Below are positions 1-64,000 of a stretch of 64,000 nucleotides of DNA, piece by piece. The number at the start of each line of letters is the position of its first letter. Within the stretch, counting starts at the first letter, position 1. The notes beneath the pieces were generated by a model, which had not been told where the DNA came from, made no database searches, and saw only the letters and a program-made list of their open reading frames with translations. The stretch is taken from positions 1-64,000 of the forward strand of contig NZ_PQHW01000001.1 of the NCBI RefSeq assembly GCF_003385215.1. The letters run 5' to 3'. This stretch comes from Amycolatopsis thermalba (lineage in GTDB: Bacteria > Actinomycetota > Actinomycetes > Mycobacteriales > Pseudonocardiaceae). Both the position numbers and the translations under genes were made by a program.

Positions 1-204
1 CCCCGGCGGATCCTCGCGGGCCCAGCGCACCCCGGCGACCCCGTCCCGCGCCGGCCCCACCACGACGACCGGGTCGGCCCCGCCCACCGCGGCGATCACC
101 CGGTGCAGCAAGGGTTTCCCGCCGACCACCAGCATGGGCTTGTCCACACCGGACAGACGGCGAGCGAAACCCCCCGCGAGCACGACGGCGGCCAGGTCGC
201 TCAT
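1..204 (-). CDS. MobA-like nucleotidyltransferase (3' part missing at window edge)
   Basis: This is the N-terminal part of a nucleotidyltransferase; the gene runs off the left edge. Reading leftward from the ATG at 202-204, the protein begins MSDLAAVVLAGGFARRLSG and continues VDKPMLVVGGKPLLHRV. The LAGGxxxRLxGxDKP motif is the nucleotide-binding signature of molybdenum cofactor guanylyltransferase MobA, which attaches GMP to molybdopterin. About 68 residues are visible out of a usual ~190. Related NTP transferases such as MocA or CofC share this motif, so the exact substrate is inferred. It is divergent from the hydrolase at 283, with a 78-bp gap. Confidence 0.75.
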   Translation of the reverse strand, partial: MSDLAAVVLAGGFARRLSGVDKPMLVVGGKPLLHRVIAAVGGADPVVVVGPARDGVAGVRWAREDPPG

Positions 205-282
205 CAGCCCAGCCTATCCCGGCACCCAAACACTCCGCATTATTACCTATCTTCCCTCTAGAAGGGCTGTTAAGGTACCGAT

Positions 283-1146
283 ATGACCGTGATCTACAAG
301 TCCGACACCGGTAAGCGGGAGATCCTCCGCCGCTACGAGCAGGCCCTCGCCGCCTGGCCCGTCCCCGCCGAGCGCCGGCACGTCCCGACCCGCGAGGGCG
401 ACACCTTCGTCCTCACCTGCGGCCCCGAAACGGCCCCGCCGCTCGTGCTGCTGCACGGCTCGGGCTCCAACGCGGCGATGTGGGCCGCCGACGTGCCGGT
501 GTGGGCGAAGCACTTCCGCGTCCACGCCGTCGACCTGATCGGCGAACCGGGCCTGTCCGCGCCCGCGCGCCCGCCGCTGGGCTCCCCCGCCTACGCGGCC
601 TGGCTCGACGGCGTCCTGGACCACCTGAACCTGGACCGCGTGGCCATCGCCGGGGCCTCCCTGGGCGGGTGGCTGGCCCTGGACTACGCGACGCGGCGGC
701 CCGAGCGGGTCGAGCGGCTCGCCTTGCTGTGCCCGGGCGGCGTCGGGCGGCAGAAGATCGGATTCCTGCTCAAAGCCCTGTTCTACAAGCCGTTCGGGCA
801 GTGGGGCACCCGCCGGTCGATCAAGGCGGTCGCCGGAGTCGACCCGCGCGAAAACCCCGAGGTCGCCGACTACCTCACGCTGATGTTCACGCACTTCCTT
901 CCCCGCCGGGACCGGCTGCCGGTGTTCGGTGACGCGGCCCTGCGGAAGCTGACCATGCCGGTGCTGGTGATCGTCGGCGGACGCGACGCGATGTTCGACT
1001 CCCGCGACACCGCGCGGCGGATCGAGCGCGCCGTGCCGCACGCGACCGTCACCCTGCTGCCCGAGGTCGCGCACTCGATCCTCGGACAGACCCGGCCGGT
1101 GCTGGACTTCCTGACTAGCCGACCAGACGGGTCGCGAACGGCATGA
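283..1146 (+). CDS. alpha/beta fold hydrolase
   Basis: This 287-residue protein has a complete alpha/beta hydrolase fold. Visible elements are the oxyanion-loop motif LLHGSGSN (around residue 58), the nucleophile elbow GASLGGW (Ser near residue 127), a likely catalytic Asp in GGRDAMFD (near 236) and a His in EVAHS (near 262). There is no signal peptide, so it is cytoplasmic. The substrate cannot be told from sequence; close relatives are annotated only as alpha/beta hydrolases. The ATG is preceded by AAGG eight bases upstream. Its last 32 bases overlap the convergent NlpC/P60 gene, so the two transcripts are antisense to each other at the ends. Confidence 0.85.
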   Translation: MTVIYKSDTGKREILRRYEQALAAWPVPAERRHVPTREGDTFVLTCGPETAPPLVLLHGSGSNAAMWAADVPVWAKHFRVHAVDLIGEPGLSAPARPPLGSPAYAAWLDGVLDHLNLDRVAIAGASLGGWLALDYATRRPERVERLALLCPGGVGRQKIGFLLKALFYKPFGQWGTRRSIKAVAGVDPRENPEVADYLTLMFTHFLPRRDRLPVFGDAALRKLTMPVLVIVGGRDAMFDSRDTARRIERAVPHATVTLLPEVAHSILGQTRPVLDFLTSRPDGSRTA

Positions 1147-2473
1147 TGTCGCCGTAGCGCACCCGGGTGACCCGCACGGTCAGCCCGGACTGCGGCGCCT
1201 CGATCATCATCCCGTTGCCGAGGTACAGCGCCACGTGGTGGATGCCGCTGCGGCCCCAGAACAGCATGTCCCCGCGCCGCATCTGCGCCAGCGGCACGCG
1301 CCGCCCGGACGTGTACTGGTAGCCGCTGTAGTGCGGCAGCGACTTCACCCCGGCGAAGGCGTAGATCATCAGCCCGGAGCAGTCGAACCCGACCTTGCGG
1401 TAGTCGCCGTAGGCGTCGGCCACGCCGCCGTCCCGGATGCCGCGCGTGGGGCCGTAGGCGTTGCCGCCGCCCCACGCGTAAGGCATCCCGAGCTGCGACA
1501 TGGCCCGCGCGATCACCCGCTCGATGACCTGCGACGACGACCCGGACACGGCCGGCGCCGGGGCCGGACGGCCACCCCCGCCCGACGACGCGGACGAGGA
1601 GGACGACGACGACGCGTTCGCCGCGGCCAGCGCCGCCTGCCGCGCCTGCTCCTCGTCCTCGCGCTGCTTCTGCGCGAGCCAGTCCTCGTAACGCTGCCGC
1701 AGCCCCTGCAGCCCGCTGACCCGCTGCTGCGCCTGGTACAGCTGCTGCTCGACCGTCGTCTTCTGCGCGACCAGCTGCGCGTTCTGCGCGGCCTGGCTCT
1801 GCTGGGCCTGCACGGCCGCGGCCTGCGCGGAGTCGGCGGTGATCTTGGCCTGCGCGGCCTGGTCCTGCGCCTGCTGGGCCAGCTGCAGGGCCTGGCGGGC
1901 GGCGGCGTCCTTGTTGGACTTGTCGGTCTGCGCCTGCTGCATCATCTCCAGCGCGTTGAGCTGGCTGCCGCTGACGGCTTCCAGCAGCTGCGCGCGGGAC
2001 AGGAGGTCCTTCGGGCTGGAGGCGCCCAGGTAGGCCGAGATCGACCCCATGGTGCTGCCCTGCTGGTAGCTGCTGGAGATGAACGCGTCGAGATTCGCCC
2101 GCGCCGCGTCGATCTGGGCCTGGGCGGCGTCGGCCTCGCGTTTGGCCGCGTCGGCGTCGCGCTGCGCCTGATCGGCGGCCTCCTGCGCGGCCTGCAGGTC
2201 GACCAGCGCTTTGTTGGCCTCCTCCATGCGCAGCTCGACCGTGCTCTGCAGCTCGGCGAGCCGCGACTCGGCCTCGGCGAGCTGGTTGGTCAGCTGCCCG
2301 ACCTCGCCGGCCTTGGCGTTCGCGTCCTGCCGGCTCGCGCTGATCTCGGAGTCGCTCGGGTTGGGCGGCGGCGGGGGCACGGCGGTGGCCGGCCCGGTCG
2401 CGACCGACACGGCCACGAGCGCCAGTGCGCCGATCCCCATCCAGCGGCGCGCCCTCCGGCCCTGGTCACCCAC
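1115..2473 (-). CDS. secreted NlpC/P60 peptidoglycan hydrolase with coiled coil
   Basis: This is a cell-wall endopeptidase of the RipA/NlpC-P60 type, which cleaves stem peptides of peptidoglycan. From the GTG at 2471-2473 it has a basic stretch, a hydrophobic signal segment (GALALVAVSVA) and a likely cleavage after ATA. A long Ala/Gln-rich coiled coil of about 230 residues follows, then a Ser/Gly/Pro linker, then the C-terminal domain. That domain holds the catalytic Cys in DCSGLMIYAF and the His in GIHHVALYLG. The domain order matches mycobacterial RipA-like hydrolases, where the coiled coil restrains activity. A start at 2497 is possible, but 2473 has a better-spaced GGAGGG. The 3' end overlaps the hydrolase at 283-1146. 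Confidence 0.9.
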   Translation of the reverse strand: MGDQGRRARRWMGIGALALVAVSVATGPATAVPPPPPNPSDSEISASRQDANAKAGEVGQLTNQLAEAESRLAELQSTVELRMEEANKALVDLQAAQEAADQAQRDADAAKREADAAQAQIDAARANLDAFISSSYQQGSTMGSISAYLGASSPKDLLSRAQLLEAVSGSQLNALEMMQQAQTDKSNKDAAARQALQLAQQAQDQAAQAKITADSAQAAAVQAQQSQAAQNAQLVAQKTTVEQQLYQAQQRVSGLQGLRQRYEDWLAQKQREDEEQARQAALAAANASSSSSSSASSGGGGRPAPAPAVSGSSSQVIERVIARAMSQLGMPYAWGGGNAYGPTRGIRDGGVADAYGDYRKVGFDCSGLMIYAFAGVKSLPHYSGYQYTSGRRVPLAQMRRGDMLFWGRSGIHHVALYLGNGMMIEAPQSGLTVRVTRVRYGDIMPFATRLVG

Positions 2474-2604
2474 GCCCTCGACTCCCTCCACGCACACGTC
2501 CCCACTGCACCCGAGACTGTGCCACCCGAGTCACTCGCAGACCAGGTGTCACACACTGCACAGCGACAACTTTCACCCCAACCGGGGATCCTCCGGACGT
2601 TCCG

Positions 2605-3060
2605 GTGCGTCCGAGGTGCGTGCAGAGATCGCGGATTGGCCCCGCCGTCGCCGCGCTGGGCCTGGTCCTGGTGGTGGCGGGCACGTTCCTGCCCTGGTTC
2701 CGGTCCGGGTCGGTGAGCCGGAGCAGCTACGCGGCGACCGGGCTGGCCGACCGGCTGGCGCTGCTCGACGACCCGCTCGCCGGCACGGGGCTGCGCGCGT
2801 GGGTGGCGGTTCCGGCGCTGGCGGCGGTGTGCCTGGTGCTGCTGGTCTGCGGTCTGGCGCGCACGGGCGCAACGTTGACGGCGATCCTGGCGATTACCGG
2901 GGGAACCGTCGCGCTGATCGCCACCGTCCAAGCGGGCGGAACCACGGGCGTGGTCTCCGTCTCCCTGGCCGGGCCGGTGACCACGCTGGGCGGATCCGCC
3001 CTCGCGCTGGCCGGCGCGGTCGGCACCTTCATCACGGCGAGAGCAGGTAGGACACGGTGA
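2605..3060 (+). CDS. small four-helix membrane protein of unknown function
   Basis: I do not recognise the family. From the GTG at 2605 (a second GTG lies at 2620) the product is about 151 residues with an N-terminal helix ending in FLPWF, a short Ser-rich loop, and three further hydrophobic segments (around residues 66-84, 90-108 and 120-140). The frame is open further upstream, but that part is Arg/Pro-rich and reads like shadow sequence. The stop overlaps the GTG start of the next gene (GTGA at 3057-3060), so the two are probably translated together and may act together in the membrane. It is divergent from the cell-wall hydrolase, with a 131-bp gap. Confidence 0.65.
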   Translation: MRPRCVQRSRIGPAVAALGLVLVVAGTFLPWFRSGSVSRSSYAATGLADRLALLDDPLAGTGLRAWVAVPALAAVCLVLLVCGLARTGATLTAILAITGGTVALIATVQAGGTTGVVSVSLAGPVTTLGGSALALAGAVGTFITARAGRTR

Positions 3061-4436
3061 GCATGCCTCCCCAGGACGGTCAGTGGCCGTACCAGCAGAA
3101 CCAGTACCCCCAGCAGCCGTACGGGCAGCAGCCCCCGTACCCACAGCAGCAGTACCCACAGCAGCAGTACCCGCAGCAGCCGTACACGCAGCCCTTCCAG
3201 CAGCTGCCGCCGCAGCAGCCGCCGAAGAAGGGCCGCCGCGGGCTGATCATCGGGCTGGTGGTCGCGCTGGTCGTGCTGCTCGGCGGCGGCGGTACGTGGT
3301 TCGCGCTGTCGCAGCGCGATTCGGTCGCCGCCGGTGCGGCCACCCCCACCGAGGCGGCGCGCAACCTCGCGACCGCGCTGAGCGGCAACGACGTGGTCGG
3401 CATGGTCGGCGCCCTCGCGCCGGCCGAGGCGAAGCTGCTCACCGAGCCGATCGGGCAGACCACCGACGAACTCAAGCGGCTGGGCATCCTCAAGCCGGAC
3501 GCGAACCCGCAGGCCCTGACCGGCATGCAGGTCAAGGCCGAGAACCTGACCTTCGACGAGGCCGCGGCCGAGCAGGTCAACGACCACCTGACGATCACCA
3601 AGCTCACCGGCGGCACGATCACGGTGACCGCGGACCCGTCGAAGCTGCCGCTGTCGGACCGGCTGATGGAGCAGATGCCCGCCGGCGAGGGCCCGCAGAC
3701 CGAGACGATCGACATCGCCGAGGAGGTCGCCGACTCCGGTGAGCCGATCCGCATCGCGACCGTGAAGGTCGACGGCGAGTGGTACCCGAGCCTGCTCTAC
3801 ACGATGGCCGACTACGCGCTGCGGGACGAGAACGAGCCGTGGCCGACCACCTCCATCCCGGCGCGCGGCGCGAACAGCCCGAACGAGGCCGTCAAGCAGC
3901 TCGTGCAGGCCGCGCTGGACGCCGACGTCACGCGCGTCATCGAGCTGCTGCCGCCGGACGAGATGGCCGTCCTGCACGACGCCGGCCCCGCGCTCGTCGC
4001 GGCCGCGGCCGAGGACGCCGAGCCCAGCGGCGCGAAGCTGCTCGACCTGCGGACCGAGACCTCCGCGGTGCCCGGCGGCACCCGCGCCACCGTGACCCAC
4101 GTGCAGATCGAGAGCCCCGCCGGCGAGACCTACACGGTGACGAAGAAGGGCGACTGCTACGAGGCCACCGGCGAGGGCCGCACCGAGGAGCTGTGCGCCG
4201 ACTTCGTCACCGACAACATCGAGAGCGAGATCGGCTCGTCGGTGCCCGAGGAGGTCACGCAGGTGCTGCGGCACCTGTCCAGCGGCATCCTGGGCCAGGG
4301 TCTCGGCGTGGTCACCACCGAGGTCGCCGGCCAGCACTACGTCAGCCCGCTGCGCACGTTCAACGAGCTGGGCCTGACCGTGCTGCGCAGCCTGCAGCCG
4401 GAGGACATCGACGCGCTGCTGCGCCTGGCGGAGTAG
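3057..4436 (+). CDS. membrane-anchored protein with Pro/Gln/Tyr-rich cytoplasmic head
   Basis: This 459-residue protein starts with about 55 residues of low-complexity Pro/Gln/Tyr repeats (units like QQPY and YPQQ). A basic stop (KKGRRG) and one transmembrane helix follow at roughly 60-80. The rest is a soluble extracytoplasmic region containing two similar Ala/Glu-rich modules, each opening with a (T/N)EAxxxL segment near residues 98 and 275. This plan is common in actinobacterial envelope proteins, but I cannot assign a function. A single Cys pair in the second module (GDCYEA, EELCAD) could form a disulfide. It is coupled to the upstream membrane gene by a GTGA overlap. The two may form a small envelope operon ending before the aconitase promoter. 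Confidence 0.7.
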
Positions 4437-4473
4437 CGCGAAGGAGATCACACCGCCGCCTGGGCGGGTCGCG

Positions 4474-4502
4474 TTGAAGTCAAAAAAGGACAAGCGTACT
4501 GT
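4474..4502 (+). promoter_or_regulatory. likely promoter of aconitase
   Basis: A -35 box TTGAAG (4474-4479) and a -10 box TACTGT (4497-4502) are separated by 17 bases, close to the housekeeping consensus. Transcription would start near 4509, leaving a 5' leader of about 110 bases. That leader contains a small perfect hairpin (CGCGTC / GACGCG with a TGCG loop at 4530-4545). Confidence 0.6.
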
Positions 4503-4620
4503 TTGGGGCGTGGGAGCCTGCGCCGTCCCCGCGTCTGCGGACGCGAGCCGCGTGCGCCAGACTCGCGACAGACAGACCCGAACCGAACTGACGGCGACGA
4601 CCCTGCCCAGGGAGTTAGAC

Positions 4621-7434
<2,814 letters not shown>

Positions 7435-7452
7435 CGGTTCGCCGGCGAGAAG

Positions 7453-7487
7453 CGCCGCGAGTCCCCTGTGGACTCGCGGCGTTTTTT
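7453..7487 (+). terminator. rho-independent terminator of acnA
   Basis: There is a perfect 12-bp stem (arms 7453-7464 and 7470-7481) with a 5-base loop, directly followed by six T residues. It lies 18 bases after the acnA stop codon. This is the clearest intrinsic terminator in the window. Confidence 0.92.
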
Positions 7488-7535
7488 CGTCGTGCCCGGC
7501 TCCGCCGGACGGGCCGGCGGCGCTGCGGAATGCGG

Positions 7536-7565
7536 TGGACGTGTGGTGCGTTCGCACCGTATAAG
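7536..7565 (+). promoter_or_regulatory. promoter with palindromic operator upstream of efflux gene
   Basis: A perfect inverted repeat GGTGCG-TT-CGCACC (7545-7558) lies directly before a -10-like TATAAG (7560-7565). A weak -35 (TGGACG, 7536-7541) sits 18 bases upstream of the -10. A repressor bound here would block the MFS gene at 7667. No regulator gene lies next to it, so the binding protein would be encoded elsewhere. Confidence 0.5.
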
Positions 7566-7666
7566 TGGTTCGGCTGTGTTCGCCCGCCCTGCTGGGGGAT
7601 GGGGTGCGGCCGTTCCGGCGGCGCCGACGCCGCGACCCCGACCACTCGTTCCTGTGAGGTGCATCC

Positions 7667-9103
7667 ATGGCCGCCCCCGCGACCACTCCGACCGACGCCG
7701 TCCACGAGGCGCCGCCGCGGTCCGGGCTGCTCATCGGTGTCCTGGTCGTCTCCGCGTTCGTGATGATCCTGAACGAGACGATCCTCAGCGTCGCGCTGCG
7801 TGACCTCACCGCCGACCTCGCCGTCTCCACCACCACGGTGCAGTGGCTGACCAGCGGGTTCCTGCTGACCATGGCGGTGGTCATCCCGACCACCGGGTTC
7901 CTGCTCGAACGGTTCACCCCGCGCCAGGTGTTCCTCGCGTCGCTGACCCTGTTCAGCGTGGGCACCGCGATCAGCGGCCTGGCGCCGGGCTTCGGCATGC
8001 TGCTGGCCGGGCGCGTGGTGCAGGCGTGCGGCACCGCCGTGATGCTGCCGCTGCTGATGACGTCGGTGATGCGCCTGGTGCCGCCGCACAAGCGCGGCGC
8101 GACCATGGGCACGATCACCATCGTGATCGCCGTGGCCCCGGCCATCGGGCCCACCATCGGCGGCGCGGTGCTGGCGTCGCTGGGCTGGCGCTGGATGTTC
8201 TGGATCGTGCTGCCGCTGGCGCTGGCCGCACTGGCGATCGGCGCGGGCTGGTTCCGCCTGGACAGCGCCACCCGCAAGGTGCCGCTGGACATCCCGTCGG
8301 TGCTGCTGTCCGCCCTCGGGTTCGGCGGCGTGCTCTACGGCCTGGCCGGCATCGGCGAGGGCGGCGGGCACGCCCCGGTGCCGCCGTGGCTCACGATCGC
8401 CGTCGGGCTCGCCCTGCTCGCCGTGTTCACCTGGCGGCAGACCCGGCTGCAGCGCATGGACCGGGCGCTGCTGGACCTGCGGCCGTTCACCCACCGCAGC
8501 TTCGTCGTGGCGCTGGTGCTGGCCGCGCTGCTGTTCGTGTGCCTGCTCGGGGTCGCCTCGATCATGCTGCCGCTGTACCTGCAGACCGTGCTGCACACCA
8601 GCACGTTCGTCAGCGGGCTGGCGGTGCTGCCCGGCGGCCTGACGCTCGGCCTGCTCGGCCGCCCGGTCGGGGCGCTGTTCGACCGGTTCGGCGCCCGGCC
8701 GCTGGTGATCCCCGGCGCGGCGGCGCTGGCGGTGTCGATGTGGCTGTTCGTGCTGCTCGGGCCGGGGTCGCCGCTGGCCGCGGTGATCGTCATCCACGTG
8801 CTGCTGATGGCGGGCCTCGGCTTCATGATGACCCCGCTGATGACCGAGGCGCTGGGTGTGCTGCCGGACCACCTGTACTCGCACGGCAGCGCGATCCTGG
8901 CGACCGTGCAGCAGGTCGCGGGCGCGTTCGGCACCGCGGTGTTCGTCAGCGTGGCCACGCTCGGCAGCGCCGACCCGGCCGGCACGCCCGACGCCACCGG
9001 CCTGCGCACGGCGTTCCTGGTGGCCGGTGTCGTCGGGGTGCTCGCCCTGGTGACCGCGTTGTTCGTCCGCAAGCCCGCCCCGGCGGAGCCCGTGGCTCAG
9101 TAG
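7667..9103 (+). CDS. MFS drug efflux transporter, DHA2 family
   Basis: This 478-residue membrane protein has the features of the EmrB/QacA-type DHA2 family, which exports drugs using the proton gradient. It has many hydrophobic helices, an early acidic residue in helix 1 (MILNETILSVAL), the motif-A-like loop after helix 2 (LLERFTPRQ), and the motif-C region in helix 5 (APAIGPTIGG). GAGGTG seven bases before the ATG is a good ribosome site. Its last 7 bases overlap the convergent metallo-hydrolase gene. A palindromic operator lies in its promoter, which suggests induction by a ligand. The exported compound is unknown. Confidence 0.85.
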   Translation: MAAPATTPTDAVHEAPPRSGLLIGVLVVSAFVMILNETILSVALRDLTADLAVSTTTVQWLTSGFLLTMAVVIPTTGFLLERFTPRQVFLASLTLFSVGTAISGLAPGFGMLLAGRVVQACGTAVMLPLLMTSVMRLVPPHKRGATMGTITIVIAVAPAIGPTIGGAVLASLGWRWMFWIVLPLALAALAIGAGWFRLDSATRKVPLDIPSVLLSALGFGGVLYGLAGIGEGGGHAPVPPWLTIAVGLALLAVFTWRQTRLQRMDRALLDLRPFTHRSFVVALVLAALLFVCLLGVASIMLPLYLQTVLHTSTFVSGLAVLPGGLTLGLLGRPVGALFDRFGARPLVIPGAAALAVSMWLFVLLGPGSPLAAVIVIHVLLMAGLGFMMTPLMTEALGVLPDHLYSHGSAILATVQQVAGAFGTAVFVSVATLGSADPAGTPDATGLRTAFLVAGVVGVLALVTALFVRKPAPAEPVAQ

Positions 9104-9723
9104 CCGCGGGCGATCCACTCCGCCAGGTGCGGGGCTTCGGCGCCGATGGTGGTGCCGTCGCCGTGGCCGGTGTGCACGCGGGTGTCCTCGGGCAGGCTGA
9201 ACAGCCGCTCCCGGATCGAGCCGATGATCGTCGGGAAGTCGGAGAACGAGCGGCCCGTGGCGCCCGGCCCGCCGGCGAACAGGGTGTCGCCGGTGAACAG
9301 CGCCTTCGCCTCGGGCAGGTGCAGGCACACCGAACCGGGCGAGTGGCCCGGCGTGTGGAGCAGCTCGATCTCGGTGCCGGCGACGGCGACGCGCTGACCG
9401 TCGTCGGCCTTCCAGAACGCCTGCCCGGCGTGGGTCATGTCCCACAGCTGCTGGTCGGCCGGGTGCAGGATCACCGGCGCGTACAGCTGCTCGCCCAGCT
9501 GCGGGGCGAAGGTGACGTGGTCGTTGTGGCCGTGGGTGCAGATCACCGCGACCACCTTGCGCCCGGCCACGGCCTCCACGATCGGCTTGTCGTCGTGGGC
9601 GGCGTCGACCACCACCACCTCGTGGTCGTCGCCGATCAGCCAGACGTTGTTGTCGACCTCCCAGCTGCCGCCGTCGAGTTCGAAGACGCCGGAGGTGACG
9701 ACCCGGTCGATGCGGAAGCTCAC
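9097..9723 (-). CDS. MBL-fold hydrolase paired with mycothiol formaldehyde dehydrogenase
   Basis: This 208-residue protein has the full metal-binding set of a glyoxalase-II-like metallo-beta-lactamase fold. The visible motifs are THGHNDH (HxHxDH, near residues 64-69), a His in HTPGHSPGS, an Asp in FTGDTLF, and a C-terminal His in HTGHGDG. The GTG start overlaps the stop of the upstream mycothiol-dependent dehydrogenase (GTGA at 9720-9723), so the two are made together. Glyoxalase II itself hydrolyses glutathione thioesters. By analogy, this protein may hydrolyse S-formylmycothiol, the product of its partner, to formate and mycothiol. That role is inferred from fold and operon, not directly shown. 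Confidence 0.85.
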
Positions 9724-10805
9724 CAGACCACCACCGAGCGCAGCACTTCACCGGCGTGCATCGTGTGGAAGGCCTTCTCGACGTCGTCCAGCGCGATGCG
9801 CTCGGTGACGAACCTGTCCAGCGGCAGCCTGCCCTGCAGGTACAGGTCGATCAGCACCGGGAAGTCGCGCTCGGGCAGGCAGTCGCCGTACCAGGACGAC
9901 TTCAGCGCGCCGCCGCGGGAAAAGAAGTCGAGCAGCGGCATCTCCAGCCGCATGTCCGGGGTCGGCACGCCGACCAGCACCACCGTGCCCGCGAGGTCGC
10001 GCGCGTAGAAGGCCTGCTTCCAGGTTTCCGGGCGGCCCACCGCGTCGATAACGACGTCGGCGCCGAACCCGCCGGTCAGGGCCTGGACCGCCTCGACGAC
10101 GTCGGCGTCGGTGGCGTTGACCGTGTGCGTGGCGCCCAGTTCGACCGCCCAGTCGAGCTTCTTCGCGTCCCGGTCCACCGCGATGATCTTGCTGGCCCCG
10201 GCCAGGCGGGCCCCGGCGATGGCGGCGTCGCCGACGCCGCCGCAGCCGATGACCGCGACGGAGTCGCCGCGGCTCACCGCGCCGGTGTTGACCGCCGCGC
10301 CCAGGCCGGCCATGACGCCGCAGCCGAGCAGCCCGGCGACCGCGGGGTCGGCGGCGGGGTCGACCTTGGTGCACTGCCCCGCGTGCACGAGCGTCTTGTC
10401 CGCGAACGCGCCGATGCCCAGCGCCGGGGTCAGCTCGGTGCCGTCGGTCAGCGTCATCTTCTGGGTGGCGTTGAAGGTGCTGAAGCAGTACTGCGGGCGG
10501 CCGCGCTTGCAGGCGCGGCACTGGCCGCACACGGCGCGCCAGTTGAGGACGACGTAGTCGCCCGGCTGGACGGAGTCGACGCCCTCGCCGACGCTTTCGA
10601 CGGTGCCGGCGGCCTCGTGGCCGAGCAGGAACGGGAACTCGTCGTTGATGCCGCCCTCGCGGTAGGTCAGGTCGGTGTGGCACACCCCGCACGCGGCGAT
10701 CGCGACCACGACCTCACCGGGGCCGGGATCGGGGATCACGATGTCGGTGAGCTCGACCGGAGCTCCCTTCGAGCGGGCGATCACGCCGCGGACCGTCTGT
10801 GGCAT
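9720..10805 (-). CDS. mscR: S-(hydroxymethyl)mycothiol dehydrogenase / S-nitrosomycothiol reductase
   Basis: This is a zinc-dependent class III-like alcohol dehydrogenase of 361 residues. It oxidises the formaldehyde-mycothiol adduct using NAD, and the mycobacterial homologue also reduces S-nitrosomycothiol. Catalytic zinc ligands are visible in GVCHTD and GHEAAG. Structural-zinc cysteines appear in [16 protein letters not shown], and the nucleotide-binding glycines in GCGGVGDAA. The ATG at 10803-10805 is preceded by AAAGGAA at good spacing; the frame extends nine codons further but without a better site. Formaldehyde released by the GcoA O-demethylase at 61067 would be a natural substrate. 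A perfect inverted repeat lies upstream at 10846-10862. Confidence 0.9.
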
Positions 10806-10845
10806 CGGCTGTTCCTTTCGGTGGAGAAGCATGCGCGGTGACGCA

Positions 10846-10862
10846 TACCGTTGGCGACGGTA
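10846..10862. promoter_or_regulatory. candidate operator between mscR and the LuxR-type gene
   Basis: A perfect inverted repeat TACCGT-TGGCG-ACGGTA lies in the divergent gap, 41 bases upstream of the mscR start and 70 bases upstream of the regulator at 10933. Its symmetry suggests a protein-binding site, perhaps for the divergent regulator. This is inferred from symmetry and position only. Confidence 0.4.
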
Positions 10863-10932
10863 ACCCCGATGAGCGCCGGCGCGACCTGGCCGTCGGACCA
10901 GTAAAACCTCGACCTCCGGCTAGAGTGGCCGG

Positions 10933-12171
10933 ATGGATGCCGTGTCGGGTCTGGTGGCGCTGCGGGAGGTCGTGGACGGGCCGTTGCACGAGATCGCCCG
11001 GCGCCTGTCGCGGTTGCTGTCCGAGCGGTGGCCGCACACCGCGCTGGTCATCTTCACCCGGGAGTGCACCGGGCGGCCGCGGAAGGTGGCCGGCGCGACG
11101 GAGATGATCAACAAGGTCACCATCGGCGAGCTGGAGGCGCTGAAGGCGGCGGTCGAGCCCGGCCGTCCGGTGAGCACGACCGCGTCGATCGCGGGCGCGG
11201 CGCGGACGGTGTGGGTGGTGCGCGATCCGGCCGGCACACTGCTGGTGCTGGTCCCCCGCGCGGCGCGGCGTCGGCTGCCCGAGCCGGAGCTGCTGGCCGC
11301 GATCTTCGGCCTGGTGGTGACGTCGATCAGCCAGCAGGTCGCCCAGGCCAGCCCGGACTACCTGGCCGAGTCGCGCGCGGCCTCCAGCGAGCGGGAGCGG
11401 ACGATCGCCGAGCTGGCGGCCGCGCACGAGGCGGCGCTGGTGACGATCCTGACCACGCTGCGGTCCAGCGCGCTGGACGACGGCCGTGCCCGGCTGGCGG
11501 CGGCGGACTCGGCGTCGGCGGCGCTGCTGGCGTTGCGGTCGGCGCAGAAGTCGGAGCAGGCGCTGTCCGAGGAGCCGGCGCCGGAGGCGTTCGCCCGGCT
11601 GCGGGAGGACATCCGGCGGATGCTGCGCCACCACGAGGCGCCGATCGAGTTCGTCGCCCCGGCCGGCGGGTCGCTGCCGGGCGAGATCGCCTACGCCGCC
11701 CGGGCGATGACGCGGACCGCGGTGCTGGCGTTCACCGCCCAGCCCGGGCTGGCGCGGCTGCGGATCGCCTGGTCCGGCGACGGTTCGGGGCTGGTGGTCG
11801 ACGTGCGGGACCAGGGGTCCGGGGAGCTGGACGCCGAGGGGCTGCGCCGCGGCCTGCAGGGCCGGGCGCGCACGCTGGGCGCCACGGTGGACATCGACGC
11901 CGCCCCGGGCTGGGGAAGCCGCGTCACGATCTCGCTGCCGCTCGCCCCGCCGGCCGAGTCCTCGGGCGAGACGCGGCTGACGAACCTCAACCGCCGCGAG
12001 CGGGAGGTGCTGACGCTGCTCGCGCAGGGCAAACGCAACAAGGCGATCGCGGCGGAGCTGGGCGTCACCGAGAGCACGGTGAAGTTCCACGTCACCGGGG
12101 TGCTGCAGAAGCTGGAGGTGAGCTCCCGCGGCGAGGCGGCGGCGCTGGCGCTGAGCGCGGGCTTGAAGTAA
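10933..12171 (+). CDS. one-polypeptide regulator: kinase-like module plus LuxR DNA-binding domain
   Basis: This 412-residue protein joins a sensor-kinase-like body to a DNA-binding domain. Residues ~1-140 form a GAF-like input region and ~150-230 a helical, DHp-like segment. Residues ~255-340 resemble the ATP-binding domain of two-component kinases (VVDVRDQGSGELD as an N/G1-like box and GSRVTISLPL near its end). Residues ~345-410 form a LuxR helix-turn-helix (LTNLNRREREVLTLLAQG, then AAELGVTESTVKFHV). No clear phospho-accepting His box is visible. The -10 TAGAGT (10921-10926) lies six bases before the ATG, so the mRNA is probably leaderless. Its 3' end is echoed in the tandem repeat that follows. 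Confidence 0.75.
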   Translation: MDAVSGLVALREVVDGPLHEIARRLSRLLSERWPHTALVIFTRECTGRPRKVAGATEMINKVTIGELEALKAAVEPGRPVSTTASIAGAARTVWVVRDPAGTLLVLVPRAARRRLPEPELLAAIFGLVVTSISQQVAQASPDYLAESRAASSERERTIAELAAAHEAALVTILTTLRSSALDDGRARLAAADSASAALLALRSAQKSEQALSEEPAPEAFARLREDIRRMLRHHEAPIEFVAPAGGSLPGEIAYAARAMTRTAVLAFTAQPGLARLRIAWSGDGSGLVVDVRDQGSGELDAEGLRRGLQGRARTLGATVDIDAAPGWGSRVTISLPLAPPAESSGETRLTNLNRREREVLTLLAQGKRNKAIAAELGVTESTVKFHVTGVLQKLEVSSRGEAAALALSAGLK

Positions 12172-12504
12172 CGCCCGCCGCGCCCGCCGGGGCGCGGTTT
12201 CCTCAGCCTCCGCCAGCAGGGTCGTCGAGCGCGGCCGCGGCGTCGCGGGCGAGCGCGGGACTGAAGCAAAACCCACCGCGTCCGCCGGGGCGCGGTTTCC
12301 TCAGCCTCCGCCAGCAGGGTCGTCGAGCGCGGCCGCGGCGTCGCGGGCGAGCGCGGGACTGAAGCAAAACCCACCGCGTCCGCCGGGGCGCGGTTTCCTC
12401 AGCCTCCGCCAGCAGGGTCGTCGAGCGCGGCCGCGGCGTCGCGGGCGAGCGCGGGACTGAAGCAAAACCCACCGCGTCCGCCGGGGCGCGGTTTCCTCAG
12501 CCTC
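12172..12504. repeat. 98-bp tandem repeat between convergent genes
   Basis: Three units of exactly 98 bp (12201-12298, 12299-12396, 12397-12494) appear identical by eye, with partial copies on both sides. Each unit contains a stretch resembling the last codons of the upstream regulator gene (GCGGGACTGAAG versus GCGGGCTTGAAG). A terminator-like hairpin follows, and then a stretch which, on the minus strand, resembles the end of the downstream gntR gene, including its stop codon. The array therefore looks like repeated duplication of the junction between the two gene ends. It fills the whole 325-bp gap. I see no gene in it. Confidence 0.9.
12178..12200 (+). terminator. hairpin terminator after the LuxR-type gene, echoed in each repeat
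   Basis: An 8-bp perfect stem CCGCGCCC / GGGCGCGG with a GCCG loop is followed by TTT, seven bases after the regulator's stop. Each 98-bp repeat carries a slightly changed copy (for example 12275-12296, with one G-T pair). The copies are flanked on both sides by A/T runs, so they could also stop transcripts coming from the gntR side. Confidence 0.65.
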
Positions 12505-13162
12505 CCCTGGCCGAGTCGTGGAGCGCGGCCGCGGTCAGGGTGAGGTGCTGCACCAGCGCCTCGGCCGCGGCGTCCGCGTCACGGGCGAGCGCGGTCTCCT
12601 CCAGCCGGCGGTGTTCGTCGCCGCCGTCGCGGCCGGGGGTGCGCCTCGCCGCCCACCGCCGGGCCAGTTCGCTCGCGGTCCACATCCGGTCGAACGTCTC
12701 CAGCAGCACGGGATTGCCGCATCCCTCCAGCAGGGTCCGGTGGAAGACCCGGTGGGCTTCGGACCATTCCTCGCTGTAGTACTCGCCGTCGCCCGGCAGG
12801 TACGCCGGGGTGCGGGCGAGACGGTGGTGAGCGGCACGCACGCGGGCTTCCCAGTCGACGTCGCCGCGCTCGATGGACAGGCGCAGCACGACCGGTTCGA
12901 CGGTCCGGCGGGCCTCGGCGATCTCCTGCCACCGCCGGTCGGAGAAGGCCGGGACGGCGAAACCCCGGTTGGGCAGCCGGTCGGCGAGACCGTCGCCGAC
13001 GACCCGCACGAGCGCCTCGCGCACGACGGCCAGGCTCACGCCCTGCTCGGCGGCCAGCTCGTGCGGTTTGAGGGCCGCCCCGGGGGTGTAGTCGCCACGC
13101 ATGATCGCCTCCCGCAGGCGGACGTACACCTGCTCGGACAGCATCTGCTTCCCCGCGCTCAT
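12497..13162 (-). CDS. GntR/FCD family transcriptional regulator
   Basis: This 221-residue regulator has an N-terminal winged helix-turn-helix (LREAIMRGDYTPG, then ELAAEQGVSLAVVREAL). A C-terminal all-helical FCD ligand domain follows, with the metal/ligand-binding pattern of Arg, Glu and His (EARRTVEP, HRVFHRTLL). FCD regulators usually respond to organic acids or sugars. It is divergent from the PEBP-SRPBCC gene, with only 56 bp between the start codons. A 14-bp palindrome at 13187-13200 in that gap is the likely binding site. On the minus strand, TATAGT lies a few bases before the ATG, suggesting leaderless autoregulated transcription. Confidence 0.88.
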   Translation of the reverse strand: MSAGKQMLSEQVYVRLREAIMRGDYTPGAALKPHELAAEQGVSLAVVREALVRVVGDGLADRLPNRGFAVPAFSDRRWQEIAEARRTVEPVVLRLSIERGDVDWEARVRAAHHRLARTPAYLPGDGEYYSEEWSEAHRVFHRTLLEGCGNPVLLETFDRMWTASELARRWAARRTPGRDGGDEHRRLEETALARDADAAAEALVQHLTLTAAALHDSARGG

Positions 13163-13186
13163 GGACCGACTATAGATGACCGAGCT

Positions 13187-13200
13187 AATAATCGATTATT
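13187..13200. promoter_or_regulatory. palindromic operator between gntR and PEBP-SRPBCC gene
   Basis: A perfect AT-rich palindrome AATAATCGATTATT sits between the two divergent start codons in otherwise very GC-rich DNA. A -10-like TATCAT (13206-13211) for the plus-strand gene follows it, seven bases before that ATG. Position and symmetry fit an FCD/GntR site controlling both genes. Confidence 0.65.
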
Positions 13201-13218
13201 TGCGCTATCATCGATCAC

Positions 13219-14253
13219 ATGGCAACCGATGCGATCACCAACGACCCCTTCGCCCGCCTGCCCGGGGCAGCCTCCTTCACCGTCACCAGCACCACCGTCG
13301 CCGACGGCGCCGCCTGGCCACCCGCGCAGCTCTCCGCCGACCTCCCCGGCGGCCAGGACATCTCCCCGCAGCTGTCCTGGAGCGGCGCCCCCGAAGGCAC
13401 CAAGAGCTACGCCGTCACCGTCTACGACCCCGACGCCCCCACCGGGTCCGGGTTCTGGCACTGGGCGGTCGCCGACATCCCGGCGGCGGTGACCGAGCTG
13501 CCCGAGGGGGCCGGGGACGACACCGGTCAGGGCTTGCCCGCGGGCGCGTTCCAGCTGCCCAACGACGCCCGGGTGGCCCGCTTCCTCGGCGCGGCCCCGC
13601 CCGCCGGGCACGGACCGCACCGCTACTTCGTCGTGGTGCACGCCCTCGACGTGGAGTCCGTCGGCGTCCCGGCCGACGCCACCCCGGCCCTGCTCGGCTT
13701 CGTGATGTCCTCGCACGTCCTCGGCCGCGCGGTCCTGGTCGCCACGGCGGAAACACCGCCGCCGGGCGGCACCACCGAGCGGATCGAGGTGTCCCGGCTC
13801 GTTCCCGCCCCCGCCGGCGCCGTCTTCGCGGTCCTGACCGACCCGAAGGGCCACGTGGACATCGACGCGTCGGGAATGCTCATGGACGCCGAAGGCGAAC
13901 CGGTCCGGCGGGCCGGCGACCGGTTCGTGGTCCACATGGACCGGGACGCGCTCGGGGACGTCCCGCTGGGCAAGTACGACGTCGAGGTCGTCATCACCGC
14001 GTTCGTCCCGGACGAGGAGATCGCCTGGACCGTCGAGGGGCCGCAGCCGCCGCACGCGCGCCACGTCTACGGCTACCGGCTGGAGCCGGCCGAGGGCGGC
14101 ACCCTCGTCACGTCGTACTACGACTGGTCGCAGGTCGGCGAGGAGTGGCGGCGGCGCGTCACCTTCCCGGTCGTCTCCGCGGCCGCGCTCAAGGCCACCC
14201 TCGGGATCCTCGAGCGCACGCTCCGCCGGAGGAAGGAGCGCCCGGCGACCTGA
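13219..14253 (+). CDS. fusion of YbhB-type PEBP domain and SRPBCC domain
   Basis: This 344-residue protein has two domains. Residues ~15-175 are a bacterial phosphatidylethanolamine-binding (PEBP, YbhB/YbcL) domain, with the DISPQLSWSGAPEGTKSYA opening, the DPDAP motif, a GSGFWHW strand and a GPHRYFVVVHAL strand. Residues ~185-340 are an SRPBCC/polyketide-cyclase-like domain (EVSRLVPAPAGAVFAVLTDP, and a C-terminal TSYYDWSQV followed by a long helix). Both domains bind small hydrophobic ligands. PEBP proteins of this type are usually ~150-180 residues and stand alone, so the fusion is unusual. No enzyme active site is evident. It is probably controlled by the divergent GntR regulator. Confidence 0.85.
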   Translation: MATDAITNDPFARLPGAASFTVTSTTVADGAAWPPAQLSADLPGGQDISPQLSWSGAPEGTKSYAVTVYDPDAPTGSGFWHWAVADIPAAVTELPEGAGDDTGQGLPAGAFQLPNDARVARFLGAAPPAGHGPHRYFVVVHALDVESVGVPADATPALLGFVMSSHVLGRAVLVATAETPPPGGTTERIEVSRLVPAPAGAVFAVLTDPKGHVDIDASGMLMDAEGEPVRRAGDRFVVHMDRDALGDVPLGKYDVEVVITAFVPDEEIAWTVEGPQPPHARHVYGYRLEPAEGGTLVTSYYDWSQVGEEWRRRVTFPVVSAAALKATLGILERTLRRRKERPAT

Positions 14254-14353
14254 GCCGGGCACCGTCCGCAGTGGACATAGGCGGAAAACACGCACGGCCG
14301 CTGCGTCCGGTGCGTACAGTCCTCGGCAACGGCGTGACCGGAGGGGGCGGCGG

Positions 14354-16012
14354 ATGCGTGCGATGCTGGGGGCGGCGCTGCTGGCCGTGACGCTGCTGAC
14401 GGCGTGCCAGGACGACGAACCGGGTCCGAAGGAGTCGTCCGCCCCGACCCCGGCCGGCACGGACGAGACATCGGCGCCGCGGTTCGCGCCGCGGGTGTGG
14501 CTCGCCGAGGACGAGCGGTTCACCCCGATGTCGGCGACCGCGTTCATCCGCCAGTCGGTGCTGCGGTACGAGCACGACGACTGCGTGGACCCCGAACCGG
14601 TGGCCGATCCGGTCGACCCCGGCAAGCTCCGGACGAGCGACTACCGGCACCGCAAGGACGCCGATCCCGGTGTCCCGTCCCCGGCCAAGCCGGTCTTCCC
14701 CTGCGTCCGCCACTCGGGCGCGGAGGTTTCGCCGGACGCCGACGGCGGGTTCTACCTCGACGCGCCGGACGGCATCCAGCCCGACGACGCTCCCCCGCCG
14801 ATGTACTGGGAACACCACCGCGCCGACGACACGCGCTCCGCCTTCGTGTACTGGTTCTTCTACGGCCGCAACGAACTCCGGCCCGCGGGCACCCCGGCCG
14901 GCAACACGCACGAGGGCGACTGGGAACGCGTGGCCGTCCAGTTGCGGCACGGCGAGCCGGTCGCGGTGACCTTCTTCGGCCACGGCGCCGACCCGTGCTC
15001 GGTGCCCTGGGCGGAGCTGGACCACGAGGACGGCCACCCGGTCGTGTACTCGGCCAGGGGATCGCACGCGTCGTACCCGTCGAAGGGCTGGCACGTCTCC
15101 GGCGCCACCTTCGACTGGACGTCGCAGGGCGATCTGTGGAACACGCAGCCCCGCGCGCTGGATGCCGAGCCGTGGTACGGCTACCGCGGCGCGTGGGGCG
15201 CCCAGTCGCTCGTGCCCGGGTTCTCCGGGCCGGCCGGCCCCTACCCGGGACGGCAGCTGGCCGACGTGTTCACCGACCGCCGCTGCGCGGTCCCCGCCCG
15301 GCTGCCGGACGGGTTCGCGGGGACCTGGGAAACCCGCGACCCGGTCGAGCAGTCCCCGGCGACGCGCCCGTACCACATGCGGGTGGTCCTGGACGGCGAG
15401 TCGAACGCGGTCGAATACCGCACGACCTGGACGGACCCCGATCCGCACCTGGCCTGCAGCGGGGTCCTCCAGCTGACCGACGCGACCGGGCAGTGGCTCG
15501 AGCTGCGCGAACGGATCCTCGAGAAGGAGGCCGGCAACTGCGTCACCGAGGGCACGGTGACGCTCCACCGGGACGGCGAGTCGCTGAAGATGACCTACAC
15601 CGGCGGTGGCGTGACGGGGTCGGCCACGCTGTACCGCAAGCAGGACCGACCGCCCTCGCCACCCGCCCCGGCCGCACCCGACGGCATCCGGCGCTTCGAG
15701 GAGTTCCTGCACGCGCTGGGCCGGGAGGACATCGCGGTGGTCTGCGAGATCGCCGCCCCGGCCGCGAAGAAGGCCGAGGACCAGGGCTTCGGGCCGTGCG
15801 AGCAGACCTTCCGGATCACCTTCGAGATGATCTCGCCGGCGCAGAAGCGAGCCCTGCGCACCGCGACGGTCGACCGGGCGGCCGTCACCGAAACCACCGG
15901 CCGGATCGAGGTCCCGGCCACCGCGGTGCGCGCGGACACGCCCTTCACGGAGAACGACCTCGGCGACTACACCCTGCAGTACCTCGACGGCCAGTGGTAC
16001 ATCGTGGACTAG
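14354..16012 (+). CDS. lipoprotein with Vps62-like domain
   Basis: This 552-residue exported protein has a lipoprotein signal ending in the lipobox LLTAC (Cys about residue 18), so it should be anchored to the outer face of the membrane. The middle (about residues 100-300) contains HEGDWERVAVQL, then VYSARGSHASYP and a C-terminal aromatic stretch. These are hallmarks of the Vps62 family first named in yeast and also found in bacteria and plants. A C-terminal region (about 430-552) looks like a separate small domain with two Cys. The role in bacteria is not known to me. The start has GGAGGGGG upstream and a -10-like TACAGT at 14315-14320. Confidence 0.75.
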   Translation: MRAMLGAALLAVTLLTACQDDEPGPKESSAPTPAGTDETSAPRFAPRVWLAEDERFTPMSATAFIRQSVLRYEHDDCVDPEPVADPVDPGKLRTSDYRHRKDADPGVPSPAKPVFPCVRHSGAEVSPDADGGFYLDAPDGIQPDDAPPPMYWEHHRADDTRSAFVYWFFYGRNELRPAGTPAGNTHEGDWERVAVQLRHGEPVAVTFFGHGADPCSVPWAELDHEDGHPVVYSARGSHASYPSKGWHVSGATFDWTSQGDLWNTQPRALDAEPWYGYRGAWGAQSLVPGFSGPAGPYPGRQLADVFTDRRCAVPARLPDGFAGTWETRDPVEQSPATRPYHMRVVLDGESNAVEYRTTWTDPDPHLACSGVLQLTDATGQWLELRERILEKEAGNCVTEGTVTLHRDGESLKMTYTGGGVTGSATLYRKQDRPPSPPAPAAPDGIRRFEEFLHALGREDIAVVCEIAAPAAKKAEDQGFGPCEQTFRITFEMISPAQKRALRTATVDRAAVTETTGRIEVPATAVRADTPFTENDLGDYTLQYLDGQWYIVD

Positions 16013-16356
16013 GGAGTGCCCGGTCACCGATTGAGGCTGCCGCTGCCGGATGGCATCCAGGTGGCTCGGACCGGGCCGGGCCGTCCGCGGTGCCGGCCCG
16101 AGATGGTCGTCACGGACAAGGCCCATTCGCATCCCTCGACCCGGCAGGCGATGCGGGACCGGCGAGTCCGATCCACCAGCCCTGAACGGGAGGACCAGAT
16201 CGCCCGTCGCGCGGCGAAAGGTTCCCGCGCCACAGCAGGATCACTCACCGGGAGGCTCCGCAGCCACGGTTGCGCCCGCCCGGACAGCGGCGCAAGGTGG
16301 AGGGCTACCGGCGGCGCCGCCGGGACGCCGCCTCGATCGGAGAGGGGGTGGGAGGC
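16013..16356. other. 344-bp gap with no gene seen
   Basis: No convincing gene is visible. Open frames here are Arg/Pro-rich shadow reading. A possible hairpin (GGGCCGG / CCGGCCC around 16073-16100) could end the Vps62-like transcript, but no T run follows. The last bases carry the ribosome site of the next gene (GGAGAGGGG at 16339-16348). Confidence 0.5.
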
Positions 16357-16974
16357 GTGTTCGCGCGTTCCACCACAGTGCAAGCTCACCAGGACACCAT
16401 CGACGCGGGCATCGCCCACCTGCGCGACGAGGTCATGCCGGAGCTGATGGCCATGCCCGGTTGTGTCGGCCTGTCGATGCTCGTCGACCGGGACTCCGGG
16501 CGCTGTATCGCCACCAGCTCGTGGGAGTCGCGGGAGGCGATGCGCGACAGCGCGGACCGGGTGCGCCCGCTGCGCGACCACGCCGCGGAGGTGATGGGCG
16601 GCAACCGCGCCCAGGTCGACGAGTGGGAGATCACGGTGCTGCACCGCACCCGCCCCGCACCCGAGGGCGCCTGCTGCCGCGTCACCTGGACCCGGTTCGA
16701 CGAGCTCGAGCGCGCCATCGACACCTACCGCATCGGCCTGCTGCCCGAGCTGGAGCGCCTCGACGGGTTCTGCAGCGCCAGCCTGATGATCGACCGCGAG
16801 GCCGGCATCGCCGTGTCCTCGGTGACCTACGACAGCCACGAGAACATGGCGAGCACCCGCAACCGGGCCGACGCCCTGCGCTCGCGCGGCGCCGAGGAAG
16901 CCGGCGTGGAGATCCTGGAGGTGGCCGAGTTCGAACTGGCCCTGGCGCACCTGCGCGTCCCCGAAATGGCCTGA
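16357..16974 (+). CDS. protein with two ABM-like (dimeric alpha-beta barrel) domains
   Basis: From the GTG at 16357 the product is 205 residues made of two similar halves. Each half has a conserved pattern: a His/Asp-containing opening, a helix ending in MPEL or LPEL, a glycine or Cys turn (PGCVGLSMLVDRDSGR in the first, DGFCSASLMIDREAGI in the second), then a strand with a Ser/Thr-rich end and a helix. This is the antibiotic-biosynthesis-monooxygenase (ABM) type of dimeric alpha-beta barrel, duplicated in one chain. Function is unknown; members include monooxygenases and stress proteins. GTG at 16348 and an upstream start at 16270 are alternatives. It is convergent with the uspA gene across a perfect hairpin. 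Confidence 0.75.
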   Translation: MFARSTTVQAHQDTIDAGIAHLRDEVMPELMAMPGCVGLSMLVDRDSGRCIATSSWESREAMRDSADRVRPLRDHAAEVMGGNRAQVDEWEITVLHRTRPAPEGACCRVTWTRFDELERAIDTYRIGLLPELERLDGFCSASLMIDREAGIAVSSVTYDSHENMASTRNRADALRSRGAEEAGVEILEVAEFELALAHLRVPEMA

Positions 16975-16979
16975 CGGCC

Positions 16980-17013
16980 GCACCGGCCGGGGCACACCCG
17001 CCCCGGCCGGTGC
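16980..17013. terminator. bidirectional hairpin between convergent genes
   Basis: A perfect 14-bp stem (16980-16993 and 17000-17013) with a 6-base loop lies five bases after the stop of the ABM-like gene and four bases from the end of the universal stress gene. It lacks a T run on either strand, but GC-rich actinomycete terminators often do. Confidence 0.7.
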
Positions 17014-17017
17014 TCCC

Positions 17018-17374
17018 TCACGCGGGCACCTTCACCGCCAGGACCGGCACGTCCGCGTTGAGCAGCAGGAACTGGGCGAGGCTGCCCAGCACGAGCTTGC
17101 CCACCGGGCTGCGCCGCTTCATGCCGATCACCAGCAGCTCCACCTCGTCGCGGTGGCGCTCCAGCAGGCCGAGCACGTGCTGCCCCACCTCGACGTCCGG
17201 CTCCCGGTCGAGCACGGTCGTCGCCACGTCGGCGGGCACGTGCGAGACCTCCAGCGGCGCCAGCCGCAGGTTGGCGGCCAGCAGACCGGTCCCGCGCCGC
17301 CGGGCCTCGGCGACCGCGGCGTCCAGCGCCAGCGTGCCCTCGTCCGAATCGCTCACCGCGACCAGCACCGCCAT
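17018..17374 (-). CDS. short universal stress protein (UspA family)
   Basis: This 118-residue protein is a UspA-type domain: it starts MAVLVAVSDSDEGTLAL, and ends in the VIGMKRR...VGKLVLGSLAQFLL helix and DVPVLAVKV strand. It is shorter than the usual 140-150 residues, and the ATP-binding glycine pattern is only partly kept (G...VGKLVLGS). It is the last gene of the inositol operon. Its ATG overlaps the stop of the transporter (ATGA at 17374-17377), so it is made with the transporter. Usp proteins paired with transporters often tune transport or survival, but the role here is inferred only from position. Confidence 0.85.
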   Translation of the reverse strand: MAVLVAVSDSDEGTLALDAAVAEARRRGTGLLAANLRLAPLEVSHVPADVATTVLDREPDVEVGQHVLGLLERHRDEVELLVIGMKRRSPVGKLVLGSLAQFLLLNADVPVLAVKVPA

Positions 17375-18810
17375 CAGACCGTCACCGTCCCCGTGTAGCG
17401 GGTGCGCAGTTCCTTCTCCAGCGTCTCCAGCGACCGGCCGCGGGTTTCCGGCACGAACCTCGCCACGAACGTGATCGCCCCGACGCCGAGCGCGGCGAAC
17501 AGGAAGAACGTGCCCGAGATGTGGATGGCCTCCACCAGCAGCGGGAACAGCAGCCCGACCGCGAAGTTGGTCAGCCACAACACCAGCGCGCACAGCCCGA
17601 ACCCGAACCCGCGCAGCTTGAGCGGGAAGATCTCGGACAGCATCAGCCACGTCACCGGCGAGATCGAGCCCTGCTGGAACGCCAGGAACGTCACCGTCAG
17701 GGACAGCACGACGAACGCGCGCCCGATCCCCTCCGGCAGCAGCAGCGAGAACAGCCCGATCAGCAGCAGCGCGGAGGTGGTGCCGATCTGCCCGGCGATC
17801 AGCATCGGCCTGCGGTCGACCCGCCCCAGCAGCCAGATCCCGGCGAAGGTGGCCAGCACCGAGATCACGCCGTTGGCGATGTTCGCGGTCAGCGCGCCGT
17901 TGGCGGAGAACCCGGCGTCGGTGAGGATCTGCGTGCCGTAGTACATGATCGAGTTGACGCCGGTGATCTGCTGGACGATCGCGATGCCGACCCCGGTCAG
18001 CACGAGCCGCCGGATCCACGGGGTCGCCAGGTCCGACCAGCCGCCGGTCTTGGCCTGCCGGTCCTCCAGCGCCAGCTGGCGCACCTCGGCCAGCTCGGCC
18101 TCCGCGCGCCGCCCCGACCGGACCTCCTTGAGCACCGCCAGCGCGTCGCCGAACCGTTCCCGCGAGGCCAGCCACCGCGGGCTCTCCGGCATGACCAGCA
18201 TCCCGAACCACAGCACCACCGCCGGCAGCGTGGCCAGCACCAGCATCCACCGCCACACCCCGCCGCTCTCGCCGAAGGCGTTGCCGATGATCGCGTTGAA
18301 GGTGAACGCGAGCAGCTGACCGGTGACGATCATCAGCTCGTTCTGGGTGACCAGCCGGCCGCGCCGCTCGGCGGGCGAGACCTCGGCGAGGTAGGTCGGC
18401 ACGGTCACCGACGCGCCGCCGACGGCCAGGCCGAGCACGAACCGCGAGAGCACCATGACCGTGGTGTCCGGCGCGAACGTGCAGCCCAGGGTGCCGACGA
18501 GGAAGATCACCGCCAGCGCCAGGATGGTGCGGCGGCGGCCGCGGCGGTCGGACAACCGCCCGCCCAGCACCGCGCCGAGCGCCGCGGCCAGCAGCAGCGA
18601 GCTCGTCACCAGGCCCTCGGTCAGCGGGGTGAGCCCGAGGTCGGCCTGCATGTAGGGCAGGGCGCCGTTGATCACGCCCGTGTCGTACCCGAACAGCAGA
18701 CCGCCGAAGGTGGCGATCACCGTGACCAGGCGCAGCCGCCGCTTGTGCGGCCCCGGCTGGTCCGCGGGGAGGGTCTGCCCGGATGGTGCGTCGTCTTTGA
18801 CGTGTGACAT
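17374..18810 (-). CDS. MFS sugar porter, probable myo-inositol transporter
   Basis: This 478-residue, 12-helix transporter belongs to the sugar porter family. Signature motifs are visible: a basic loop after helix 2 (GGRLSDRRGRR), PESPRWL at the end of the N-terminal half, GRVDRRP in the matching loop of the second half, the QQITGVNSIMYYG segment in helix 7, and PETRGRSLE at the C terminus. Its place directly after iolH and under the same promoter as the inositol genes makes myo-inositol the likely substrate, as for IolT of Bacillus and Corynebacterium. AGAGGAAGA precedes the ATG. It is translationally coupled to the universal stress gene. Confidence 0.9.
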   Translation of the reverse strand: MSHVKDDAPSGQTLPADQPGPHKRRLRLVTVIATFGGLLFGYDTGVINGALPYMQADLGLTPLTEGLVTSSLLLAAALGAVLGGRLSDRRGRRRTILALAVIFLVGTLGCTFAPDTTVMVLSRFVLGLAVGGASVTVPTYLAEVSPAERRGRLVTQNELMIVTGQLLAFTFNAIIGNAFGESGGVWRWMLVLATLPAVVLWFGMLVMPESPRWLASRERFGDALAVLKEVRSGRRAEAELAEVRQLALEDRQAKTGGWSDLATPWIRRLVLTGVGIAIVQQITGVNSIMYYGTQILTDAGFSANGALTANIANGVISVLATFAGIWLLGRVDRRPMLIAGQIGTTSALLLIGLFSLLLPEGIGRAFVVLSLTVTFLAFQQGSISPVTWLMLSEIFPLKLRGFGFGLCALVLWLTNFAVGLLFPLLVEAIHISGTFFLFAALGVGAITFVARFVPETRGRSLETLEKELRTRYTGTVTV

Positions 18811-18825
18811 GAGGGGTGTCTTCCT

Positions 18826-19686
18826 CTAGGCGGCCAGTTCCTTGGTAACGCGTTCGAGCATGAAAGCGGAGGATTCGACGGCGCGTTCCTCCCAGGCGAA
18901 GACGCACACCGTGGCGACCCCGTCGAAGCCGAGTTCGCGCAGCGTGCCGAAGAAGGCGTCCCAGTCCACCTCACCCTGGCCGATGTCCAGGTGCTGGTGG
19001 ACGCGCGCCGGGGTGCCCGGCGGGTTGAGGATGTAGCGCAGACCGGAGGACGCCTTGTGGTTGAAGGTGTCCGCGATGTGCACGTGCTGCAGCTTGTCGC
19101 CCGCGTAGCGCATCATCGCGGCGATGTCGCCCGCGCCGTCGGAGAGGTGGAACGTGTGCGGGGCGCAGTACAGGTAGTTCACCCACGGCTCGTTGATGGC
19201 GCGCACCAGGTCCACCGCGGGGTCGTTCAGCTCGCAGAAGTCGTCCGGGTGCGCCTCGAGGTTGAGGGCGATGCCTTCGCGTTCGAAGACCGGCAGCAGC
19301 TCCTCCATCGACCGCCAGAACGCGGCCTCGCTCTCCGCGGCCTGCTCCGGGCGGCCGTTGAACTCGGAGTTCATCAGCGGGCAGCCCAGCTCGGCGGTCA
19401 CTTCGATCATCCGCTTCCAGTACCGGACCGCGGCCTGCCGCTCGGTCTCGTCGGGGCTGGACCACTTGTACAGCGGCAGCACGCTGGCCAGCCGCACACC
19501 GGTCTCGGCCAGCACGCGCTTCAGCTCGGCGACCTTGTCGTCGTCGGCGCGCGGGTGCAGGAAGAACGGCATGAAGTCGGCGCGCGGGGACAGTTCGAGG
19601 TACTCGTAGCCGATGTCGGCGACCGTGCGGACCATCTCGCGCATCGGCAGGTCGCGCAGCATGTAGGGGTCGAGTGCGATCTTCAC
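18826..19686 (-). CDS. iolH: sugar phosphate isomerase/epimerase, IolH-like
   Basis: This 286-residue protein is an AP-endonuclease-2/xylose-isomerase-like TIM barrel. It opens with MKIALDPYMLRDLP, and has NLEAHPDDF, VHIADTFNH and RVHQHLDIGQG, where the His, Asp and Glu residues would bind a divalent metal. This pattern fits the IolH subgroup found in inositol operons, whose exact reaction is not firmly settled. It starts with GTG one base after the iolG stop region and lies 15 bases before the transporter. IolI-type isomerases share the fold, so the subgroup label is my best judgement rather than certain. Confidence 0.8.
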   Translation of the reverse strand: MKIALDPYMLRDLPMREMVRTVADIGYEYLELSPRADFMPFFLHPRADDDKVAELKRVLAETGVRLASVLPLYKWSSPDETERQAAVRYWKRMIEVTAELGCPLMNSEFNGRPEQAAESEAAFWRSMEELLPVFEREGIALNLEAHPDDFCELNDPAVDLVRAINEPWVNYLYCAPHTFHLSDGAGDIAAMMRYAGDKLQHVHIADTFNHKASSGLRYILNPPGTPARVHQHLDIGQGEVDWDAFFGTLRELGFDGVATVCVFAWEERAVESSAFMLERVTKELAA

Positions 19687-19687
19687 G

Positions 19688-20695
19688 TCAGCTCCCGTAG
19701 AGGTCAGGGCGGTCCTTGAGGCGCACGGACACCACCCGCCCGGTTTCCAGCGCCTCGGTGCCGGCGTCGGTGGCCACCGCCGCGGCGTAGCCGTCCCACG
19801 CGCTGGGGCCGGCGAGCCTGCCGTCGTCGATCGAGGCGATCCATTCCACGAACTCGCGGTCGAACGCGGCGCCGAAGCGGTCCTTCCAGTCCTGCAGCAC
19901 GCCGGTGCGCTGCACGGCGGCGGTCTTGACGAGCACGTCCGCCGGATCGGGCAGCCGCACCGTGCCGGACTCGCACACGGTCTCGCACTGGATGTCGTAG
20001 CCGAACTGGCAGTTCACGAACACCTCCAGGTCGACCCGCACCCCGCTGGCGGTCTCGAACAGCATGAACTGCGGGTCCACCAGGTGCTCGAACCGGTTGG
20101 CGGTGCGGCGCGGGCGGATCACCTGCGCCGAGACGATCTCCTCCCCCAGCAGCCAGCGGATCGTGTCGATCTCGTGCACCGCGGTGTCCTGCACGGCCAT
20201 CGCCGAGTGGTAGGCCTCGGGCACGGTGGGGTTGCGGTGCGCGCAGTGCACCATCAGCGGGTGGCCCAGGCCGCCGGAGTCGAGGACCTCCTTCATCGCG
20301 CGGTAGCCGGCGTCGTAGCGGCGCATGAACCCGACCTGCACCAGCCGCCGCCCGAAGGACTGCTCGGCCTCGATGACGCGCAGGCAGTCCTCGGCGGTGG
20401 TGGCCAGCGGCTTCTCGCAGAACACGTACTTGCCGGCCGCGATCGCGGCCAGGACGTACTCCGCGTGCGTGGGCCCCCAGCTGGTCACCACGACCGCGTC
20501 GACCAGCGGGTCGGCGATGACGTCCTGGCCGGTGGGCAGGGCGCGGGCGCCGATGCCGGAGGCGACCTCGGCGGCGCGGGCGCCGTCGACGTCGGTCACC
20601 GCGACCACCTCGGCACCGGTGACCACGTCGGTCAGGCGCCGGATGTGGTCCTGGCCGATCATGCCGGTGCCGATCACTCCGATGTGGATGGTCAT
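19688..20695 (-). CDS. iolG: inositol 2-dehydrogenase
   Basis: This 335-residue Gfo/Idh/MocA-type oxidoreductase has an N-terminal Rossmann motif (GVIGTGMIGQDH) and the conserved CEKPLATTAEDC loop, whose Lys is catalytic. A region with GFMRRYDAGY, and TAVHEIDTIRWLLG with the catalytic Asp/His pair, typical of IolG, follow. It oxidises myo-inositol to scyllo-inosose with NAD, the first step of the pathway encoded here. Its ATG overlaps the stop of iolE (ATGA at 20692-20695). Length fits the family. Confidence 0.93.
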   Translation of the reverse strand: MTIHIGVIGTGMIGQDHIRRLTDVVTGAEVVAVTDVDGARAAEVASGIGARALPTGQDVIADPLVDAVVVTSWGPTHAEYVLAAIAAGKYVFCEKPLATTAEDCLRVIEAEQSFGRRLVQVGFMRRYDAGYRAMKEVLDSGGLGHPLMVHCAHRNPTVPEAYHSAMAVQDTAVHEIDTIRWLLGEEIVSAQVIRPRRTANRFEHLVDPQFMLFETASGVRVDLEVFVNCQFGYDIQCETVCESGTVRLPDPADVLVKTAAVQRTGVLQDWKDRFGAAFDREFVEWIASIDDGRLAGPSAWDGYAAAVATDAGTEALETGRVVSVRLKDRPDLYGS

Positions 20696-21639
20696 GCGCG
20701 CTCCCCTCCCGGGCGGCGGGTGCCGGAGAGGCCGCACGAGTTCAGGTACTCGCGGGTGCGCACGGCGATGGGCAGGGGCACGTCCGGGGCGCACGGGTAG
20801 AGGTCCTGCTCGACGATCACGAAGATCTCGGCGTCCAGTCCGGACAGCGCGTCGATCACCTCGGCCGGGTTGGGCACGCCGGCCGGCGGTTCGACGCACA
20901 CGCCGAGCTTGACCGCCTCACCGAAGGACAGGTTCTCGGCCCGCACCCGGTCGAGCACCGCCGGGTCCATCTGCTTGATGTGGACGTAGCCGATGCGCTC
21001 GCCGAAGCGGCGGATCAGGTCGACCGCGTCGCCGCCGCCGTAGGCGACGTGCCCGGTGTCCAGGCACAGGTTGGCGTAGCGGGGGTCGCTCTCGTTGAGG
21101 TAACGCTCGATCTCCTGCTGGGTCTGGATGTGGCTGTCGGCGTGCGGGTGCAGCACGAGCCGCACGTCGTACTCCTCCAGCAGGATCCGGCCCAGGTCGC
21201 CGGCGCGGCGGCCGAAGGAGGCCCACTGCTCGGCGGTCAGCTCGGGCGATTCGGTGTAGGCACCGGTCTTCTCGTCGCGGTACATCGGCGGGATGTAGAC
21301 GAGGTGGTGCGCGCCCGCGGCGGCGGTCAGCTCGGCGACCCGGCGGGTGGTGGCGAGCATGTCGTCCCACTGGCCGGGGCGGTGCAGGGCGCCGAAGGTG
21401 GTGCCGCCGGAGACCTTCAGGCCGCGCTCCCCCAGCTCGTCGGCCAGCTGCCGCGGGTCGGTGGGCAGGTAGCCGAACGGGCCCAGCTCCAGCCATGCGT
21501 AGCCGGCCTGGACGAGTTCGTCGAGGAACCGGGTGTGCGGGACCTGCTGCTCGTCCTGGGGAAACCAGACGCCCCACGAGTCGGGGGCGGAGCCGAGGCA
21601 GAGGTTGCCGATCACGGTGCGCGTCGTCGCGGTGGTCAT
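20692..21639 (-). CDS. iolE: inosose dehydratase, IolE-like
   Basis: This 315-residue TIM-barrel protein carries the APDSWGVWFP opening and WLELGPFGYLPTD segment typical of IolE-type proteins. The metal-binding residues are in VLHPHADSHIQ, CLDTGHVAYGG, VHIKQMDP and IVEQDLYP. IolE removes water from scyllo-inosose to give 3D-trihydroxycyclohexane-1,2-dione, the substrate of IolD. It sits between iolA (8-bp gap, AGGAG ribosome site) and iolG (overlap). A second barrel protein of the same superfamily (iolH) lies downstream; both could have related chemistry, but this one has the better match to IolE. Confidence 0.88.
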   Translation of the reverse strand: MTTATTRTVIGNLCLGSAPDSWGVWFPQDEQQVPHTRFLDELVQAGYAWLELGPFGYLPTDPRQLADELGERGLKVSGGTTFGALHRPGQWDDMLATTRRVAELTAAAGAHHLVYIPPMYRDEKTGAYTESPELTAEQWASFGRRAGDLGRILLEEYDVRLVLHPHADSHIQTQQEIERYLNESDPRYANLCLDTGHVAYGGGDAVDLIRRFGERIGYVHIKQMDPAVLDRVRAENLSFGEAVKLGVCVEPPAGVPNPAEVIDALSGLDAEIFVIVEQDLYPCAPDVPLPIAVRTREYLNSCGLSGTRRPGGERA

Positions 21640-21646
21640 GGTGCTC

Positions 21647-23140
21647 CTAGCTGGAGGTGGGGAAGTCGAACCCGGCGGTGAACTTGCCGGTGTGCGGCCA
21701 GCGGCTGGTGACGACCTTGGCGCGGGTGTAGAACCGGACGCCTTCCGGGCCGTGGATGGGGCTGTCGCCGATGAGCGAGTCCTTCCAGCCGCCGAAGGAG
21801 TAGTAGGACATCGGGACCGGGATGGGCACGTTGACGCCGATCATGCCGACCTTGACCTCGCGCTGGAACCGGCGGGCGGCCTCGCCGCTGCCGGTGAAGA
21901 TCGCGGTGCCGTTGCCGTAGGGGTTGGCGTTGATCAACGCGATGGCCTCGTCGATGGTGTCCACCCGCACGATCGCCAGGACCGGGCCGAAGATCTCCTC
22001 GCGGTAGGCGTCCATCTCGGTGGTGACGTGGTCCAGCAGCGACGGCCCGACGAAGAAGCCGTCCTCGTGACCGTCCACGGTGAGGCCGCGGCCGTCGACG
22101 ACGACGGTGGCGCCCTGCTCGGCGCCGCTGGTGACGGCGCCGATGACGCGTTCGCGGGCGGCCTGGGTGACGACCGGGCCCATGTCGTTGCCGGCGTCCG
22201 AGCCCGGGCCGACCTTGACCTCGTTCGCCTTGCGTTCGAGGATCTCCACCAGCTCGTCGCCGGCCTCGCCGACGGCGACCCCGACGGAGATCGCCATGCA
22301 CCGCTGGCCGGCGGAGCCGAACGCGGCCGCGGTGAGGTGGTTGGCGGCGAACTCCAGGTCGGCGTCGGGCAGCACGACGGCGTGGTTCTTCGCCCCGCCG
22401 AGGGCCTGGACGCGCTTGCCGGAGGCGGTGGCCCGCTCGTGCACGTACTTGGCGATCGGGGTGGAGCCGACGAACGACACCGCCGCGACGTCCGGGTGAT
22501 CGAGGATCGCGTCCACCGCGACCTTGTCGCCGTGCACCACGTTGAACACGCCCTCGGGCAGCCCGGCTCGCGCGTACAGCTCGGCGACGAAGTTGGACGC
22601 CGACGGGTCGCGCTCGCTGGGCTTGAGCACGAAGGTGTTGCCGGTGGCGATCGCGATCGGGTGCATCCACAGCGGCACCATGATCGGGAAGTTGAACGGC
22701 GTGATGCCGGCGACCACCCCGAGCGGCTGGCGGAAGCTGTGCACGTCGACGTCGCGGGAGACCTGGTCGGAGAACCCGCCCTTGAGCGCGTCGGCGATGC
22801 CGCACGCGTACTCCACGACCTCGCGGCCACGGACGATCTCACCGCGCGCGTCGTCGATGACCTTGCCGTGCTCGGCGGAGATGATCCGCGCCAGCTCGTC
22901 CTCGTGGCGCACGAGCAGCTCGCGGAAGGCGAACATGACCCGGACGCGCTGGGTGAGCGAGGAGTTGCCCCACGACTCGAAGGCCTTGCCCGCGGCCGCG
23001 ACCGCGGTGTCCACGTCGGACGGTCCGGCGAGCAGCACCTCGGCCTGCTGCTGCCCGGTGGCCGGGTCGTAGACGGGGGCGGTGCGGGTGGAGCCGGCGC
23101 GGGCGGGCGCGCCGCCGATCCAGTGTTCGATGGTGTTCAC
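21647..23140 (-). CDS. iolA: (methyl)malonate-semialdehyde dehydrogenase, CoA-acylating
   Basis: This 497-residue aldehyde dehydrogenase converts malonic semialdehyde from inositol breakdown to acetyl-CoA and CO2 (or methylmalonic semialdehyde to propionyl-CoA in valine breakdown). The N terminus NTIEHWIGG is typical of MmsA/IolA. The catalytic Cys lies in GSAGQRCMAISV (about residue 285), and the FNFPIMVPLWM and NPYGNGTAIFT segments are family hallmarks. The catalytic Glu of ordinary ALDHs is replaced by an Asn-containing ALGGAKNH segment, as expected for a CoA-acylating member. I chose GTG at 23138-23140, preceded by AGGAA, which starts the protein at the conserved position; the frame extends to 23251. 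Confidence 0.94.
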   Translation of the reverse strand: MNTIEHWIGGAPARAGSTRTAPVYDPATGQQQAEVLLAGPSDVDTAVAAAGKAFESWGNSSLTQRVRVMFAFRELLVRHEDELARIISAEHGKVIDDARGEIVRGREVVEYACGIADALKGGFSDQVSRDVDVHSFRQPLGVVAGITPFNFPIMVPLWMHPIAIATGNTFVLKPSERDPSASNFVAELYARAGLPEGVFNVVHGDKVAVDAILDHPDVAAVSFVGSTPIAKYVHERATASGKRVQALGGAKNHAVVLPDADLEFAANHLTAAAFGSAGQRCMAISVGVAVGEAGDELVEILERKANEVKVGPGSDAGNDMGPVVTQAARERVIGAVTSGAEQGATVVVDGRGLTVDGHEDGFFVGPSLLDHVTTEMDAYREEIFGPVLAIVRVDTIDEAIALINANPYGNGTAIFTGSGEAARRFQREVKVGMIGVNVPIPVPMSYYSFGGWKDSLIGDSPIHGPEGVRFYTRAKVVTSRWPHTGKFTAGFDFPTSS

Positions 23141-23148
23141 GCTGTTCC

Positions 23149-25005
23149 TCACAGGTAGTGGCGCTGTGCTCGTTTGGTGGCGGAGTAGGTTTCGTAGGCC
23201 TTGCGGGTCGAGTCGAGTTCGGAGACCTCGCTGACCGGCACGTCCCACCACGCCGATCCGGGCGGGTTGGGGCCGTACAGGTCGGTCTCCACGTGCACGA
23301 CGGTGGTCGTGCGGTTCGCCTTCGCCCGGGCGATCGCCGCCCGGAACTCGTCCACCGTGGACGCCCGCAGGACCGTGGCGCCGAGGCTTTCCGCGTTGGC
23401 CGCCAGGTCGACCGGCAGCACGCCGCCTTCCAGCAGGCCGGTGTCGCCGCTGCGGTACCGGTACCGCGTGCCGAACCGCTGGGAGCCCAGGGTTTCCGAC
23501 AGGGAGCCGATGGAGGCGAACCCGTGGTTCTGCACCAGGACGATGATCACCTTGAGGCCCTCGGAGACCATGGTGACGATCTCCTGCGCCATCATCAGGT
23601 AGGAGCCGTCGCCGACCAGGACGACGACCTCCCGGTCCGGTGCGGCCATCTTCGTGCCGACCCCGGCCGCCACCTCGTAGCCCATACAGGAGAAGGCGTA
23701 TTCGACGTTATACGCCTTCGGGTCGCGAGCGCGCCAGAGCATCTGCAGGTCGCCGGGCATGGAGCCGGCCGCGTTGATCACCACGTCCCGGTCGTCCAGG
23801 GCGGCGTTGAGGGCGCCGAGGATCTCGGTCTGCGCGGGCAGCGGCTGGTGGCCGATGGTGAAGCAGGCGTCGGCCGTGCGGTTCCAGTCGTCGGCGAGCA
23901 TCCGGGCGCGGGCGCGGTAGGCCTCGCCGACCTGCCAGCCGCCGAGCGCCTGGCGCAGTCCTGCGATGCCGAGCTTGGCGTCGGCCAGCAGCATCTCCGC
24001 CGAATGCTTGGCGGCGTCGAGGCGGGCCACGTTCAGGTTCACGAACTCCACGTCCGGGTTGCCGAACACGGTGTGGCTGGCGGTGGTGAAGTCGGAGTAG
24101 CGGGTGCCGATGCCCAGCACCACATCCGCCTCCGCGGCCAGCGCGTTCGCGGCGGTGGTGCCGGTGGACCCGATCCCGCCGACCGCGCACGGGTGGTCCC
24201 ACGGGACCGCGCCCTTCCCCGCGTGCGTGTCGGCCACCGGGATGCCGGTGGCCTCGGCGAACGCGCGGAGTTCCGGCTCGGCTTGCGAGTACACCACTCC
24301 CCCGCCGGCCACGATCAACGGCGCCTTCGCTCCACGCAGCAACCCGGCGGCACGGGCCAGGGCGCCGGGTTCGGGCAGGGGGCGGCCGATGTGCCAGACG
24401 CGGCGGCGGAAGAACTCCTCCGGCCAGTCGAACGCCTCGGCCTGCACGTCCTGCGGCAGGCACAGGGTCACCGCCCCGGTCTCCACGGGGTCGGTGAGCA
24501 CCCGCATCGCCGCGAGCGCGGCCGGGATGAGCTGCTCGGGGCGGGTGATGCGGTCGAAGTACTTCGACACCGGCCGGAACGCGTCGTTGACCGTCACGTC
24601 CCCGCCGCGGGTGTCCTCCAGCTGCTGCAACGCCGGATCCGGGGACCGGGTGGCGAACATGTCGGACGGCAGCAGCAGCACGGGCAGCCGGTTGGTGGTC
24701 GCCAGGGCCGCGCCGGTGATCATGTTCGTCGAGCCCGGGCCGGTCGACGCCGTGCAGGCGAAGGTCTGCAGCCGGTTGCGCATCTTGGCGAACGCCGCCG
24801 CCGCGTGCACCTGGCCCTGCTCGTTGCGGGCCAGGTAGTAGGGCATCTCGTCGGCGTACTGCAGCAGCGCCTGCCCGATGCCGGCGACGTTGCCGTGCCC
24901 GAAGATGCCCCAGGTGCCGGGGATCAGGCGCTGCTCGACGCCGTCGCGCTCGGAGTACTGGTTCGCGAGGAACTTCACGAGCGCCTGCGCGGTGGTGAGT
25001 CTCAT
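23149..25005 (-). CDS. iolD: 3D-(3,5/4)-trihydroxycyclohexane-1,2-dione acylhydrolase
   Basis: This 618-residue thiamine-diphosphate enzyme opens the ring of the diketo intermediate to 5-deoxy-glucuronate. It has the three-domain layout of the acetolactate synthase superfamily. The glutamate/GHGN region near the start (TWGIFGHGNVAGIG, which in IolD replaces the usual synthase motif) and ACTASTGPGSTNM come first. The ThDP-binding GDGS...N motif follows (VVLVGDGSYLMM, then VLVQNHGFASIG). It lies in the inositol operon, its ATG overlapping the stop of iolB (ATGA at 25002-25005). Confidence 0.95.
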   Translation of the reverse strand: MRLTTAQALVKFLANQYSERDGVEQRLIPGTWGIFGHGNVAGIGQALLQYADEMPYYLARNEQGQVHAAAAFAKMRNRLQTFACTASTGPGSTNMITGAALATTNRLPVLLLPSDMFATRSPDPALQQLEDTRGGDVTVNDAFRPVSKYFDRITRPEQLIPAALAAMRVLTDPVETGAVTLCLPQDVQAEAFDWPEEFFRRRVWHIGRPLPEPGALARAAGLLRGAKAPLIVAGGGVVYSQAEPELRAFAEATGIPVADTHAGKGAVPWDHPCAVGGIGSTGTTAANALAAEADVVLGIGTRYSDFTTASHTVFGNPDVEFVNLNVARLDAAKHSAEMLLADAKLGIAGLRQALGGWQVGEAYRARARMLADDWNRTADACFTIGHQPLPAQTEILGALNAALDDRDVVINAAGSMPGDLQMLWRARDPKAYNVEYAFSCMGYEVAAGVGTKMAAPDREVVVLVGDGSYLMMAQEIVTMVSEGLKVIIVLVQNHGFASIGSLSETLGSQRFGTRYRYRSGDTGLLEGGVLPVDLAANAESLGATVLRASTVDEFRAAIARAKANRTTTVVHVETDLYGPNPPGSAWWDVPVSEVSELDSTRKAYETYSATKRAQRHYL

Positions 25006-25829
25006 GGCGTGCTCCCGAAGGGAAGGCGCGGGTCGGTGTCCTGGGACTCCCAGGTCTGGCGCACCCAGCCGTGGGCGGGGTCGTCGCAGATCAGCCAGGC
25101 GCGGTCCGGGCCCGGCCCGGCCATCACGTTGAGGTAGTAGAGGTCGTAGCCGGGCGCGGCCATCGACGGGCCGTGCCAGCCGTGCGGGATCAGCACCACG
25201 TCCCCGCTGCGGACCTCGGCCAGCACGTCGGAGGAGCCGTACACGCGCTGGTAGCCCATGCCGCCGCCGGAGACCTCGAAGTAGTAGATCTCCTCCAGCA
25301 CGCTTTCGCCGTCGCGGGCTTCGTCGTGCTTGTGCGGCGGGTAGGACGACCAGTTCCCGCCCGGCGTCAGCACCTCGCACACCAGCAGCCGGCCGGCGTC
25401 GAAGGTGTGCGGCAGGCAGTAGTTGTTGACCTGGCGGGAGCAGTTGCCCGCGCCCCGCAGTTCCACCGGGGTCGCGCTCGCCGGCTGGTACCGCGCCGGC
25501 AAGCGGCGGCCGGTCTTCGCGGCCGGCAACGCGAACCGGCCGGTGCCGGCAATCGTGGCCTCCGCATCCCGCGGCAGGTAGGCGAAATCGGTGACCGAGT
25601 CGAACACCCCGGCGCGGCCGGCGAGAGCGAACTCCTCACCGTCCACGGTGACCGTGCAGCTGCCGGACAGCGGCAACACGAGTGTCTCGAAGTCGCCGGT
25701 GCGGACGGTTTCGGTGCCGTCCAGGTCCAGCACCCGCAGTCCGGAGTGGACCCAGCCGGCCGACTCCGGGGTGACCACCACGTCGAACGGTCCCCCGGCG
25801 GTGCTGCCCGCCTCGCGATGGAGCTTCAC
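25002..25829 (-). CDS. iolB: 5-deoxy-glucuronate isomerase
   Basis: This 275-residue bicupin converts 5-deoxy-glucuronate to 2-deoxy-5-keto-gluconate. Metal-binding residues of the second cupin are seen in YPPHKHDEA with EEIYYFEV, and in IPHGWHGPSM. The family-typical NYCLPHTFDAGRLLVCEVLTP is present. It starts with GTG (25827-25829), which overlaps the stop of the upstream aldolase gene (GTGA), and its own stop overlaps the iolD start. The tight overlaps on both sides show one translated unit. Confidence 0.95.
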   Translation of the reverse strand: MKLHREAGSTAGGPFDVVVTPESAGWVHSGLRVLDLDGTETVRTGDFETLVLPLSGSCTVTVDGEEFALAGRAGVFDSVTDFAYLPRDAEATIAGTGRFALPAAKTGRRLPARYQPASATPVELRGAGNCSRQVNNYCLPHTFDAGRLLVCEVLTPGGNWSSYPPHKHDEARDGESVLEEIYYFEVSGGGMGYQRVYGSSDVLAEVRSGDVVLIPHGWHGPSMAAPGYDLYYLNVMAGPGPDRAWLICDDPAHGWVRQTWESQDTDPRLPFGSTP

Positions 25830-26695
25830 AGCAGCCCCACCGCCGTGTCCACTGCCTTGGCGACATCGCCGTCGTGCGGGTACAGCAGCGACCGCCCCAC
25901 CACGAGCCCCTGCACGGTCGGCAGCGCGAGCGCCTGCTGCCAGGACGCGAACGCCGCGTCCGGGTCCTCGACCTCGCCGCACAGCAGCACGGCGGGCAGC
26001 GTCGAGGACGCCATCACCCGCTCCATGTCCGCGACCACCGGCAGCTTCAGCCAGGTGCAGGCCGAGGTGCGGCCCAGCCCGGAGGCGATGGTGATGGACC
26101 TGATGACGGCCTCCGGGGAGAGGTCGTTGCGCAGCTTCCCGTCCACCCATTCGGACAGGAACGGCTCGACCATCGCGATCAGCTTCCGTTCGGCCAGCTC
26201 GTTGACCGCCCGCGCGGTGTTCTCCAGGACGCCCGGGGTGGCCGGGTCGGTCAGGCAGATCCGGGTCAGCGTCTTGCCGCCGTCGAAGCGCATCCGCTCG
26301 ATCGACTCGGCGTCGCAGCAGGCGAACCGGTCGTCGATCTCGAAGGCCGACCCGGCCAGGCCGGTGCGGTTCATCGAGCCGATCACCGTCTTGCCGTCCA
26401 GCACGCCCAGCAGCAACAGGTCGTCGAGGATGTCCGCGGTCGCCAGCACCCCGGTGACCCCCGGCCGTTCCAGGGCCAGGCAGAGGCGGTCCAGCAGCTC
26501 ACCCCGGTCGGCCATCGCCAGCGGGTCCCCGCCGACGGCGTTCGCACCCCGGGCGGGGTGGTCCGCGGCGATGATCATCGTCCGGCCCTTGTCGTTGAAC
26601 GGCGACTTGGCCCGCACCCGGTTCGCCGCCGCCTCGGCGATCGCCTCCGGGTCGTGCACCCGCTTCGCGACGATCCGCCGCACCGTCTCAGACAC
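25826..26695 (-). CDS. Cgl0158-type (beta/alpha)8-barrel aldolase in inositol operon
   Basis: This 289-residue protein belongs to the Cgl0158/DhnA-like class I aldolase group. It has TMIIAADHPARGANAVGG near the start (as in DhnA-type aldolases), barrel strands VIGSMNRTGLAG and WLKLPVVADMERVM, and a C-terminal GLVVGRSLLYP phosphate-loop-like motif. Its place between iolC (kinase) and iolB suggests that it cleaves 2-deoxy-5-keto-gluconate-6-phosphate to malonic semialdehyde and dihydroxyacetone phosphate, the step done by IolJ in Bacillus. No IolJ-like gene is present in the cluster. The GTG start (26693-26695) overlaps the iolC end by 8 bases. Confidence 0.85.
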   Translation of the reverse strand: MSETVRRIVAKRVHDPEAIAEAAANRVRAKSPFNDKGRTMIIAADHPARGANAVGGDPLAMADRGELLDRLCLALERPGVTGVLATADILDDLLLLGVLDGKTVIGSMNRTGLAGSAFEIDDRFACCDAESIERMRFDGGKTLTRICLTDPATPGVLENTARAVNELAERKLIAMVEPFLSEWVDGKLRNDLSPEAVIRSITIASGLGRTSACTWLKLPVVADMERVMASSTLPAVLLCGEVEDPDAAFASWQQALALPTVQGLVVGRSLLYPHDGDVAKAVDTAVGLL

Positions 26696-27635
26696 CCTGT
26701 GTTCCTCCCAGCTTGCGCAGTACCTGGTCTTCGGTCGGCATCGCGTCCGAACAGGACAGTTCACCGGCCACGTGCGCCCCGGCGGCGTTGGCGAAGCGCA
26801 TGACCCGCGCGGTGTCCCAGCCGGACAGCAGCCCGTGGCACAGGGCCCCGCCGAACGCGTCCCCCGCGCCGAGGCCGTTGACCACCCGCACCGGCACCGG
26901 CGGGACCTCGACCTCGCCGTCGTCGTCCACCGCGAGGACACCCTTCGGGCCCTGCTTGACGACCGCCAGCGAAACGCCCTTGTCCCGCAACGCCTTCGCC
27001 GCTTCCCGTGGCTCCCGGGTGCCGACCGCGGTGTCGCACTCGTCGAGGTTGCCGACGGCGACGGTGACGTGGTCCAGGGCCTTGCCCACCCACTCGCGGG
27101 CCTGTTCCCGGGACTCCCAGAACATCGGGCGGTAGTCCAGGTCCAGGATCGTGATCCCGCGGCGGGCCCGGGCCTCCAGCGCGGCCAGGGTCGCGGAGCG
27201 GCTGGGTTCCTGCGACAGGCCGGTGACGGTGACCCAGAAGATCTTCGCGGCGCGGATCGCGCCGAAGTCCAGATCCTCCGGCGCGAGGTCGAGGTCGGGG
27301 GCCTTCGGGAAGCGGTAGAAGTAGAGCGGGAAGTCGTCCGGCGGGAAGATCTCGCAGAAGGTCACCGGGGTCGGCAGGTGCCCGGACGTGCCGACGAAGC
27401 GGTCGTCCACGCCGTAGCCGGCCAGTGCCCGGTGGAGGAACCGGCCGAACGGGTCGGCGCCGGTCTTGGTGACGACCGCCGTCCGGCGCCCGTACCGGGC
27501 GGCGGCGACGGCGACGTTGGTCGCGCTGCCACCGAGGTACTTGCCGAACGAGGTGACGTCCTCCAGGCCGGTACCCGTCTGCAGTGGATAGATGTCCACG
27601 CCGATGCGGCCCATGGTGACGACGTCGAAGGTCAC
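26688..27635 (-). CDS. iolC: 5-dehydro-2-deoxygluconokinase
   Basis: This 315-residue PfkB-family sugar kinase phosphorylates 2-deoxy-5-keto-gluconate using ATP. The N-terminal GGSATNVAVAAARYG and the C-terminal NGLGAGDAFGGALCHGL, with the catalytic Asp, are the two PfkB signatures. IDIYPLQTGTGLEDV near residue 15 is typical of IolC. It is the first gene of the operon: AGGAGGTG lies nine bases before its GTG start, the strongest ribosome site in the cluster. The divergent LacI-type gene and the operator region are immediately upstream. Confidence 0.94.
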   Translation of the reverse strand: MTFDVVTMGRIGVDIYPLQTGTGLEDVTSFGKYLGGSATNVAVAAARYGRRTAVVTKTGADPFGRFLHRALAGYGVDDRFVGTSGHLPTPVTFCEIFPPDDFPLYFYRFPKAPDLDLAPEDLDFGAIRAAKIFWVTVTGLSQEPSRSATLAALEARARRGITILDLDYRPMFWESREQAREWVGKALDHVTVAVGNLDECDTAVGTREPREAAKALRDKGVSLAVVKQGPKGVLAVDDDGEVEVPPVPVRVVNGLGAGDAFGGALCHGLLSGWDTARVMRFANAAGAHVAGELSCSDAMPTEDQVLRKLGGTQGV

Positions 27636-27671
27636 CCGGACACCTCCTTGTGTGTGGCCTGCGGGGAGCGG

Positions 27672-27710
27672 TTAGCGCGCTCTATTAGCGCGCTCTAGTA
27701 CCCGGTACTA
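27672..27710. promoter_or_regulatory. operator/promoter region between iol operon and its regulator
   Basis: Two exact tandem copies of the 13-mer TTAGCGCGCTCTA (27672-27684, 27685-27697), each containing the palindrome AGCGCGCT, run into a perfect 15-base inverted repeat TAGTACC-C-GGTACTA (27696-27710). The last contains a -10-like TACTAT (27706-27711) for the plus-strand regulator. These are the likely sites for the LacI-type repressor acting on both directions. Confidence 0.7.
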
Positions 27711-27753
27711 TGGAGACAGCCGAGAGTCGTGTCAAGAGCCGCGGAGGAAGTGG

Positions 27754-28794
27754 ATGAGCGCAGAGGCCGGGGACGAGCCCGGCAAGCCGAGGCGCGGGCG
27801 GCGCCCGACCATGGGGGATGTGGCCCAGCGGGTCGGGGTGTCGCGGGCGCTGGTGTCGCTGGTGTTCCGCAACGAGCGGGGGCCGAGCGAGGAGACCCGG
27901 CAGCGGGTGTTCGCCGCGGCGCGCGAGCTGGGTTACCGGCCGGACAGCGCCGCGCAGATGCTCGCGAGGTCCCGCAGCAAGGTGCTCGGCGTGATGTTCA
28001 CGGCGCGCAACCCCTTCCACAACGACCTGATCGAGGGCGTCTACCCGGTGGCCGAGGAGCTGGGCTACGACATCCTGCTGTCGGCGACCGCGCCCAGCCG
28101 GGCCGAGCAGGCCGCGGTCGAGGCGCTGCTCAGCCACCGGTGCGAGGGACTGGTGCTGCTCGGCCCGAACCTGGAGCCGGGGTACGTGCGGGAGCTCGCC
28201 ACGCGCATCCCGACCGCGGTGGTGGGCCGCCGGTTCAGCGGGGCCGAGGTGGACGCGGTGCACGCGGCGGAAGCCCAGGGGGTCCGCCAGATCATCGACT
28301 ACCTGGTGGAGCTGGGGCACAAGTCGATCGCGCACATCGACGGCGGCGACGGGCCCGGTTCGGCCGAGCGGCGCCGCGCCTACAAGGCCGCGCTGCGGCG
28401 GCACGGGCTGGCTTCGCACGTTTCGGTGCTGCCCGGCGACCAGACGGAGGAATCCGGCGCGGCGGCGGCGCGCGCCCTGCTGGCCGACCGGGAGTCGATG
28501 CCGACCGCGGTGTTCGCCGGCAACGACCGGTGCGCGGTGGGGTTCCTGGACACCGTGTGGCGGGCCGGGCTGGAGGTGCCGGGCGACATCTCGGTGGTGG
28601 GTTTCGACGACAGCCCGCTGGCGCAGCTGTCGCACATCGACCTGACGACGGTGGCGCAGGCGCCGGAGCGGCAGGCCGAACTGGCGGTCCGCGCGGTGGT
28701 CTCCCGCCTCGACGACCCCGCGCGGGAGCCCGCGCACCTGGTGATCCAGCCGAAGCTGGTGGTCCGCGGCACGACGGGCAGCCCGCGCGCCTGA
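27754..28794 (+). CDS. iolR: LacI-family regulator of inositol genes
   Basis: This 346-residue regulator has an N-terminal LacI helix-turn-helix (TMGDVAQRVGVSRALVSLV) and hinge helix (YRPDSAAQMLARSRSKVLGV). A periplasmic-binding-protein-like sensor domain follows, with GVMFTARNPFHNDLIEG and the C-terminal VVGFDDSPLAQLSH motif. GGAGGAAG precedes the ATG. It is divergent from the ten-gene inositol operon, with palindromic sites between, so control of inositol use is the likely job. The symbol rests on context and need not mean orthology to the DeoR-type IolR of Bacillus. Confidence 0.85.
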   Translation: MSAEAGDEPGKPRRGRRPTMGDVAQRVGVSRALVSLVFRNERGPSEETRQRVFAAARELGYRPDSAAQMLARSRSKVLGVMFTARNPFHNDLIEGVYPVAEELGYDILLSATAPSRAEQAAVEALLSHRCEGLVLLGPNLEPGYVRELATRIPTAVVGRRFSGAEVDAVHAAEAQGVRQIIDYLVELGHKSIAHIDGGDGPGSAERRRAYKAALRRHGLASHVSVLPGDQTEESGAAAARALLADRESMPTAVFAGNDRCAVGFLDTVWRAGLEVPGDISVVGFDDSPLAQLSHIDLTTVAQAPERQAELAVRAVVSRLDDPAREPAHLVIQPKLVVRGTTGSPRA

Positions 28795-28841
28795 CCCGCA
28801 GCTCCCGCCGAGGGGAGGTCACACTGGCACGGGGCCCCGAC

Positions 28842-28917
28842 AGGCGCGCCGGCCCGCCGGCTCGCGCCTGATCCGTGCCCGGCCGAACCCGGCCAGGCAC
28901 TCCCCACCGGAGGTGGG
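28842..28917. other. three consecutive hairpins after iolR
   Basis: Three inverted repeats lie in a row in the 175-bp gap before the next operon: AGGCGCG / CGCGCCT (28842-28869), GTGCC.GGCCG / CGGCC.GGCAC (28875-28900, one mismatch), and CCCACC / GGTGGG (28903-28917). The first one or two probably end the iolR transcript. The last lies close to the start of the SWIM gene and could instead be part of its leader. No T run is present. Confidence 0.45.
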
Positions 28918-28969
28918 CACCCGGTGAACCAGCAGGCCGCGGCCCCGCCACGGCGGATAGGCTGGCCGC

Positions 28970-30241
28970 GTGGGTGCGCGGTGGACGGTGGCTCGGGTGC
29001 TGGCGCTGGCCCCGGACGCCGGCTCCGCGCGCGCCGCCCGCGGGCTGGCCCATCCGCGCACCTGGTCGGACCTCGGCAGCACCAGCTCACTCGTCTGGGG
29101 CAAGTGCCAGGGCAGCGCCCGCGCCCCCTACCAGGTGACCGTCGACCTCACCGAGCCCTCCTTCCGCTGCACCTGCCCGAGCCGCAAGTTCCCCTGCAAG
29201 CACGGCCTGGCACTGCTGCTCATGTGGGCCGCCGGCGACGGATCCGTCGCCGAGGACACCGGACCGGCCGACTGGGTCGCCCCGGCCACGCCCCGCAAGG
29301 AACCCACCAAACCCGACCCCGAAGCGCAGACCAGACGGCTCGCCGAGCGGGAGTCGCTCATGTCGGCCGGCCTCGACGACTTCGAGCTGTGGCTGCACGA
29401 CCTCGTCCGCCAGGGCCTGGCCACCGCCCGCCGCCAGCCGCCCGGCTTCTGGGACACCGCCGCCGCCCGCCTGGTCGACGCCCAGCTGCCCGGCCTCGCC
29501 GACCGGGTTCGCACCGCCGGGGCCGACATCCACGCCCGCGCCGACTGGGCCCAGCACCTGCTCGGCGAGCTCGGCCGCTGGTACCTCGCGGTCCGCGCGT
29601 GGCGGCGCCGGGCCGAACTGGACGATGCCGCGCTCGGCGACCTGCGCACGGTCCTGGGCTGGGCCCGCCGCCGCGACGAGATCGGCGACCGCGTCACCGA
29701 CCGGTGGTGGGTCGTCGGCCTGAGCCAGGAGGAGGACGAGCGCCTGCTGTCCCAGCGCACCTGGCTCCACGGCGAGCGCACCGGCGAGACCGTGGTGCTG
29801 CTCGACTTCGCCGCCGCCGGTCAGGCGCTCAAGGTCGCGCACGTGCTGGGGTCCGTCGTGGACGGCGAGATCGCCCGCTACCCCGGCGGCTCGCCCCGCC
29901 GCGCCCTGCTCACCGGCGACGAGCACAAGATCACCCCCGGCTCCGGCCTCCCCCACGCCACCGACGTCCGCACCGCCCTCGCGCAGGCCGCCCGATGGCT
30001 GGCCGGAAACCCGTGGCTGCGCCGCATTCCGCTCGCCCTGGCCGGGATGACCGTGGTCCCCGGCGAACCGCCGCTGCTCGTCGACGCGAGCGGCACCGCG
30101 CTGACCCTGGCCCCGGACACCGACGTGTGGCAGCTGCTCGCCCTGACCGGCGGCCACCCGGCCCCGGTGTTCGGCGAGTGGATCGACGAGCGCCTGCACC
30201 CGCTGAGCGTGCAGGCCGGCGACCGGCTGGTGGCCCTGTGA
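28970..30241 (+). CDS. SWIM zinc-finger protein, first gene of MoxR-VWA operon
   Basis: This 423-residue protein contains a SWIM zinc-binding motif near residues 67-80 (RCTCPSRKFPCKH, the CxCx(n)CxH pattern). SWIM domains bind DNA or proteins. Around it are GSTSSLVWGKCQG before, and a long helical region after. The C-terminal part (about 230-420) carries a beta-rich domain with repeated Trp and Pro. Genes of this kind are found beside MoxR/VWA genes in several actinobacteria, but I know of no assigned role. The GTG start at 28970 gives the conserved N terminus. The stop overlaps the GTG of the next gene (GTGA at 30238-30241). It is the first of five coupled genes. Confidence 0.85.
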   Translation: MGARWTVARVLALAPDAGSARAARGLAHPRTWSDLGSTSSLVWGKCQGSARAPYQVTVDLTEPSFRCTCPSRKFPCKHGLALLLMWAAGDGSVAEDTGPADWVAPATPRKEPTKPDPEAQTRRLAERESLMSAGLDDFELWLHDLVRQGLATARRQPPGFWDTAAARLVDAQLPGLADRVRTAGADIHARADWAQHLLGELGRWYLAVRAWRRRAELDDAALGDLRTVLGWARRRDEIGDRVTDRWWVVGLSQEEDERLLSQRTWLHGERTGETVVLLDFAAAGQALKVAHVLGSVVDGEIARYPGGSPRRALLTGDEHKITPGSGLPHATDVRTALAQAARWLAGNPWLRRIPLALAGMTVVPGEPPLLVDASGTALTLAPDTDVWQLLALTGGHPAPVFGEWIDERLHPLSVQAGDRLVAL

Positions 30242-31647
30242 CCGCCTGGGACGACCTCCTCGGCACGGCGCTGGTCGGCACCGGCCGCCGCCCCTTCGAC
30301 CTCGCCGCCTCCGGCATCCCCGGCGCCGGCAACGTCACGGCCGGCACCCCCGAGGCCGCCGTCCTGGCCGCGGCGGCGCTGGCCGCCGGCTACCGGCGCG
30401 CCGGCTGGACCCCGCCCACCTGGCGCGGCACCCGAGCCGAACCCGCCGCCCCCGGCGACCTTCCCGAGTGCACCCCGGCCGCCGCCCAGCTGCTGGAACT
30501 GCTGCTCACCCGCGCCATCCGCCTGGAAGCCGGCACCGAACCGCTCACCACCGACTGGCTCACCGCCGCCCGCGACGCCGGACGCCGCCCGCCCCACCGG
30601 CTGCTGCCCGAGCTGCTCCGCTTCGGCACGACCACCGCCACCGCCCGCGGCCTCGTCCGGGAGGTCATCGGCCCGCGCGGCGCCTGGCTGGCCGGGCACA
30701 ACCCGGCGTGGAGCTGGGCGGCCACCGTCCCGCCCGGCGAGGTGGCCGAGCGGTTCGCCACCGGCACCCGCGCCGAGCGGGTGGCGCTGCTGACCGATCT
30801 GCGCGCCACCGAACCCGCCCGCGCCCGCGACCTGGTCGGGGAAACCTGGGCCGCCGAACCGGCCGCCACCCGCGCCGCGTTCCTGGACACCCTGCGCACC
30901 GGCCTGTCCGGCGACGACGAACCCCTGCTCGAACGCGCTCTCGACGACCGCGCCGCCACCGTCCGCGCGGCCGCCACCGCCCTGCTCGACCACCTGCCCG
31001 GCTCGGCCCGCGCCCGCCGCATGGCCGCGCGCGCCCAGGCGCTCCACCAGCGGGGCGGCGCCTTCGACCTGCCCGGCGAACCCGACGAGGCGGCCCGCCG
31101 CGACGGCGTCACCGGCCACCGCGAACCCGGCCTGGGCCGCGCCGCGTCCCGGCTGATCCAGATCCTCGCCGCCACCCCACTGTCCACCTGGGACACCCGC
31201 TGGATCGCCGCGGCGGACCACGACGTCCTCCTCGGCTGGACGAAGGCCGCGCTGCGCCAGCGCGACCAGGACTGGCTCACCGCGCTCGCCCGCCACCAGC
31301 CCACCCCGGAGCTGATCGCCGCGCTCACCCCGGAGGTGGCCGCCGAAATCCTGGGCGGCCGGCAGAAACTCGACGCCCGCTTCGGCGCGCTGCTCGCCGC
31401 CGCGCCCGGGCCGTGGCCGGCGGCGTTCTCCACCGAGATCGTCGGGCGGCTGCGCACCGGCAAGGCCGACGCCGTCCTGCGGCTGGCCGCCCGCGCCATG
31501 GCCGAGCACCTGCACCCCGCGGCGCTCGCCGCCGTCGAGAACTGGCTCTTGAGCCTCGGCACCGACCGCAACCCCGCCGCGCGCACCCTGCGCGGCATCG
31601 CCCACGCGCTCACCATCCGAGCGACCATCCTGCAGGAGTTCACATGA
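30238..31647 (+). CDS. DUF5691 family helical-repeat protein
   Basis: This 469-residue protein has the typical DUF5691 opening (WDDLLGTALVGTGRRPFDL). It is built of short Ala/Leu/Arg-rich helices that look like HEAT-type repeats, for example ERVALLTDLRATEPARARD, then PLLERALDDRAATVRAAA with the DxRxxVR-like turn seen in HEAT units. Such proteins usually act as scaffolds. No catalytic motif is seen. It overlaps the SWIM gene (GTGA) and the AAA+ gene (ATGA at 31644-31647), so its product is made in step with both. This suggests a shared complex. Confidence 0.82.
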   Translation: MTAWDDLLGTALVGTGRRPFDLAASGIPGAGNVTAGTPEAAVLAAAALAAGYRRAGWTPPTWRGTRAEPAAPGDLPECTPAAAQLLELLLTRAIRLEAGTEPLTTDWLTAARDAGRRPPHRLLPELLRFGTTTATARGLVREVIGPRGAWLAGHNPAWSWAATVPPGEVAERFATGTRAERVALLTDLRATEPARARDLVGETWAAEPAATRAAFLDTLRTGLSGDDEPLLERALDDRAATVRAAATALLDHLPGSARARRMAARAQALHQRGGAFDLPGEPDEAARRDGVTGHREPGLGRAASRLIQILAATPLSTWDTRWIAAADHDVLLGWTKAALRQRDQDWLTALARHQPTPELIAALTPEVAAEILGGRQKLDARFGALLAAAPGPWPAAFSTEIVGRLRTGKADAVLRLAARAMAEHLHPAALAAVENWLLSLGTDRNPAARTLRGIAHALTIRATILQEFT

Positions 31648-32723
31648 CGGATGTGCTGAGAGCACACGCCGAGCAGCAGCACGCCGGCGAGCTGGCCGCG
31701 CTCGCCGCCGACGACGACCGGCCCCGGCCGCCCAACTGGAAGCTGTCGCCGTGGGCGGTCGCCACCTACGTCCTGGGCGGACAAGCCCCGGACGGCACGC
31801 CGGTCACGCCGAAGTACCTCGGGGCGCGGCGGCTCGTCGAGGTCGCGATCGCCACGCTCGCCACCGACCGTGCGCTGCTCCTGCTGGGCGTGCCGGGCAC
31901 GGCGAAGACGTGGCTGTCCGAGCACCTGGCCGCGGCGATCTCCGGCGACTCGACGCAGCTCGTGCAGGGCACGTCCGGCACCGCGGAGGAGGCGATCCGC
32001 TACGGCTGGAACTACGCGCGCCTGCTCGCCGAGGGCCCCTCGCCCAAGGCGCTGGTCGCCAGCCCGGTGCTGCGCGCGATGGAGACCGGCGGCATCGCGC
32101 GGATCGAAGAGCTGACCCGCATCCCCTCCGACGTGCAGGACGCGCTGATCACGATCCTCAGCGAGAAGACCCTGCCGATCCCGGAGCTGGACAGCGCGGT
32201 GCAGGCGCTGGCCGGGTTCAACGTGATCGCCACGGCCAACGACCGCGACCGCGGCGTGAACGACCTGTCCGCCGCGCTCAAGCGCCGCTTCAACGTCGTG
32301 GTGCTGCCGCTGCCGGAGGACGCCGAGTCCGAAGTGGAGATCGTCCGCCTGCGCGTCGAGCAGCTGGGCCGGTCGCTCCAGCTGCCGGCCGGGGCGGAGA
32401 CCGTGGACGAGATCCGCCGCGTGGTCACGGTGTTCCGCGAGCTCCGCGACGGGGTCACCACCGACGGCCGCACCAGGATCAAGTCGCCGTCGGGCACGCT
32501 GTCCACGGCCGAGGCGATCTCGGTGATGACCAACGGGATCGCGCTGGCCACGCACTTCGGCGACGGCGTGGTGCGCGCCGACGACGTGGCGGCCGGGCTG
32601 CACGGCGCGGTCGTGAAGGACCCGGTGCAGGACCGGATCGTGTGGCAGGAGTACCTGGAGACCGTGGTCCGCGAGCGCAAGCCGTGGTCCGACCTCTACC
32701 GCGCGTGCCGGGAACTGGTGTGA
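31644..32723 (+). CDS. MoxR-type AAA+ ATPase
   Basis: This 359-residue ATPase of the MoxR group has Walker A in GVPGTAKTWLS (about residues 82-92), Walker B in GGIARIEEL (about 150-158; Glu kept), sensor 1 in VIATANDRDRGVN, and an arginine-finger region AALKRRFNVVVLPLP. The C-terminal lid is helical. MoxR ATPases work with VWA proteins to remodel or load metals into partner proteins. Here a VWA protein is encoded two genes downstream. ATGA overlap with DUF5691 and GTGA overlap with DUF5682 (32720-32723) put it in the middle of the five-gene unit. The client protein is unknown. Confidence 0.9.
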   Translation: MTDVLRAHAEQQHAGELAALAADDDRPRPPNWKLSPWAVATYVLGGQAPDGTPVTPKYLGARRLVEVAIATLATDRALLLLGVPGTAKTWLSEHLAAAISGDSTQLVQGTSGTAEEAIRYGWNYARLLAEGPSPKALVASPVLRAMETGGIARIEELTRIPSDVQDALITILSEKTLPIPELDSAVQALAGFNVIATANDRDRGVNDLSAALKRRFNVVVLPLPEDAESEVEIVRLRVEQLGRSLQLPAGAETVDEIRRVVTVFRELRDGVTTDGRTRIKSPSGTLSTAEAISVMTNGIALATHFGDGVVRADDVAAGLHGAVVKDPVQDRIVWQEYLETVVRERKPWSDLYRACRELV

Positions 32724-34906
32724 CCGTCCACGTCCTCGGCATCCGCCACCACGGGCCGGGTTCGGCCCGCGCGGTGGCCGACGCCCTGGGCCGGCTCGAT
32801 CCGGAGGTCGTGCTGATCGAGGGGCCGCCGGAGCTGGACGCGGTCGCCCCGCTCGCCGCCGCGGCAGGCATGCGGCCGCCGGTCGCCGGGCTGGTGTACG
32901 CGGCCGACAAGCCCGCCACCGCCGCGTTCTACCCGATGGCGGTCTTCTCCCCGGAGTGGGTGGCGCTGCGGTGGGCGCTGGAGCACGGCCGGCAGGTGCG
33001 GTTCCTCGACCTGCCCGCGAACGTCGCGCTGGCGCTGGAGGACGCCGACGACCCGGCCGCCGAACCGCCGGTCGACCCGATCGCGACGCTGGCCGCGGCC
33101 GCCGGGTACGACGACCCGGAACGGTGGTGGGAGGACGCGGTCGAGCTGCGCTACCACGGGCTGGAGGTGTTCGACGCGCTGCTCGACGCCATGCGCGCGC
33201 TGCGTGAAGGGCACGTGCCGGACCTGCGCACGCAACGGCGCGAGGCCGCGATGCGGCGGGTGCTGCGCGGCGTCGTCCGCGCCGGTGCCGGGACCATCGC
33301 GGTGGTGTGCGGGGCCTGGCACGCGCCGGTGCTGGTGCCGCCGGAGTTCCCGTCGCAGGCCGCCGACAACCGGCTGCTCAAGGGCCTGCGCACCACGAAG
33401 GTCGCCGCGACCTGGGTGCCGTGGACGTCGTCGCGGCTGGCCCTGGCCAGCGGCTACGGCGCCGGCATCGCCTCCCCCGGCTGGTACCACCACCTGTTCA
33501 CGACCGCCCGGGACGAGGCGGTGCGCCGGTGGCTGGTGCGGGTGGCGCACCTGCTGCGCCGCGAGCAGCACGACGTGTCCCCGGCCGCGGTGATCGAAGC
33601 CGTCCGGCTCGCCGACGCGCTCGCCGTGCTGCGCAACCGGCCCCACCCCGGGCTGCCCGCGGTGCTGGAGGCGTGCCAGTCCGTCCTGTGTGGCGGGTCG
33701 GACGTCCCGATGCGGCTGGTCGCCCGCGAGCTGCTGGTCGGCGACATCCTCGGCCGCGTGCCCGCCGAGACGCCCATGGTGCCGCTGGCGAAGGACCTGG
33801 AAGCGACCCGGAAACGGTTGCGGCTCAAGCAGAGCGCGGCCGAGCAGCCGCTGGAACTGGACCTGCGCACGCCCACGCACCTGGAACGCAGCAAGCTGCT
33901 GCACCGGCTCCTGCTGCTCGGCGTGCGGTGGGGCGAGCCGGCGGAGACCACCCGGACGAAAGGCACGTTCCGCGAATCCTGGGTGCTCCAGTGGCGGCCG
34001 GAGCTGGCGGTGGCGCTGATCGAGGCGAGCGGGCACGGCACCACGATCGAATCCGCGGCGACGGCCGTGGTGGCGCAGCGCACCGCCGGGGCCGACATCG
34101 CGGAGCTCAGCGCGCTGGTCGAGGACACCCTGACCGCGGACCTGCCGGACGCGCTGGCCGGGGCGCTCGCCGCGCTCGACGAGCGGGCGGCGCGCCAGCA
34201 CGACACCACCCGGCTGATGGCGGCGGTCGAGCCGATGGCGCGCGTCCGCCGCTACGGCAACGTGCGCCGCGCCGACACCGAGCTGGTGCAGCGGGTGCTG
34301 ACCGGGGTGGTCACGCGCATCGCGGTCGGGCTGCCCGCCGCGTGCGCGGGTCTCGACGACGAGGCCGGGCGTGAGGTGCGGCAGCTGCTCGACAGCGTGC
34401 AGCGCGGGATCGGGCTGCTCGACCAGCGGGAGCTGCGGGAGGTCTGGTACGGCGCGCTGCGGACGGTCGCCGACCGGCTCGGCGTGCCCGGGGTGATCGC
34501 CGGCCGCGCGGTGCGGCTGCTGCTGGACGCCGGGCTGCTCGATGTGTCCGACGCCGGTGACCGGCTGTCCCGGCAGCTGTCGCTGGCCGCGGACGCCACC
34601 CAGGCCGCGGGGTGGCTGGAGGGGTTCCTGTCCGGGGAGGCGGCGCTGCTGGTGCACGAGCCGGAGCTGCTGGAGATCGTCGACCGGTGGGCCACCGGGG
34701 TGAGCGAGGACGTGTTCGACCACCTGCTGCCGTTGCTGCGCCGGACGTTCGCCGAGTTCACCGCGCCGGAGCGGCGGGAGATCGGGTTGCGGGTGAAACG
34801 CCTCGACCGCGGCGACGGCGCGTCCGGGGTGCGGGCGGCGGACGAAACGCTGGACCACGAGCGGGCCGCCCTGGTGGTGCCGCGGATCCTGGAGCTGCTG
34901 GGATGA
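32720..34906 (+). CDS. DUF5682 family protein with TraB/ChaN-like N-terminal motifs
   Basis: This 728-residue protein is of the DUF5682 family. Near the N terminus it has LGIRHHGPGSARAV (residues ~6-19), then VLIEGPPELDA (Glu ~34) and, about 200 residues in, VVCGAWHAPVL. A HHG/S turn, a Glu in EGP and a later GxxH resemble the metal-binding or catalytic pattern of the TraB/PrgY/ChaN/EreA-like superfamily. That match is my own reading, not an established assignment. The rest (~300-728) is helical with repeats of leucine-rich helices. GTG start overlaps the MoxR stop and its own stop overlaps the VWA start (ATGA at 34903-34906). It may be the effector of the unit. Confidence 0.82.
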   Translation: MTVHVLGIRHHGPGSARAVADALGRLDPEVVLIEGPPELDAVAPLAAAAGMRPPVAGLVYAADKPATAAFYPMAVFSPEWVALRWALEHGRQVRFLDLPANVALALEDADDPAAEPPVDPIATLAAAAGYDDPERWWEDAVELRYHGLEVFDALLDAMRALREGHVPDLRTQRREAAMRRVLRGVVRAGAGTIAVVCGAWHAPVLVPPEFPSQAADNRLLKGLRTTKVAATWVPWTSSRLALASGYGAGIASPGWYHHLFTTARDEAVRRWLVRVAHLLRREQHDVSPAAVIEAVRLADALAVLRNRPHPGLPAVLEACQSVLCGGSDVPMRLVARELLVGDILGRVPAETPMVPLAKDLEATRKRLRLKQSAAEQPLELDLRTPTHLERSKLLHRLLLLGVRWGEPAETTRTKGTFRESWVLQWRPELAVALIEASGHGTTIESAATAVVAQRTAGADIAELSALVEDTLTADLPDALAGALAALDERAARQHDTTRLMAAVEPMARVRRYGNVRRADTELVQRVLTGVVTRIAVGLPAACAGLDDEAGREVRQLLDSVQRGIGLLDQRELREVWYGALRTVADRLGVPGVIAGRAVRLLLDAGLLDVSDAGDRLSRQLSLAADATQAAGWLEGFLSGEAALLVHEPELLEIVDRWATGVSEDVFDHLLPLLRRTFAEFTAPERREIGLRVKRLDRGDGASGVRAADETLDHERAALVVPRILELLG

Positions 34907-36054
34907 CCGATCGGTTGCGGCGGTGGCGGATGATGCTCGGCGGGCAGGACGCCGACGGCACCGGCGTGTCGCTGTCCGGTGTGGACACCCGGCGGGACGC
35001 GACGCTGGAGGCGTTGTACGACAAGGAGAAGGACCGCCGGGGCGGGCTCGGCGGGTCGTCGCCGCGGGTGGCGCGGTGGCTGGGCGACATCCGCGGCTAC
35101 TTCCCCAGCTCGGTGGTGCAGGTGATGCAGCGCGACGCCATGGAACGGCTCGGGCTGCGGCAGTTGCTGCTGGAGCCGGAGATGCTGGAGTCGGTGCAGC
35201 CCGACGTGCACCTGGTGGGCACGCTGCTGTCGCTCAACCGGGCCATCCCGGAGCGGTCGCGGGACACCGCGCGGGCGGTGGTGCGCAAGGTGGTCGAGGA
35301 CCTGGAGAAGCGGCTGGCGCAGCCGACGCGGCAGGCGGTGAGCGGGGCGCTGCACCGCGCCAACCGCACGAGCCGGCCGCGGCACGGCGACATCGACTGG
35401 AACCGCACGATCCTGGCCAACCTGAAGCACTACCAGCCCGAGCAGCGCACCGTGGTGCCGGAGCGGCTGGTCGGGTTCGGGCGGCGGCTGCCGAGCGTGA
35501 GCAGGCAGATCGTACTGTGCCTGGACCAGAGCGGGTCGATGGCATCGTCGGTGGTGTACGCGAGCGTGTTCGGGGCGGTGCTGGCGTCGATCCGGTCGCT
35601 GCGGACGCGGGTCGTCGCGTTCGACACCGCGGTGGCGGATCTGACCGAGTCGGTGGCCGACCCGGTGGAGCTGCTGTTCGGCGTCCAGCTGGGCGGCGGC
35701 ACCGACATCAACGCGGCGCTGGCGTACTGCCAGACCCGGATCGACGCCCCGCGGGACACGGTGCTGGTGCTGATCAGCGACCTCTTCGAGGGCGGCAACG
35801 AAGAGGAGATGCTGCAGCGCGCGCAGGCGCTCCAGGCGGACGGCGTGCAGGTGGTGTGCCTGCTCGCCCTGAGCGACGACGGAGCACCCGCCTACGACCA
35901 CGACACCGCGGCCGTGCTGGCGGCGCTCGGGATCCCCGCGTTCGCGTGCACGCCGGAGAAGTTCCCGGACCTGATGGCGGCGGCGATCCAGCGGCAGGAC
36001 GTGGCCGCCTGGGCGGCGGCGAACGACATCCCCACCGCGGCGGCGGAGGACTGA
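34903..36054 (+). CDS. VWA domain protein with intact MIDAS, MoxR partner
   Basis: This 383-residue protein has an N-terminal helical part and a C-terminal von Willebrand A domain. The metal-ion-dependent adhesion site is complete: DQSGSM (DxSxS, about residues 208-213), the Thr in GGGTDIN (~266) and the Asp in ISDLFEGG (~292). VWA proteins of this CoxE-like type bind MoxR ATPases and hand over substrates. No signal peptide or membrane helix is seen, so it is cytoplasmic. It is the last of the five overlapping genes. A small stem (CTGGCG / CGCCAG at 36142-36157) lies about 90 bases downstream and may end the transcript. Confidence 0.9.
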   Translation: MTDRLRRWRMMLGGQDADGTGVSLSGVDTRRDATLEALYDKEKDRRGGLGGSSPRVARWLGDIRGYFPSSVVQVMQRDAMERLGLRQLLLEPEMLESVQPDVHLVGTLLSLNRAIPERSRDTARAVVRKVVEDLEKRLAQPTRQAVSGALHRANRTSRPRHGDIDWNRTILANLKHYQPEQRTVVPERLVGFGRRLPSVSRQIVLCLDQSGSMASSVVYASVFGAVLASIRSLRTRVVAFDTAVADLTESVADPVELLFGVQLGGGTDINAALAYCQTRIDAPRDTVLVLISDLFEGGNEEEMLQRAQALQADGVQVVCLLALSDDGAPAYDHDTAAVLAALGIPAFACTPEKFPDLMAAAIQRQDVAAWAAANDIPTAAAED

Positions 36055-36114
36055 CGAGAGAACTCTCGCGACCAGCGGATTCCGGGAGACAGCGGCGGCC
36101 GAGGGGCAGCCTGA

Positions 36115-37662
<1,548 letters not shown>

Positions 37663-37669
37663 CGGCCGC

Positions 37670-37701
37670 GGACGGGGGGCGAGTCGCCTCGCCCCCCGTC
37701 C
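37670..37701. terminator. bidirectional terminator between argG and P450 gene
   Basis: A perfect 14-bp stem (arms 37670-37683 and 37688-37701) with a 4-base loop lies between the convergent genes, ending two bases before the end of the P450 gene. It is strong enough to stop transcription from both sides, although no T run follows. Confidence 0.8.
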
Positions 37702-37703
37702 GG

Positions 37704-38921
37704 TCAGCCCGGCAGGCCGAGGTTCACCGGGATCGACAGCGGGCCGATCGTGAAGAACGACGGCGAGTACGGGATGTCGTCCGGATCGACGGCCAGGCTC
37801 AGATCGGGCAGCCGCCGGTACAGCGCGGCCAGCGCCAGCCGGCTCTCCAGGCGCGCCAGCGGCGCGCCGATGCAGTACCGCGGGCCGTGGCCGAACCCCA
37901 GGTTCGCGCCCTGCTCGCGGGTGATGTCGAACTCCCCGGCGGTCTCGCCGTACACCTCCGGGTCGAGCCCGCACGCCTGGTAGACCACCCCGACCGCGTT
38001 GCCCTTGGGGATGTCGACGCCCGCGACGGTCACGTCCGCGAGGGTGAAGCGGAAGCTGGTCATCATCACCGAATGCCGGTACCGGATCGTCTCCTCGACG
38101 ACGTCGGCCCAGCGCTGTTCGCGCTTCGCCAGTTCCAGCTGGCCCGGGTGCTGCGACAGCGCGATGACGGCGTTGCCGAGGAGGTGCACGGTGGTCTCGT
38201 GCCCGGCGATGAGCATCAGCCACAGCACCCCGACGAGCTCGTCGGTGGTCAGCTCGTCGCCTTCGTCGCGGGCCTGGACCAGGCTGGTGGTCAGGTCGTC
38301 GCCGGGCTCGGCCTTCTTCCGCTCCACCAGTTCCCGCAGGTAGGCGATGAGGGCTTCCTGCGTCGCGAACGCCTCCCCGGCCGGGGTGGTGTGGGCCAGC
38401 AGCGTGGCGGTCCACTTCCGCAACCGCATCCGCTCCGGCCCGGGCACGCCGAACAGCTCGCAGATCACCGACATCGGCAGCACCTCGGTGAAGGCCGGCA
38501 CGAGGTCGACCCCGTCACCCGCGGCCACGACCCCGTCCAGCAGCTCGTCGACGAGCTGCTGGATACGCGGCTCCAGGTCGAGCACCCGCGCCGGCGTGAA
38601 CGCCTTGCCGACCAGGCCGCGCAACCGCCGGTGGTCGGCACCGTCCTTGGTCGACAGGTGGTCGCCCTGGACGATGCTGCGCAGCGGCCAGTCCGCCGGA
38701 ATGGACCCGTCGTGCAGCGCGGGCCAGTGCTTCGGATCGCGCGCGAACGTCCTGTTGTCCCCGGCGAGGATCTCCCGGACCGCGTTGTGGGTGAGCGCGA
38801 GGTAGGCGGGCACGCCGCCGGGGAACTCCGCGCGGACCACCGGGGCGATCTCGCGGAGGCGGAGGCAGGTGTCGAGCGGTCGTTCGTCGGCGGCGGGAAA
38901 CGCGGGAAGGCCAGCGGTCAT
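37704..38921 (-). CDS. cytochrome P450
   Basis: This 405-residue P450 has the I-helix oxygen-activation motif AGHETT, the K-helix ExxR in ETIRYRH, and the heme-binding loop FGHGPRYCIGAPLARLE, with the Cys near residue 349. It is a typical soluble bacterial class I enzyme that would need a ferredoxin and reductase from elsewhere; none is adjacent. The ATG at 38919-38921 has GAAAGGG eight bases upstream. It is divergent from a TetR regulator and efflux pump, with two operators in between, so it may modify the same compound the pump exports. The substrate is unknown. It differs clearly from the GcoA P450 at 61067. Confidence 0.92.
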   Translation of the reverse strand: MTAGLPAFPAADERPLDTCLRLREIAPVVRAEFPGGVPAYLALTHNAVREILAGDNRTFARDPKHWPALHDGSIPADWPLRSIVQGDHLSTKDGADHRRLRGLVGKAFTPARVLDLEPRIQQLVDELLDGVVAAGDGVDLVPAFTEVLPMSVICELFGVPGPERMRLRKWTATLLAHTTPAGEAFATQEALIAYLRELVERKKAEPGDDLTTSLVQARDEGDELTTDELVGVLWLMLIAGHETTVHLLGNAVIALSQHPGQLELAKREQRWADVVEETIRYRHSVMMTSFRFTLADVTVAGVDIPKGNAVGVVYQACGLDPEVYGETAGEFDITREQGANLGFGHGPRYCIGAPLARLESRLALAALYRRLPDLSLAVDPDDIPYSPSFFTIGPLSIPVNLGLPG

Positions 38922-39015
38922 GGCATGAGCCCTTTCGGCACCGTGCGCCCGTGTTCGGGCGCGGTACGTCAACTGAACCCGGACCACGCAATCCGCCATT
39001 CGGGAAGACCCGCCT

Positions 39016-41255
<2,240 letters not shown>

Positions 41256-41334
41256 CATGGCGGCGATCTCACCGTCATCCGTGCTACTTTCCGACCGTCG
41301 GCTGGGGGACCACCGACAGGTAGGGAAGACGCAC

Positions 41335-42069
41335 ATGACACGCACGAGGCCGGCGGTGCTGCTCGCCGCTTCCCTGCTCCTGCTGACCACCACCACCGGC
41401 ACCACGGCCTCCGCCGCCAGCACGACCTGCGCCGACCCGGTGTTCACCACCAGCGACCCGAACGGCGGCTGGTCCGTCGGCGGCTACTACGTGCACAACA
41501 ACATGTGGAACCAGGCCGAGGCCGGCCCGCAGACCCTCTACGCCTGCTCCCACGACGACTGGTACGTGGAGTCCACCCAGCCCGGCACGACGTCGGTGAA
41601 GACGTACCCGAACGTCCACAAGGACATCAACGACCTCGACGGCGCACCGCTGTCGGACTACTCGACCATCACCTCGACCTTCGCCGGGCGCGGGCCCGGC
41701 ACCGGGATCTACAACGTCGCCTACGACATCTGGCTCAACGGCGTCGGCCAGGGGCCGGGCGCGACCGAGCTGATGGTGTGGACGGAGAACCACCACCAGG
41801 TGCCCGCCGGGGACGTGGTCACCACCTACACCGCGGGCGGCGTGACCTACGACGTGTGGCACGACGACGGCTACCTCGCGTTCGTCGCGCGATCGACCCA
41901 GTTCTCCGGCAGCATCGACATCAAGGCGATGATCGACTGGGCGGTGGGCCGGGGGTACGTCCCGCCGGACCCGACGGTGAACCAGATCGGCTACGGCATC
42001 GAGTTCTGCTCCACCAACGGCGTCCCGGCCCGCTTCACCGTGACCGGCTTCTCCGTGACGATGACCTGA
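41335..42069 (+). CDS. secreted glycoside hydrolase family 12 endoglucanase
   Basis: This 244-residue protein begins with a signal peptide (MTRTRPAVLLAASLLLLTT, likely cleaved after ASA). A single GH12 catalytic domain follows. The expected nucleophile Glu is in TELMVW and the acid/base Glu in YGIEFC near the end. The aromatic cleft motifs (NNMWNQ, the YDIWLN strand) are also present. GH12 enzymes cleave cellulose, beta-glucan or xyloglucan outside the cell, retaining the sugar configuration. There is no cellulose-binding module, so the enzyme is of the minimal type. GGGAAG precedes the ATG at 41335. It lies alone between an efflux pump and a methyltransferase. Confidence 0.92.
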   Translation: MTRTRPAVLLAASLLLLTTTTGTTASAASTTCADPVFTTSDPNGGWSVGGYYVHNNMWNQAEAGPQTLYACSHDDWYVESTQPGTTSVKTYPNVHKDINDLDGAPLSDYSTITSTFAGRGPGTGIYNVAYDIWLNGVGQGPGATELMVWTENHHQVPAGDVVTTYTAGGVTYDVWHDDGYLAFVARSTQFSGSIDIKAMIDWAVGRGYVPPDPTVNQIGYGIEFCSTNGVPARFTVTGFSVTMT

Positions 42070-42104
42070 TCTCGCTCTGCCTGCGGCGACGCGGAGGGAA
42101 CACC

Positions 42105-42854
42105 ATGACCACCTTCGATGAGATCAAGGCCAAGCAGCACAAGACCTGGAGCAGCGGCGACTACGGCCGCATCGCGTGGCTGACCGTCCCGCTCGCGGAA
42201 ACGCTGTGCGCCGCGGTGGATCCGCGGCCCGGGGCGCGCGTGCTGGACGTCGCCACCGGAACCGGGCACGTCGCGCTCGCGGCGGCGCGGCGGTTCTGCC
42301 GGGTCACCGCCATCGACTACGTGCCCGCCCTGCTCGAGGTCGCCCGGCGGCGCGCGGAGGCGGAGGGGCTGGAGGTGCGCTTCCGCGAAGCCGACGCCGA
42401 AGCCCTCCCCTGCGCCGACGGCGAGTACGACGTCGTCCTGTCCGCCATCGGCGTCATGTTCACCGCCGACCACCAGCGCGCCGCCGGCGAACTGGTCCGG
42501 GTCTGCCGTCCGGGCGGCACCATCGGCCTGGCCGGCTGGACCCCGTCCGGGTTCATCGGCGCACTGCTCGCGATCGTCGGCCGGCACGCGCCGCCACCGG
42601 CCGGCGCCCTGCCGCCCACCCGGTGGGGCACCGAGGAGACCGTGCGCGAGCTGCTGGGCGACCGGGTCACCGACTTCTTCCTCACCCACTACGGCCCGAC
42701 GCACCTGGCCGCGCAACGCCTCACCCAGGAGGGGTGGGACGCGTTCCGCGCCGACCTCGTCACCCTCGCGCAGGACAACAACCTCGCCACCGACGGCACC
42801 TTCGCCGGCGACTGGGAGTACCTGGTCGCCGTCGCCACGAGAACCGTCAGCTGA
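42105..42854 (+). CDS. class I SAM-dependent methyltransferase
   Basis: This 249-residue methyltransferase has the SAM-binding motif I VLDVATGTGHVAL, the acidic end of strand 2 (VTAIDYVPALLEVA), motif II FREADAEALPCADG and LVRVCRPGGTIGLAGW, as in UbiE/COQ5-like enzymes. The substrate is unknown. GGAGGGAA lies before the ATG at 42105. Its last 8 bases overlap the end of the convergent GntR gene. It does not seem part of a larger operon. Confidence 0.88.
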   Translation: MTTFDEIKAKQHKTWSSGDYGRIAWLTVPLAETLCAAVDPRPGARVLDVATGTGHVALAAARRFCRVTAIDYVPALLEVARRRAEAEGLEVRFREADAEALPCADGEYDVVLSAIGVMFTADHQRAAGELVRVCRPGGTIGLAGWTPSGFIGALLAIVGRHAPPPAGALPPTRWGTEETVRELLGDRVTDFFLTHYGPTHLAAQRLTQEGWDAFRADLVTLAQDNNLATDGTFAGDWEYLVAVATRTVS

Positions 42855-43545
42855 GCACTTCGCGCCGGCGCAGGTGGTCCACCAGCTGGCCGCCGACGTG
42901 CTCGATGTGCGCCGACATCGCCCGGCGGGCTCCCTCCGGATCGCGGGCCCGCAGGGCCTGGAAGATCGCGCTGTGGTCGTGGGCCGAGGCCGACGACCAC
43001 CCCTCGATCGAGGCGTAGTAGCCCAGCGGCACGTAGTTCACGGTGACGCCGAGCAGGACGGCCAGCCGCGCCGAGTCCGACGCCTTGTTGATGGTGCGGT
43101 GGATCCGGTAGTTGAGCGTCTCGACGAGCTCGAAGTCGCCGTCCCGCTCGGCCTGCTCCAGCTTGGCCTGGGTCTCCTCGAGCAGATCCAGCTCGTCGTC
43201 GCGCAGCTCGGTGGCGGCGCGCGCGGCGAGCTCGCCCGCGATGAACGCCTGCACCCGGAACAGGTCGCTGACGTCCCGCGTGGTCAGCGGCACCACCCGG
43301 TACCCGCGCCGCGGCTCCCACCGCACCGACCCCTCGCTGCCCAGCAGCATCAGCGCTTCCCGCACCGGGGTGGGGCTGACCCCCAGCTCCTCGGCCAGCC
43401 GTTCGGTCCGGATGTACTCGCCGGCGCGGAACTGGCCGACCATGATGCCCTCACGGATGTAGGCGGCGACCTTCTCGCTGAGCTGCTGCTTGCCGCCGAA
43501 CGACGTGCGCCGCGGGCTGCTCCCGCGGCCCTGCGCTGCACCCAT
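42847..43545 (-). CDS. GntR/FCD family regulator of acyl-CoA dehydrogenase operon
   Basis: This 232-residue regulator has a basic Ser-rich N-terminal tail, a GntR winged helix (AAYIREGIMVGQFRAGE, then LAEELGVSPTPVREAL), and a helical FCD ligand-binding domain. It contains the metal-binding-type residues in NYRIHRTIN and ASAHDHSAIF. It is divergent from the acyl-CoA dehydrogenase gene, with a 12-base palindrome in the gap. It therefore likely represses that operon and itself, and responds to an organic acid or CoA ester from the pathway. A run of GGAGGCGGGGG precedes the ATG. Confidence 0.9.
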   Translation of the reverse strand: MGAAQGRGSSPRRTSFGGKQQLSEKVAAYIREGIMVGQFRAGEYIRTERLAEELGVSPTPVREALMLLGSEGSVRWEPRRGYRVVPLTTRDVSDLFRVQAFIAGELAARAATELRDDELDLLEETQAKLEQAERDGDFELVETLNYRIHRTINKASDSARLAVLLGVTVNYVPLGYYASIEGWSSASAHDHSAIFQALRARDPEGARRAMSAHIEHVGGQLVDHLRRREVLS

Positions 43546-43595
43546 GCCCCCGCCTCCGTGCCGGAAAACTGGCCACATCCTATCCCCGGGAACAG

Positions 43596-43607
43596 ATTCT
43601 ATAGAAT
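43596..43607. promoter_or_regulatory. palindromic operator for the GntR/FCD regulator
   Basis: ATTCTATAGAAT, a perfect 12-base palindrome, sits between the divergent gntR and acyl-CoA dehydrogenase genes, in AT-rich sequence unlike its GC-rich neighbours. The TATAGAAT part could also serve as a -10 box for the dehydrogenase operon, so binding would block transcription. Confidence 0.65.
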
Positions 43608-43665
43608 AGCGTGCGTGCGGCAGGTGAGCGGTAGTGACCACGACGCAACCCAGGAAGGACACCGG

Positions 43666-44817
43666 ATGGACGGCCTGACCGAGGACGAGGCCGCGATCGT
43701 CGCGGCGGTCGGCGAGTGGGTCGGCCGCGAGGTGCGGCCCGTGGTGCGGGAACTGGAGCACGCCGGCACCTATCCGGAGAAGCTCATCGATCAGATGAAG
43801 CAGATGGGCATCTTCGGGCTGGCGATCCCCGAGCCGTGGGGCGGGGCGGCGGTGTCGGCGCCGTGCTACGCCGCGGTCACCGAAGAGCTGGCGCGCGGCT
43901 GGATGAGCCTGGCCGGCGCGATGGGCGGCCACACGGTGGTCGCCAAGCTGCTGCTGGACCACGGCACGGCCGAGCAGCAGGACCGCTACCTGCCGCGGAT
44001 GGCGACCGGCGAGCTGCGCGCCACCATGGCGCTCACCGAGCCCGGGGGTGGCTCGGACCTGCAGGCCCTGCGCACGACCGCGCGCCGGGACGGCGCGGAG
44101 TACGTGGTCAACGGGTCCAAGACGTGGATCACCAACGCCCGCCGCTCCGGCCTGGTCGCGCTGCTGTGCAAGACCGACCCGGAGGCCGACCCGCCGCACA
44201 CCGGGATCAGCGTGCTGCTCGTCGAGAAGGGCCCCGGCTTCCACGTGTCCCGGGACCTGCCGAAACTGGGCTACAAGGGCGTGGAGAGCTGCGAGCTCGC
44301 GTTCGACGACCTGCGGGTGCCCGCCTCGGCGGTGCTGGGCGGTGTGCCGGGACGGGGGTTCGCGCAGATGATGCGCGGGCTGGAGATCGGGCGCATCCAG
44401 GTCGCCTCCCGCGCCCTGGGCGTGGCCCGCGCCGCGCTGGAGGATTCGCTGCGCTACGCCCAGCAGCGGGAGTCGTTCGGCAAACCGATCTGGCAGCACC
44501 AGTCGATCGGGAACTACCTGGCCGACATGGCGACGAAGCTGGAGGCGGCGCGGCAGCTGGTGCACCACGCCGCCCGCCGCTACGACTCCGGCCGGCGCGC
44601 CGACCTGGAATGCGGCATGGCCAAGCTCTTCGCCTCCGAAACGGCGATGGAGATCGCGCTGAACGCGGTGCGCATCCACGGCGGCTACGGCTACTCCACC
44701 GAATTCGACGTCGAACGCTACTTCCGCGACGCGCCCCTGATGATCGTCGGGGAAGGCACCAACGAGATCCAGCGCACCGTGATCGCCCGTCAGCTCGTCA
44801 ACCGGAACCGGATCTGA
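43666..44817 (+). CDS. acyl-CoA dehydrogenase
   Basis: This 383-residue FAD enzyme has the family signatures MALTEPGGGSDLQAL, and QQRESFGKPIWQHQSIGNYLAD followed by the C-terminal motif RIHGGYGYSTEFDVERYFRDA. The catalytic Glu typical of short/medium-chain members would lie close to VGEGTNEIQR. It introduces a double bond next to the CoA thioester. The neighbours, a HotDog hydratase and a CitE-like lyase, suggest a short branched or dicarboxylic acyl-CoA. AGGAAGGA precedes the ATG at 43666. It is the first gene of a three-gene operon controlled by the divergent GntR regulator. Confidence 0.93.
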   Translation: MDGLTEDEAAIVAAVGEWVGREVRPVVRELEHAGTYPEKLIDQMKQMGIFGLAIPEPWGGAAVSAPCYAAVTEELARGWMSLAGAMGGHTVVAKLLLDHGTAEQQDRYLPRMATGELRATMALTEPGGGSDLQALRTTARRDGAEYVVNGSKTWITNARRSGLVALLCKTDPEADPPHTGISVLLVEKGPGFHVSRDLPKLGYKGVESCELAFDDLRVPASAVLGGVPGRGFAQMMRGLEIGRIQVASRALGVARAALEDSLRYAQQRESFGKPIWQHQSIGNYLADMATKLEAARQLVHHAARRYDSGRRADLECGMAKLFASETAMEIALNAVRIHGGYGYSTEFDVERYFRDAPLMIVGEGTNEIQRTVIARQLVNRNRI

Positions 44818-44828
44818 GCAGGAAGGTC

Positions 44829-45647
44829 ATGTCGGAGATCGTCGAGCGCACCGAGGTGCTGCTGCCGGAGCCCGCGCGGGCGCTGGGCGCGCTGCTGGAC
44901 GTGCCGGTGCCGGACCTCGACCGCGGCGAGGGCCTGCCGCTGTTGTGGCACTGGCTGTACCTGCTGGAACGCCCCGCCCAGGCCGATCTGGGCCCGGACG
45001 GGCACCCGGTCCGCAACTGCGTCCCGGCGCCGCCGGGCCCCGGCCGCCGCCGCATGTGGGCCGGTGGCCGCGTCCGGACCCGCGGGGCACTGCGGTGCGG
45101 GGAGCCGGCGACGCGGCGCACCCGGGTGCTGTCGGTGCGGGACAAGCAGGGCCGGTCCGGGCCGTTGACGTTCGTGGTGGTCGAGCACCGGATCTCCCAG
45201 GGCGGCCGGATCGTGGTCGACGAGCAGCAGGACATCGTGTACCGGCCGGCCACGTCGGGTGGCCTGCCCGCCGCGGACAGCGAGACGATCGTGCCGGCCG
45301 GGCCGGGCGAACGGGCGATCGAGGTGTCCCCCACCCTGTTGTTCCGGTTCTCGGCGCTGACCTACAACGCCCACCGGATCCACTACGACCGCGACTACGC
45401 CCGCGACGTCGAGGGCTACCCCGGCCTGCTCACCCACGGCCCCCTGCAGGCTCTCGCGATGGCCGAAGCCGCCCGCGCCACCGGCCGCGGCGGCGATCTG
45501 GAGTTCGGCTACCGGCTGGTGTCGCCGCTGTTCGACCACCAGGGCCTGATCGCCGGTGCGGTCACCGAGCAGGACCAGACCACCACCGCGGTGCGGGACG
45601 TGCACGGGCGTCAGACCGCGACCGGAGCCGTGCGGAGCGCGCGATGA
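44829..45647 (+). CDS. HTD2/MaoC-like HotDog hydratase
   Basis: This 272-residue double-HotDog protein resembles the HTD2/FAS1-like dehydratases and itaconyl-CoA or mesaconyl-C4-CoA hydratases. Key features are the first half with RRRMWAGGRVR and FVVVEHRISQ, and the second half with the catalytic-type motif FSALTYNAHRIHYDRDYA and THGPLQALAM. It probably adds water to an unsaturated acyl-CoA made by the upstream dehydrogenase, yielding a hydroxyacyl-CoA for the downstream lyase. It has AGGAAGG upstream and its stop overlaps the next start (ATGA at 45644-45647). The precise substrate is inferred. Confidence 0.85.
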   Translation: MSEIVERTEVLLPEPARALGALLDVPVPDLDRGEGLPLLWHWLYLLERPAQADLGPDGHPVRNCVPAPPGPGRRRMWAGGRVRTRGALRCGEPATRRTRVLSVRDKQGRSGPLTFVVVEHRISQGGRIVVDEQQDIVYRPATSGGLPAADSETIVPAGPGERAIEVSPTLLFRFSALTYNAHRIHYDRDYARDVEGYPGLLTHGPLQALAMAEAARATGRGGDLEFGYRLVSPLFDHQGLIAGAVTEQDQTTTAVRDVHGRQTATGAVRSAR

Positions 45648-46450
45648 CCGATCCGCTCGCCGGCGCCCGCAGCTTCCTGTTCGTGCCGGGACACCGGCCG
45701 GACCGGTTCGCCAAGGCCGCGGCCTCCGGGTGCGACCTGGTCGTGCTGGACCTCGAGGACGCGGTCGGCCCGGACCGCAAGGCCGACGCCCGTGAGCACG
45801 TCCGGTCCTGGCTGGACGACGGGCAACGGGCGGTGGTGCGGATCAACGCGCCCGGCACCCCGTGGTCCGGCGACGACCTGTCCGCCGTCGCGGGCCGGGC
45901 CGCCGCGGTGATGGTGCCCAAGGCCGAGGACCGGGCGGTGCTCGACGCGATCGCACGCAGGTCCGGCGCCGCGCTGATCCCGCTGATCGAGACCGCGCTG
46001 GGTGTCGCGAGCGCGGTCGAGGTGTGCCGGGCCGATGCGGTGGTGCGGCCCGCGTTCGGCAGCATCGACCTCGCGGCCCAGCTCGGGGTCGACCCCGCCT
46101 CGCACGCGGCGCTGCAGCACGCGCGTTCCGCGGTGGTCCTCGCCGCCGCCGCGGCCGGATGCGGCGCGCCGGTCGACGGGGTCACGACGGTCCTGGACGC
46201 CGACACCGTGCTGCGGGACGATCTCGCCCACGCGGCCGAGCTGGGGTTCACCGGCAAGCTGTGCATCCACCCCCGCCAGGTGCCGCTCGTCAACGACGCC
46301 TTCACGCCCTCGGCGGCGGAGGTCCGGTGGGCCGAGGAGGTGCTGGCCTCGGCCACCGACGGGTCGGTCGGTGTCCACGACGGCCGGATGGTGGACCGGC
46401 CGGTGATCCTGCGCGCGCGGGCCATCCTCGCGCGCGGGACGGCTCGGTGA
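45644..46450 (+). CDS. HpcH/HpaI-type CoA lyase (CitE-like)
   Basis: This 268-residue TIM-barrel lyase belongs to the CitE/citramalyl-CoA lyase group. Motifs visible are SFLFVPGHRPDRFAKA, VVLDLEDAVGPDRK (metal-binding Glu/Asp), VRINAPGTPW, VMVPKAE and the C-terminal FTGKLCIHPRQV. Such enzymes cleave citramalyl-CoA, malyl-CoA or beta-methylmalyl-CoA. It is a stand-alone protein, with no citrate lyase alpha or gamma subunits nearby. So a CoA-ester lyase role in C5-acid breakdown is more likely than citrate cleavage. It overlaps the hydratase gene by ATGA, closing the operon. Confidence 0.88.
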   Translation: MTDPLAGARSFLFVPGHRPDRFAKAAASGCDLVVLDLEDAVGPDRKADAREHVRSWLDDGQRAVVRINAPGTPWSGDDLSAVAGRAAAVMVPKAEDRAVLDAIARRSGAALIPLIETALGVASAVEVCRADAVVRPAFGSIDLAAQLGVDPASHAALQHARSAVVLAAAAAGCGAPVDGVTTVLDADTVLRDDLAHAAELGFTGKLCIHPRQVPLVNDAFTPSAAEVRWAEEVLASATDGSVGVHDGRMVDRPVILRARAILARGTAR

Positions 46451-46480
46451 CCGCGCCCGCGGACGGGCCCGCCCGGCGGC

Positions 46481-48694
46481 TCAGTGCGGCCGGGTGAGGT
46501 CCCCGGCGCGGAAGGTCTTCACCGTGCGGCTGACCGGCCCGTCGAGCGCGTCCTTGGCCGCGCGCGGGTAGACCCACCGCAGCGTGGCCGTCGAGCCGGG
46601 GCCGACGAAACCGCGTTCGTAGAAGATGCGGCCGTCGCCGCGGTAGCCGGAGATCGTGTACAGCTCGCCTTCCACGCGCTGGGCCGTGACCTGCCCGCCT
46701 TCGGCGCGGATGTCCTCCGCCGCCCCGGCCAGGACGTCCGCGGTGGAGTGGCCGGCGGTGTTGTTGGCTCCCCACACGGTCATCGTCGCCCCGAGGCTCG
46801 GGTCGGTGAACTCCATGCCGTCGCCACCGGGCGGCGTGTAGGGCTGCCGCTGGTAGCCCTCGGGCACCAGCGCGGTGAACCCGAAGCGGGCGTTGGTGTA
46901 GGTGCCGTCGTCCGCGGCCGGGAAGGACGACGGGACACCGGCGCCGCGGCCGAGCATCGCGAGCAGCTCCGGCCGCAGCAGGTCCGTGATCTCCGCGTAC
47001 GGGAGCGTGATCGTCTCCTGGCCGGCGGCGGTGGTACAGCCGAGTTCGGAGTACAGCACCAGGAAATCCACGCCGGCATGCGTGAACACGAGGTCCGCGG
47101 CCGGTACGTGGTCGCCGCCGCGGGGCGTGTCCGCGGTGTCGATCGACGCGGGCGCACCCGGCCCGCTGACGCTGACCCGGCGGCAGAACCCCTGCGCCGA
47201 GCGCGCCACCAGCCGTTCGGTCAGCGTGGCCATGCCCTGCGCGGTCAGCACGTCCTCGCGGAAGACGTCCCGCGGTCCGAGGACCCGCCCGGTGGCCAGG
47301 TCGACGGTGACGCTCTCCGGGAACCGCCAGCTGGTGTGGGACAGGAAGTCCGAGTCGAGCGCGTGGTCGTAGCGCACGGACAGCAGCCGGTCGGTGCGCA
47401 GGGCGACGACCGCGGTGGTCCGCACGCCCACGGTTTCGCCGCGGCTGAGGAAGTCGGGCAGGATGTCCGGGCGGGACAGTCCCTCCCGCAGCGAGCGCAG
47501 GCGTTCGTCGGCCGGCGCCCGCAGCGCGGCGTTGATCCGCTCCTGCACGGCGGCGTCGGGGTGCCCGGTCACCCGCGGGTACTGCAGGTCGTAGGTGATC
47601 GGCAGCGCGGGGTCGGTGCCGGCCGTGGTCTCGATGTCCACGCTCAGGGCGGCCTGCCGCGGCGGATCGTCGAACTGCTGGTAGACCAGGAATCCGCCGA
47701 CGGCGAGCACCGCGGTCACCAGAACACCGATGACCACCTTGCCGATGGTCGTGGCCGCGATCCCCGCTCCGGCCGGCGCGGCGGCCGTCAGCGGGGCGGC
47801 CGCGGTTCCGGCGGTCGCGAGCAGCGCGAGCGGGGTGAGGGCCGTCAGGGCGGCGACGGGTGCGGCGAGCCGCTTCCACCCGCGGCTTTCCCAGTCCGGG
47901 CCGTAGGCGGCGCGCGCGGTGGCTTCGAGTTCGGCCACGAACGCGTCGGCGGTGACCGGGCGCTGCCGGGGGTCCTTGGCCATGCCGCGCGCGATGAGCG
48001 CCCGCAGCGGCTCGGGCACCGCGGCCAGCGGCACCGGCGCGGACTGGTGCAGCGCGCGCAACCGCTCGGTGGTGTCCGCCTCGAACGGCCGGTGCCCGGT
48101 GACGCACTGGAAGAACACGCAGGTGGCGGCGTAGACGTCGGTGGCGGGCAGTCCCGGCAGTCCCGCCCACTGTTCCGGGGCCATATAGGAGGGCGACCCG
48201 GCGGCGAGCCCGGCCTGTCCGTCCAATGTGGCCAGTCCGAAGTCCACGAGCTTGGACTCCCCCGCCTGCGACACCAGGACGTTGCCCGGCTTGTAGTCGC
48301 GGTGCACGACGCCGACGGCGTGCGCGGCCGCCAGCCCCAGCAGGGAGCCCTTGAGGATGGCCAAAGCCGATTCGGGCGCCAGGGTCTTCTCGGCGGCCAG
48401 CAGCACGCGCAGCGAGACCCCGGGAACGGCCTCCATGACCAGCGCGGCGCCCTCCGGGCGTTCGACGAACTCGTGCAGCCGCGCGACGTGCGGGCTGCGC
48501 ACGCCGTGCAGCAGATGGGCCTCGCGGCGGAACCCGTCCAGGATTCCCGGGTCGGCCAGGAACTCCGCGTGCAGGTACTTGATCGCGACGAGCTGCCCGG
48601 AGGTCTCGTGCTTGGCCAGGACGACGTGGCCGAAGCCGCCGGTGCCGAGCACCTCCAGCTCGGTGTAGCCGGGCACCCGCCACCGATCGTCCAT
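46481..48694 (-). CDS. transmembrane Ser/Thr protein kinase with DUF3298-like outer region
   Basis: This 737-residue Hanks-type kinase has a complete catalytic domain: G-loop LGTGGFGHV, Lys39, Glu58, HRDYKPGN (residues 131-138), DFG (151-153) and the APEQW segment. Tyr replaces the usual Leu in the HRDLKPxN motif. A basic stretch and hydrophobic segments lie around residues 275-345, the last ending GGFLVYQQF. The outer part (~350-737) contains a region like the DUF3298/RsiV type (TVDLATGRVLGPRDVF) and a second domain (FGFTALVPEGYQ). Such outer domains may bind cell-wall fragments or lysozyme. The gene is divergent from a secreted esterase, with 174 bp between. Confidence 0.9.
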   Translation of the reverse strand: MDDRWRVPGYTELEVLGTGGFGHVVLAKHETSGQLVAIKYLHAEFLADPGILDGFRREAHLLHGVRSPHVARLHEFVERPEGAALVMEAVPGVSLRVLLAAEKTLAPESALAILKGSLLGLAAAHAVGVVHRDYKPGNVLVSQAGESKLVDFGLATLDGQAGLAAGSPSYMAPEQWAGLPGLPATDVYAATCVFFQCVTGHRPFEADTTERLRALHQSAPVPLAAVPEPLRALIARGMAKDPRQRPVTADAFVAELEATARAAYGPDWESRGWKRLAAPVAALTALTPLALLATAGTAAAPLTAAAPAGAGIAATTIGKVVIGVLVTAVLAVGGFLVYQQFDDPPRQAALSVDIETTAGTDPALPITYDLQYPRVTGHPDAAVQERINAALRAPADERLRSLREGLSRPDILPDFLSRGETVGVRTTAVVALRTDRLLSVRYDHALDSDFLSHTSWRFPESVTVDLATGRVLGPRDVFREDVLTAQGMATLTERLVARSAQGFCRRVSVSGPGAPASIDTADTPRGGDHVPAADLVFTHAGVDFLVLYSELGCTTAAGQETITLPYAEITDLLRPELLAMLGRGAGVPSSFPAADDGTYTNARFGFTALVPEGYQRQPYTPPGGDGMEFTDPSLGATMTVWGANNTAGHSTADVLAGAAEDIRAEGGQVTAQRVEGELYTISGYRGDGRIFYERGFVGPGSTATLRWVYPRAAKDALDGPVSRTVKTFRAGDLTRPH

Positions 48695-48868
48695 GATCCG
48701 GTATCAGAGCACGAACGAACCGGTCGCGCCACCGAAACCGCGGTATTCGCGGTGGTGACGGGCACCATGACCGGCTCGCCGATTGTGTTGCCCGGCAACG
48801 CGGTCCCGCGACGGCGTGGTTCTTACCATCAGCGGCACCGGAACCGACCTCGACGTGGAGGTGTGCCG

Positions 48869-49990
48869 ATGCGCCGCGCGCTGACCGCCCTGCTGACGCT
48901 CGTCCTGGCCTTGCTGGGCCTCGCACCGCCGGCGCAGGCCGCCGGGCCGGCGGAGGTGACCGGCTTCGGCTCGAACCCGGGCAACCTGCGCATGTTCCGC
49001 TACGCCCCCGACGGGCTGCCCGCCGGCCGCCCGGTCGTCGTGGCGCTGCACGGCTGCACCCAGAACGCGGCCGGCTACGCCACCGGCACCGGCTGGATGA
49101 AACTGGCCGACCAGTGGCGGATCTCGGTGGTGTTCCCGCAGCAGAGTTCCGCCAACAACGCCAGCAGCTGCTTCAACTGGTTCGAACCGGCCGACACCCG
49201 CCGCGGCTCGGGTGAGGCGTTGTCGATCAAGCAGATGGTCGACCGCACGAAGGCCGACCTCGGTGCCTCGTCGGCCTACGTCACCGGCCTGTCCGCCGGG
49301 GGCGCGATGACCGCGGTCATGCTCGCCACCTACCCGGACGTGTTCGCCGGCGGCGGGATCGGCGCGGGGCTGCCGTACGGGTGCGCGACCTCCGCCGTCA
49401 CCGCGTTCAGCTGCATGAACCCGGGGACCGACCAGGCCCCGGCGCAGTGGGGCGACAAGGTGCGCGCCGCGGCCGACCACTCCGGCACGCACCCGCGGGT
49501 GTCGATCTGGCACGGCACCGCCGACACGACCGTCGCCCCGCGCAACGCCACCGAACTCGTCGAGCAGTGGACCAACCTGGCGGGCACCGACCAGACGCCG
49601 GAGGTGAGCGACACGGTCGCGGGCTATCCGCACCGGATCTACGGCGGCGCGGTCGAGTACTTCCAGATCACCGGGATGGGCCACGGTCAGCCGATCGACC
49701 CGGGCACGCAGGCCACGCAGTGCGGCACCGCCGGCGCCTACCTCCTCGACGTGAACCTCTGCTCGGCCTACCACCTGGGCCGTTTCTGGGGCATCGCCGA
49801 CGACACCGGCGCCCCACCGGCCGGCCACACCGACACCGCGGTCGGCACCGCCACCGACCACTACGTCGCCGGGCGGGTGGACGTCACCGGGTACAACGCG
49901 CTCGGCGCCCGCTACGGCTACACCGCGCCGATCACCCTGTACCTGTGCGGCACGAACTGGACCGACCGGCCCGATTGCACGCCGATCTGA
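48869..49990 (+). CDS. secreted PHB-depolymerase-type esterase
   Basis: This 373-residue exported protein has a signal peptide (LTALLTLVLALLGLAPPAQA) and an alpha/beta hydrolase of the PHB depolymerase/feruloyl esterase group. It has VVALHGCTQNAAGYA as oxyanion region, the nucleophile in TGLSAGGAMT, a likely Asp in WHGTADTTV, and a His in GMGHGQPI. A C-terminal region (about 290-373) with two Cys may bind a polymer. It would degrade polyesters such as polyhydroxybutyrate, or related plant esters, outside the cell. GGAGGTG precedes the ATG. Substrate is inferred from family. Confidence 0.88.
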   Translation: MRRALTALLTLVLALLGLAPPAQAAGPAEVTGFGSNPGNLRMFRYAPDGLPAGRPVVVALHGCTQNAAGYATGTGWMKLADQWRISVVFPQQSSANNASSCFNWFEPADTRRGSGEALSIKQMVDRTKADLGASSAYVTGLSAGGAMTAVMLATYPDVFAGGGIGAGLPYGCATSAVTAFSCMNPGTDQAPAQWGDKVRAAADHSGTHPRVSIWHGTADTTVAPRNATELVEQWTNLAGTDQTPEVSDTVAGYPHRIYGGAVEYFQITGMGHGQPIDPGTQATQCGTAGAYLLDVNLCSAYHLGRFWGIADDTGAPPAGHTDTAVGTATDHYVAGRVDVTGYNALGARYGYTAPITLYLCGTNWTDRPDCTPI

Positions 49991-50013
49991 TGCTGGTGCC
50001 GTATTTTCGGCGT

Positions 50014-50808
50014 ATGGGCACCGCGGACGAGCGCAGGGCGGACGGCGAGGGCGGTCCGCGTCCGCTGCTCGTGCTGGGCAAGATCGTCGACATCCTGGAC
50101 GCGTTCACCCTGCACCAGCCCTCGCTCACGCTGCGGGAGCTGCAGCAGAAGACGGGGCTGCCGCAGTCGACGGTGCAGCGGCTGGTGACGAACCTGGTCG
50201 CGCACGGGTTCCTCGACCGCGCCGGGGACGGGTTCCGGCTCGGGGTGCGGATGGCCTACTGGGGCGCGGCGGCGGGCAAGGACCTCGACGTGCTGTCGGT
50301 GGTGAACCCGGTGCTGAAGGACCTGCGCGACGCGACCGGCGAGACGGCGTGCTTCTTCCGCGCGGAGGGGCACCACCGGGTGTGCATCGCGGTCGCGCAG
50401 ACGCGGCACGCGCTGCGGCGGGAGATGTCGGTCGGCAAGATCGCGCCGATCACGGTCGGGTCGCCGGGGCGCGTGCTGCTGGCGTGGTCGCCGGGGCTGG
50501 CCGAGGAGGTGCTGCGGGAGGACCTGCCCCAGCTGACCGAGAGCACGGTGACCGACCGGGACGAGCTGCGGCGCCTGATCAAGCAGACCGCGGCCGAGGG
50601 CTACGCGATCACGGTCGGCGAGCGCGTGGACGGCGCCTCGGGCCTGGCCGCGCCGGTGTTCGACTCGGCGGCCGACCTGGTCGGCGCGCTGGTGGTGAGC
50701 GGCCCGACGATGCGCATGCCGTACGAGAAGTGCCTGGACTGGGTGGACGTGCTGGTCGAACACGCGGAACGGATCACCCGCGCGCTGGGCGGCCGCCACC
50801 CGGGCTGA
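50014..50808 (+). CDS. IclR-family regulator
   Basis: This 264-residue regulator has an IclR N-terminal winged helix (LTLRELQQKTGLPQSTVQRL) and C-terminal GAF-like effector domain with GETACFFRAEG, and GSPGRVLLAWSP. Its gene lies next to, and convergent with, the HMG-CoA lyase-like/CoA-transferase/GntP operon, overlapping the lyase end by 35 bases. It is the likely regulator of that operon. I chose the ATG at 50014: TATTTT at 50002-50007 would fit a leaderless -10. The ATG at 49990 overlapping the esterase stop is the alternative. Confidence 0.88.
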   Translation: MGTADERRADGEGGPRPLLVLGKIVDILDAFTLHQPSLTLRELQQKTGLPQSTVQRLVTNLVAHGFLDRAGDGFRLGVRMAYWGAAAGKDLDVLSVVNPVLKDLRDATGETACFFRAEGHHRVCIAVAQTRHALRREMSVGKIAPITVGSPGRVLLAWSPGLAEEVLREDLPQLTESTVTDRDELRRLIKQTAAEGYAITVGERVDGASGLAAPVFDSAADLVGALVVSGPTMRMPYEKCLDWVDVLVEHAERITRALGGRHPG

Positions 50809-51721
50809 GCCGCTCGCCGATCGCCCACGGGAACGCCGTCGCGCTCGTGCGGGCCCCCTGCGCGGCCCGCGACCGGTTCGGCTCCCCCAGCTCGTCCAGC
50901 AGATCGCCGGACAACCGCACGATCCGCGCGAACGACGACGGCGTGAGCCACGGCGGCCGCACCGCGAACAGCAGGTCCTCAGTGGACGCGTTCCCACTGG
51001 CGCCGGGCGCGAAGGGGCACCCGCCGAGCCCGCCCAGCGCACCATCCACTTCGGACGCCCCGGCCGCGATGGCGGCCAGCGTGTTCGCCACCCCCAGGCC
51101 CCACGTGTCGTGCCCGTGGTAGACGATGCGGCGCGGCGGCGTCTCCGCCGCCACCCGGGCCACCAGGCTGGTCACCTGCGCGGGCACGGCCTGTCCCAGG
51201 GTGTCGCACAGCACGATGTCCCCGGCGCCCTCGGCCCGCGGGTCGCGCGCGATCGCCAGCACCCGCTCCTCCGGCACCGCGCCGTCGAACGGGCAGGTGA
51301 ACGACGTGGCGACGCACAGCTGGATACAGCCACCGGCAGCGGCCGCCGCCGACACCGCTCGGGGCATCGCCGCGAGACTGTCCTCGGTGGAGCGTCCGAG
51401 GTTGGCGCGGTTGTGCGCATCGGATGCGGACAGGCAGTACTGGAAGTTCACCGCACCGGCCTCCCCGGCGCGTTCGACGTGCCGCGGCGTGGCGACCCAC
51501 ACCCAGCAGCGCGCCAGCTCTCCGGGTTCCAGCAACCGGATCACGTCGAGCGTGTCGGCCAGCGGCGGCACCAGGTCCGGGCGCGCCATCGAACCGATCT
51601 CGATGCTGGGCACCCCGGCGGCCAGCAGCTCCCGGATCACCGCGACCTTGCGTGCGGTCGGCAGCGGTTTCCCGGTCAGCTGCAGGCCGTCCCGCAACGT
51701 CACGTCCCGCAGATCAGTCAT
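50774..51721 (-). CDS. HMG-CoA lyase-like enzyme
   Basis: This 315-residue protein is a HMGL-like TIM barrel (pyruvate carboxyltransferase family). The N-terminal DVTLRDGLQLTG carries the Arg and Asp that bind metal and substrate. IEIGSMARPDLVPPLADT and the metal-binding HGHDTWGLGVAN are characteristic. A Cys-containing GGLGGCPFAPGASGNASTED loop, whose Cys is catalytic in HMG-CoA lyases, is present. It cleaves a 3-hydroxy-3-methyl-acyl-CoA to acetyl-CoA plus a ketoacid. Its GTG/ATG start overlaps the CoA-transferase end by 8 bases. The substrate (HMG-CoA, citramalyl-CoA or other) is not decided. Confidence 0.88.
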   Translation of the reverse strand: MTDLRDVTLRDGLQLTGKPLPTARKVAVIRELLAAGVPSIEIGSMARPDLVPPLADTLDVIRLLEPGELARCWVWVATPRHVERAGEAGAVNFQYCLSASDAHNRANLGRSTEDSLAAMPRAVSAAAAAGGCIQLCVATSFTCPFDGAVPEERVLAIARDPRAEGAGDIVLCDTLGQAVPAQVTSLVARVAAETPPRRIVYHGHDTWGLGVANTLAAIAAGASEVDGALGGLGGCPFAPGASGNASTEDLLFAVRPPWLTPSSFARIVRLSGDLLDELGEPNRSRAAQGARTSATAFPWAIGERLSPGGGRPARG

Positions 51722-52919
51722 TCCCGGCCTCCTTCCGGCCCAGCAGGCGCAGGATCTCCGCGGTGTGCTCGCCGAGCTCCGGCCCCGGGGTGCGCAGCGG
51801 CAACGACTCGGTGCCGATCACCGGCACGACCCCGGGGAACCCGATCGGCACCTCCTCCCCCGTGCCCGGGTCGACGGGCAGCGGCTGGATCATCGCCCGG
51901 GCGCGGTACTGCTCGTCGGCGCAGATGTCGGCGGCCGTGTAGATCGGGCCGGCCGGCACCCCGGCCTCGTCGAGGACCTTCAGCACCTCGTCCCGGTCGC
52001 GGCCGCGGGTCCACTCCCCGATCGCCTCGTCCAGCTCGTCGCGCCGCGCCCAGCGGCCCGCGTTGTCCGCCAGCCCAGGGTCGCCGGCGAGGTCGGGGCG
52101 GCCGATGGCGAGCATGCAACGGCGGAAGATCGAGTCGCCGTTGCCCGCGATCACCACGCTGGTGCCGTCGCCGCACTCGTAGGCGTTGCTGGGCGCGATG
52201 CCCTCCATCCGCCCGCCCACGCGCTGCCGCTCGACCCCGTAGGCGAGGTGGTCCGGCACGAGCGACTCCATCATCGAGAACACCGCCTCGTGCAGCGCGA
52301 CGTCGACCACCCGCTCACGCAGCGGCCGCCGTTTCGGCAGCACGGCGCGCTCGTACAGCTCGACCATCACCCCGAACGCGGCGTACAGCCCGGCGATCGA
52401 GTCCCCGATGGACACCCCGACCCGCGACGGCGGCCGGTCGGCCTCCCCCACCAGGTTGCGCAGTCCGCCCATCGCCTCGGCCACCGCGGCGAACCCGGGC
52501 CGGCCGGCCAGCGGCCCGGTCTGGCCGAACGCCGAGATGCGCGCGAGCACGACGTCCGGGTTGGCCCGTTCCAGCTCGGCCGGTCCCAGGCCCCACTTCT
52601 CCAGCGTGCCGGGGCGGAAGTTCTCGATCACCACGTCGCACCGGCGCACGAGGCCGAGCACGATGTCCCGCCCCGCCGCGGTCCGCAGGTCGACCGCGAT
52701 GGACTTCTTGTTGCGGTTGACGGTGTGGAACAGCATGGACACCGTGCCCGCGTAGAGCCGCCAGCCGCGCAGCTCGTCGCCGCGGCCGGGCCGCTCGACC
52801 TTGATCACCTCGGCGCCCAGGTCGGCCAGCAGCCGCGCGGCGGTCGGCCCGGCGATGTAGTTGCCCAGCTCCAGGACGCGGATCCCGCGCAGCGGCAGGT
52901 GTGCGTGTTCGGTGTCCAT
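51714..52919 (-). CDS. family III (CaiB/BaiF) CoA-transferase
   Basis: This 401-residue CoA-transferase starts LPLRGIRVLELGNYIAGP, contains the RNKKSIAVDLRTAAG motif, and VSIGDSIAGLYAA with the catalytic Asp (about residue 175). It moves CoA from a donor such as succinyl-CoA to a free acid. With a permease upstream and a lyase downstream in the same operon, it would activate the imported acid for cleavage. Itaconate, citramalate or hydroxymethylglutarate are candidates, but none can be proven. It lies 16 bases after the permease. Confidence 0.92.
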   Translation of the reverse strand: MDTEHAHLPLRGIRVLELGNYIAGPTAARLLADLGAEVIKVERPGRGDELRGWRLYAGTVSMLFHTVNRNKKSIAVDLRTAAGRDIVLGLVRRCDVVIENFRPGTLEKWGLGPAELERANPDVVLARISAFGQTGPLAGRPGFAAVAEAMGGLRNLVGEADRPPSRVGVSIGDSIAGLYAAFGVMVELYERAVLPKRRPLRERVVDVALHEAVFSMMESLVPDHLAYGVERQRVGGRMEGIAPSNAYECGDGTSVVIAGNGDSIFRRCMLAIGRPDLAGDPGLADNAGRWARRDELDEAIGEWTRGRDRDEVLKVLDEAGVPAGPIYTAADICADEQYRARAMIQPLPVDPGTGEEVPIGFPGVVPVIGTESLPLRTPGPELGEHTAEILRLLGRKEAGND

Positions 52920-52935
52920 CGGAACCTTTCCGTGT

Positions 52936-54294
52936 CTAGAGGACGAGGTTGAGGGCCAGGATCGGGCCCAGCGCCACCACGGAGGCGACCGAGACGCCGA
53001 CCGAGACGGTCTTCAGCGCGCCGCGCGTCGTCTGCCCGAGCAGCGATTGCAGCAGCCAGAACGTGTTGCTGGTCAGGTGGACCATGAACAGCGATCCGGC
53101 GCCCGCGGCCAGCGCGATGAGGACCGGGTCCAGCCCGAGGGACGGGGCGATCGGGGCGAGCAGGCCGGCCGAGGTGATCGCGGAGATCGTCACCGACCCG
53201 ACCGCGATGTGCAGGACCGCGGCCATCAGCCACACGAGCAGCAGCGGGGCCCAGGTGTTGGCGGAGAAGTACTTGCCGAGGATGTCGCCGAGCCCGGCCG
53301 CGGCCAGCACCGCGGCCAGGCATCCGCCCACGCCGTTGAGCAGCAGGATCTGCCCGCTGTCGCGCAGGCCCGAGCCGAGCGCGGACTCCACCGCGGGCTG
53401 GCCCATGTACCGCCGCCCGATCAGGCAGGTGCCGACCAGCCCGAGCAGCAGCGCCACCACCGGGCTGGACAGGAACGCCACGACCGGGTTCGACCACTCC
53501 AGCATCTCGGCCACCGCGCCGGTGGCGATCAGCACGAGCGCGCCGAGCAGCGGGCTGAACACCACCGGCAGGGCGGGCGGCTTGCGCAGGTCGAGCGCGG
53601 CCACGGTGCCCGGGCCGCCCCGCGGCGCTTCCGGTGCCACGGCCTCGTCGGCCATCTCGTCCTTGGCCGGGTCCCACCAGCCGCGGGCGAAGAGCACCGA
53701 CATGATCGCGATCGCGATCGTCACCGTCGGGATGATCACGACGAGACCGAAGAGCAGGTACTTGCCCAGCGGCACGTGCAGCAGGCCGGCCAGGGCCAGC
53801 GCGCCGACGCCGGGAACGGTGAACACGATGCCGCACTCCAGCGCGATCGCCAGCGCCGTGGCCATGCGCGCGACCCCGCGCGGTCCGAGCCGCTTGCCGA
53901 TGCCCCTGGCCAGCGGACCGGAGATCACCAGCAGCACGTCGAGGAAGATCGACTGCAGGACGGTGGCGATGGTCAGGGCCATCGCGTACGGGATCCGGCG
54001 CGGGCCGAACACCGTCAGCAGCTTGTCCACCAGGCGTTCGATGGCCCGCAGATCGCGCAGGATGGCGCCGATGAGCACGCCGAACGCGATGAGCAGGCCG
54101 ATCTCGGCCATCACGTCACCGAAGCCGGTGGTGATCTCCTCCACGGTCTTGCCGACGCCGAGCCCGGTGGACAGCCCCAGGTAGCAGGAGCCGAGCACCA
54201 GCGCGATGACCGGGTTGAGCCGGAAGCGGACGATCAACACCACGATGGCCGCGACCGTGACCCCGGTGTTGATCAGTGTTGCCGTGTCTGACAT
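52936..54294 (-). CDS. GntP-family organic acid/gluconate permease
   Basis: This 452-residue transporter of the gluconate:H+ symporter (GntP) family has about 12 helices. It contains the typical opening LVLGSCYLGLSTGLGVGKTVEEITTG-type region (broken here into shorter pieces as read), the LQSIFLDVLLVIS helix, VGSVTISAITSAGL and a SNTFWLLQSL segment near the C terminus. GntP proteins take up sugar acids and small hydroxy acids. As first gene of the operon with CoA-transferase and lyase, it likely imports their substrate. The ATG at 54292-54294 was chosen; upstream codons lack conservation. Confidence 0.9.
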   Translation of the reverse strand: MSDTATLINTGVTVAAIVVLIVRFRLNPVIALVLGSCYLGLSTGLGVGKTVEEITTGFGDVMAEIGLLIAFGVLIGAILRDLRAIERLVDKLLTVFGPRRIPYAMALTIATVLQSIFLDVLLVISGPLARGIGKRLGPRGVARMATALAIALECGIVFTVPGVGALALAGLLHVPLGKYLLFGLVVIIPTVTIAIAIMSVLFARGWWDPAKDEMADEAVAPEAPRGGPGTVAALDLRKPPALPVVFSPLLGALVLIATGAVAEMLEWSNPVVAFLSSPVVALLLGLVGTCLIGRRYMGQPAVESALGSGLRDSGQILLLNGVGGCLAAVLAAAGLGDILGKYFSANTWAPLLLVWLMAAVLHIAVGSVTISAITSAGLLAPIAPSLGLDPVLIALAAGAGSLFMVHLTSNTFWLLQSLLGQTTRGALKTVSVGVSVASVVALGPILALNLVL

Positions 54295-54349
54295 GCGGTT
54301 GTCCCGTCGCTCGTGCCACGTTGCACTGTTCGCCACAATATGAACATGA

Positions 54350-54364
54350 ACCCACCATGTGGGT
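54350..54364. promoter_or_regulatory. candidate operator upstream of gntP operon
   Basis: A perfect inverted repeat ACCCAC-CAT-GTGGGT lies 55 bases upstream of the permease start. It may be the site of the IclR-type regulator at 50014. A second, weaker repeat (TGTTC/GAACA at 54327-54346) lies nearer the gene. Both are judged only from symmetry. Confidence 0.45.
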
Positions 54365-54414
54365 CAATAGTGCGTGAGTGAGTAACCGACGTGCCGCCAG
54401 TCGACAGAAACCAA

Positions 54415-54443
54415 TTGATTTTCAATAGATATCGAGCGATACT
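54415..54443 (+). promoter_or_regulatory. leaderless promoter of DUF2975-Xre pair with operator
   Basis: A -35 TTGATT (54415-54420) and -10 GATACT (54438-54443), 17 bases apart, place transcription start at the ATG itself (54450). A perfect inverted repeat TATCG-AG-CGATA (54430-54441) overlaps the -10 and would let the Xre protein repress its own operon. Confidence 0.65.
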
Positions 54444-54449
54444 CGGTGC

Positions 54450-54929
54450 ATGTTCGCTGAACGCTGGGTCGTCCCCCTCCTCCGGATCCTCCTCGTGGCG
54501 CTGTTCGGGATCCTCGTGCTGCTCCAGGTGATGTCGCTGCCCGGGCAGTTCGCGCACATGGCGCGGGAGAACCCCGATCTCGCCCACCTCCGGTGGCCGG
54601 CCACCGCCGTCACGGTGTTCTGGGTGCTGTGCGTCCAGGTGGTGATCGTGGCGATGTGGCGGCTGCTGACGATGGTGCGGAAGGACCGCATCTTCAGCGC
54701 GGGGTCGATGCGGTGGGTCAACGTGATCGTCGGGGCGATCGCCGCCGGGTGGCTCGTGCTCGTGGCGGTGTTCCTGTACGTCGGCTTCCGCGCCGACGAC
54801 CCCGGCCTCCCGCTGCTGCTGTTCCTGATGGTGGTCGGGGTCGCCGTGGCGGGCCTGCTGATGGTCGTGATGCGCGCGCTGCTGCGGCAGGCCACCACGC
54901 TGCGGACCGACATGGAAGCGGTGATCTGA
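54450..54929 (+). CDS. DUF2975 membrane protein
   Basis: This 159-residue protein has four predicted membrane helices (about residues 8-28, 50-70, 88-112 and 120-142) with short charged loops. This is the DUF2975 family, a small integral membrane protein whose function is not known. Genes of this family regularly sit next to a small Xre-type regulator (YozG-like), as here. The stop overlaps the regulator start (TGATG at 54927-54931). The promoter suggests a leaderless mRNA. Confidence 0.88.
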   Translation: MFAERWVVPLLRILLVALFGILVLLQVMSLPGQFAHMARENPDLAHLRWPATAVTVFWVLCVQVVIVAMWRLLTMVRKDRIFSAGSMRWVNVIVGAIAAGWLVLVAVFLYVGFRADDPGLPLLLFLMVVGVAVAGLLMVVMRALLRQATTLRTDMEAVI

Positions 54930-55183
54930 TGCCGATCGTCGTGCGCATCGACGTCCAGCTCGCCAAGCGCAAGATGAGCGTCGGCGAGTTCGCCGAGCGG
55001 GTCGGCATCACCCCGGCGAACGTCGCGGTGCTGAAGAACGGCCGCGCGAAGGCCGTGCGCTTCTCCACGCTGGAGGCCATGTGCCGGGTGCTCGGCTGCC
55101 AGCCGGGCGACCTGCTGGAGTGGGTCGCCGACGACGACGCCGACGCGGAGACCGCGGACCAGGCGGGCACCCTCAGCCCGTGA
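54929..55183 (+). CDS. small Xre-type regulator (YozG-like)
   Basis: This 84-residue protein is a single Cro/CI helix-turn-helix domain (MSVGEFAERVGITPANVAVLKNG, broken as two helices) with a short acidic C-terminal tail (WVADDDADAETAD). Regulators of this type pair with DUF2975 proteins, perhaps with the membrane protein controlling the regulator's activity. It is coupled to the DUF2975 gene, and the palindrome over the shared promoter is a likely binding site. The target genes beyond its own operon are unknown. Confidence 0.88.
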   Translation: MPIVVRIDVQLAKRKMSVGEFAERVGITPANVAVLKNGRAKAVRFSTLEAMCRVLGCQPGDLLEWVADDDADAETADQAGTLSP

Positions 55184-55195
55184 CACCGCCGTCGA

Positions 55196-56413
55196 TCATG
55201 CCGGGCTGGAGCGGGATCGCGCGCCCCCCGCCGCGATGGCCACCACACCGGCAGCCGCGGTGAGCCCGCCGCACACCATGACGGCCGAGGCGGAACTCCG
55301 GTCCACGACGAAACCACCGGCGAGGGCGCCGAGAGCGATCGTGGCCTGGAAGGACGCGGTGAACAGGACCGAGGCCGCTTCCGCCGCGCGGGGTGCCGCC
55401 AGGGCGAACCACGTGTGCGAGGCGACCGGAACGGCCCCGTACGCCAGGCCCCACGCGACCAGGAGCGCCACCGCGCCCGCGAGCGAGGTCCCGGCGAGCG
55501 GGAGCAGCGTGGTCGCGGCCGCCAGCAGCCCCGCGCTCACTCCGAAGACCACGCGCGGATACCGCGGGAGGCCGGCACCGGCGAGGAAGTTGCCGGCGAT
55601 CCCGGCCGTGCCGTAGATCAGGAGCACGACCGTGATGGCCGCCGGGGACGCCTCCGTCACCTGCTCGAGGAACGGCCGCACGTAGGTGTAGGCGCCGAAG
55701 TGCGCCAGGACCACGAGGACCGTCACCAGCAGGGCCGCGCGGGTGCCCGGGCGGCCGAGCACGGCGGTCAGCACGCCCCGGCTGGTCGCCCGGAGCGGCG
55801 GCAGCGGGGGCAGGACCACGGCCAGTGCCGCGAGCACCGCGCCGGAGAGGACCGCCAGGACGACGAAGGCGGTGCGCCAGCCGGAGAGGTCGCCGAGGAA
55901 GGTTCCCGCCGGGACGCCCAGCACCGAACCGAGTGGCACCGCCGAGAAGATCACCGCGGTGGCCCGCGCCGCGGACCGGGGCGGGACGAGGCGTTCGGCG
56001 AGCCCGGACGCGATCGCCCAGAACCCGCCGATGGTGACCCCGACGAGGACGCGTGACACCAGCACGGCCCAGTAGCCGGGCGCGGCGGCCGCGACGACGT
56101 TCGCCACCGTCAGCACCGCGAGGAAGGCGCACAGCATCCGCCGGCGGTCCAGGCGCGCGGTCACGACGGTGATGACCGGGGCGGCGATCGCGGCCAGGAT
56201 TCCCGGCATGGTCATCATCAGGCCGGTGGAGCCGTCCGAGACGGCGAACGCGGCGCCGATCGGCGTCAGCAGGCCGATCGGCAGGATCTCGGTGGTGACG
56301 ATGACGAAGATTCCCGTCGTCACCGACAGGACGGCGACGCGGCCCCGCCACGCCGGAAGCGGGTGAACGCCGGTGCCGCCGCGTCCGGCGTCGTGTGTGG
56401 TGGCTGCCGCCAT
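55196..56413 (-). CDS. MFS transporter, DHA1-like (sugar efflux/chloramphenicol-resistance type)
   Basis: This 405-residue protein has about 12 helices, a TTEILPIGLLTPIG helix 1, a motif-A-like loop with RLDRRRML, and the AAPVITVVTA and RVLVGVTIGGFWA segments of the AraJ/YdhP/CmlR DHA1 group. Such proteins export sugars or antibiotics. The gene is convergent with the Xre gene (12-bp gap). The 123 bases between its start and the DUF899 gene contain a hairpin (GGAGCG/CGCTCC near 56502-56518) but no clear gene. The substrate is unknown. Confidence 0.88.
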   Translation of the reverse strand: MAAATTHDAGRGGTGVHPLPAWRGRVAVLSVTTGIFVIVTTEILPIGLLTPIGAAFAVSDGSTGLMMTMPGILAAIAAPVITVVTARLDRRRMLCAFLAVLTVANVVAAAAPGYWAVLVSRVLVGVTIGGFWAIASGLAERLVPPRSAARATAVIFSAVPLGSVLGVPAGTFLGDLSGWRTAFVVLAVLSGAVLAALAVVLPPLPPLRATSRGVLTAVLGRPGTRAALLVTVLVVLAHFGAYTYVRPFLEQVTEASPAAITVVLLIYGTAGIAGNFLAGAGLPRYPRVVFGVSAGLLAAATTLLPLAGTSLAGAVALLVAWGLAYGAVPVASHTWFALAAPRAAEAASVLFTASFQATIALGALAGGFVVDRSSASAVMVCGGLTAAAGVVAIAAGGARSRSSPA

Positions 56414-56536
56414 GACTCCTCGCCCGGTTGGTGGTCGATCATCCGGGCACCAGTCCAGCAGCCGGGGCGCGGGCGGTCTGGCAGGTTTCCGACCCCACCG
56501 TCGGGAGCGCCGGCCGCTCCTGCCCGCGCGACCGGA

Positions 56537-57202
56537 TCAGGCCGGGTAGTCGTCGTGCCAGTGCCACCACTCGTAGGGCGGCGTGCGCGGGTAGCCCTCG
56601 GGTGAGTCCTCCCAGGTCTCCTGCCGTCCGAGCGCGGTGATGTCGAGGTAGCTCCAGGTGCCGCCCATCGCCTCGTCGCCGCGGTTGTTGACGAAGTAGG
56701 TGCGGAACACGCGGTCGCCGTCGCGGATGAAGGCGTTGGTGCCGTGGTACTCGGCCACCCCGAAGTCGCTGTCGAAGTCGTCCAGGATGGTGTACCAGGG
56801 CATCGTCCAGCCCATCCGCGCCTTGACCCGCTCGATGTCCGGCTGCGGCGCGCGCGAGGCGAACACCAGCGTGGTGTCGCGGGCGTTGAGGTGGGCGGGG
56901 TGCGCGACCTGGTCGGCCACCATCGAGCAGCCGACGCACGCGTGGCCGGGCCAGCCGTGCACGCCGGGTTCGAGGAACGCCCGGTAGACGATCAGCTGGC
57001 GGCGGCCGTCGAACAGGCCGAGCAGGGTCGTGGGGCCGTCCGGCCCGTCGAACCGGTACTCCCGGTCCACCTCCGTCCACGGCATGCGGCGGCGCGCGGC
57101 GGCCATCGCGTCCTTGGCGCGGGTCAGCTCCTTTTCCTTCACCAGGAGCTCCCGCCACGCGGCCTCCCACTCCGGCCGCGAGACGATCGGGGGTGTCCTC
57201 AT
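56537..57202 (-). CDS. DUF899 family thioredoxin-like protein
   Basis: This 221-residue protein fits DUF899, a thioredoxin-fold family of unknown role. It has VKEKELTRAKDAMAAARRR, then WTEVDREYRFDGPDGP, the CVGCS motif (Cys pair CxxC, near residue 97), FASRAPQPDI and the C-terminal EWWHWHDDYP. The paired cysteines suggest a redox function. ATG at 57200-57202 has GGAG six bases upstream; an upstream in-frame ATG is less likely. It is the third gene of the SRPBCC-ArsR-DUF899 operon, 28 bases after arsR. Confidence 0.85.
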   Translation of the reverse strand: MRTPPIVSRPEWEAAWRELLVKEKELTRAKDAMAAARRRMPWTEVDREYRFDGPDGPTTLLGLFDGRRQLIVYRAFLEPGVHGWPGHACVGCSMVADQVAHPAHLNARDTTLVFASRAPQPDIERVKARMGWTMPWYTILDDFDSDFGVAEYHGTNAFIRDGDRVFRTYFVNNRGDEAMGGTWSYLDITALGRQETWEDSPEGYPRTPPYEWWHWHDDYPA

Positions 57203-57230
57203 CGGATTCTCCACCTTCCACATCGGACGA

Positions 57231-57566
57231 TCATGCGGTACCTCCCAGGTGGTCGCGCAGTTTCCCCAGCCGGTCGTCCCAGTCGCGGGCCAGTGCGGCG
57301 AGGAACTGTTGCGCCACCTGCATCGGGGCCGGCCGGAGGTGGTAGCGGACGCGGCGCCGCTCCCCCGGCTCGGCGGTCACGAGACCGGCGTCGGCGAGCA
57401 GGGCCAGGTGCTTGGCGACGCCCTGCCGGGTGATCGGCAGCCGGCCGGCGAGGTCGGTGGCCGTGGCCGGCCCCGCCGCGGCCAGCTCGGCGAGGATCGC
57501 CCGCCGCGTCGGATCGGCCAGCGCGGCGAAGACCTGCTCGGCGACGGCCTCGGCGTCACGCCGCAT
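57231..57566 (-). CDS. ArsR-family regulator
   Basis: This 111-residue winged-helix protein is of the ArsR group that pairs with SRPBCC proteins. Helix-turn-helix motifs are FAALADPTRRAILAEL and ATATDLAGRLPITRQGVAKHLALL, followed by the wing RRVRYHLRP. There are no metal-binding cysteines, so it probably senses something other than metal. The ATG at 57564-57566 lies inside the 3' end of the SRPBCC gene (11-base overlap). The strong inverted repeat at 58011-58031 upstream of the operon is its likely target. Confidence 0.9.
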   Translation of the reverse strand: MRRDAEAVAEQVFAALADPTRRAILAELAAAGPATATDLAGRLPITRQGVAKHLALLADAGLVTAEPGERRRVRYHLRPAPMQVAQQFLAALARDWDDRLGKLRDHLGGTA

Positions 57567-57987
57567 CGAGGTAGGCGGCCAGCTCGCCCAGTTCACGGGC
57601 CCAGCCTCGGTTGTTGCCGTCGAACGCTTCGCGGTGCGCGCCGCCGGGCAGCTGGGCGAAGCCGGTCTCCACGACGGTCAGCCGCGTGCCGCGCCCGGCC
57701 GGTTCCAGGGTGAACTCGACGTAGGTCCGGCGCGGGTCGTCCTCGGGCAGGCCGTAGATCCGCCAGGTGAAGCCGAACACGCGCGGCTCCTCGACCCGCT
57801 CGATGCGCAGGTCCTGGCGGGACCCGTCGTCCCACTTCAGCTCCGCCGCGCCGCCCGGCCGCAGGTCGATCGACGCCTCCTGGCCGAACCACGTGCCCAG
57901 CCCCTCGGCGGTGGTCAGCGCGGCCCACACCGTCTCCGGCGGGTGGCCGAGCTCGACGACCCGCTCGATGCGATCCGGAAATGCCAT
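57556..57987 (-). CDS. SRPBCC (AHSA1/CalC-like) protein
   Basis: This 143-residue protein is an SRPBCC/START-like domain of the AHSA1/CalC type. It has the RIERVVELGHPPETVWAAL start, the TWFGQEASIDLRPGG turn, and the C-terminal GFAQLPG...NNRGWARELGELAAYL helix. Such proteins bind hydrophobic ligands or help partner proteins fold. It is first in the operon with arsR and DUF899, an order opposite to the common arsR-first arrangement. AGGAGG lies seven bases before the ATG, just below two repeats that look like operators. Confidence 0.9.
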   Translation of the reverse strand: MAFPDRIERVVELGHPPETVWAALTTAEGLGTWFGQEASIDLRPGGAAELKWDDGSRQDLRIERVEEPRVFGFTWRIYGLPEDDPRRTYVEFTLEPAGRGTRLTVVETGFAQLPGGAHREAFDGNNRGWARELGELAAYLDAA

Positions 57988-57997
57988 GACGCCTCCT

Positions 57998-58031
57998 GTT
58001 GCAACTCGTTGGTTGCCACACTATGGCAACC
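57998..58031. promoter_or_regulatory. ArsR operator upstream of SRPBCC operon
   Basis: A perfect inverted repeat GGTTGCCA-CACTA-TGGCAACC (58011-58031) is joined by a second palindrome GTTGCAAC (57998-58005) next to the ribosome site. Both share the GTTGC core, suggesting co-operative binding by the ArsR protein encoded in the operon. Confidence 0.75.
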
Positions 58032-58054
58032 GAACGGTTGCGTCAACGGGCGCG

Positions 58055-58088
58055 AAAAAAGCCGGCCTCCCGTATCGGGGAGACCGGC
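58055..58088 (-). terminator. rho-independent terminator of the DUF5997 gene
   Basis: On the minus strand, an 11-bp stem (one G-U pair; arms 58061-58071 and 58078-58088) with a 6-base loop is followed by six T residues (58055-58060 read as A on the plus strand). It lies nine bases after the DUF5997 stop codon and only works in that direction. Confidence 0.88.
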
Positions 58089-58096
58089 CGCGGCGC

Positions 58097-58465
58097 CTAC
58101 TTCTGCTTCTTCAGCCGCGCTGCCTCCTTGCGCACCTCGGCCTGGGTGGCGCGCTCGTGCTGCAGCCACTCGGGGTTCTCGGCCTTCAGCGCGTCGATCT
58201 GCTCGGTGGTGAGCGGCTCGGTGATCCCGGCCCGGGCCAGCCCGCCGATGGACACGCCCAGCTTCGCCGCGACCACCGGCCGCGGGTGCGGGCCGTTGCG
58301 GCGCAGTTCGCGCAGCCACTCCGGCGGGTCGGCCTGCAGGGCGTTCAGCTCGTCGCGCGAGACGACACCCTCCTGGAACTCCGCGGGGGTGGCTTCCAGG
58401 TACACGCCCAGCTTCTTGGCCGCCGTCGCGGGCTTCATCGTCTGGGGAGTCTTCTGCGACGTCAT
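58097..58465 (-). CDS. DUF5997 family protein
   Basis: This 122-residue basic protein matches DUF5997. It has two alike segments, KPATAAKKLGVYLEATPAEF with DELNALQADPPEWLRELR, and RPVVAAKLGVSIGGLARAG with EQIDALKAENPEWLQHER. Each reads like a helix-turn-helix-type unit ending in a PEWL helix, so it may be a duplicated small domain. The tail is Lys-rich (RLKKQK). Function unknown. It is divergent from a LysR-like gene with 42 bp between; I recall the same pairing in other actinobacteria. A strong terminator follows it. Confidence 0.85.
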   Translation of the reverse strand: MTSQKTPQTMKPATAAKKLGVYLEATPAEFQEGVVSRDELNALQADPPEWLRELRRNGPHPRPVVAAKLGVSIGGLARAGITEPLTTEQIDALKAENPEWLQHERATQAEVRKEAARLKKQK

Positions 58466-58507
58466 GCGGTCCAGGGTAACGACCGCGGTCACGGCCGGTA
58501 ACCTGGC

Positions 58508-59233
58508 GTGGTGACAGAGCCGACCTCCTTCACCCTCGGGTACGTCCCGGGGGTGACGCCCGGCAAGTGGGTGCGGATCTGGCAGGAGCGGACGCCGGAC
58601 ATCCCGCTGGACCTGGTGCAGGTCACCGCCGCGGAGGCGGCGGACCGGGTGCGCGACCGGGCGGTGGACGCGGTGCTGCTGCGCCTGCCGACCGACCGGA
58701 GCGGCCTGCACGCCATCCCGCTCTACACCGAGACGACGGTCGTCGTCGTGCCGAAGGACCACCTGGTGGCCGCCGCGGACGACGTCACCGGCGAGGACCT
58801 GGCCGACGAGCTGGTGCTGCACCCGCTCGACGACACCCTCGGCTGGGAGCACCCGCCGGGCCGGCCCGCGCTGGAGCGCCCCGCGACGACGGCCGACGCG
58901 ATCCAGCTCGTCGCGGCCGGCGTGGGTGTCCTGGTGGTGCCGCAGTCGCTCGCCCGGCTGCACCACCGGCGCGACCTGACGTACCGGCCGCTGACCGACG
59001 CCCCGCAGTCGCGCGTCGCGCTCTCCTGGCTCGAAGACGAGACGACCGACCTGATGGAGCAGTTCATCGGCATCGTGCGCGGCCGGACCGTCAACAGCAC
59101 GCGCGGCCGGCCACCCATGCCGAAACAACCCAAGGCGAAGCGCCCCGCGGAGGAGCGCAAGCCCGCGCCGCGCCGGAACCAGCCGCGGGGCGCGGCGAAA
59201 GGCGGCCGGCGCGGCAAGCCCCGCCGCCGCTGA
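58508..59233 (+). CDS. LysR-type substrate-binding domain without DNA-binding domain
   Basis: This 241-residue protein has only the ligand-binding part of a LysR regulator: FTLGYVPGVTPGKWVRIW, LDLVQVTAAEAADRVRDR, VDAVLLRLPTD, then VVVVPKDHLVA and AIQLVAAGVGVLVVPQS. There is no winged helix at the N terminus, and the upstream gap of 42 bp cannot hold one. The C-terminal ~45 residues are very basic (Lys/Arg/Pro-rich), like a nucleic-acid-binding tail. It may act with the divergent DUF5997 protein. Starts at GTG 58508 or GTG 58511 both fit. Confidence 0.85.
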   Translation: MVTEPTSFTLGYVPGVTPGKWVRIWQERTPDIPLDLVQVTAAEAADRVRDRAVDAVLLRLPTDRSGLHAIPLYTETTVVVVPKDHLVAAADDVTGEDLADELVLHPLDDTLGWEHPPGRPALERPATTADAIQLVAAGVGVLVVPQSLARLHHRRDLTYRPLTDAPQSRVALSWLEDETTDLMEQFIGIVRGRTVNSTRGRPPMPKQPKAKRPAEERKPAPRRNQPRGAAKGGRRGKPRRR

Positions 59234-59377
59234 CCCGCGGCGCGTCGACCCGCGCTGAGCGGACGCCGGAACGCCCGTCCCGGGGCGATCTGCCGCCGCG
59301 ACCGAAGCCCCGCCGTGCGGTTCTCCCGCGTGCCGCACATCCCGGCGGCCGCGGGGGCGCACCGGCCATACTCGGGC

Positions 59378-59710
59378 ATGGCTTACGACCACGAACTCGC
59401 CGACCGGGTCCGGGATCTGCTGTCCGGCGCGGACGGCATGAGCGAGAAGCGGATGTTCGGCGGGCTGGGGTTCCTCGTCCACGGCAACATGGCCCTCGCC
59501 GCGGCCTCCGGCGGTGGGCTGCTCGTGCGGGTCGAGCCGGACGACGGTGAGCGGCTCCTCGGCGGGGACGTGCAGCCGATGGTGATGCGCGGGCGCGAGA
59601 TGCGCGGCTGGCTGCGCGTCGGCCCCGCCGCCGTCCGGACTCCCGAGCAGCTCGGCGAATGGGTCGAACGGGGCGTGTCCTACGCCCGGGCCCTGCCCGC
59701 GAAGGCCTGA
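59378..59710 (+). CDS. TfoX N-terminal domain protein
   Basis: This 110-residue protein is a stand-alone TfoX-N domain: DRVRDLLSGADGMSEKRMFGG, then GFLVHGNMALAA, LLVRVEPDDGERLL, and MVMRGREMRGWLRV. In enteric bacteria TfoX controls DNA uptake, but single-domain members like this one are widespread and their role is not known. The ATG at 59378 is preceded by a weak ribosome site. The 144-bp gap before it shows nothing recognisable. Confidence 0.85.
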   Translation: MAYDHELADRVRDLLSGADGMSEKRMFGGLGFLVHGNMALAAASGGGLLVRVEPDDGERLLGGDVQPMVMRGREMRGWLRVGPAAVRTPEQLGEWVERGVSYARALPAKA

Positions 59711-59768
59711 GTGATCGCCCGCGCGCCGCGGCCCCGAAACTGTCGGTGCCCCGTGGCAGTCTGACCGC

Positions 59769-60077
59769 GTGAACATCGCTTTCGACGCCGAACTGTGGGT
59801 GTGGGACGCGCGGCGCGCCGACACCTGGACGTTCGTGAGCCTGCCCGCCGGCGCCTCCGACGAGATCAGCGACCTCACCGAAGGCAGCCGGCAGGGCTTC
59901 GGATCGGTGCGGGTGCGCGTCCGCGTCGGCGCGACCACCTGGACGACCTCGGTCTTCCCGGACAAGGCGCGCGGCTGCTACGTGCTGCCGGTCAAGCGCG
60001 CCGTCCGGGAAGCCGAGGGCCTGCAGCCGGGCGACACCACGGCCGTCACCCTGGAACCCCTCACGAGGCCGGCGTGA
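59769..60077 (+). CDS. DUF1905 family protein
   Basis: This 102-residue protein is a single DUF1905 domain, a small beta-barrel with the FDAELWVWD start, WTFVSLPAG, FGSVRVRVRVG, TTWTTSVFPDK, and YVLPVKRAVREAEGLQPGD. Members often occur fused to a YdeI/OmdA domain; here it stands alone. No catalytic residues are evident. Its 3' end overlaps the end of the gcoB gene by 17 bases. Confidence 0.85.
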   Translation: MNIAFDAELWVWDARRADTWTFVSLPAGASDEISDLTEGSRQGFGSVRVRVRVGATTWTTSVFPDKARGCYVLPVKRAVREAEGLQPGDTTAVTLEPLTRPA

Positions 60078-61065
60078 ACTTCTCCCGGTGGATCCGCCTC
60101 GGCGACATCCGGCGCCGCTTGAAGGCCTTCACACCCGCCTCCACCATCGCCGGCGGGCCGCACAGCCACCCCGACCAGCCGCGCCCGCTCGGCACGTCCT
60201 CGACGAACGCGTCGGTCGGGAACCCGCCGCGGTACGCCGGATCCGGCTCGTCCGACAGCACCGGCACGAACCGGAAACCCGGGTGCCGCCCGGCGATCTC
60301 GGCGAACCGGCCGAGGTCGTACAGGTCCGCCGCGCCCCGCACGCCGTGGTACAGCAGCACCTCCCGCTCCGGGTGCCGCGCCAGCGCGGTGCGGGCGATG
60401 CCGACCAGCGGGGCCAGCCCGGTGCCGCCCCCGATGAGCACCATCGGGCCGCCGTCGTCCTCCTCCGCCGGTGGCAGGTGGAAGTCGCCGAGCGGGCCGG
60501 TCGCCTCCACCCGGTCCCCGGCGGCGAGCCCGCCGAAGAGCCAGCCGTCGGTGGCGATCCCGCCGGGCACGCGCCGGACGTGCAGCTCCAGCACCTTGTC
60601 CTCGTCGGCCGTGTTGGCCAGCGAGTACCGCCGCCGCGCACCGGAGCCCGGCACGACCAGCTCGACGTACTGCCCGGCCTCGAACGCGAGCGGCTCGGAC
60701 AGGCCCAGCAGCACCCGGCGGGTGTCCCGCGCGATGTCGGCGACCTCCAGCACGGTGGCCGTCAGGTCGCGCAGCGGGTGCGTGGCGCGCCCGGCGTCGG
60801 CGGCGCTGCTGACCTCCGTGTCGGCGAGCGGCCGGGCCTGGCAGGCCAGCGCCAGGCCCGCGGCGCGCTCCTCGGGGCTGAGGGTGTCCTCCGGCGCGGC
60901 GCCGTGGTCGACCTCGCCGGTGAGCACCTTGAGCTTGCACGTGCCGCAGGTGCCCTGGTTGCACGAGTTGGGCATCCACACCCCGCCGCGCAGGAACGCC
61001 TCGAGCAGGGTCTGGCCGGGGGCGCACTCGACCCGCCTGCCGCCGACGCTGACCGCGAACGTCAC
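60061..61065 (-). CDS. gcoB: aromatic O-demethylase reductase subunit GcoB
   Basis: This 334-residue flavoprotein feeds electrons from NADH to the P450 GcoA. It has an N-terminal [2Fe-2S] ferredoxin domain with Cys35, Cys40, Cys43 (CNQGTCGTC) and Cys75, then an FAD-binding domain (RRRYSLANTADED) and a NADH-binding domain (VLIGGGTGLAPLVGIA, and WLCGPPAMVEAGVKAF). Length and order match GcoB of the two-component guaiacol O-demethylase. It lies one base after gcoA on the same strand, so both are made together. Its 3' end overlaps the convergent DUF1905 gene. Confidence 0.94.
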   Translation of the reverse strand: MTFAVSVGGRRVECAPGQTLLEAFLRGGVWMPNSCNQGTCGTCKLKVLTGEVDHGAAPEDTLSPEERAAGLALACQARPLADTEVSSAADAGRATHPLRDLTATVLEVADIARDTRRVLLGLSEPLAFEAGQYVELVVPGSGARRRYSLANTADEDKVLELHVRRVPGGIATDGWLFGGLAAGDRVEATGPLGDFHLPPAEEDDGGPMVLIGGGTGLAPLVGIARTALARHPEREVLLYHGVRGAADLYDLGRFAEIAGRHPGFRFVPVLSDEPDPAYRGGFPTDAFVEDVPSGRGWSGWLCGPPAMVEAGVKAFKRRRMSPRRIHREKFTPAS

Positions 61066-61066
61066 C

Positions 61067-62290
61067 TCAGACCTCCCAGGTGACGTGCAGCGAGGTCGGG
61101 CCGCGGAAGCCCCAGCCCCAGAACTCCACGCCCTCGCGGGTGTCGCGCTCCAGGTTCGGGATGGCCTCGAACAGCTCCTCCAGCGCGATGCGCATGACGT
61201 GGTTGGCGAAGTAGATGCCCGCGCACGCGTGGTTGCCGGCGCCGAAGGCCAGGTGCGGCAGCGGCGGGCGGTGCAGGTCGTACCGCGAAGGGGCCTCGTA
61301 CTTGCCGGTGTCGTGGTTGGCCGAGCCGTAGGACAGCATCACCGGCGTCCCGGCGGGCAGGTCGACCCCGGCGACGGTCACCGGTTTGGTGGAGATGCGG
61401 GCGGTGGCCGACCAGATCGGCGAGGTCCACCGCAGCCCCTCCGAGATCGCCCGCGGGATCAGCGCCGGGTCGTCGACGACCTCTTCCAGCTGCTCGGGCC
61501 TGCTGAACAGACCGACCAAAGTGGACGCCATGCCGTGGCCGGGTTCCTGCATCGCGCCGAGCAGGTAGACGTAGATCGTGGGGTAGATGTACTCGCGGTC
61601 GCGGGTCTGGCCGGGCGGCATGCCGTCGTGCAGCCAGTGCGAGATGGCGCTGTCGTCGGGGTGCTCGATCCACCGGTCGATCAGCGGGTCGACCACGGCG
61701 CGGATCTCGGCCTTGGCCTGGTCGCCCTCGGCGAAGCCCTCGGGGTTGGCGAACTCGCCGTTCTCGTCGACGGCGGCGTTGGTGAACGAGCGGCTCAGCT
61801 TGGCGAACCACTCGCGCAGCTTGTCGGAGTCCACGTCCTGCAGGCCGAGCAGGTCGCCGAGCGAGCGGACGCTGACCGGCTCGCAGTACTGCGCGACCAG
61901 TTCGGCGTGCCCGTCGTTTTCGAACCGCTCGAGGTAGCGGCGCGCGATGGGCCGCACCAGGTCGTCGATCCAGCGGTCCACCTCGGCGGGCTGCAGGGCG
62001 GGCTCGACCATGGAGCGCAGGTCGGCGTGGATGTCGCCGTTGACGCCGATGATCGCCGGGTGCCCGAAGGTGCGGCCGCCGGCCGGGGTGATGACGGCCT
62101 CGAAGTCCGGGCTGGTGGCGACCTCGCGGCAGACCTCGGCGGTCGAGGCGACGTAGGAGCCCAGCACGGGCACGAAGGCGAGCGGAGCTTCCGCCCGCAG
62201 CCGCTCGTACACCTCGTACGGGTTGCGCTCGAGCTGCGTCATGGTGACCTCGTCGAGCCAGGCGAGGTCGGGCCGTTCGGTCGTCGTCAT
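61067..62290 (-). CDS. gcoA: guaiacol O-demethylase P450, GcoA (CYP255A)
   Basis: This 407-residue P450 removes the O-methyl group from guaiacol and similar lignin-derived phenols, releasing formaldehyde and giving catechol. Counting from the ATG at 62288-62290 (GAGGAC upstream), the residues known for GcoA fall in place: Phe75, Phe169 and Phe395 of the aromatic clamp, Thr296 over the heme, and the heme ligand Cys356 in [10 protein letters not shown]. The I-helix carries QEPGHGM rather than the usual acid-alcohol pair. The adjacent reductase and divergent AraC regulator match the known gene arrangement. Sequence length and motifs are as expected, so the identification is strong. Confidence 0.97.
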
Positions 62291-62329
62291 CGCGGTGTCC
62301 TCCCACATCGTCGTCCGGGATGACACGGG

Positions 62330-62422
62330 AGGCTAGGCAGCGCTGACCCGCGCGGCGACACGCTTCGCGCGGTGACGGCACGGATCGCGCGGCCGGTTCG
62401 TGACGTGCGTCTCTGGTAGCCT
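62330..62422. promoter_or_regulatory. divergent gcoA / araC promoter region with direct repeats
   Basis: Three copies of CGCGCGG occur at 62349, 62366 and 62386 (17 and 20 bases apart), a spacing that fits AraC-type direct-repeat sites. TAGCCT occurs facing each way as a possible -10: 62330-62335 on the minus strand toward gcoA and 62416-62421 toward the regulator. CGCGCGG is low in information in GC-rich DNA, so this is tentative. Confidence 0.4.
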
Positions 62423-62429
62423 CCTGCGC

Positions 62430-63359
62430 ATGCCCGCACGGCGTAGTGCGCCGCCCCGGGACTGGCACCAGGCCTCCCGGAAGGTGGCGGAGGCTTATTT
62501 CCCGCACGAGCTGCGGCCGCTCGGCGGTGGCCGCGACCCGCGCCTGACGCTGCGCACGCTGGACCTGGGCCCGGTGCTGGTGGGCCATGTCGGGTGGGGC
62601 GCCGACGTGCGGATCGGGTGTGAGTACCCGGGCGCGTACGAGGTCAACATGCCGCTGACCGGGCACCTGGAAAGCCGTGGCAGGCACGGGCCGGTGGTGT
62701 CGGTGGCCGGGCAGGCGACGGTGTTCCGCGCCGACACGCCGTCGCTGATCAGCCACTGGGACGCGACCTGCACGGTGCTGGGCGTGAAGTTCGACAGCGC
62801 GTGGCTGGACCGCGAGGCCGAGCGGGTGCTGGGCGGTGACCGGGTGACGCTGCGTGGTGAGCTGCCCGACCAGCTCGAACTGGGCGCCGGGCAGGGCCGC
62901 GCGTGGCGTCAGCTGGTGGGCGGCCTGGCGGCGAACCTGCACGAGCCCGGGATGCTCGGGGAGGTGGTGCGGGAGCAGCTGGCGGGTGCGCTGGCGGCGA
63001 GTTTCCTGCTGGCCGGGTGCCCCGAGGCGGGCGCGGGCCCGGTGCCGCGCCCGCGGGCGATCAACCGCGTGCTGGACCGGCTGCGCGACGACCCGGGACG
63101 AGCCTGGACGGCGGGCGACATGGCGGAGGTGGCGGGCACCAGCGTCCGGCGGCTGCAGGAGGGGTTCCGGCAGTGGGTGGGCTGCAGCCCGACCGAGTAC
63201 CTGCTGGGAATCCGCCTGCAACGCGCCGACGCGGACCTGGCTTCGTCGGGGTGCACGGTCAGCGAGGTGGCGGCCCGCTGGGGCTTCTCGAGCGCCAGCC
63301 GTTTCGCGGCCGCCTACCGGCGGCGGTACGGGGTGCCTCCGGCGCAGGCGCGCCGCTGA
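62430..63359 (+). CDS. AraC-family regulator of gcoAB
   Basis: This 309-residue regulator has an N-terminal AraC-binding-like domain (CEYPGAYEVNMPLTGHLESRG-type segment, and ATVFRADTPS) and a C-terminal pair of helix-turn-helix motifs. The first is WTAGDMAEVAGTSVRRLQ, the second CTVSEVAARWGFSSASRF followed by YRRRYGVPPA. It is divergent from gcoA and most likely activates the guaiacol genes when an aromatic inducer is bound. The ATG at 62430 is chosen; a GTG at 62400 is open but lacks support. A small hairpin lies in the 103 bases downstream, before the methyltransferase. Confidence 0.88.
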   Translation: MPARRSAPPRDWHQASRKVAEAYFPHELRPLGGGRDPRLTLRTLDLGPVLVGHVGWGADVRIGCEYPGAYEVNMPLTGHLESRGRHGPVVSVAGQATVFRADTPSLISHWDATCTVLGVKFDSAWLDREAERVLGGDRVTLRGELPDQLELGAGQGRAWRQLVGGLAANLHEPGMLGEVVREQLAGALAASFLLAGCPEAGAGPVPRPRAINRVLDRLRDDPGRAWTAGDMAEVAGTSVRRLQEGFRQWVGCSPTEYLLGIRLQRADADLASSGCTVSEVAARWGFSSASRFAAAYRRRYGVPPAQARR

Positions 63360-63462
63360 GCGGCTTCTGCGGTGCCGGGCCGTTCGGCCGGCCGAGCACG
63401 CCACCTGACTCCCCCACTACCGGCGCGTCCCCGGTGCCGGGTGGTCACGCGCCCCGGAGCGG

Positions 63463-64000
63463 TTACCCCTTCGCGGTGGCCAGGACCAGGTAGCGGTCCG
63501 CGCCGTCGTCGATGGTGTCGAGGCGCCAGCCGGCCGCGGTGAGGGCGGCGCGGATGTTCGGCTCGGCGCGCAGGTCCTCCGGGGTCAGCTCCCGGCCCTG
63601 CCGCCGCGCGAGTGCCGCGCGCCCGACCGGATGGAACAACGCCAGCCGCCCACCGGGCCGGCAGACCCGGGCCAGCTCCCGCAACCCGGCCACCGGATCG
63701 GCCAGGTGCGACACGAGCCCCGCGGCGAACACCGCGTCCAGCACCCCGGACCGCAACGGAAGGTGCACCGCGTCCCCGAGCACCAGCGCCGCAAGGCGAT
63801 GGCGCCCGCGCACGGTGGCCTCGGCGAGCATCTCGGGCGTCACATCGACCCCGATGACCGTCCCTTCCGGACCGACTGCGTCCCGCAACTCCGGCAGCGC
63901 GCGCCCCGTGCCGCAAGCGATGTCGGCCACCACTCCACCCACCGGCGGCCCCAGCTCGGCGACGGCACGCCGGTAGCGCGGCCCGTCGTCGGGGAACTTC
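63463..64000 (-). CDS. class I SAM-dependent methyltransferase (5' end missing at window edge)
   Basis: The C-terminal ~178 residues of a methyltransferase are visible; the gene runs off the right edge, since the frame stays open to base 64000 (KFPDDGPRYRRAVAELGPP). SAM-binding motif I is VADIACGTGRALPEL, followed by GTVIGVDVTPEMLAEA, VLGDAVHLPLRSG and LARVCRPGGRLALFHPVG. It resembles small UbiE-like methyltransferases. The substrate is unknown. It is convergent with the AraC gene and not evidently part of the gco operon. Confidence 0.88.
   Translation of the reverse strand, partial: KFPDDGPRYRRAVAELGPPVGGVVADIACGTGRALPELRDAVGPEGTVIGVDVTPEMLAEATVRGRHRLAALVLGDAVHLPLRSGVLDAVFAAGLVSHLADPVAGLRELARVCRPGGRLALFHPVGRAALARRQGRELTPEDLRAEPNIRAALTAAGWRLDTIDDGADRYLVLATAKG

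What the first reader, a model, noticed from the sequence alone, without database searches (positions are those of the whole stretch)
28970..36054. Five-gene translationally coupled SWIM / DUF5691 / MoxR ATPase / DUF5682 / VWA system
The sequence shows five genes joined by four successive 4-base stop/start overlaps (30238, 31644, 32720, 34903). They encode a zinc-binding SWIM protein, a helical scaffold, an intact MoxR-type AAA+ ATPase, a large DUF5682 protein with possible enzyme motifs, and a VWA protein with complete MIDAS. MoxR-VWA pairs are known to remodel or metallate client proteins, and VWA-MoxR modules have been proposed to work in biological conflict. Here no obvious client is encoded, so the client or target may be DUF5682, or the SWIM protein may guide the machine to nucleic acid. 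I infer one complex with ATP-driven activation. I know of no described function for this exact set.
Basis: partly seen in the sequence, partly recalled or inferred. Interest (0 to 1): 0.82.

Follow-up and report, generated by a model that had tools for sequence, protein, structure and literature searches.

The report
DNA-damage-linked five-gene MoxR–VWA operon
This is an actinobacterial copy of a five-gene protein machine found in many bacterial phyla and known in Deinococcus as the radiation-induced but functionally mysterious ddrTUVWX operon; many actinobacterial relatives, though not this copy, have a promoter sequence typical of DNA-damage genes in front of it, and one of its proteins may be an unrecognised hydrolase.

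Summary
The five genes and four 4-base overlaps are real. In 66 of the 80 relatives kept, from six phyla by record title and recall, SWIM–DUF5691–MoxR–DUF5682–VWA stand in the same order and strand; 2 more have the first half reversed. The set is not undescribed: it is ddrTUVWX of Deinococcus, radiation-induced under IrrE/DdrO, function unknown; E. coli yehL-M-P-Q is related. Natural fusions join SWIM to DUF5691 and DUF5682 to VWA. New here: (1) a PafBC/RecA-NDp-type DNA-damage promoter motif lies upstream of SWIM in 18 of 46 actinobacterial relatives, against 8 of 391 flanking promoters, in both directions in streptomycetes whose operon is split, and upstream of diverged paralogous systems. 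The window copy lacks it. (2) The N-terminus of DUF5682 resembles the TraB/TIKI hydrolase fold; the fold evidence is moderate. Twenty sampled loci showed no defence-island pattern. Best reading: a genotoxic-stress-induced MoxR/VWA remodelling machine carrying a TIKI-like hydrolase. Composition is well supported, regulation is shown in relatives only, biochemical action is inferred.

The parts
28958..28963 (+). -10-like hexamer TAGGCT, 6 nt before the SWIM GTG start, the placing seen in many relatives; the TTGTCRGTG element expected 8 nt further upstream is NOT present here
   Evidence: sequence; best match to the 23-nt motif in the 250 bp upstream has 5 mismatches
28970..30241 (+). SWIM zinc-finger protein (423 aa), ddrT-like
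29168..29203 (+). SWIM motif CxCx6CxH
   Evidence: motif in 63 of 64 relatives
30238..31647 (+).
31644..32723 (+). MoxR AAA+ ATPase, YehL-like (359 aa), ddrV-like
   Evidence: 40% identical to E. coli YehL, E 5e-71
31887..31910 (+). Walker A GVPGTAKT
   Evidence: pattern in 74 of 74 relatives
32720..34906 (+). DUF5682 protein (728 aa), YehM/ddrW-like
32720..33505 (+). N-terminal domain of DUF5682 (aa 1-262), predicted TraB/TIKI-like; H10, H11, E34, R174, H201 invariant in 54 sequences
   Evidence: models; fold match; profile match; invariance
34903..36054 (+). VWA_CoxE protein with complete MIDAS (383 aa), YehP/ddrX-like
35524..35538 (+). MIDAS DxSGS
   Evidence: pattern in 72 of 74 relatives

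Best explanation
The five genes encode one machine of the ddrTUVWX kind: a MoxR ATPase ring working through a MIDAS-type VWA adaptor that is tied to DUF5682, whose N-terminus is a TraB/TIKI-like hydrolase domain; a SWIM-DUF5691 arm recruits it to nucleic acid or to damaged complexes. In Deinococcus (DdrO-controlled RDRM) it is made after DNA damage, and in many Actinobacteria a PafBC-type promoter motif says the same; I infer that ATP hydrolysis then remodels a target and lets the TIKI-like site hydrolyse or release it. Shown: gene set, conservation, fusions, Deinococcus induction (published), promoter motifs in relatives. Predicted: TIKI-like fold. Inferred: the complex, the target, hydrolysis, that the motifs act as PafBC promoters, and that the window copy, which lacks the motif, serves the same role.
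For: Conserved order in 66 of 80 loci. Fusions SWIM-DUF5691 in 4 loci and DUF5682-VWA in 6 (Pfam-checked in one of them). D. deserti: SWIM gene more than 10-fold and three further genes of the operon more than 5-fold induced by irradiation, IrrE-dependent (passage; ddrW's gene is not in the passage). D. taeanensis locus matches gene for gene, with an RDRM-like site 20 bp before SWIM. PafBC-type motif at SWIM in 18 of 46 actinobacterial loci against 8 of 391 flanking promoters, Fisher p 7e-14. Both directions in split streptomycete-type loci. Perfect copies at paralogous systems among only 21-40 sites per genome, reversed-pattern controls 0-1. TraB fold match E 1.3e-4; profile match to TraB E 0.0011 with catalytic residues in register, against 0.07-0.64 for five other profiles. 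WGR domain in the paralogous first gene.
Against: The window copy has no PafBC-type box (best 5 mismatches) nor has its 92% identical relative L033 (best 4), and 28 of 46 actinobacterial loci have no match within 2 mismatches. No known damage box at E. coli yehL/yehI or, beyond chance, at non-actinobacterial loci. The operon is missing from 3 of the 7 Deinococcus species tabulated, D. radiodurans among them. Fold: TM-scores of the TraB match are only 0.35/0.41; no PDB match under 0.001, with histidine phosphatases (E 0.04) ahead of TIKI-type 2rad/3b55 (E 0.5-1.2); Pfam finds no TraB in any of 54 members; hhalign probability is only 20%. No deletion phenotype turned up in the papers I opened.
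Confidence: 0.58

Rival explanations
1. Metal-insertion or maturation chaperone: MoxR-VWA loads a metal into, and so activates, DUF5682 (the client), as NorQ/NorD do for nitric oxide reductase; SWIM and DUF5691 are assembly factors. DNA damage only raises demand.
For: VWA is CoxE-type; NorQ/NorD insert a non-heme iron (PMC9976466, start of abstract in listing); DUF5682 carries invariant His and Glu residues; some TIKI enzymes are metal-dependent (PMC6254334, passages).
Against: DUF5682 is covalently fused to VWA in one paralogous lineage, which suits a standing partner more than a released client. No metal site was tested.
Confidence: 0.22
2. Anti-phage or other conflict system of the MoxR-VWA ternary type, with damage promoters serving as infection sensors.
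For: MoxR-vWA ternary conflict systems are described (PMC7159879, start of abstract and passages) and some sit by CRISPR loci (PMC10910872, passages); a WYL protein controls a BREX phage restriction system (PMC9122589, listing); single flanking ORFs match PADLOC models such as mad2, mad3, mad8 and GajB; one unverified phage scaffold carries MoxR and DUF5682.
Against: No PADLOC family recurs in more than 2 of 122 flanking ORFs; best PADLOC hit of the five is 0.0065; no relative in the IMG/VR scan; no variable effector or sensor recurs next to it in 63 loci; fixed gene set over phyla.
Confidence: 0.1
3. A general protein-quality chaperone unrelated to DNA, induced by several stresses, with DNA-damage control only a local wiring.
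For: Many loci lack any recognisable damage box, including the window.
Against: Two unrelated kinds of damage control are found on it in different phyla, and on several paralogous systems within one genome.
Confidence: 0.1

Closest known systems
ddrTUVWX of Deinococcus deserti / D. taeanensis
   Same: Same five families in the same order in D. taeanensis; the 78-residue extra gene between ddrV and ddrW reported in print for that species is the one seen in L168.
   Different: Controlled by DdrO/RDRM; the window copy is actinobacterial, with neither an RDRM nor a PafBC-type box found.
E. coli K-12 yehI-yehK-yehL-yehM-yehP-yehQ (YehL MoxR subfamily)
   Same: MoxR 40%, DUF5682 31%, VWA 37% identical; YehM hits PF18934 and YehQ has a SWIM motif.
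   Different: SWIM gene last and not detectably alike outside the motif; DUF4132 protein YehI in place of DUF5691, the two not detectably homologous; no SOS box in the 250 bp upstream of yehL or yehI.
NorQ/NorD, CoxD/CoxE, CbbQ/CbbO, RavA/ViaA MoxR-VWA pairs (function partly recalled)
   Same: MoxR ATPase plus MIDAS-type VWA protein.
   Different: NorQ/NorD, CoxD/CoxE and CbbQ/CbbO serve a metabolic enzyme, usually encoded nearby (recalled); here the constant partners are DUF5682, SWIM and DUF5691 or DUF4132.
TraB/PrgY/GumN and TIKI superfamily
   Same: GxxH - E - R - GAxH motif order and spacing, predicted fold.
   Different: No Pfam-level similarity; no ExH glutamate as in the RRSP-type TIKI enzyme; activity untested.
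Classical MoxR-vWA ternary conflict systems (bpMoxR, VMAP)
   Same: MoxR and VWA partners.
   Different: No VMAP, beta-propeller or variable effector found; bpMoxR hit 4.4e-4, below its cut-off.

Membership tests
ddrTUVWX operon | five genes SWIM, DUF5691, MoxR, DUF5682, VWA in this order | tested here: met
ddrTUVWX operon | RDRM / DdrO control | tested here: not met
   no RDRM pattern upstream of the window SWIM gene; membership is claimed for the gene set, not for the regulon
YehL subfamily MoxR locus | MoxR similar to YehL with VWA, DUF5682 and SWIM genes | tested here: met
YehL subfamily MoxR locus | DUF4132 (YehI) partner, as in E. coli (not known to define the subfamily) | tested here: not met
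   DUF5691 instead; no profile similarity
PafBC/RecA-NDp regulon | tTGTCRgtg-8nt-TAnnnT promoter | tested here: not met
   window best match 5 mismatches; within 2 mismatches in 18 of 46 relatives
TraB/TIKI superfamily (DUF5682 N-terminus) | fold | tested here: inconclusive
   TraB E 1.3e-4, TM 0.35/0.41 in BFVD; nothing under 0.001 in PDB
TraB/TIKI superfamily (DUF5682 N-terminus) | His, Glu, basic residue and second His at matching places | tested here: met
   H10/H11, E34, R174, H201 in 54 of 54, in register with TraB; the first Glu of the RRSP-type 2His/2Glu set is absent
TraB/TIKI superfamily (DUF5682 N-terminus) | hydrolase activity | not testable with these tools
   needs biochemistry
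MoxR-VWA conflict systems | VMAP/bpX partner and variable effector | tested here: not met

The most novel reading that the evidence does not exclude
ddrTUVWX and yehLMPQ-type loci are branches of one ancient genotoxic-stress machine, in which a MoxR/VWA motor drives a TIKI-fold hydrolase (DUF5682) on damage-stalled nucleoprotein complexes, guided by SWIM plus a DUF5691 or WGR-DUF4132 arm; different phyla placed it under their own SOS-independent damage regulators (PafBC, DdrO).
Probability: 0.4. Interest if true: 0.85.

Novelty: new member of a known kind. Interest (0 to 1): 0.66.

Why it matters
The Deinococcus operon has been noted since 2009 as carrying a radiation-response motif, and papers of 2017 and 2021 still list its function as unknown. 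Damage control of two unrelated kinds in two phyla, plus a candidate active site, turns this into a sharp test in ordinary Streptomyces laboratory strains, and would, if true, add an ATP-driven hydrolase machine to bacterial DNA-damage responses and give the YehL branch of MoxR ATPases a role.

Tried and rejected
Defence island: PADLOC and Pfam on 122 flanking ORFs (20 loci that I picked from the window and the 80; up to 7 ORFs nearest the operon each, 139 in all, of which 17 over 700 aa were dropped) gave no recurrent defence gene; scattered single matches included mad2, mad3, mad8, GajB-type helicase, HmaC, WYL, AriA and Cas3c. A further conserved partner gene: among the 40 largest ORF clusters of 63 loci, beyond the core, I saw antisense frames (judged by strand and place), synteny of a few Streptosporangiales-like loci, and generic families such as ALDH, SDR and MFS in the seven clusters whose sequences I printed (an earlier larger run timed out). 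DUF5691 as a form of DUF4132/YehI, or SWIM as a form of YehQ: no profile similarity. Erythromycin-esterase relationship of DUF5682: not significant, but TraB against that family was not significant either, so this method would miss it. LexA-type boxes: nothing clearly beyond chance (loose actinobacterial form 2 of 69, 0.9 expected; others 0). Full-length DUF5682 fold search was swamped by helical repeats. Histidine-phosphatase fold: PDB hits at E 0.04-1.7; weaker than the TraB match in the other library, not excluded. Third paralogue group (DUF5682-VWA fusion): the motif within 1 mismatch in 4 of 7 upstream regions, but in L173 about 900 nt before the long ORF, so not counted as evidence.
Full report
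WHAT IS THERE. The window lies in a 7.2-Mb genome in 222 contigs, 70-78% GC over 2-kb steps. Its DUF5682 protein is 92% identical to one from Amycolatopsis tucumanensis (L033). Pfam names them SWIM, DUF5691, AAA_5, DUF5682 and VWA_CoxE. A LacI-like gene lies upstream (my reading of its sequence; no family hit was viewed) and argininosuccinate synthase downstream. A TAGGCT hexamer ends 6 nt before the GTG of the SWIM gene, which would suit a leaderless transcript (inference).

IT IS A FIXED UNIT. tblastn on these 80 loci found the five families in the same order and strand in 66; in 2 (Streptantibioticus and Streptomyces) the SWIM-DUF5691 half is turned round. Of the other 12, 7 are cut by contig ends; L081 is cut at one end and shows no SWIM in 1.46 kb upstream; and L039, L057, L058 and L077 are real departures. 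3 of those 4 genomes hold DUF5691 outside the fetched locus; for L057 none was found. By record title, with genera placed from recall, the complete loci are from Actinomycetota, Cyanobacteria, Chloroflexi, Planctomycetota, Bacteroidota and Gammaproteobacteria; plasmid records add Deinococcus and Rhizobium, and Methylosinus without an annotated VWA gene. In 296 actinobacterial genomes DUF5682 is in 25, and DUF5691 over its cut-off in 22, all among the 25 (same handles; 5 further DUF5691 matches below the cut-off lie outside the 25). Comparison of ORFs from 63 loci showed no other generally recurrent partner among the clusters I looked at; a YehI-like gene lies near in 2 of 80.

PHYSICAL LINKS. 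SWIM and DUF5691 are one open frame in 4 of 65 extracted SWIM ORFs, from two phyla (L053, L064, L082, L109). DUF5682 and VWA lie in one open frame in 6 loci of a paralogous lineage (L026, L028-L032); in one of these places, refetched as L154, Pfam finds DUF5682 and VWA_CoxE in one 1266-aa frame. Such fusions support one complex; they do not prove it.

KNOWN NAMES. E. coli K-12 yehL-yehM-yehP-yehQ is the same kind of locus: blastp 40%, 31% and 37% identity to MoxR, DUF5682 and VWA; Pfam gives YehM as DUF5682; YehQ shares only the SWIM motif. YehL is one of seven named MoxR subfamilies (PMC3893208, passages). The Deinococcus deserti operon Deide_18730-18690 was named ddrTUVWX: five genes of unknown function with an RDRM upstream. 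In the passage of its Table 2, the SWIM gene is over 10-fold and the VWA gene and two others over 5-fold radiation-induced, IrrE-dependent; Deide_18700 is not in the passage. In Table 4 as printed to me, the operon and its motif are in 4 of 7 species and missing from D. radiodurans, D. geothermalis and D. proteolyticus (PMC5552922, passages). A 2009 paper already proposed that its MoxR and VWA proteins form a chaperone system (PMC2669436, passages). The D. taeanensis locus L168 is annotated SWIM, DUF5691, AAA, a short gene, DUF5682, VWA, and the paper on that species reports ddrTUVWX with a 78-residue extra gene between ddrV and ddrW (PMC9510100, passage), so the letters map T=SWIM, U=DUF5691, V=MoxR, W=DUF5682, X=VWA. 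L168 has TTACGCCAGAAACATAA 20 bp before the SWIM start, 3 mismatches from my 17-base form of the RDRM and the only such place in 20 kb, while shuffles gave none; with the published 15-base consensus it has 2 mismatches, and 9 of 100 shuffles had a match as good. DUF5682 and DUF5691 are in no held paper, and ddrTUVWX in three held papers, all on Deinococcus.

A DAMAGE PROMOTER MOTIF IN ACTINOBACTERIA (not found in print in searches). The PafBC/RecA-NDp motif is tTGTCRgtg-8nt-TAnnnT (PMC5656591, passages). Within 250 bp of the SWIM start, 18 of 46 actinobacterial relatives (of 51 listed; the rest had no usable SWIM start) have it with at most 2 mismatches, 5 of them perfect and 11 of the 18 lying 29-31 bp before the start. 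The control, upstream regions of predicted flanking genes, gave 8 of 391 (Fisher p 7e-14); with seven genera merged by hand, 12 of 31 labels have it. With looser spacing: 19 of 47, window included, against 48 of 3120 random windows, and 1 of 18 in non-actinobacteria. Four of the five SWIM-ward misses had under 200 bp of upstream sequence; the other, L014, is not a split locus. A third member of that last group (L158) has a perfect site as well, but the next ORF of 120 aa or more that I listed begins 455 nt on, and a fourth (L157/L171) has none. The first gene of the YehLMPQ-type locus L159 is WGR-DUF4132; WGR domains occur in DNA-break-sensing PARPs (recalled).

AGAINST. The window copy does not have this motif (best 5 mismatches), although its genome has 18 perfect sites elsewhere against 0 for the reversed pattern. 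Its near relative L033 lacks it too, while three other Amycolatopsis loci, 52% identical in DUF5682, have it within 1-2 mismatches. So damage control is shown by published expression for Deinococcus, by motif for relatives, and for the window only by kinship. Other phyla showed no LexA-type box beyond chance. A 2022 paper reports from an initial search that the mycobacterial PafBC motif is not conserved in S. venezuelae (PMC9380542, passage); my scans of other genomes point the other way, but I did not scan that species and no binding was tested. UV induction from a RecA-NDp promoter has been reported in S. coelicolor for another gene (PMC5087735, passages).

DUF5682 AS A POSSIBLE HYDROLASE. 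AlphaFold models of full-length DUF5682 (mean pLDDT 90.9) and of residues 1-262 (88.5) rest on 54 sequences. The N-domain's only match under 0.001 in the viral library is a TraB-family protein (E 1.3e-4, probability 1.00, but TM-scores only 0.35 and 0.41). The PDB search gave nothing under 0.001: histidine phosphatases lead at 0.04, and TIKI-type 2rad/3b55 come at 0.5-1.2. Profile comparison of 38 N-domains (34 used; some are the same place fetched twice, and the paralogue rows were picked by their HH and GxxH motifs) with 25 TraB sequences gives E 0.0011, probability 20%, against 0.07-0.64 for five other profiles. The forced full alignment sets GxRHH on GTxH, E34 on the TraB Glu, R174 on the TraB Arg and CGAWH on GAxH, in order; without the added paralogues E is 0.0034. 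G7, R9, H10, H11, E34, R174, E175, G198 and H201 are invariant in 54 of 54 and in the ten-sequence alignment with YehM and two fusion-type paralogues; the most diverged group (L155-L158) reads VCHH in place of GxRHH. In a wider set, simple patterns for the Glu and second-His motifs miss 6 and 3 of 78. Spacing agrees roughly with the TIKI active site described for other enzymes, except that the ExH glutamate is missing (PMC6254334, passages). The bare motif also occurs in 220 of 10,800 shuffled sequences and in the neighbouring argininosuccinate synthase, so alone it proves little. I rate the fold at about 0.75 and an enzymatic role at about 0.5.

HOW IT PROBABLY WORKS. After DNA damage the five proteins are made from coupled genes. 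MoxR rings act through the MIDAS of VWA, which is bound to DUF5682; SWIM-DUF5691 (or a DUF4132 protein and SWIM in the E. coli-like branch) brings the machine to its target; ATP hydrolysis remodels it, and the TIKI-like site cuts a bond or is itself switched on. Target and chemistry are inference. The main rival, metal loading of DUF5682 by MoxR-VWA, fits the same data.

Noticed in passing
L155-L158; L157:4309-7260: A diverged paralogous system in unnamed actinobacterial genomes: SWIM-like gene, VWA, MoxR and a DUF5682 relative with VCHHSP and GAFH motifs; a perfect PafBC-type motif lies upstream in L155, L156 and L158, none in L157.
   Followed up: partly
L154, L161, L163: Another paralogous system: a protein of about 1400 aa without a Pfam family over cut-off (two of three scanned), MoxR, a DUF5682-VWA fusion and, in L161, a SWIM-like gene.
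   Followed up: partly
L187 (MT835988.1): An unverified 'Bacteriophage sp.' faecal scaffold carries MoxR and DUF5682 genes; the only hit in the phage collection for either protein, possibly bacterial DNA.
   Followed up: no
window 28970-36054 versus L043, L054, L056: Amycolatopsis holds two quite different versions of the operon (92% versus 52% identity in DUF5682), which suggests horizontal transfer or old duplication.
   Followed up: no
window DUF5682, aa 1-18: The Pfam match to PF18934 starts at residue 19, after the invariant GxRHH motif, so the presumed active-site histidines lie outside the model.
   Followed up: yes
L168:8768-9004: D. taeanensis has a 78-aa gene of unknown kind between the MoxR and DUF5682 genes.
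   Followed up: no
L169:2982-4007 and window 27754-28791: A LacI-family regulator gene lies directly upstream of the SWIM gene in Rhizobium sp. K102, as a LacI-like gene does in the window.
   Followed up: no
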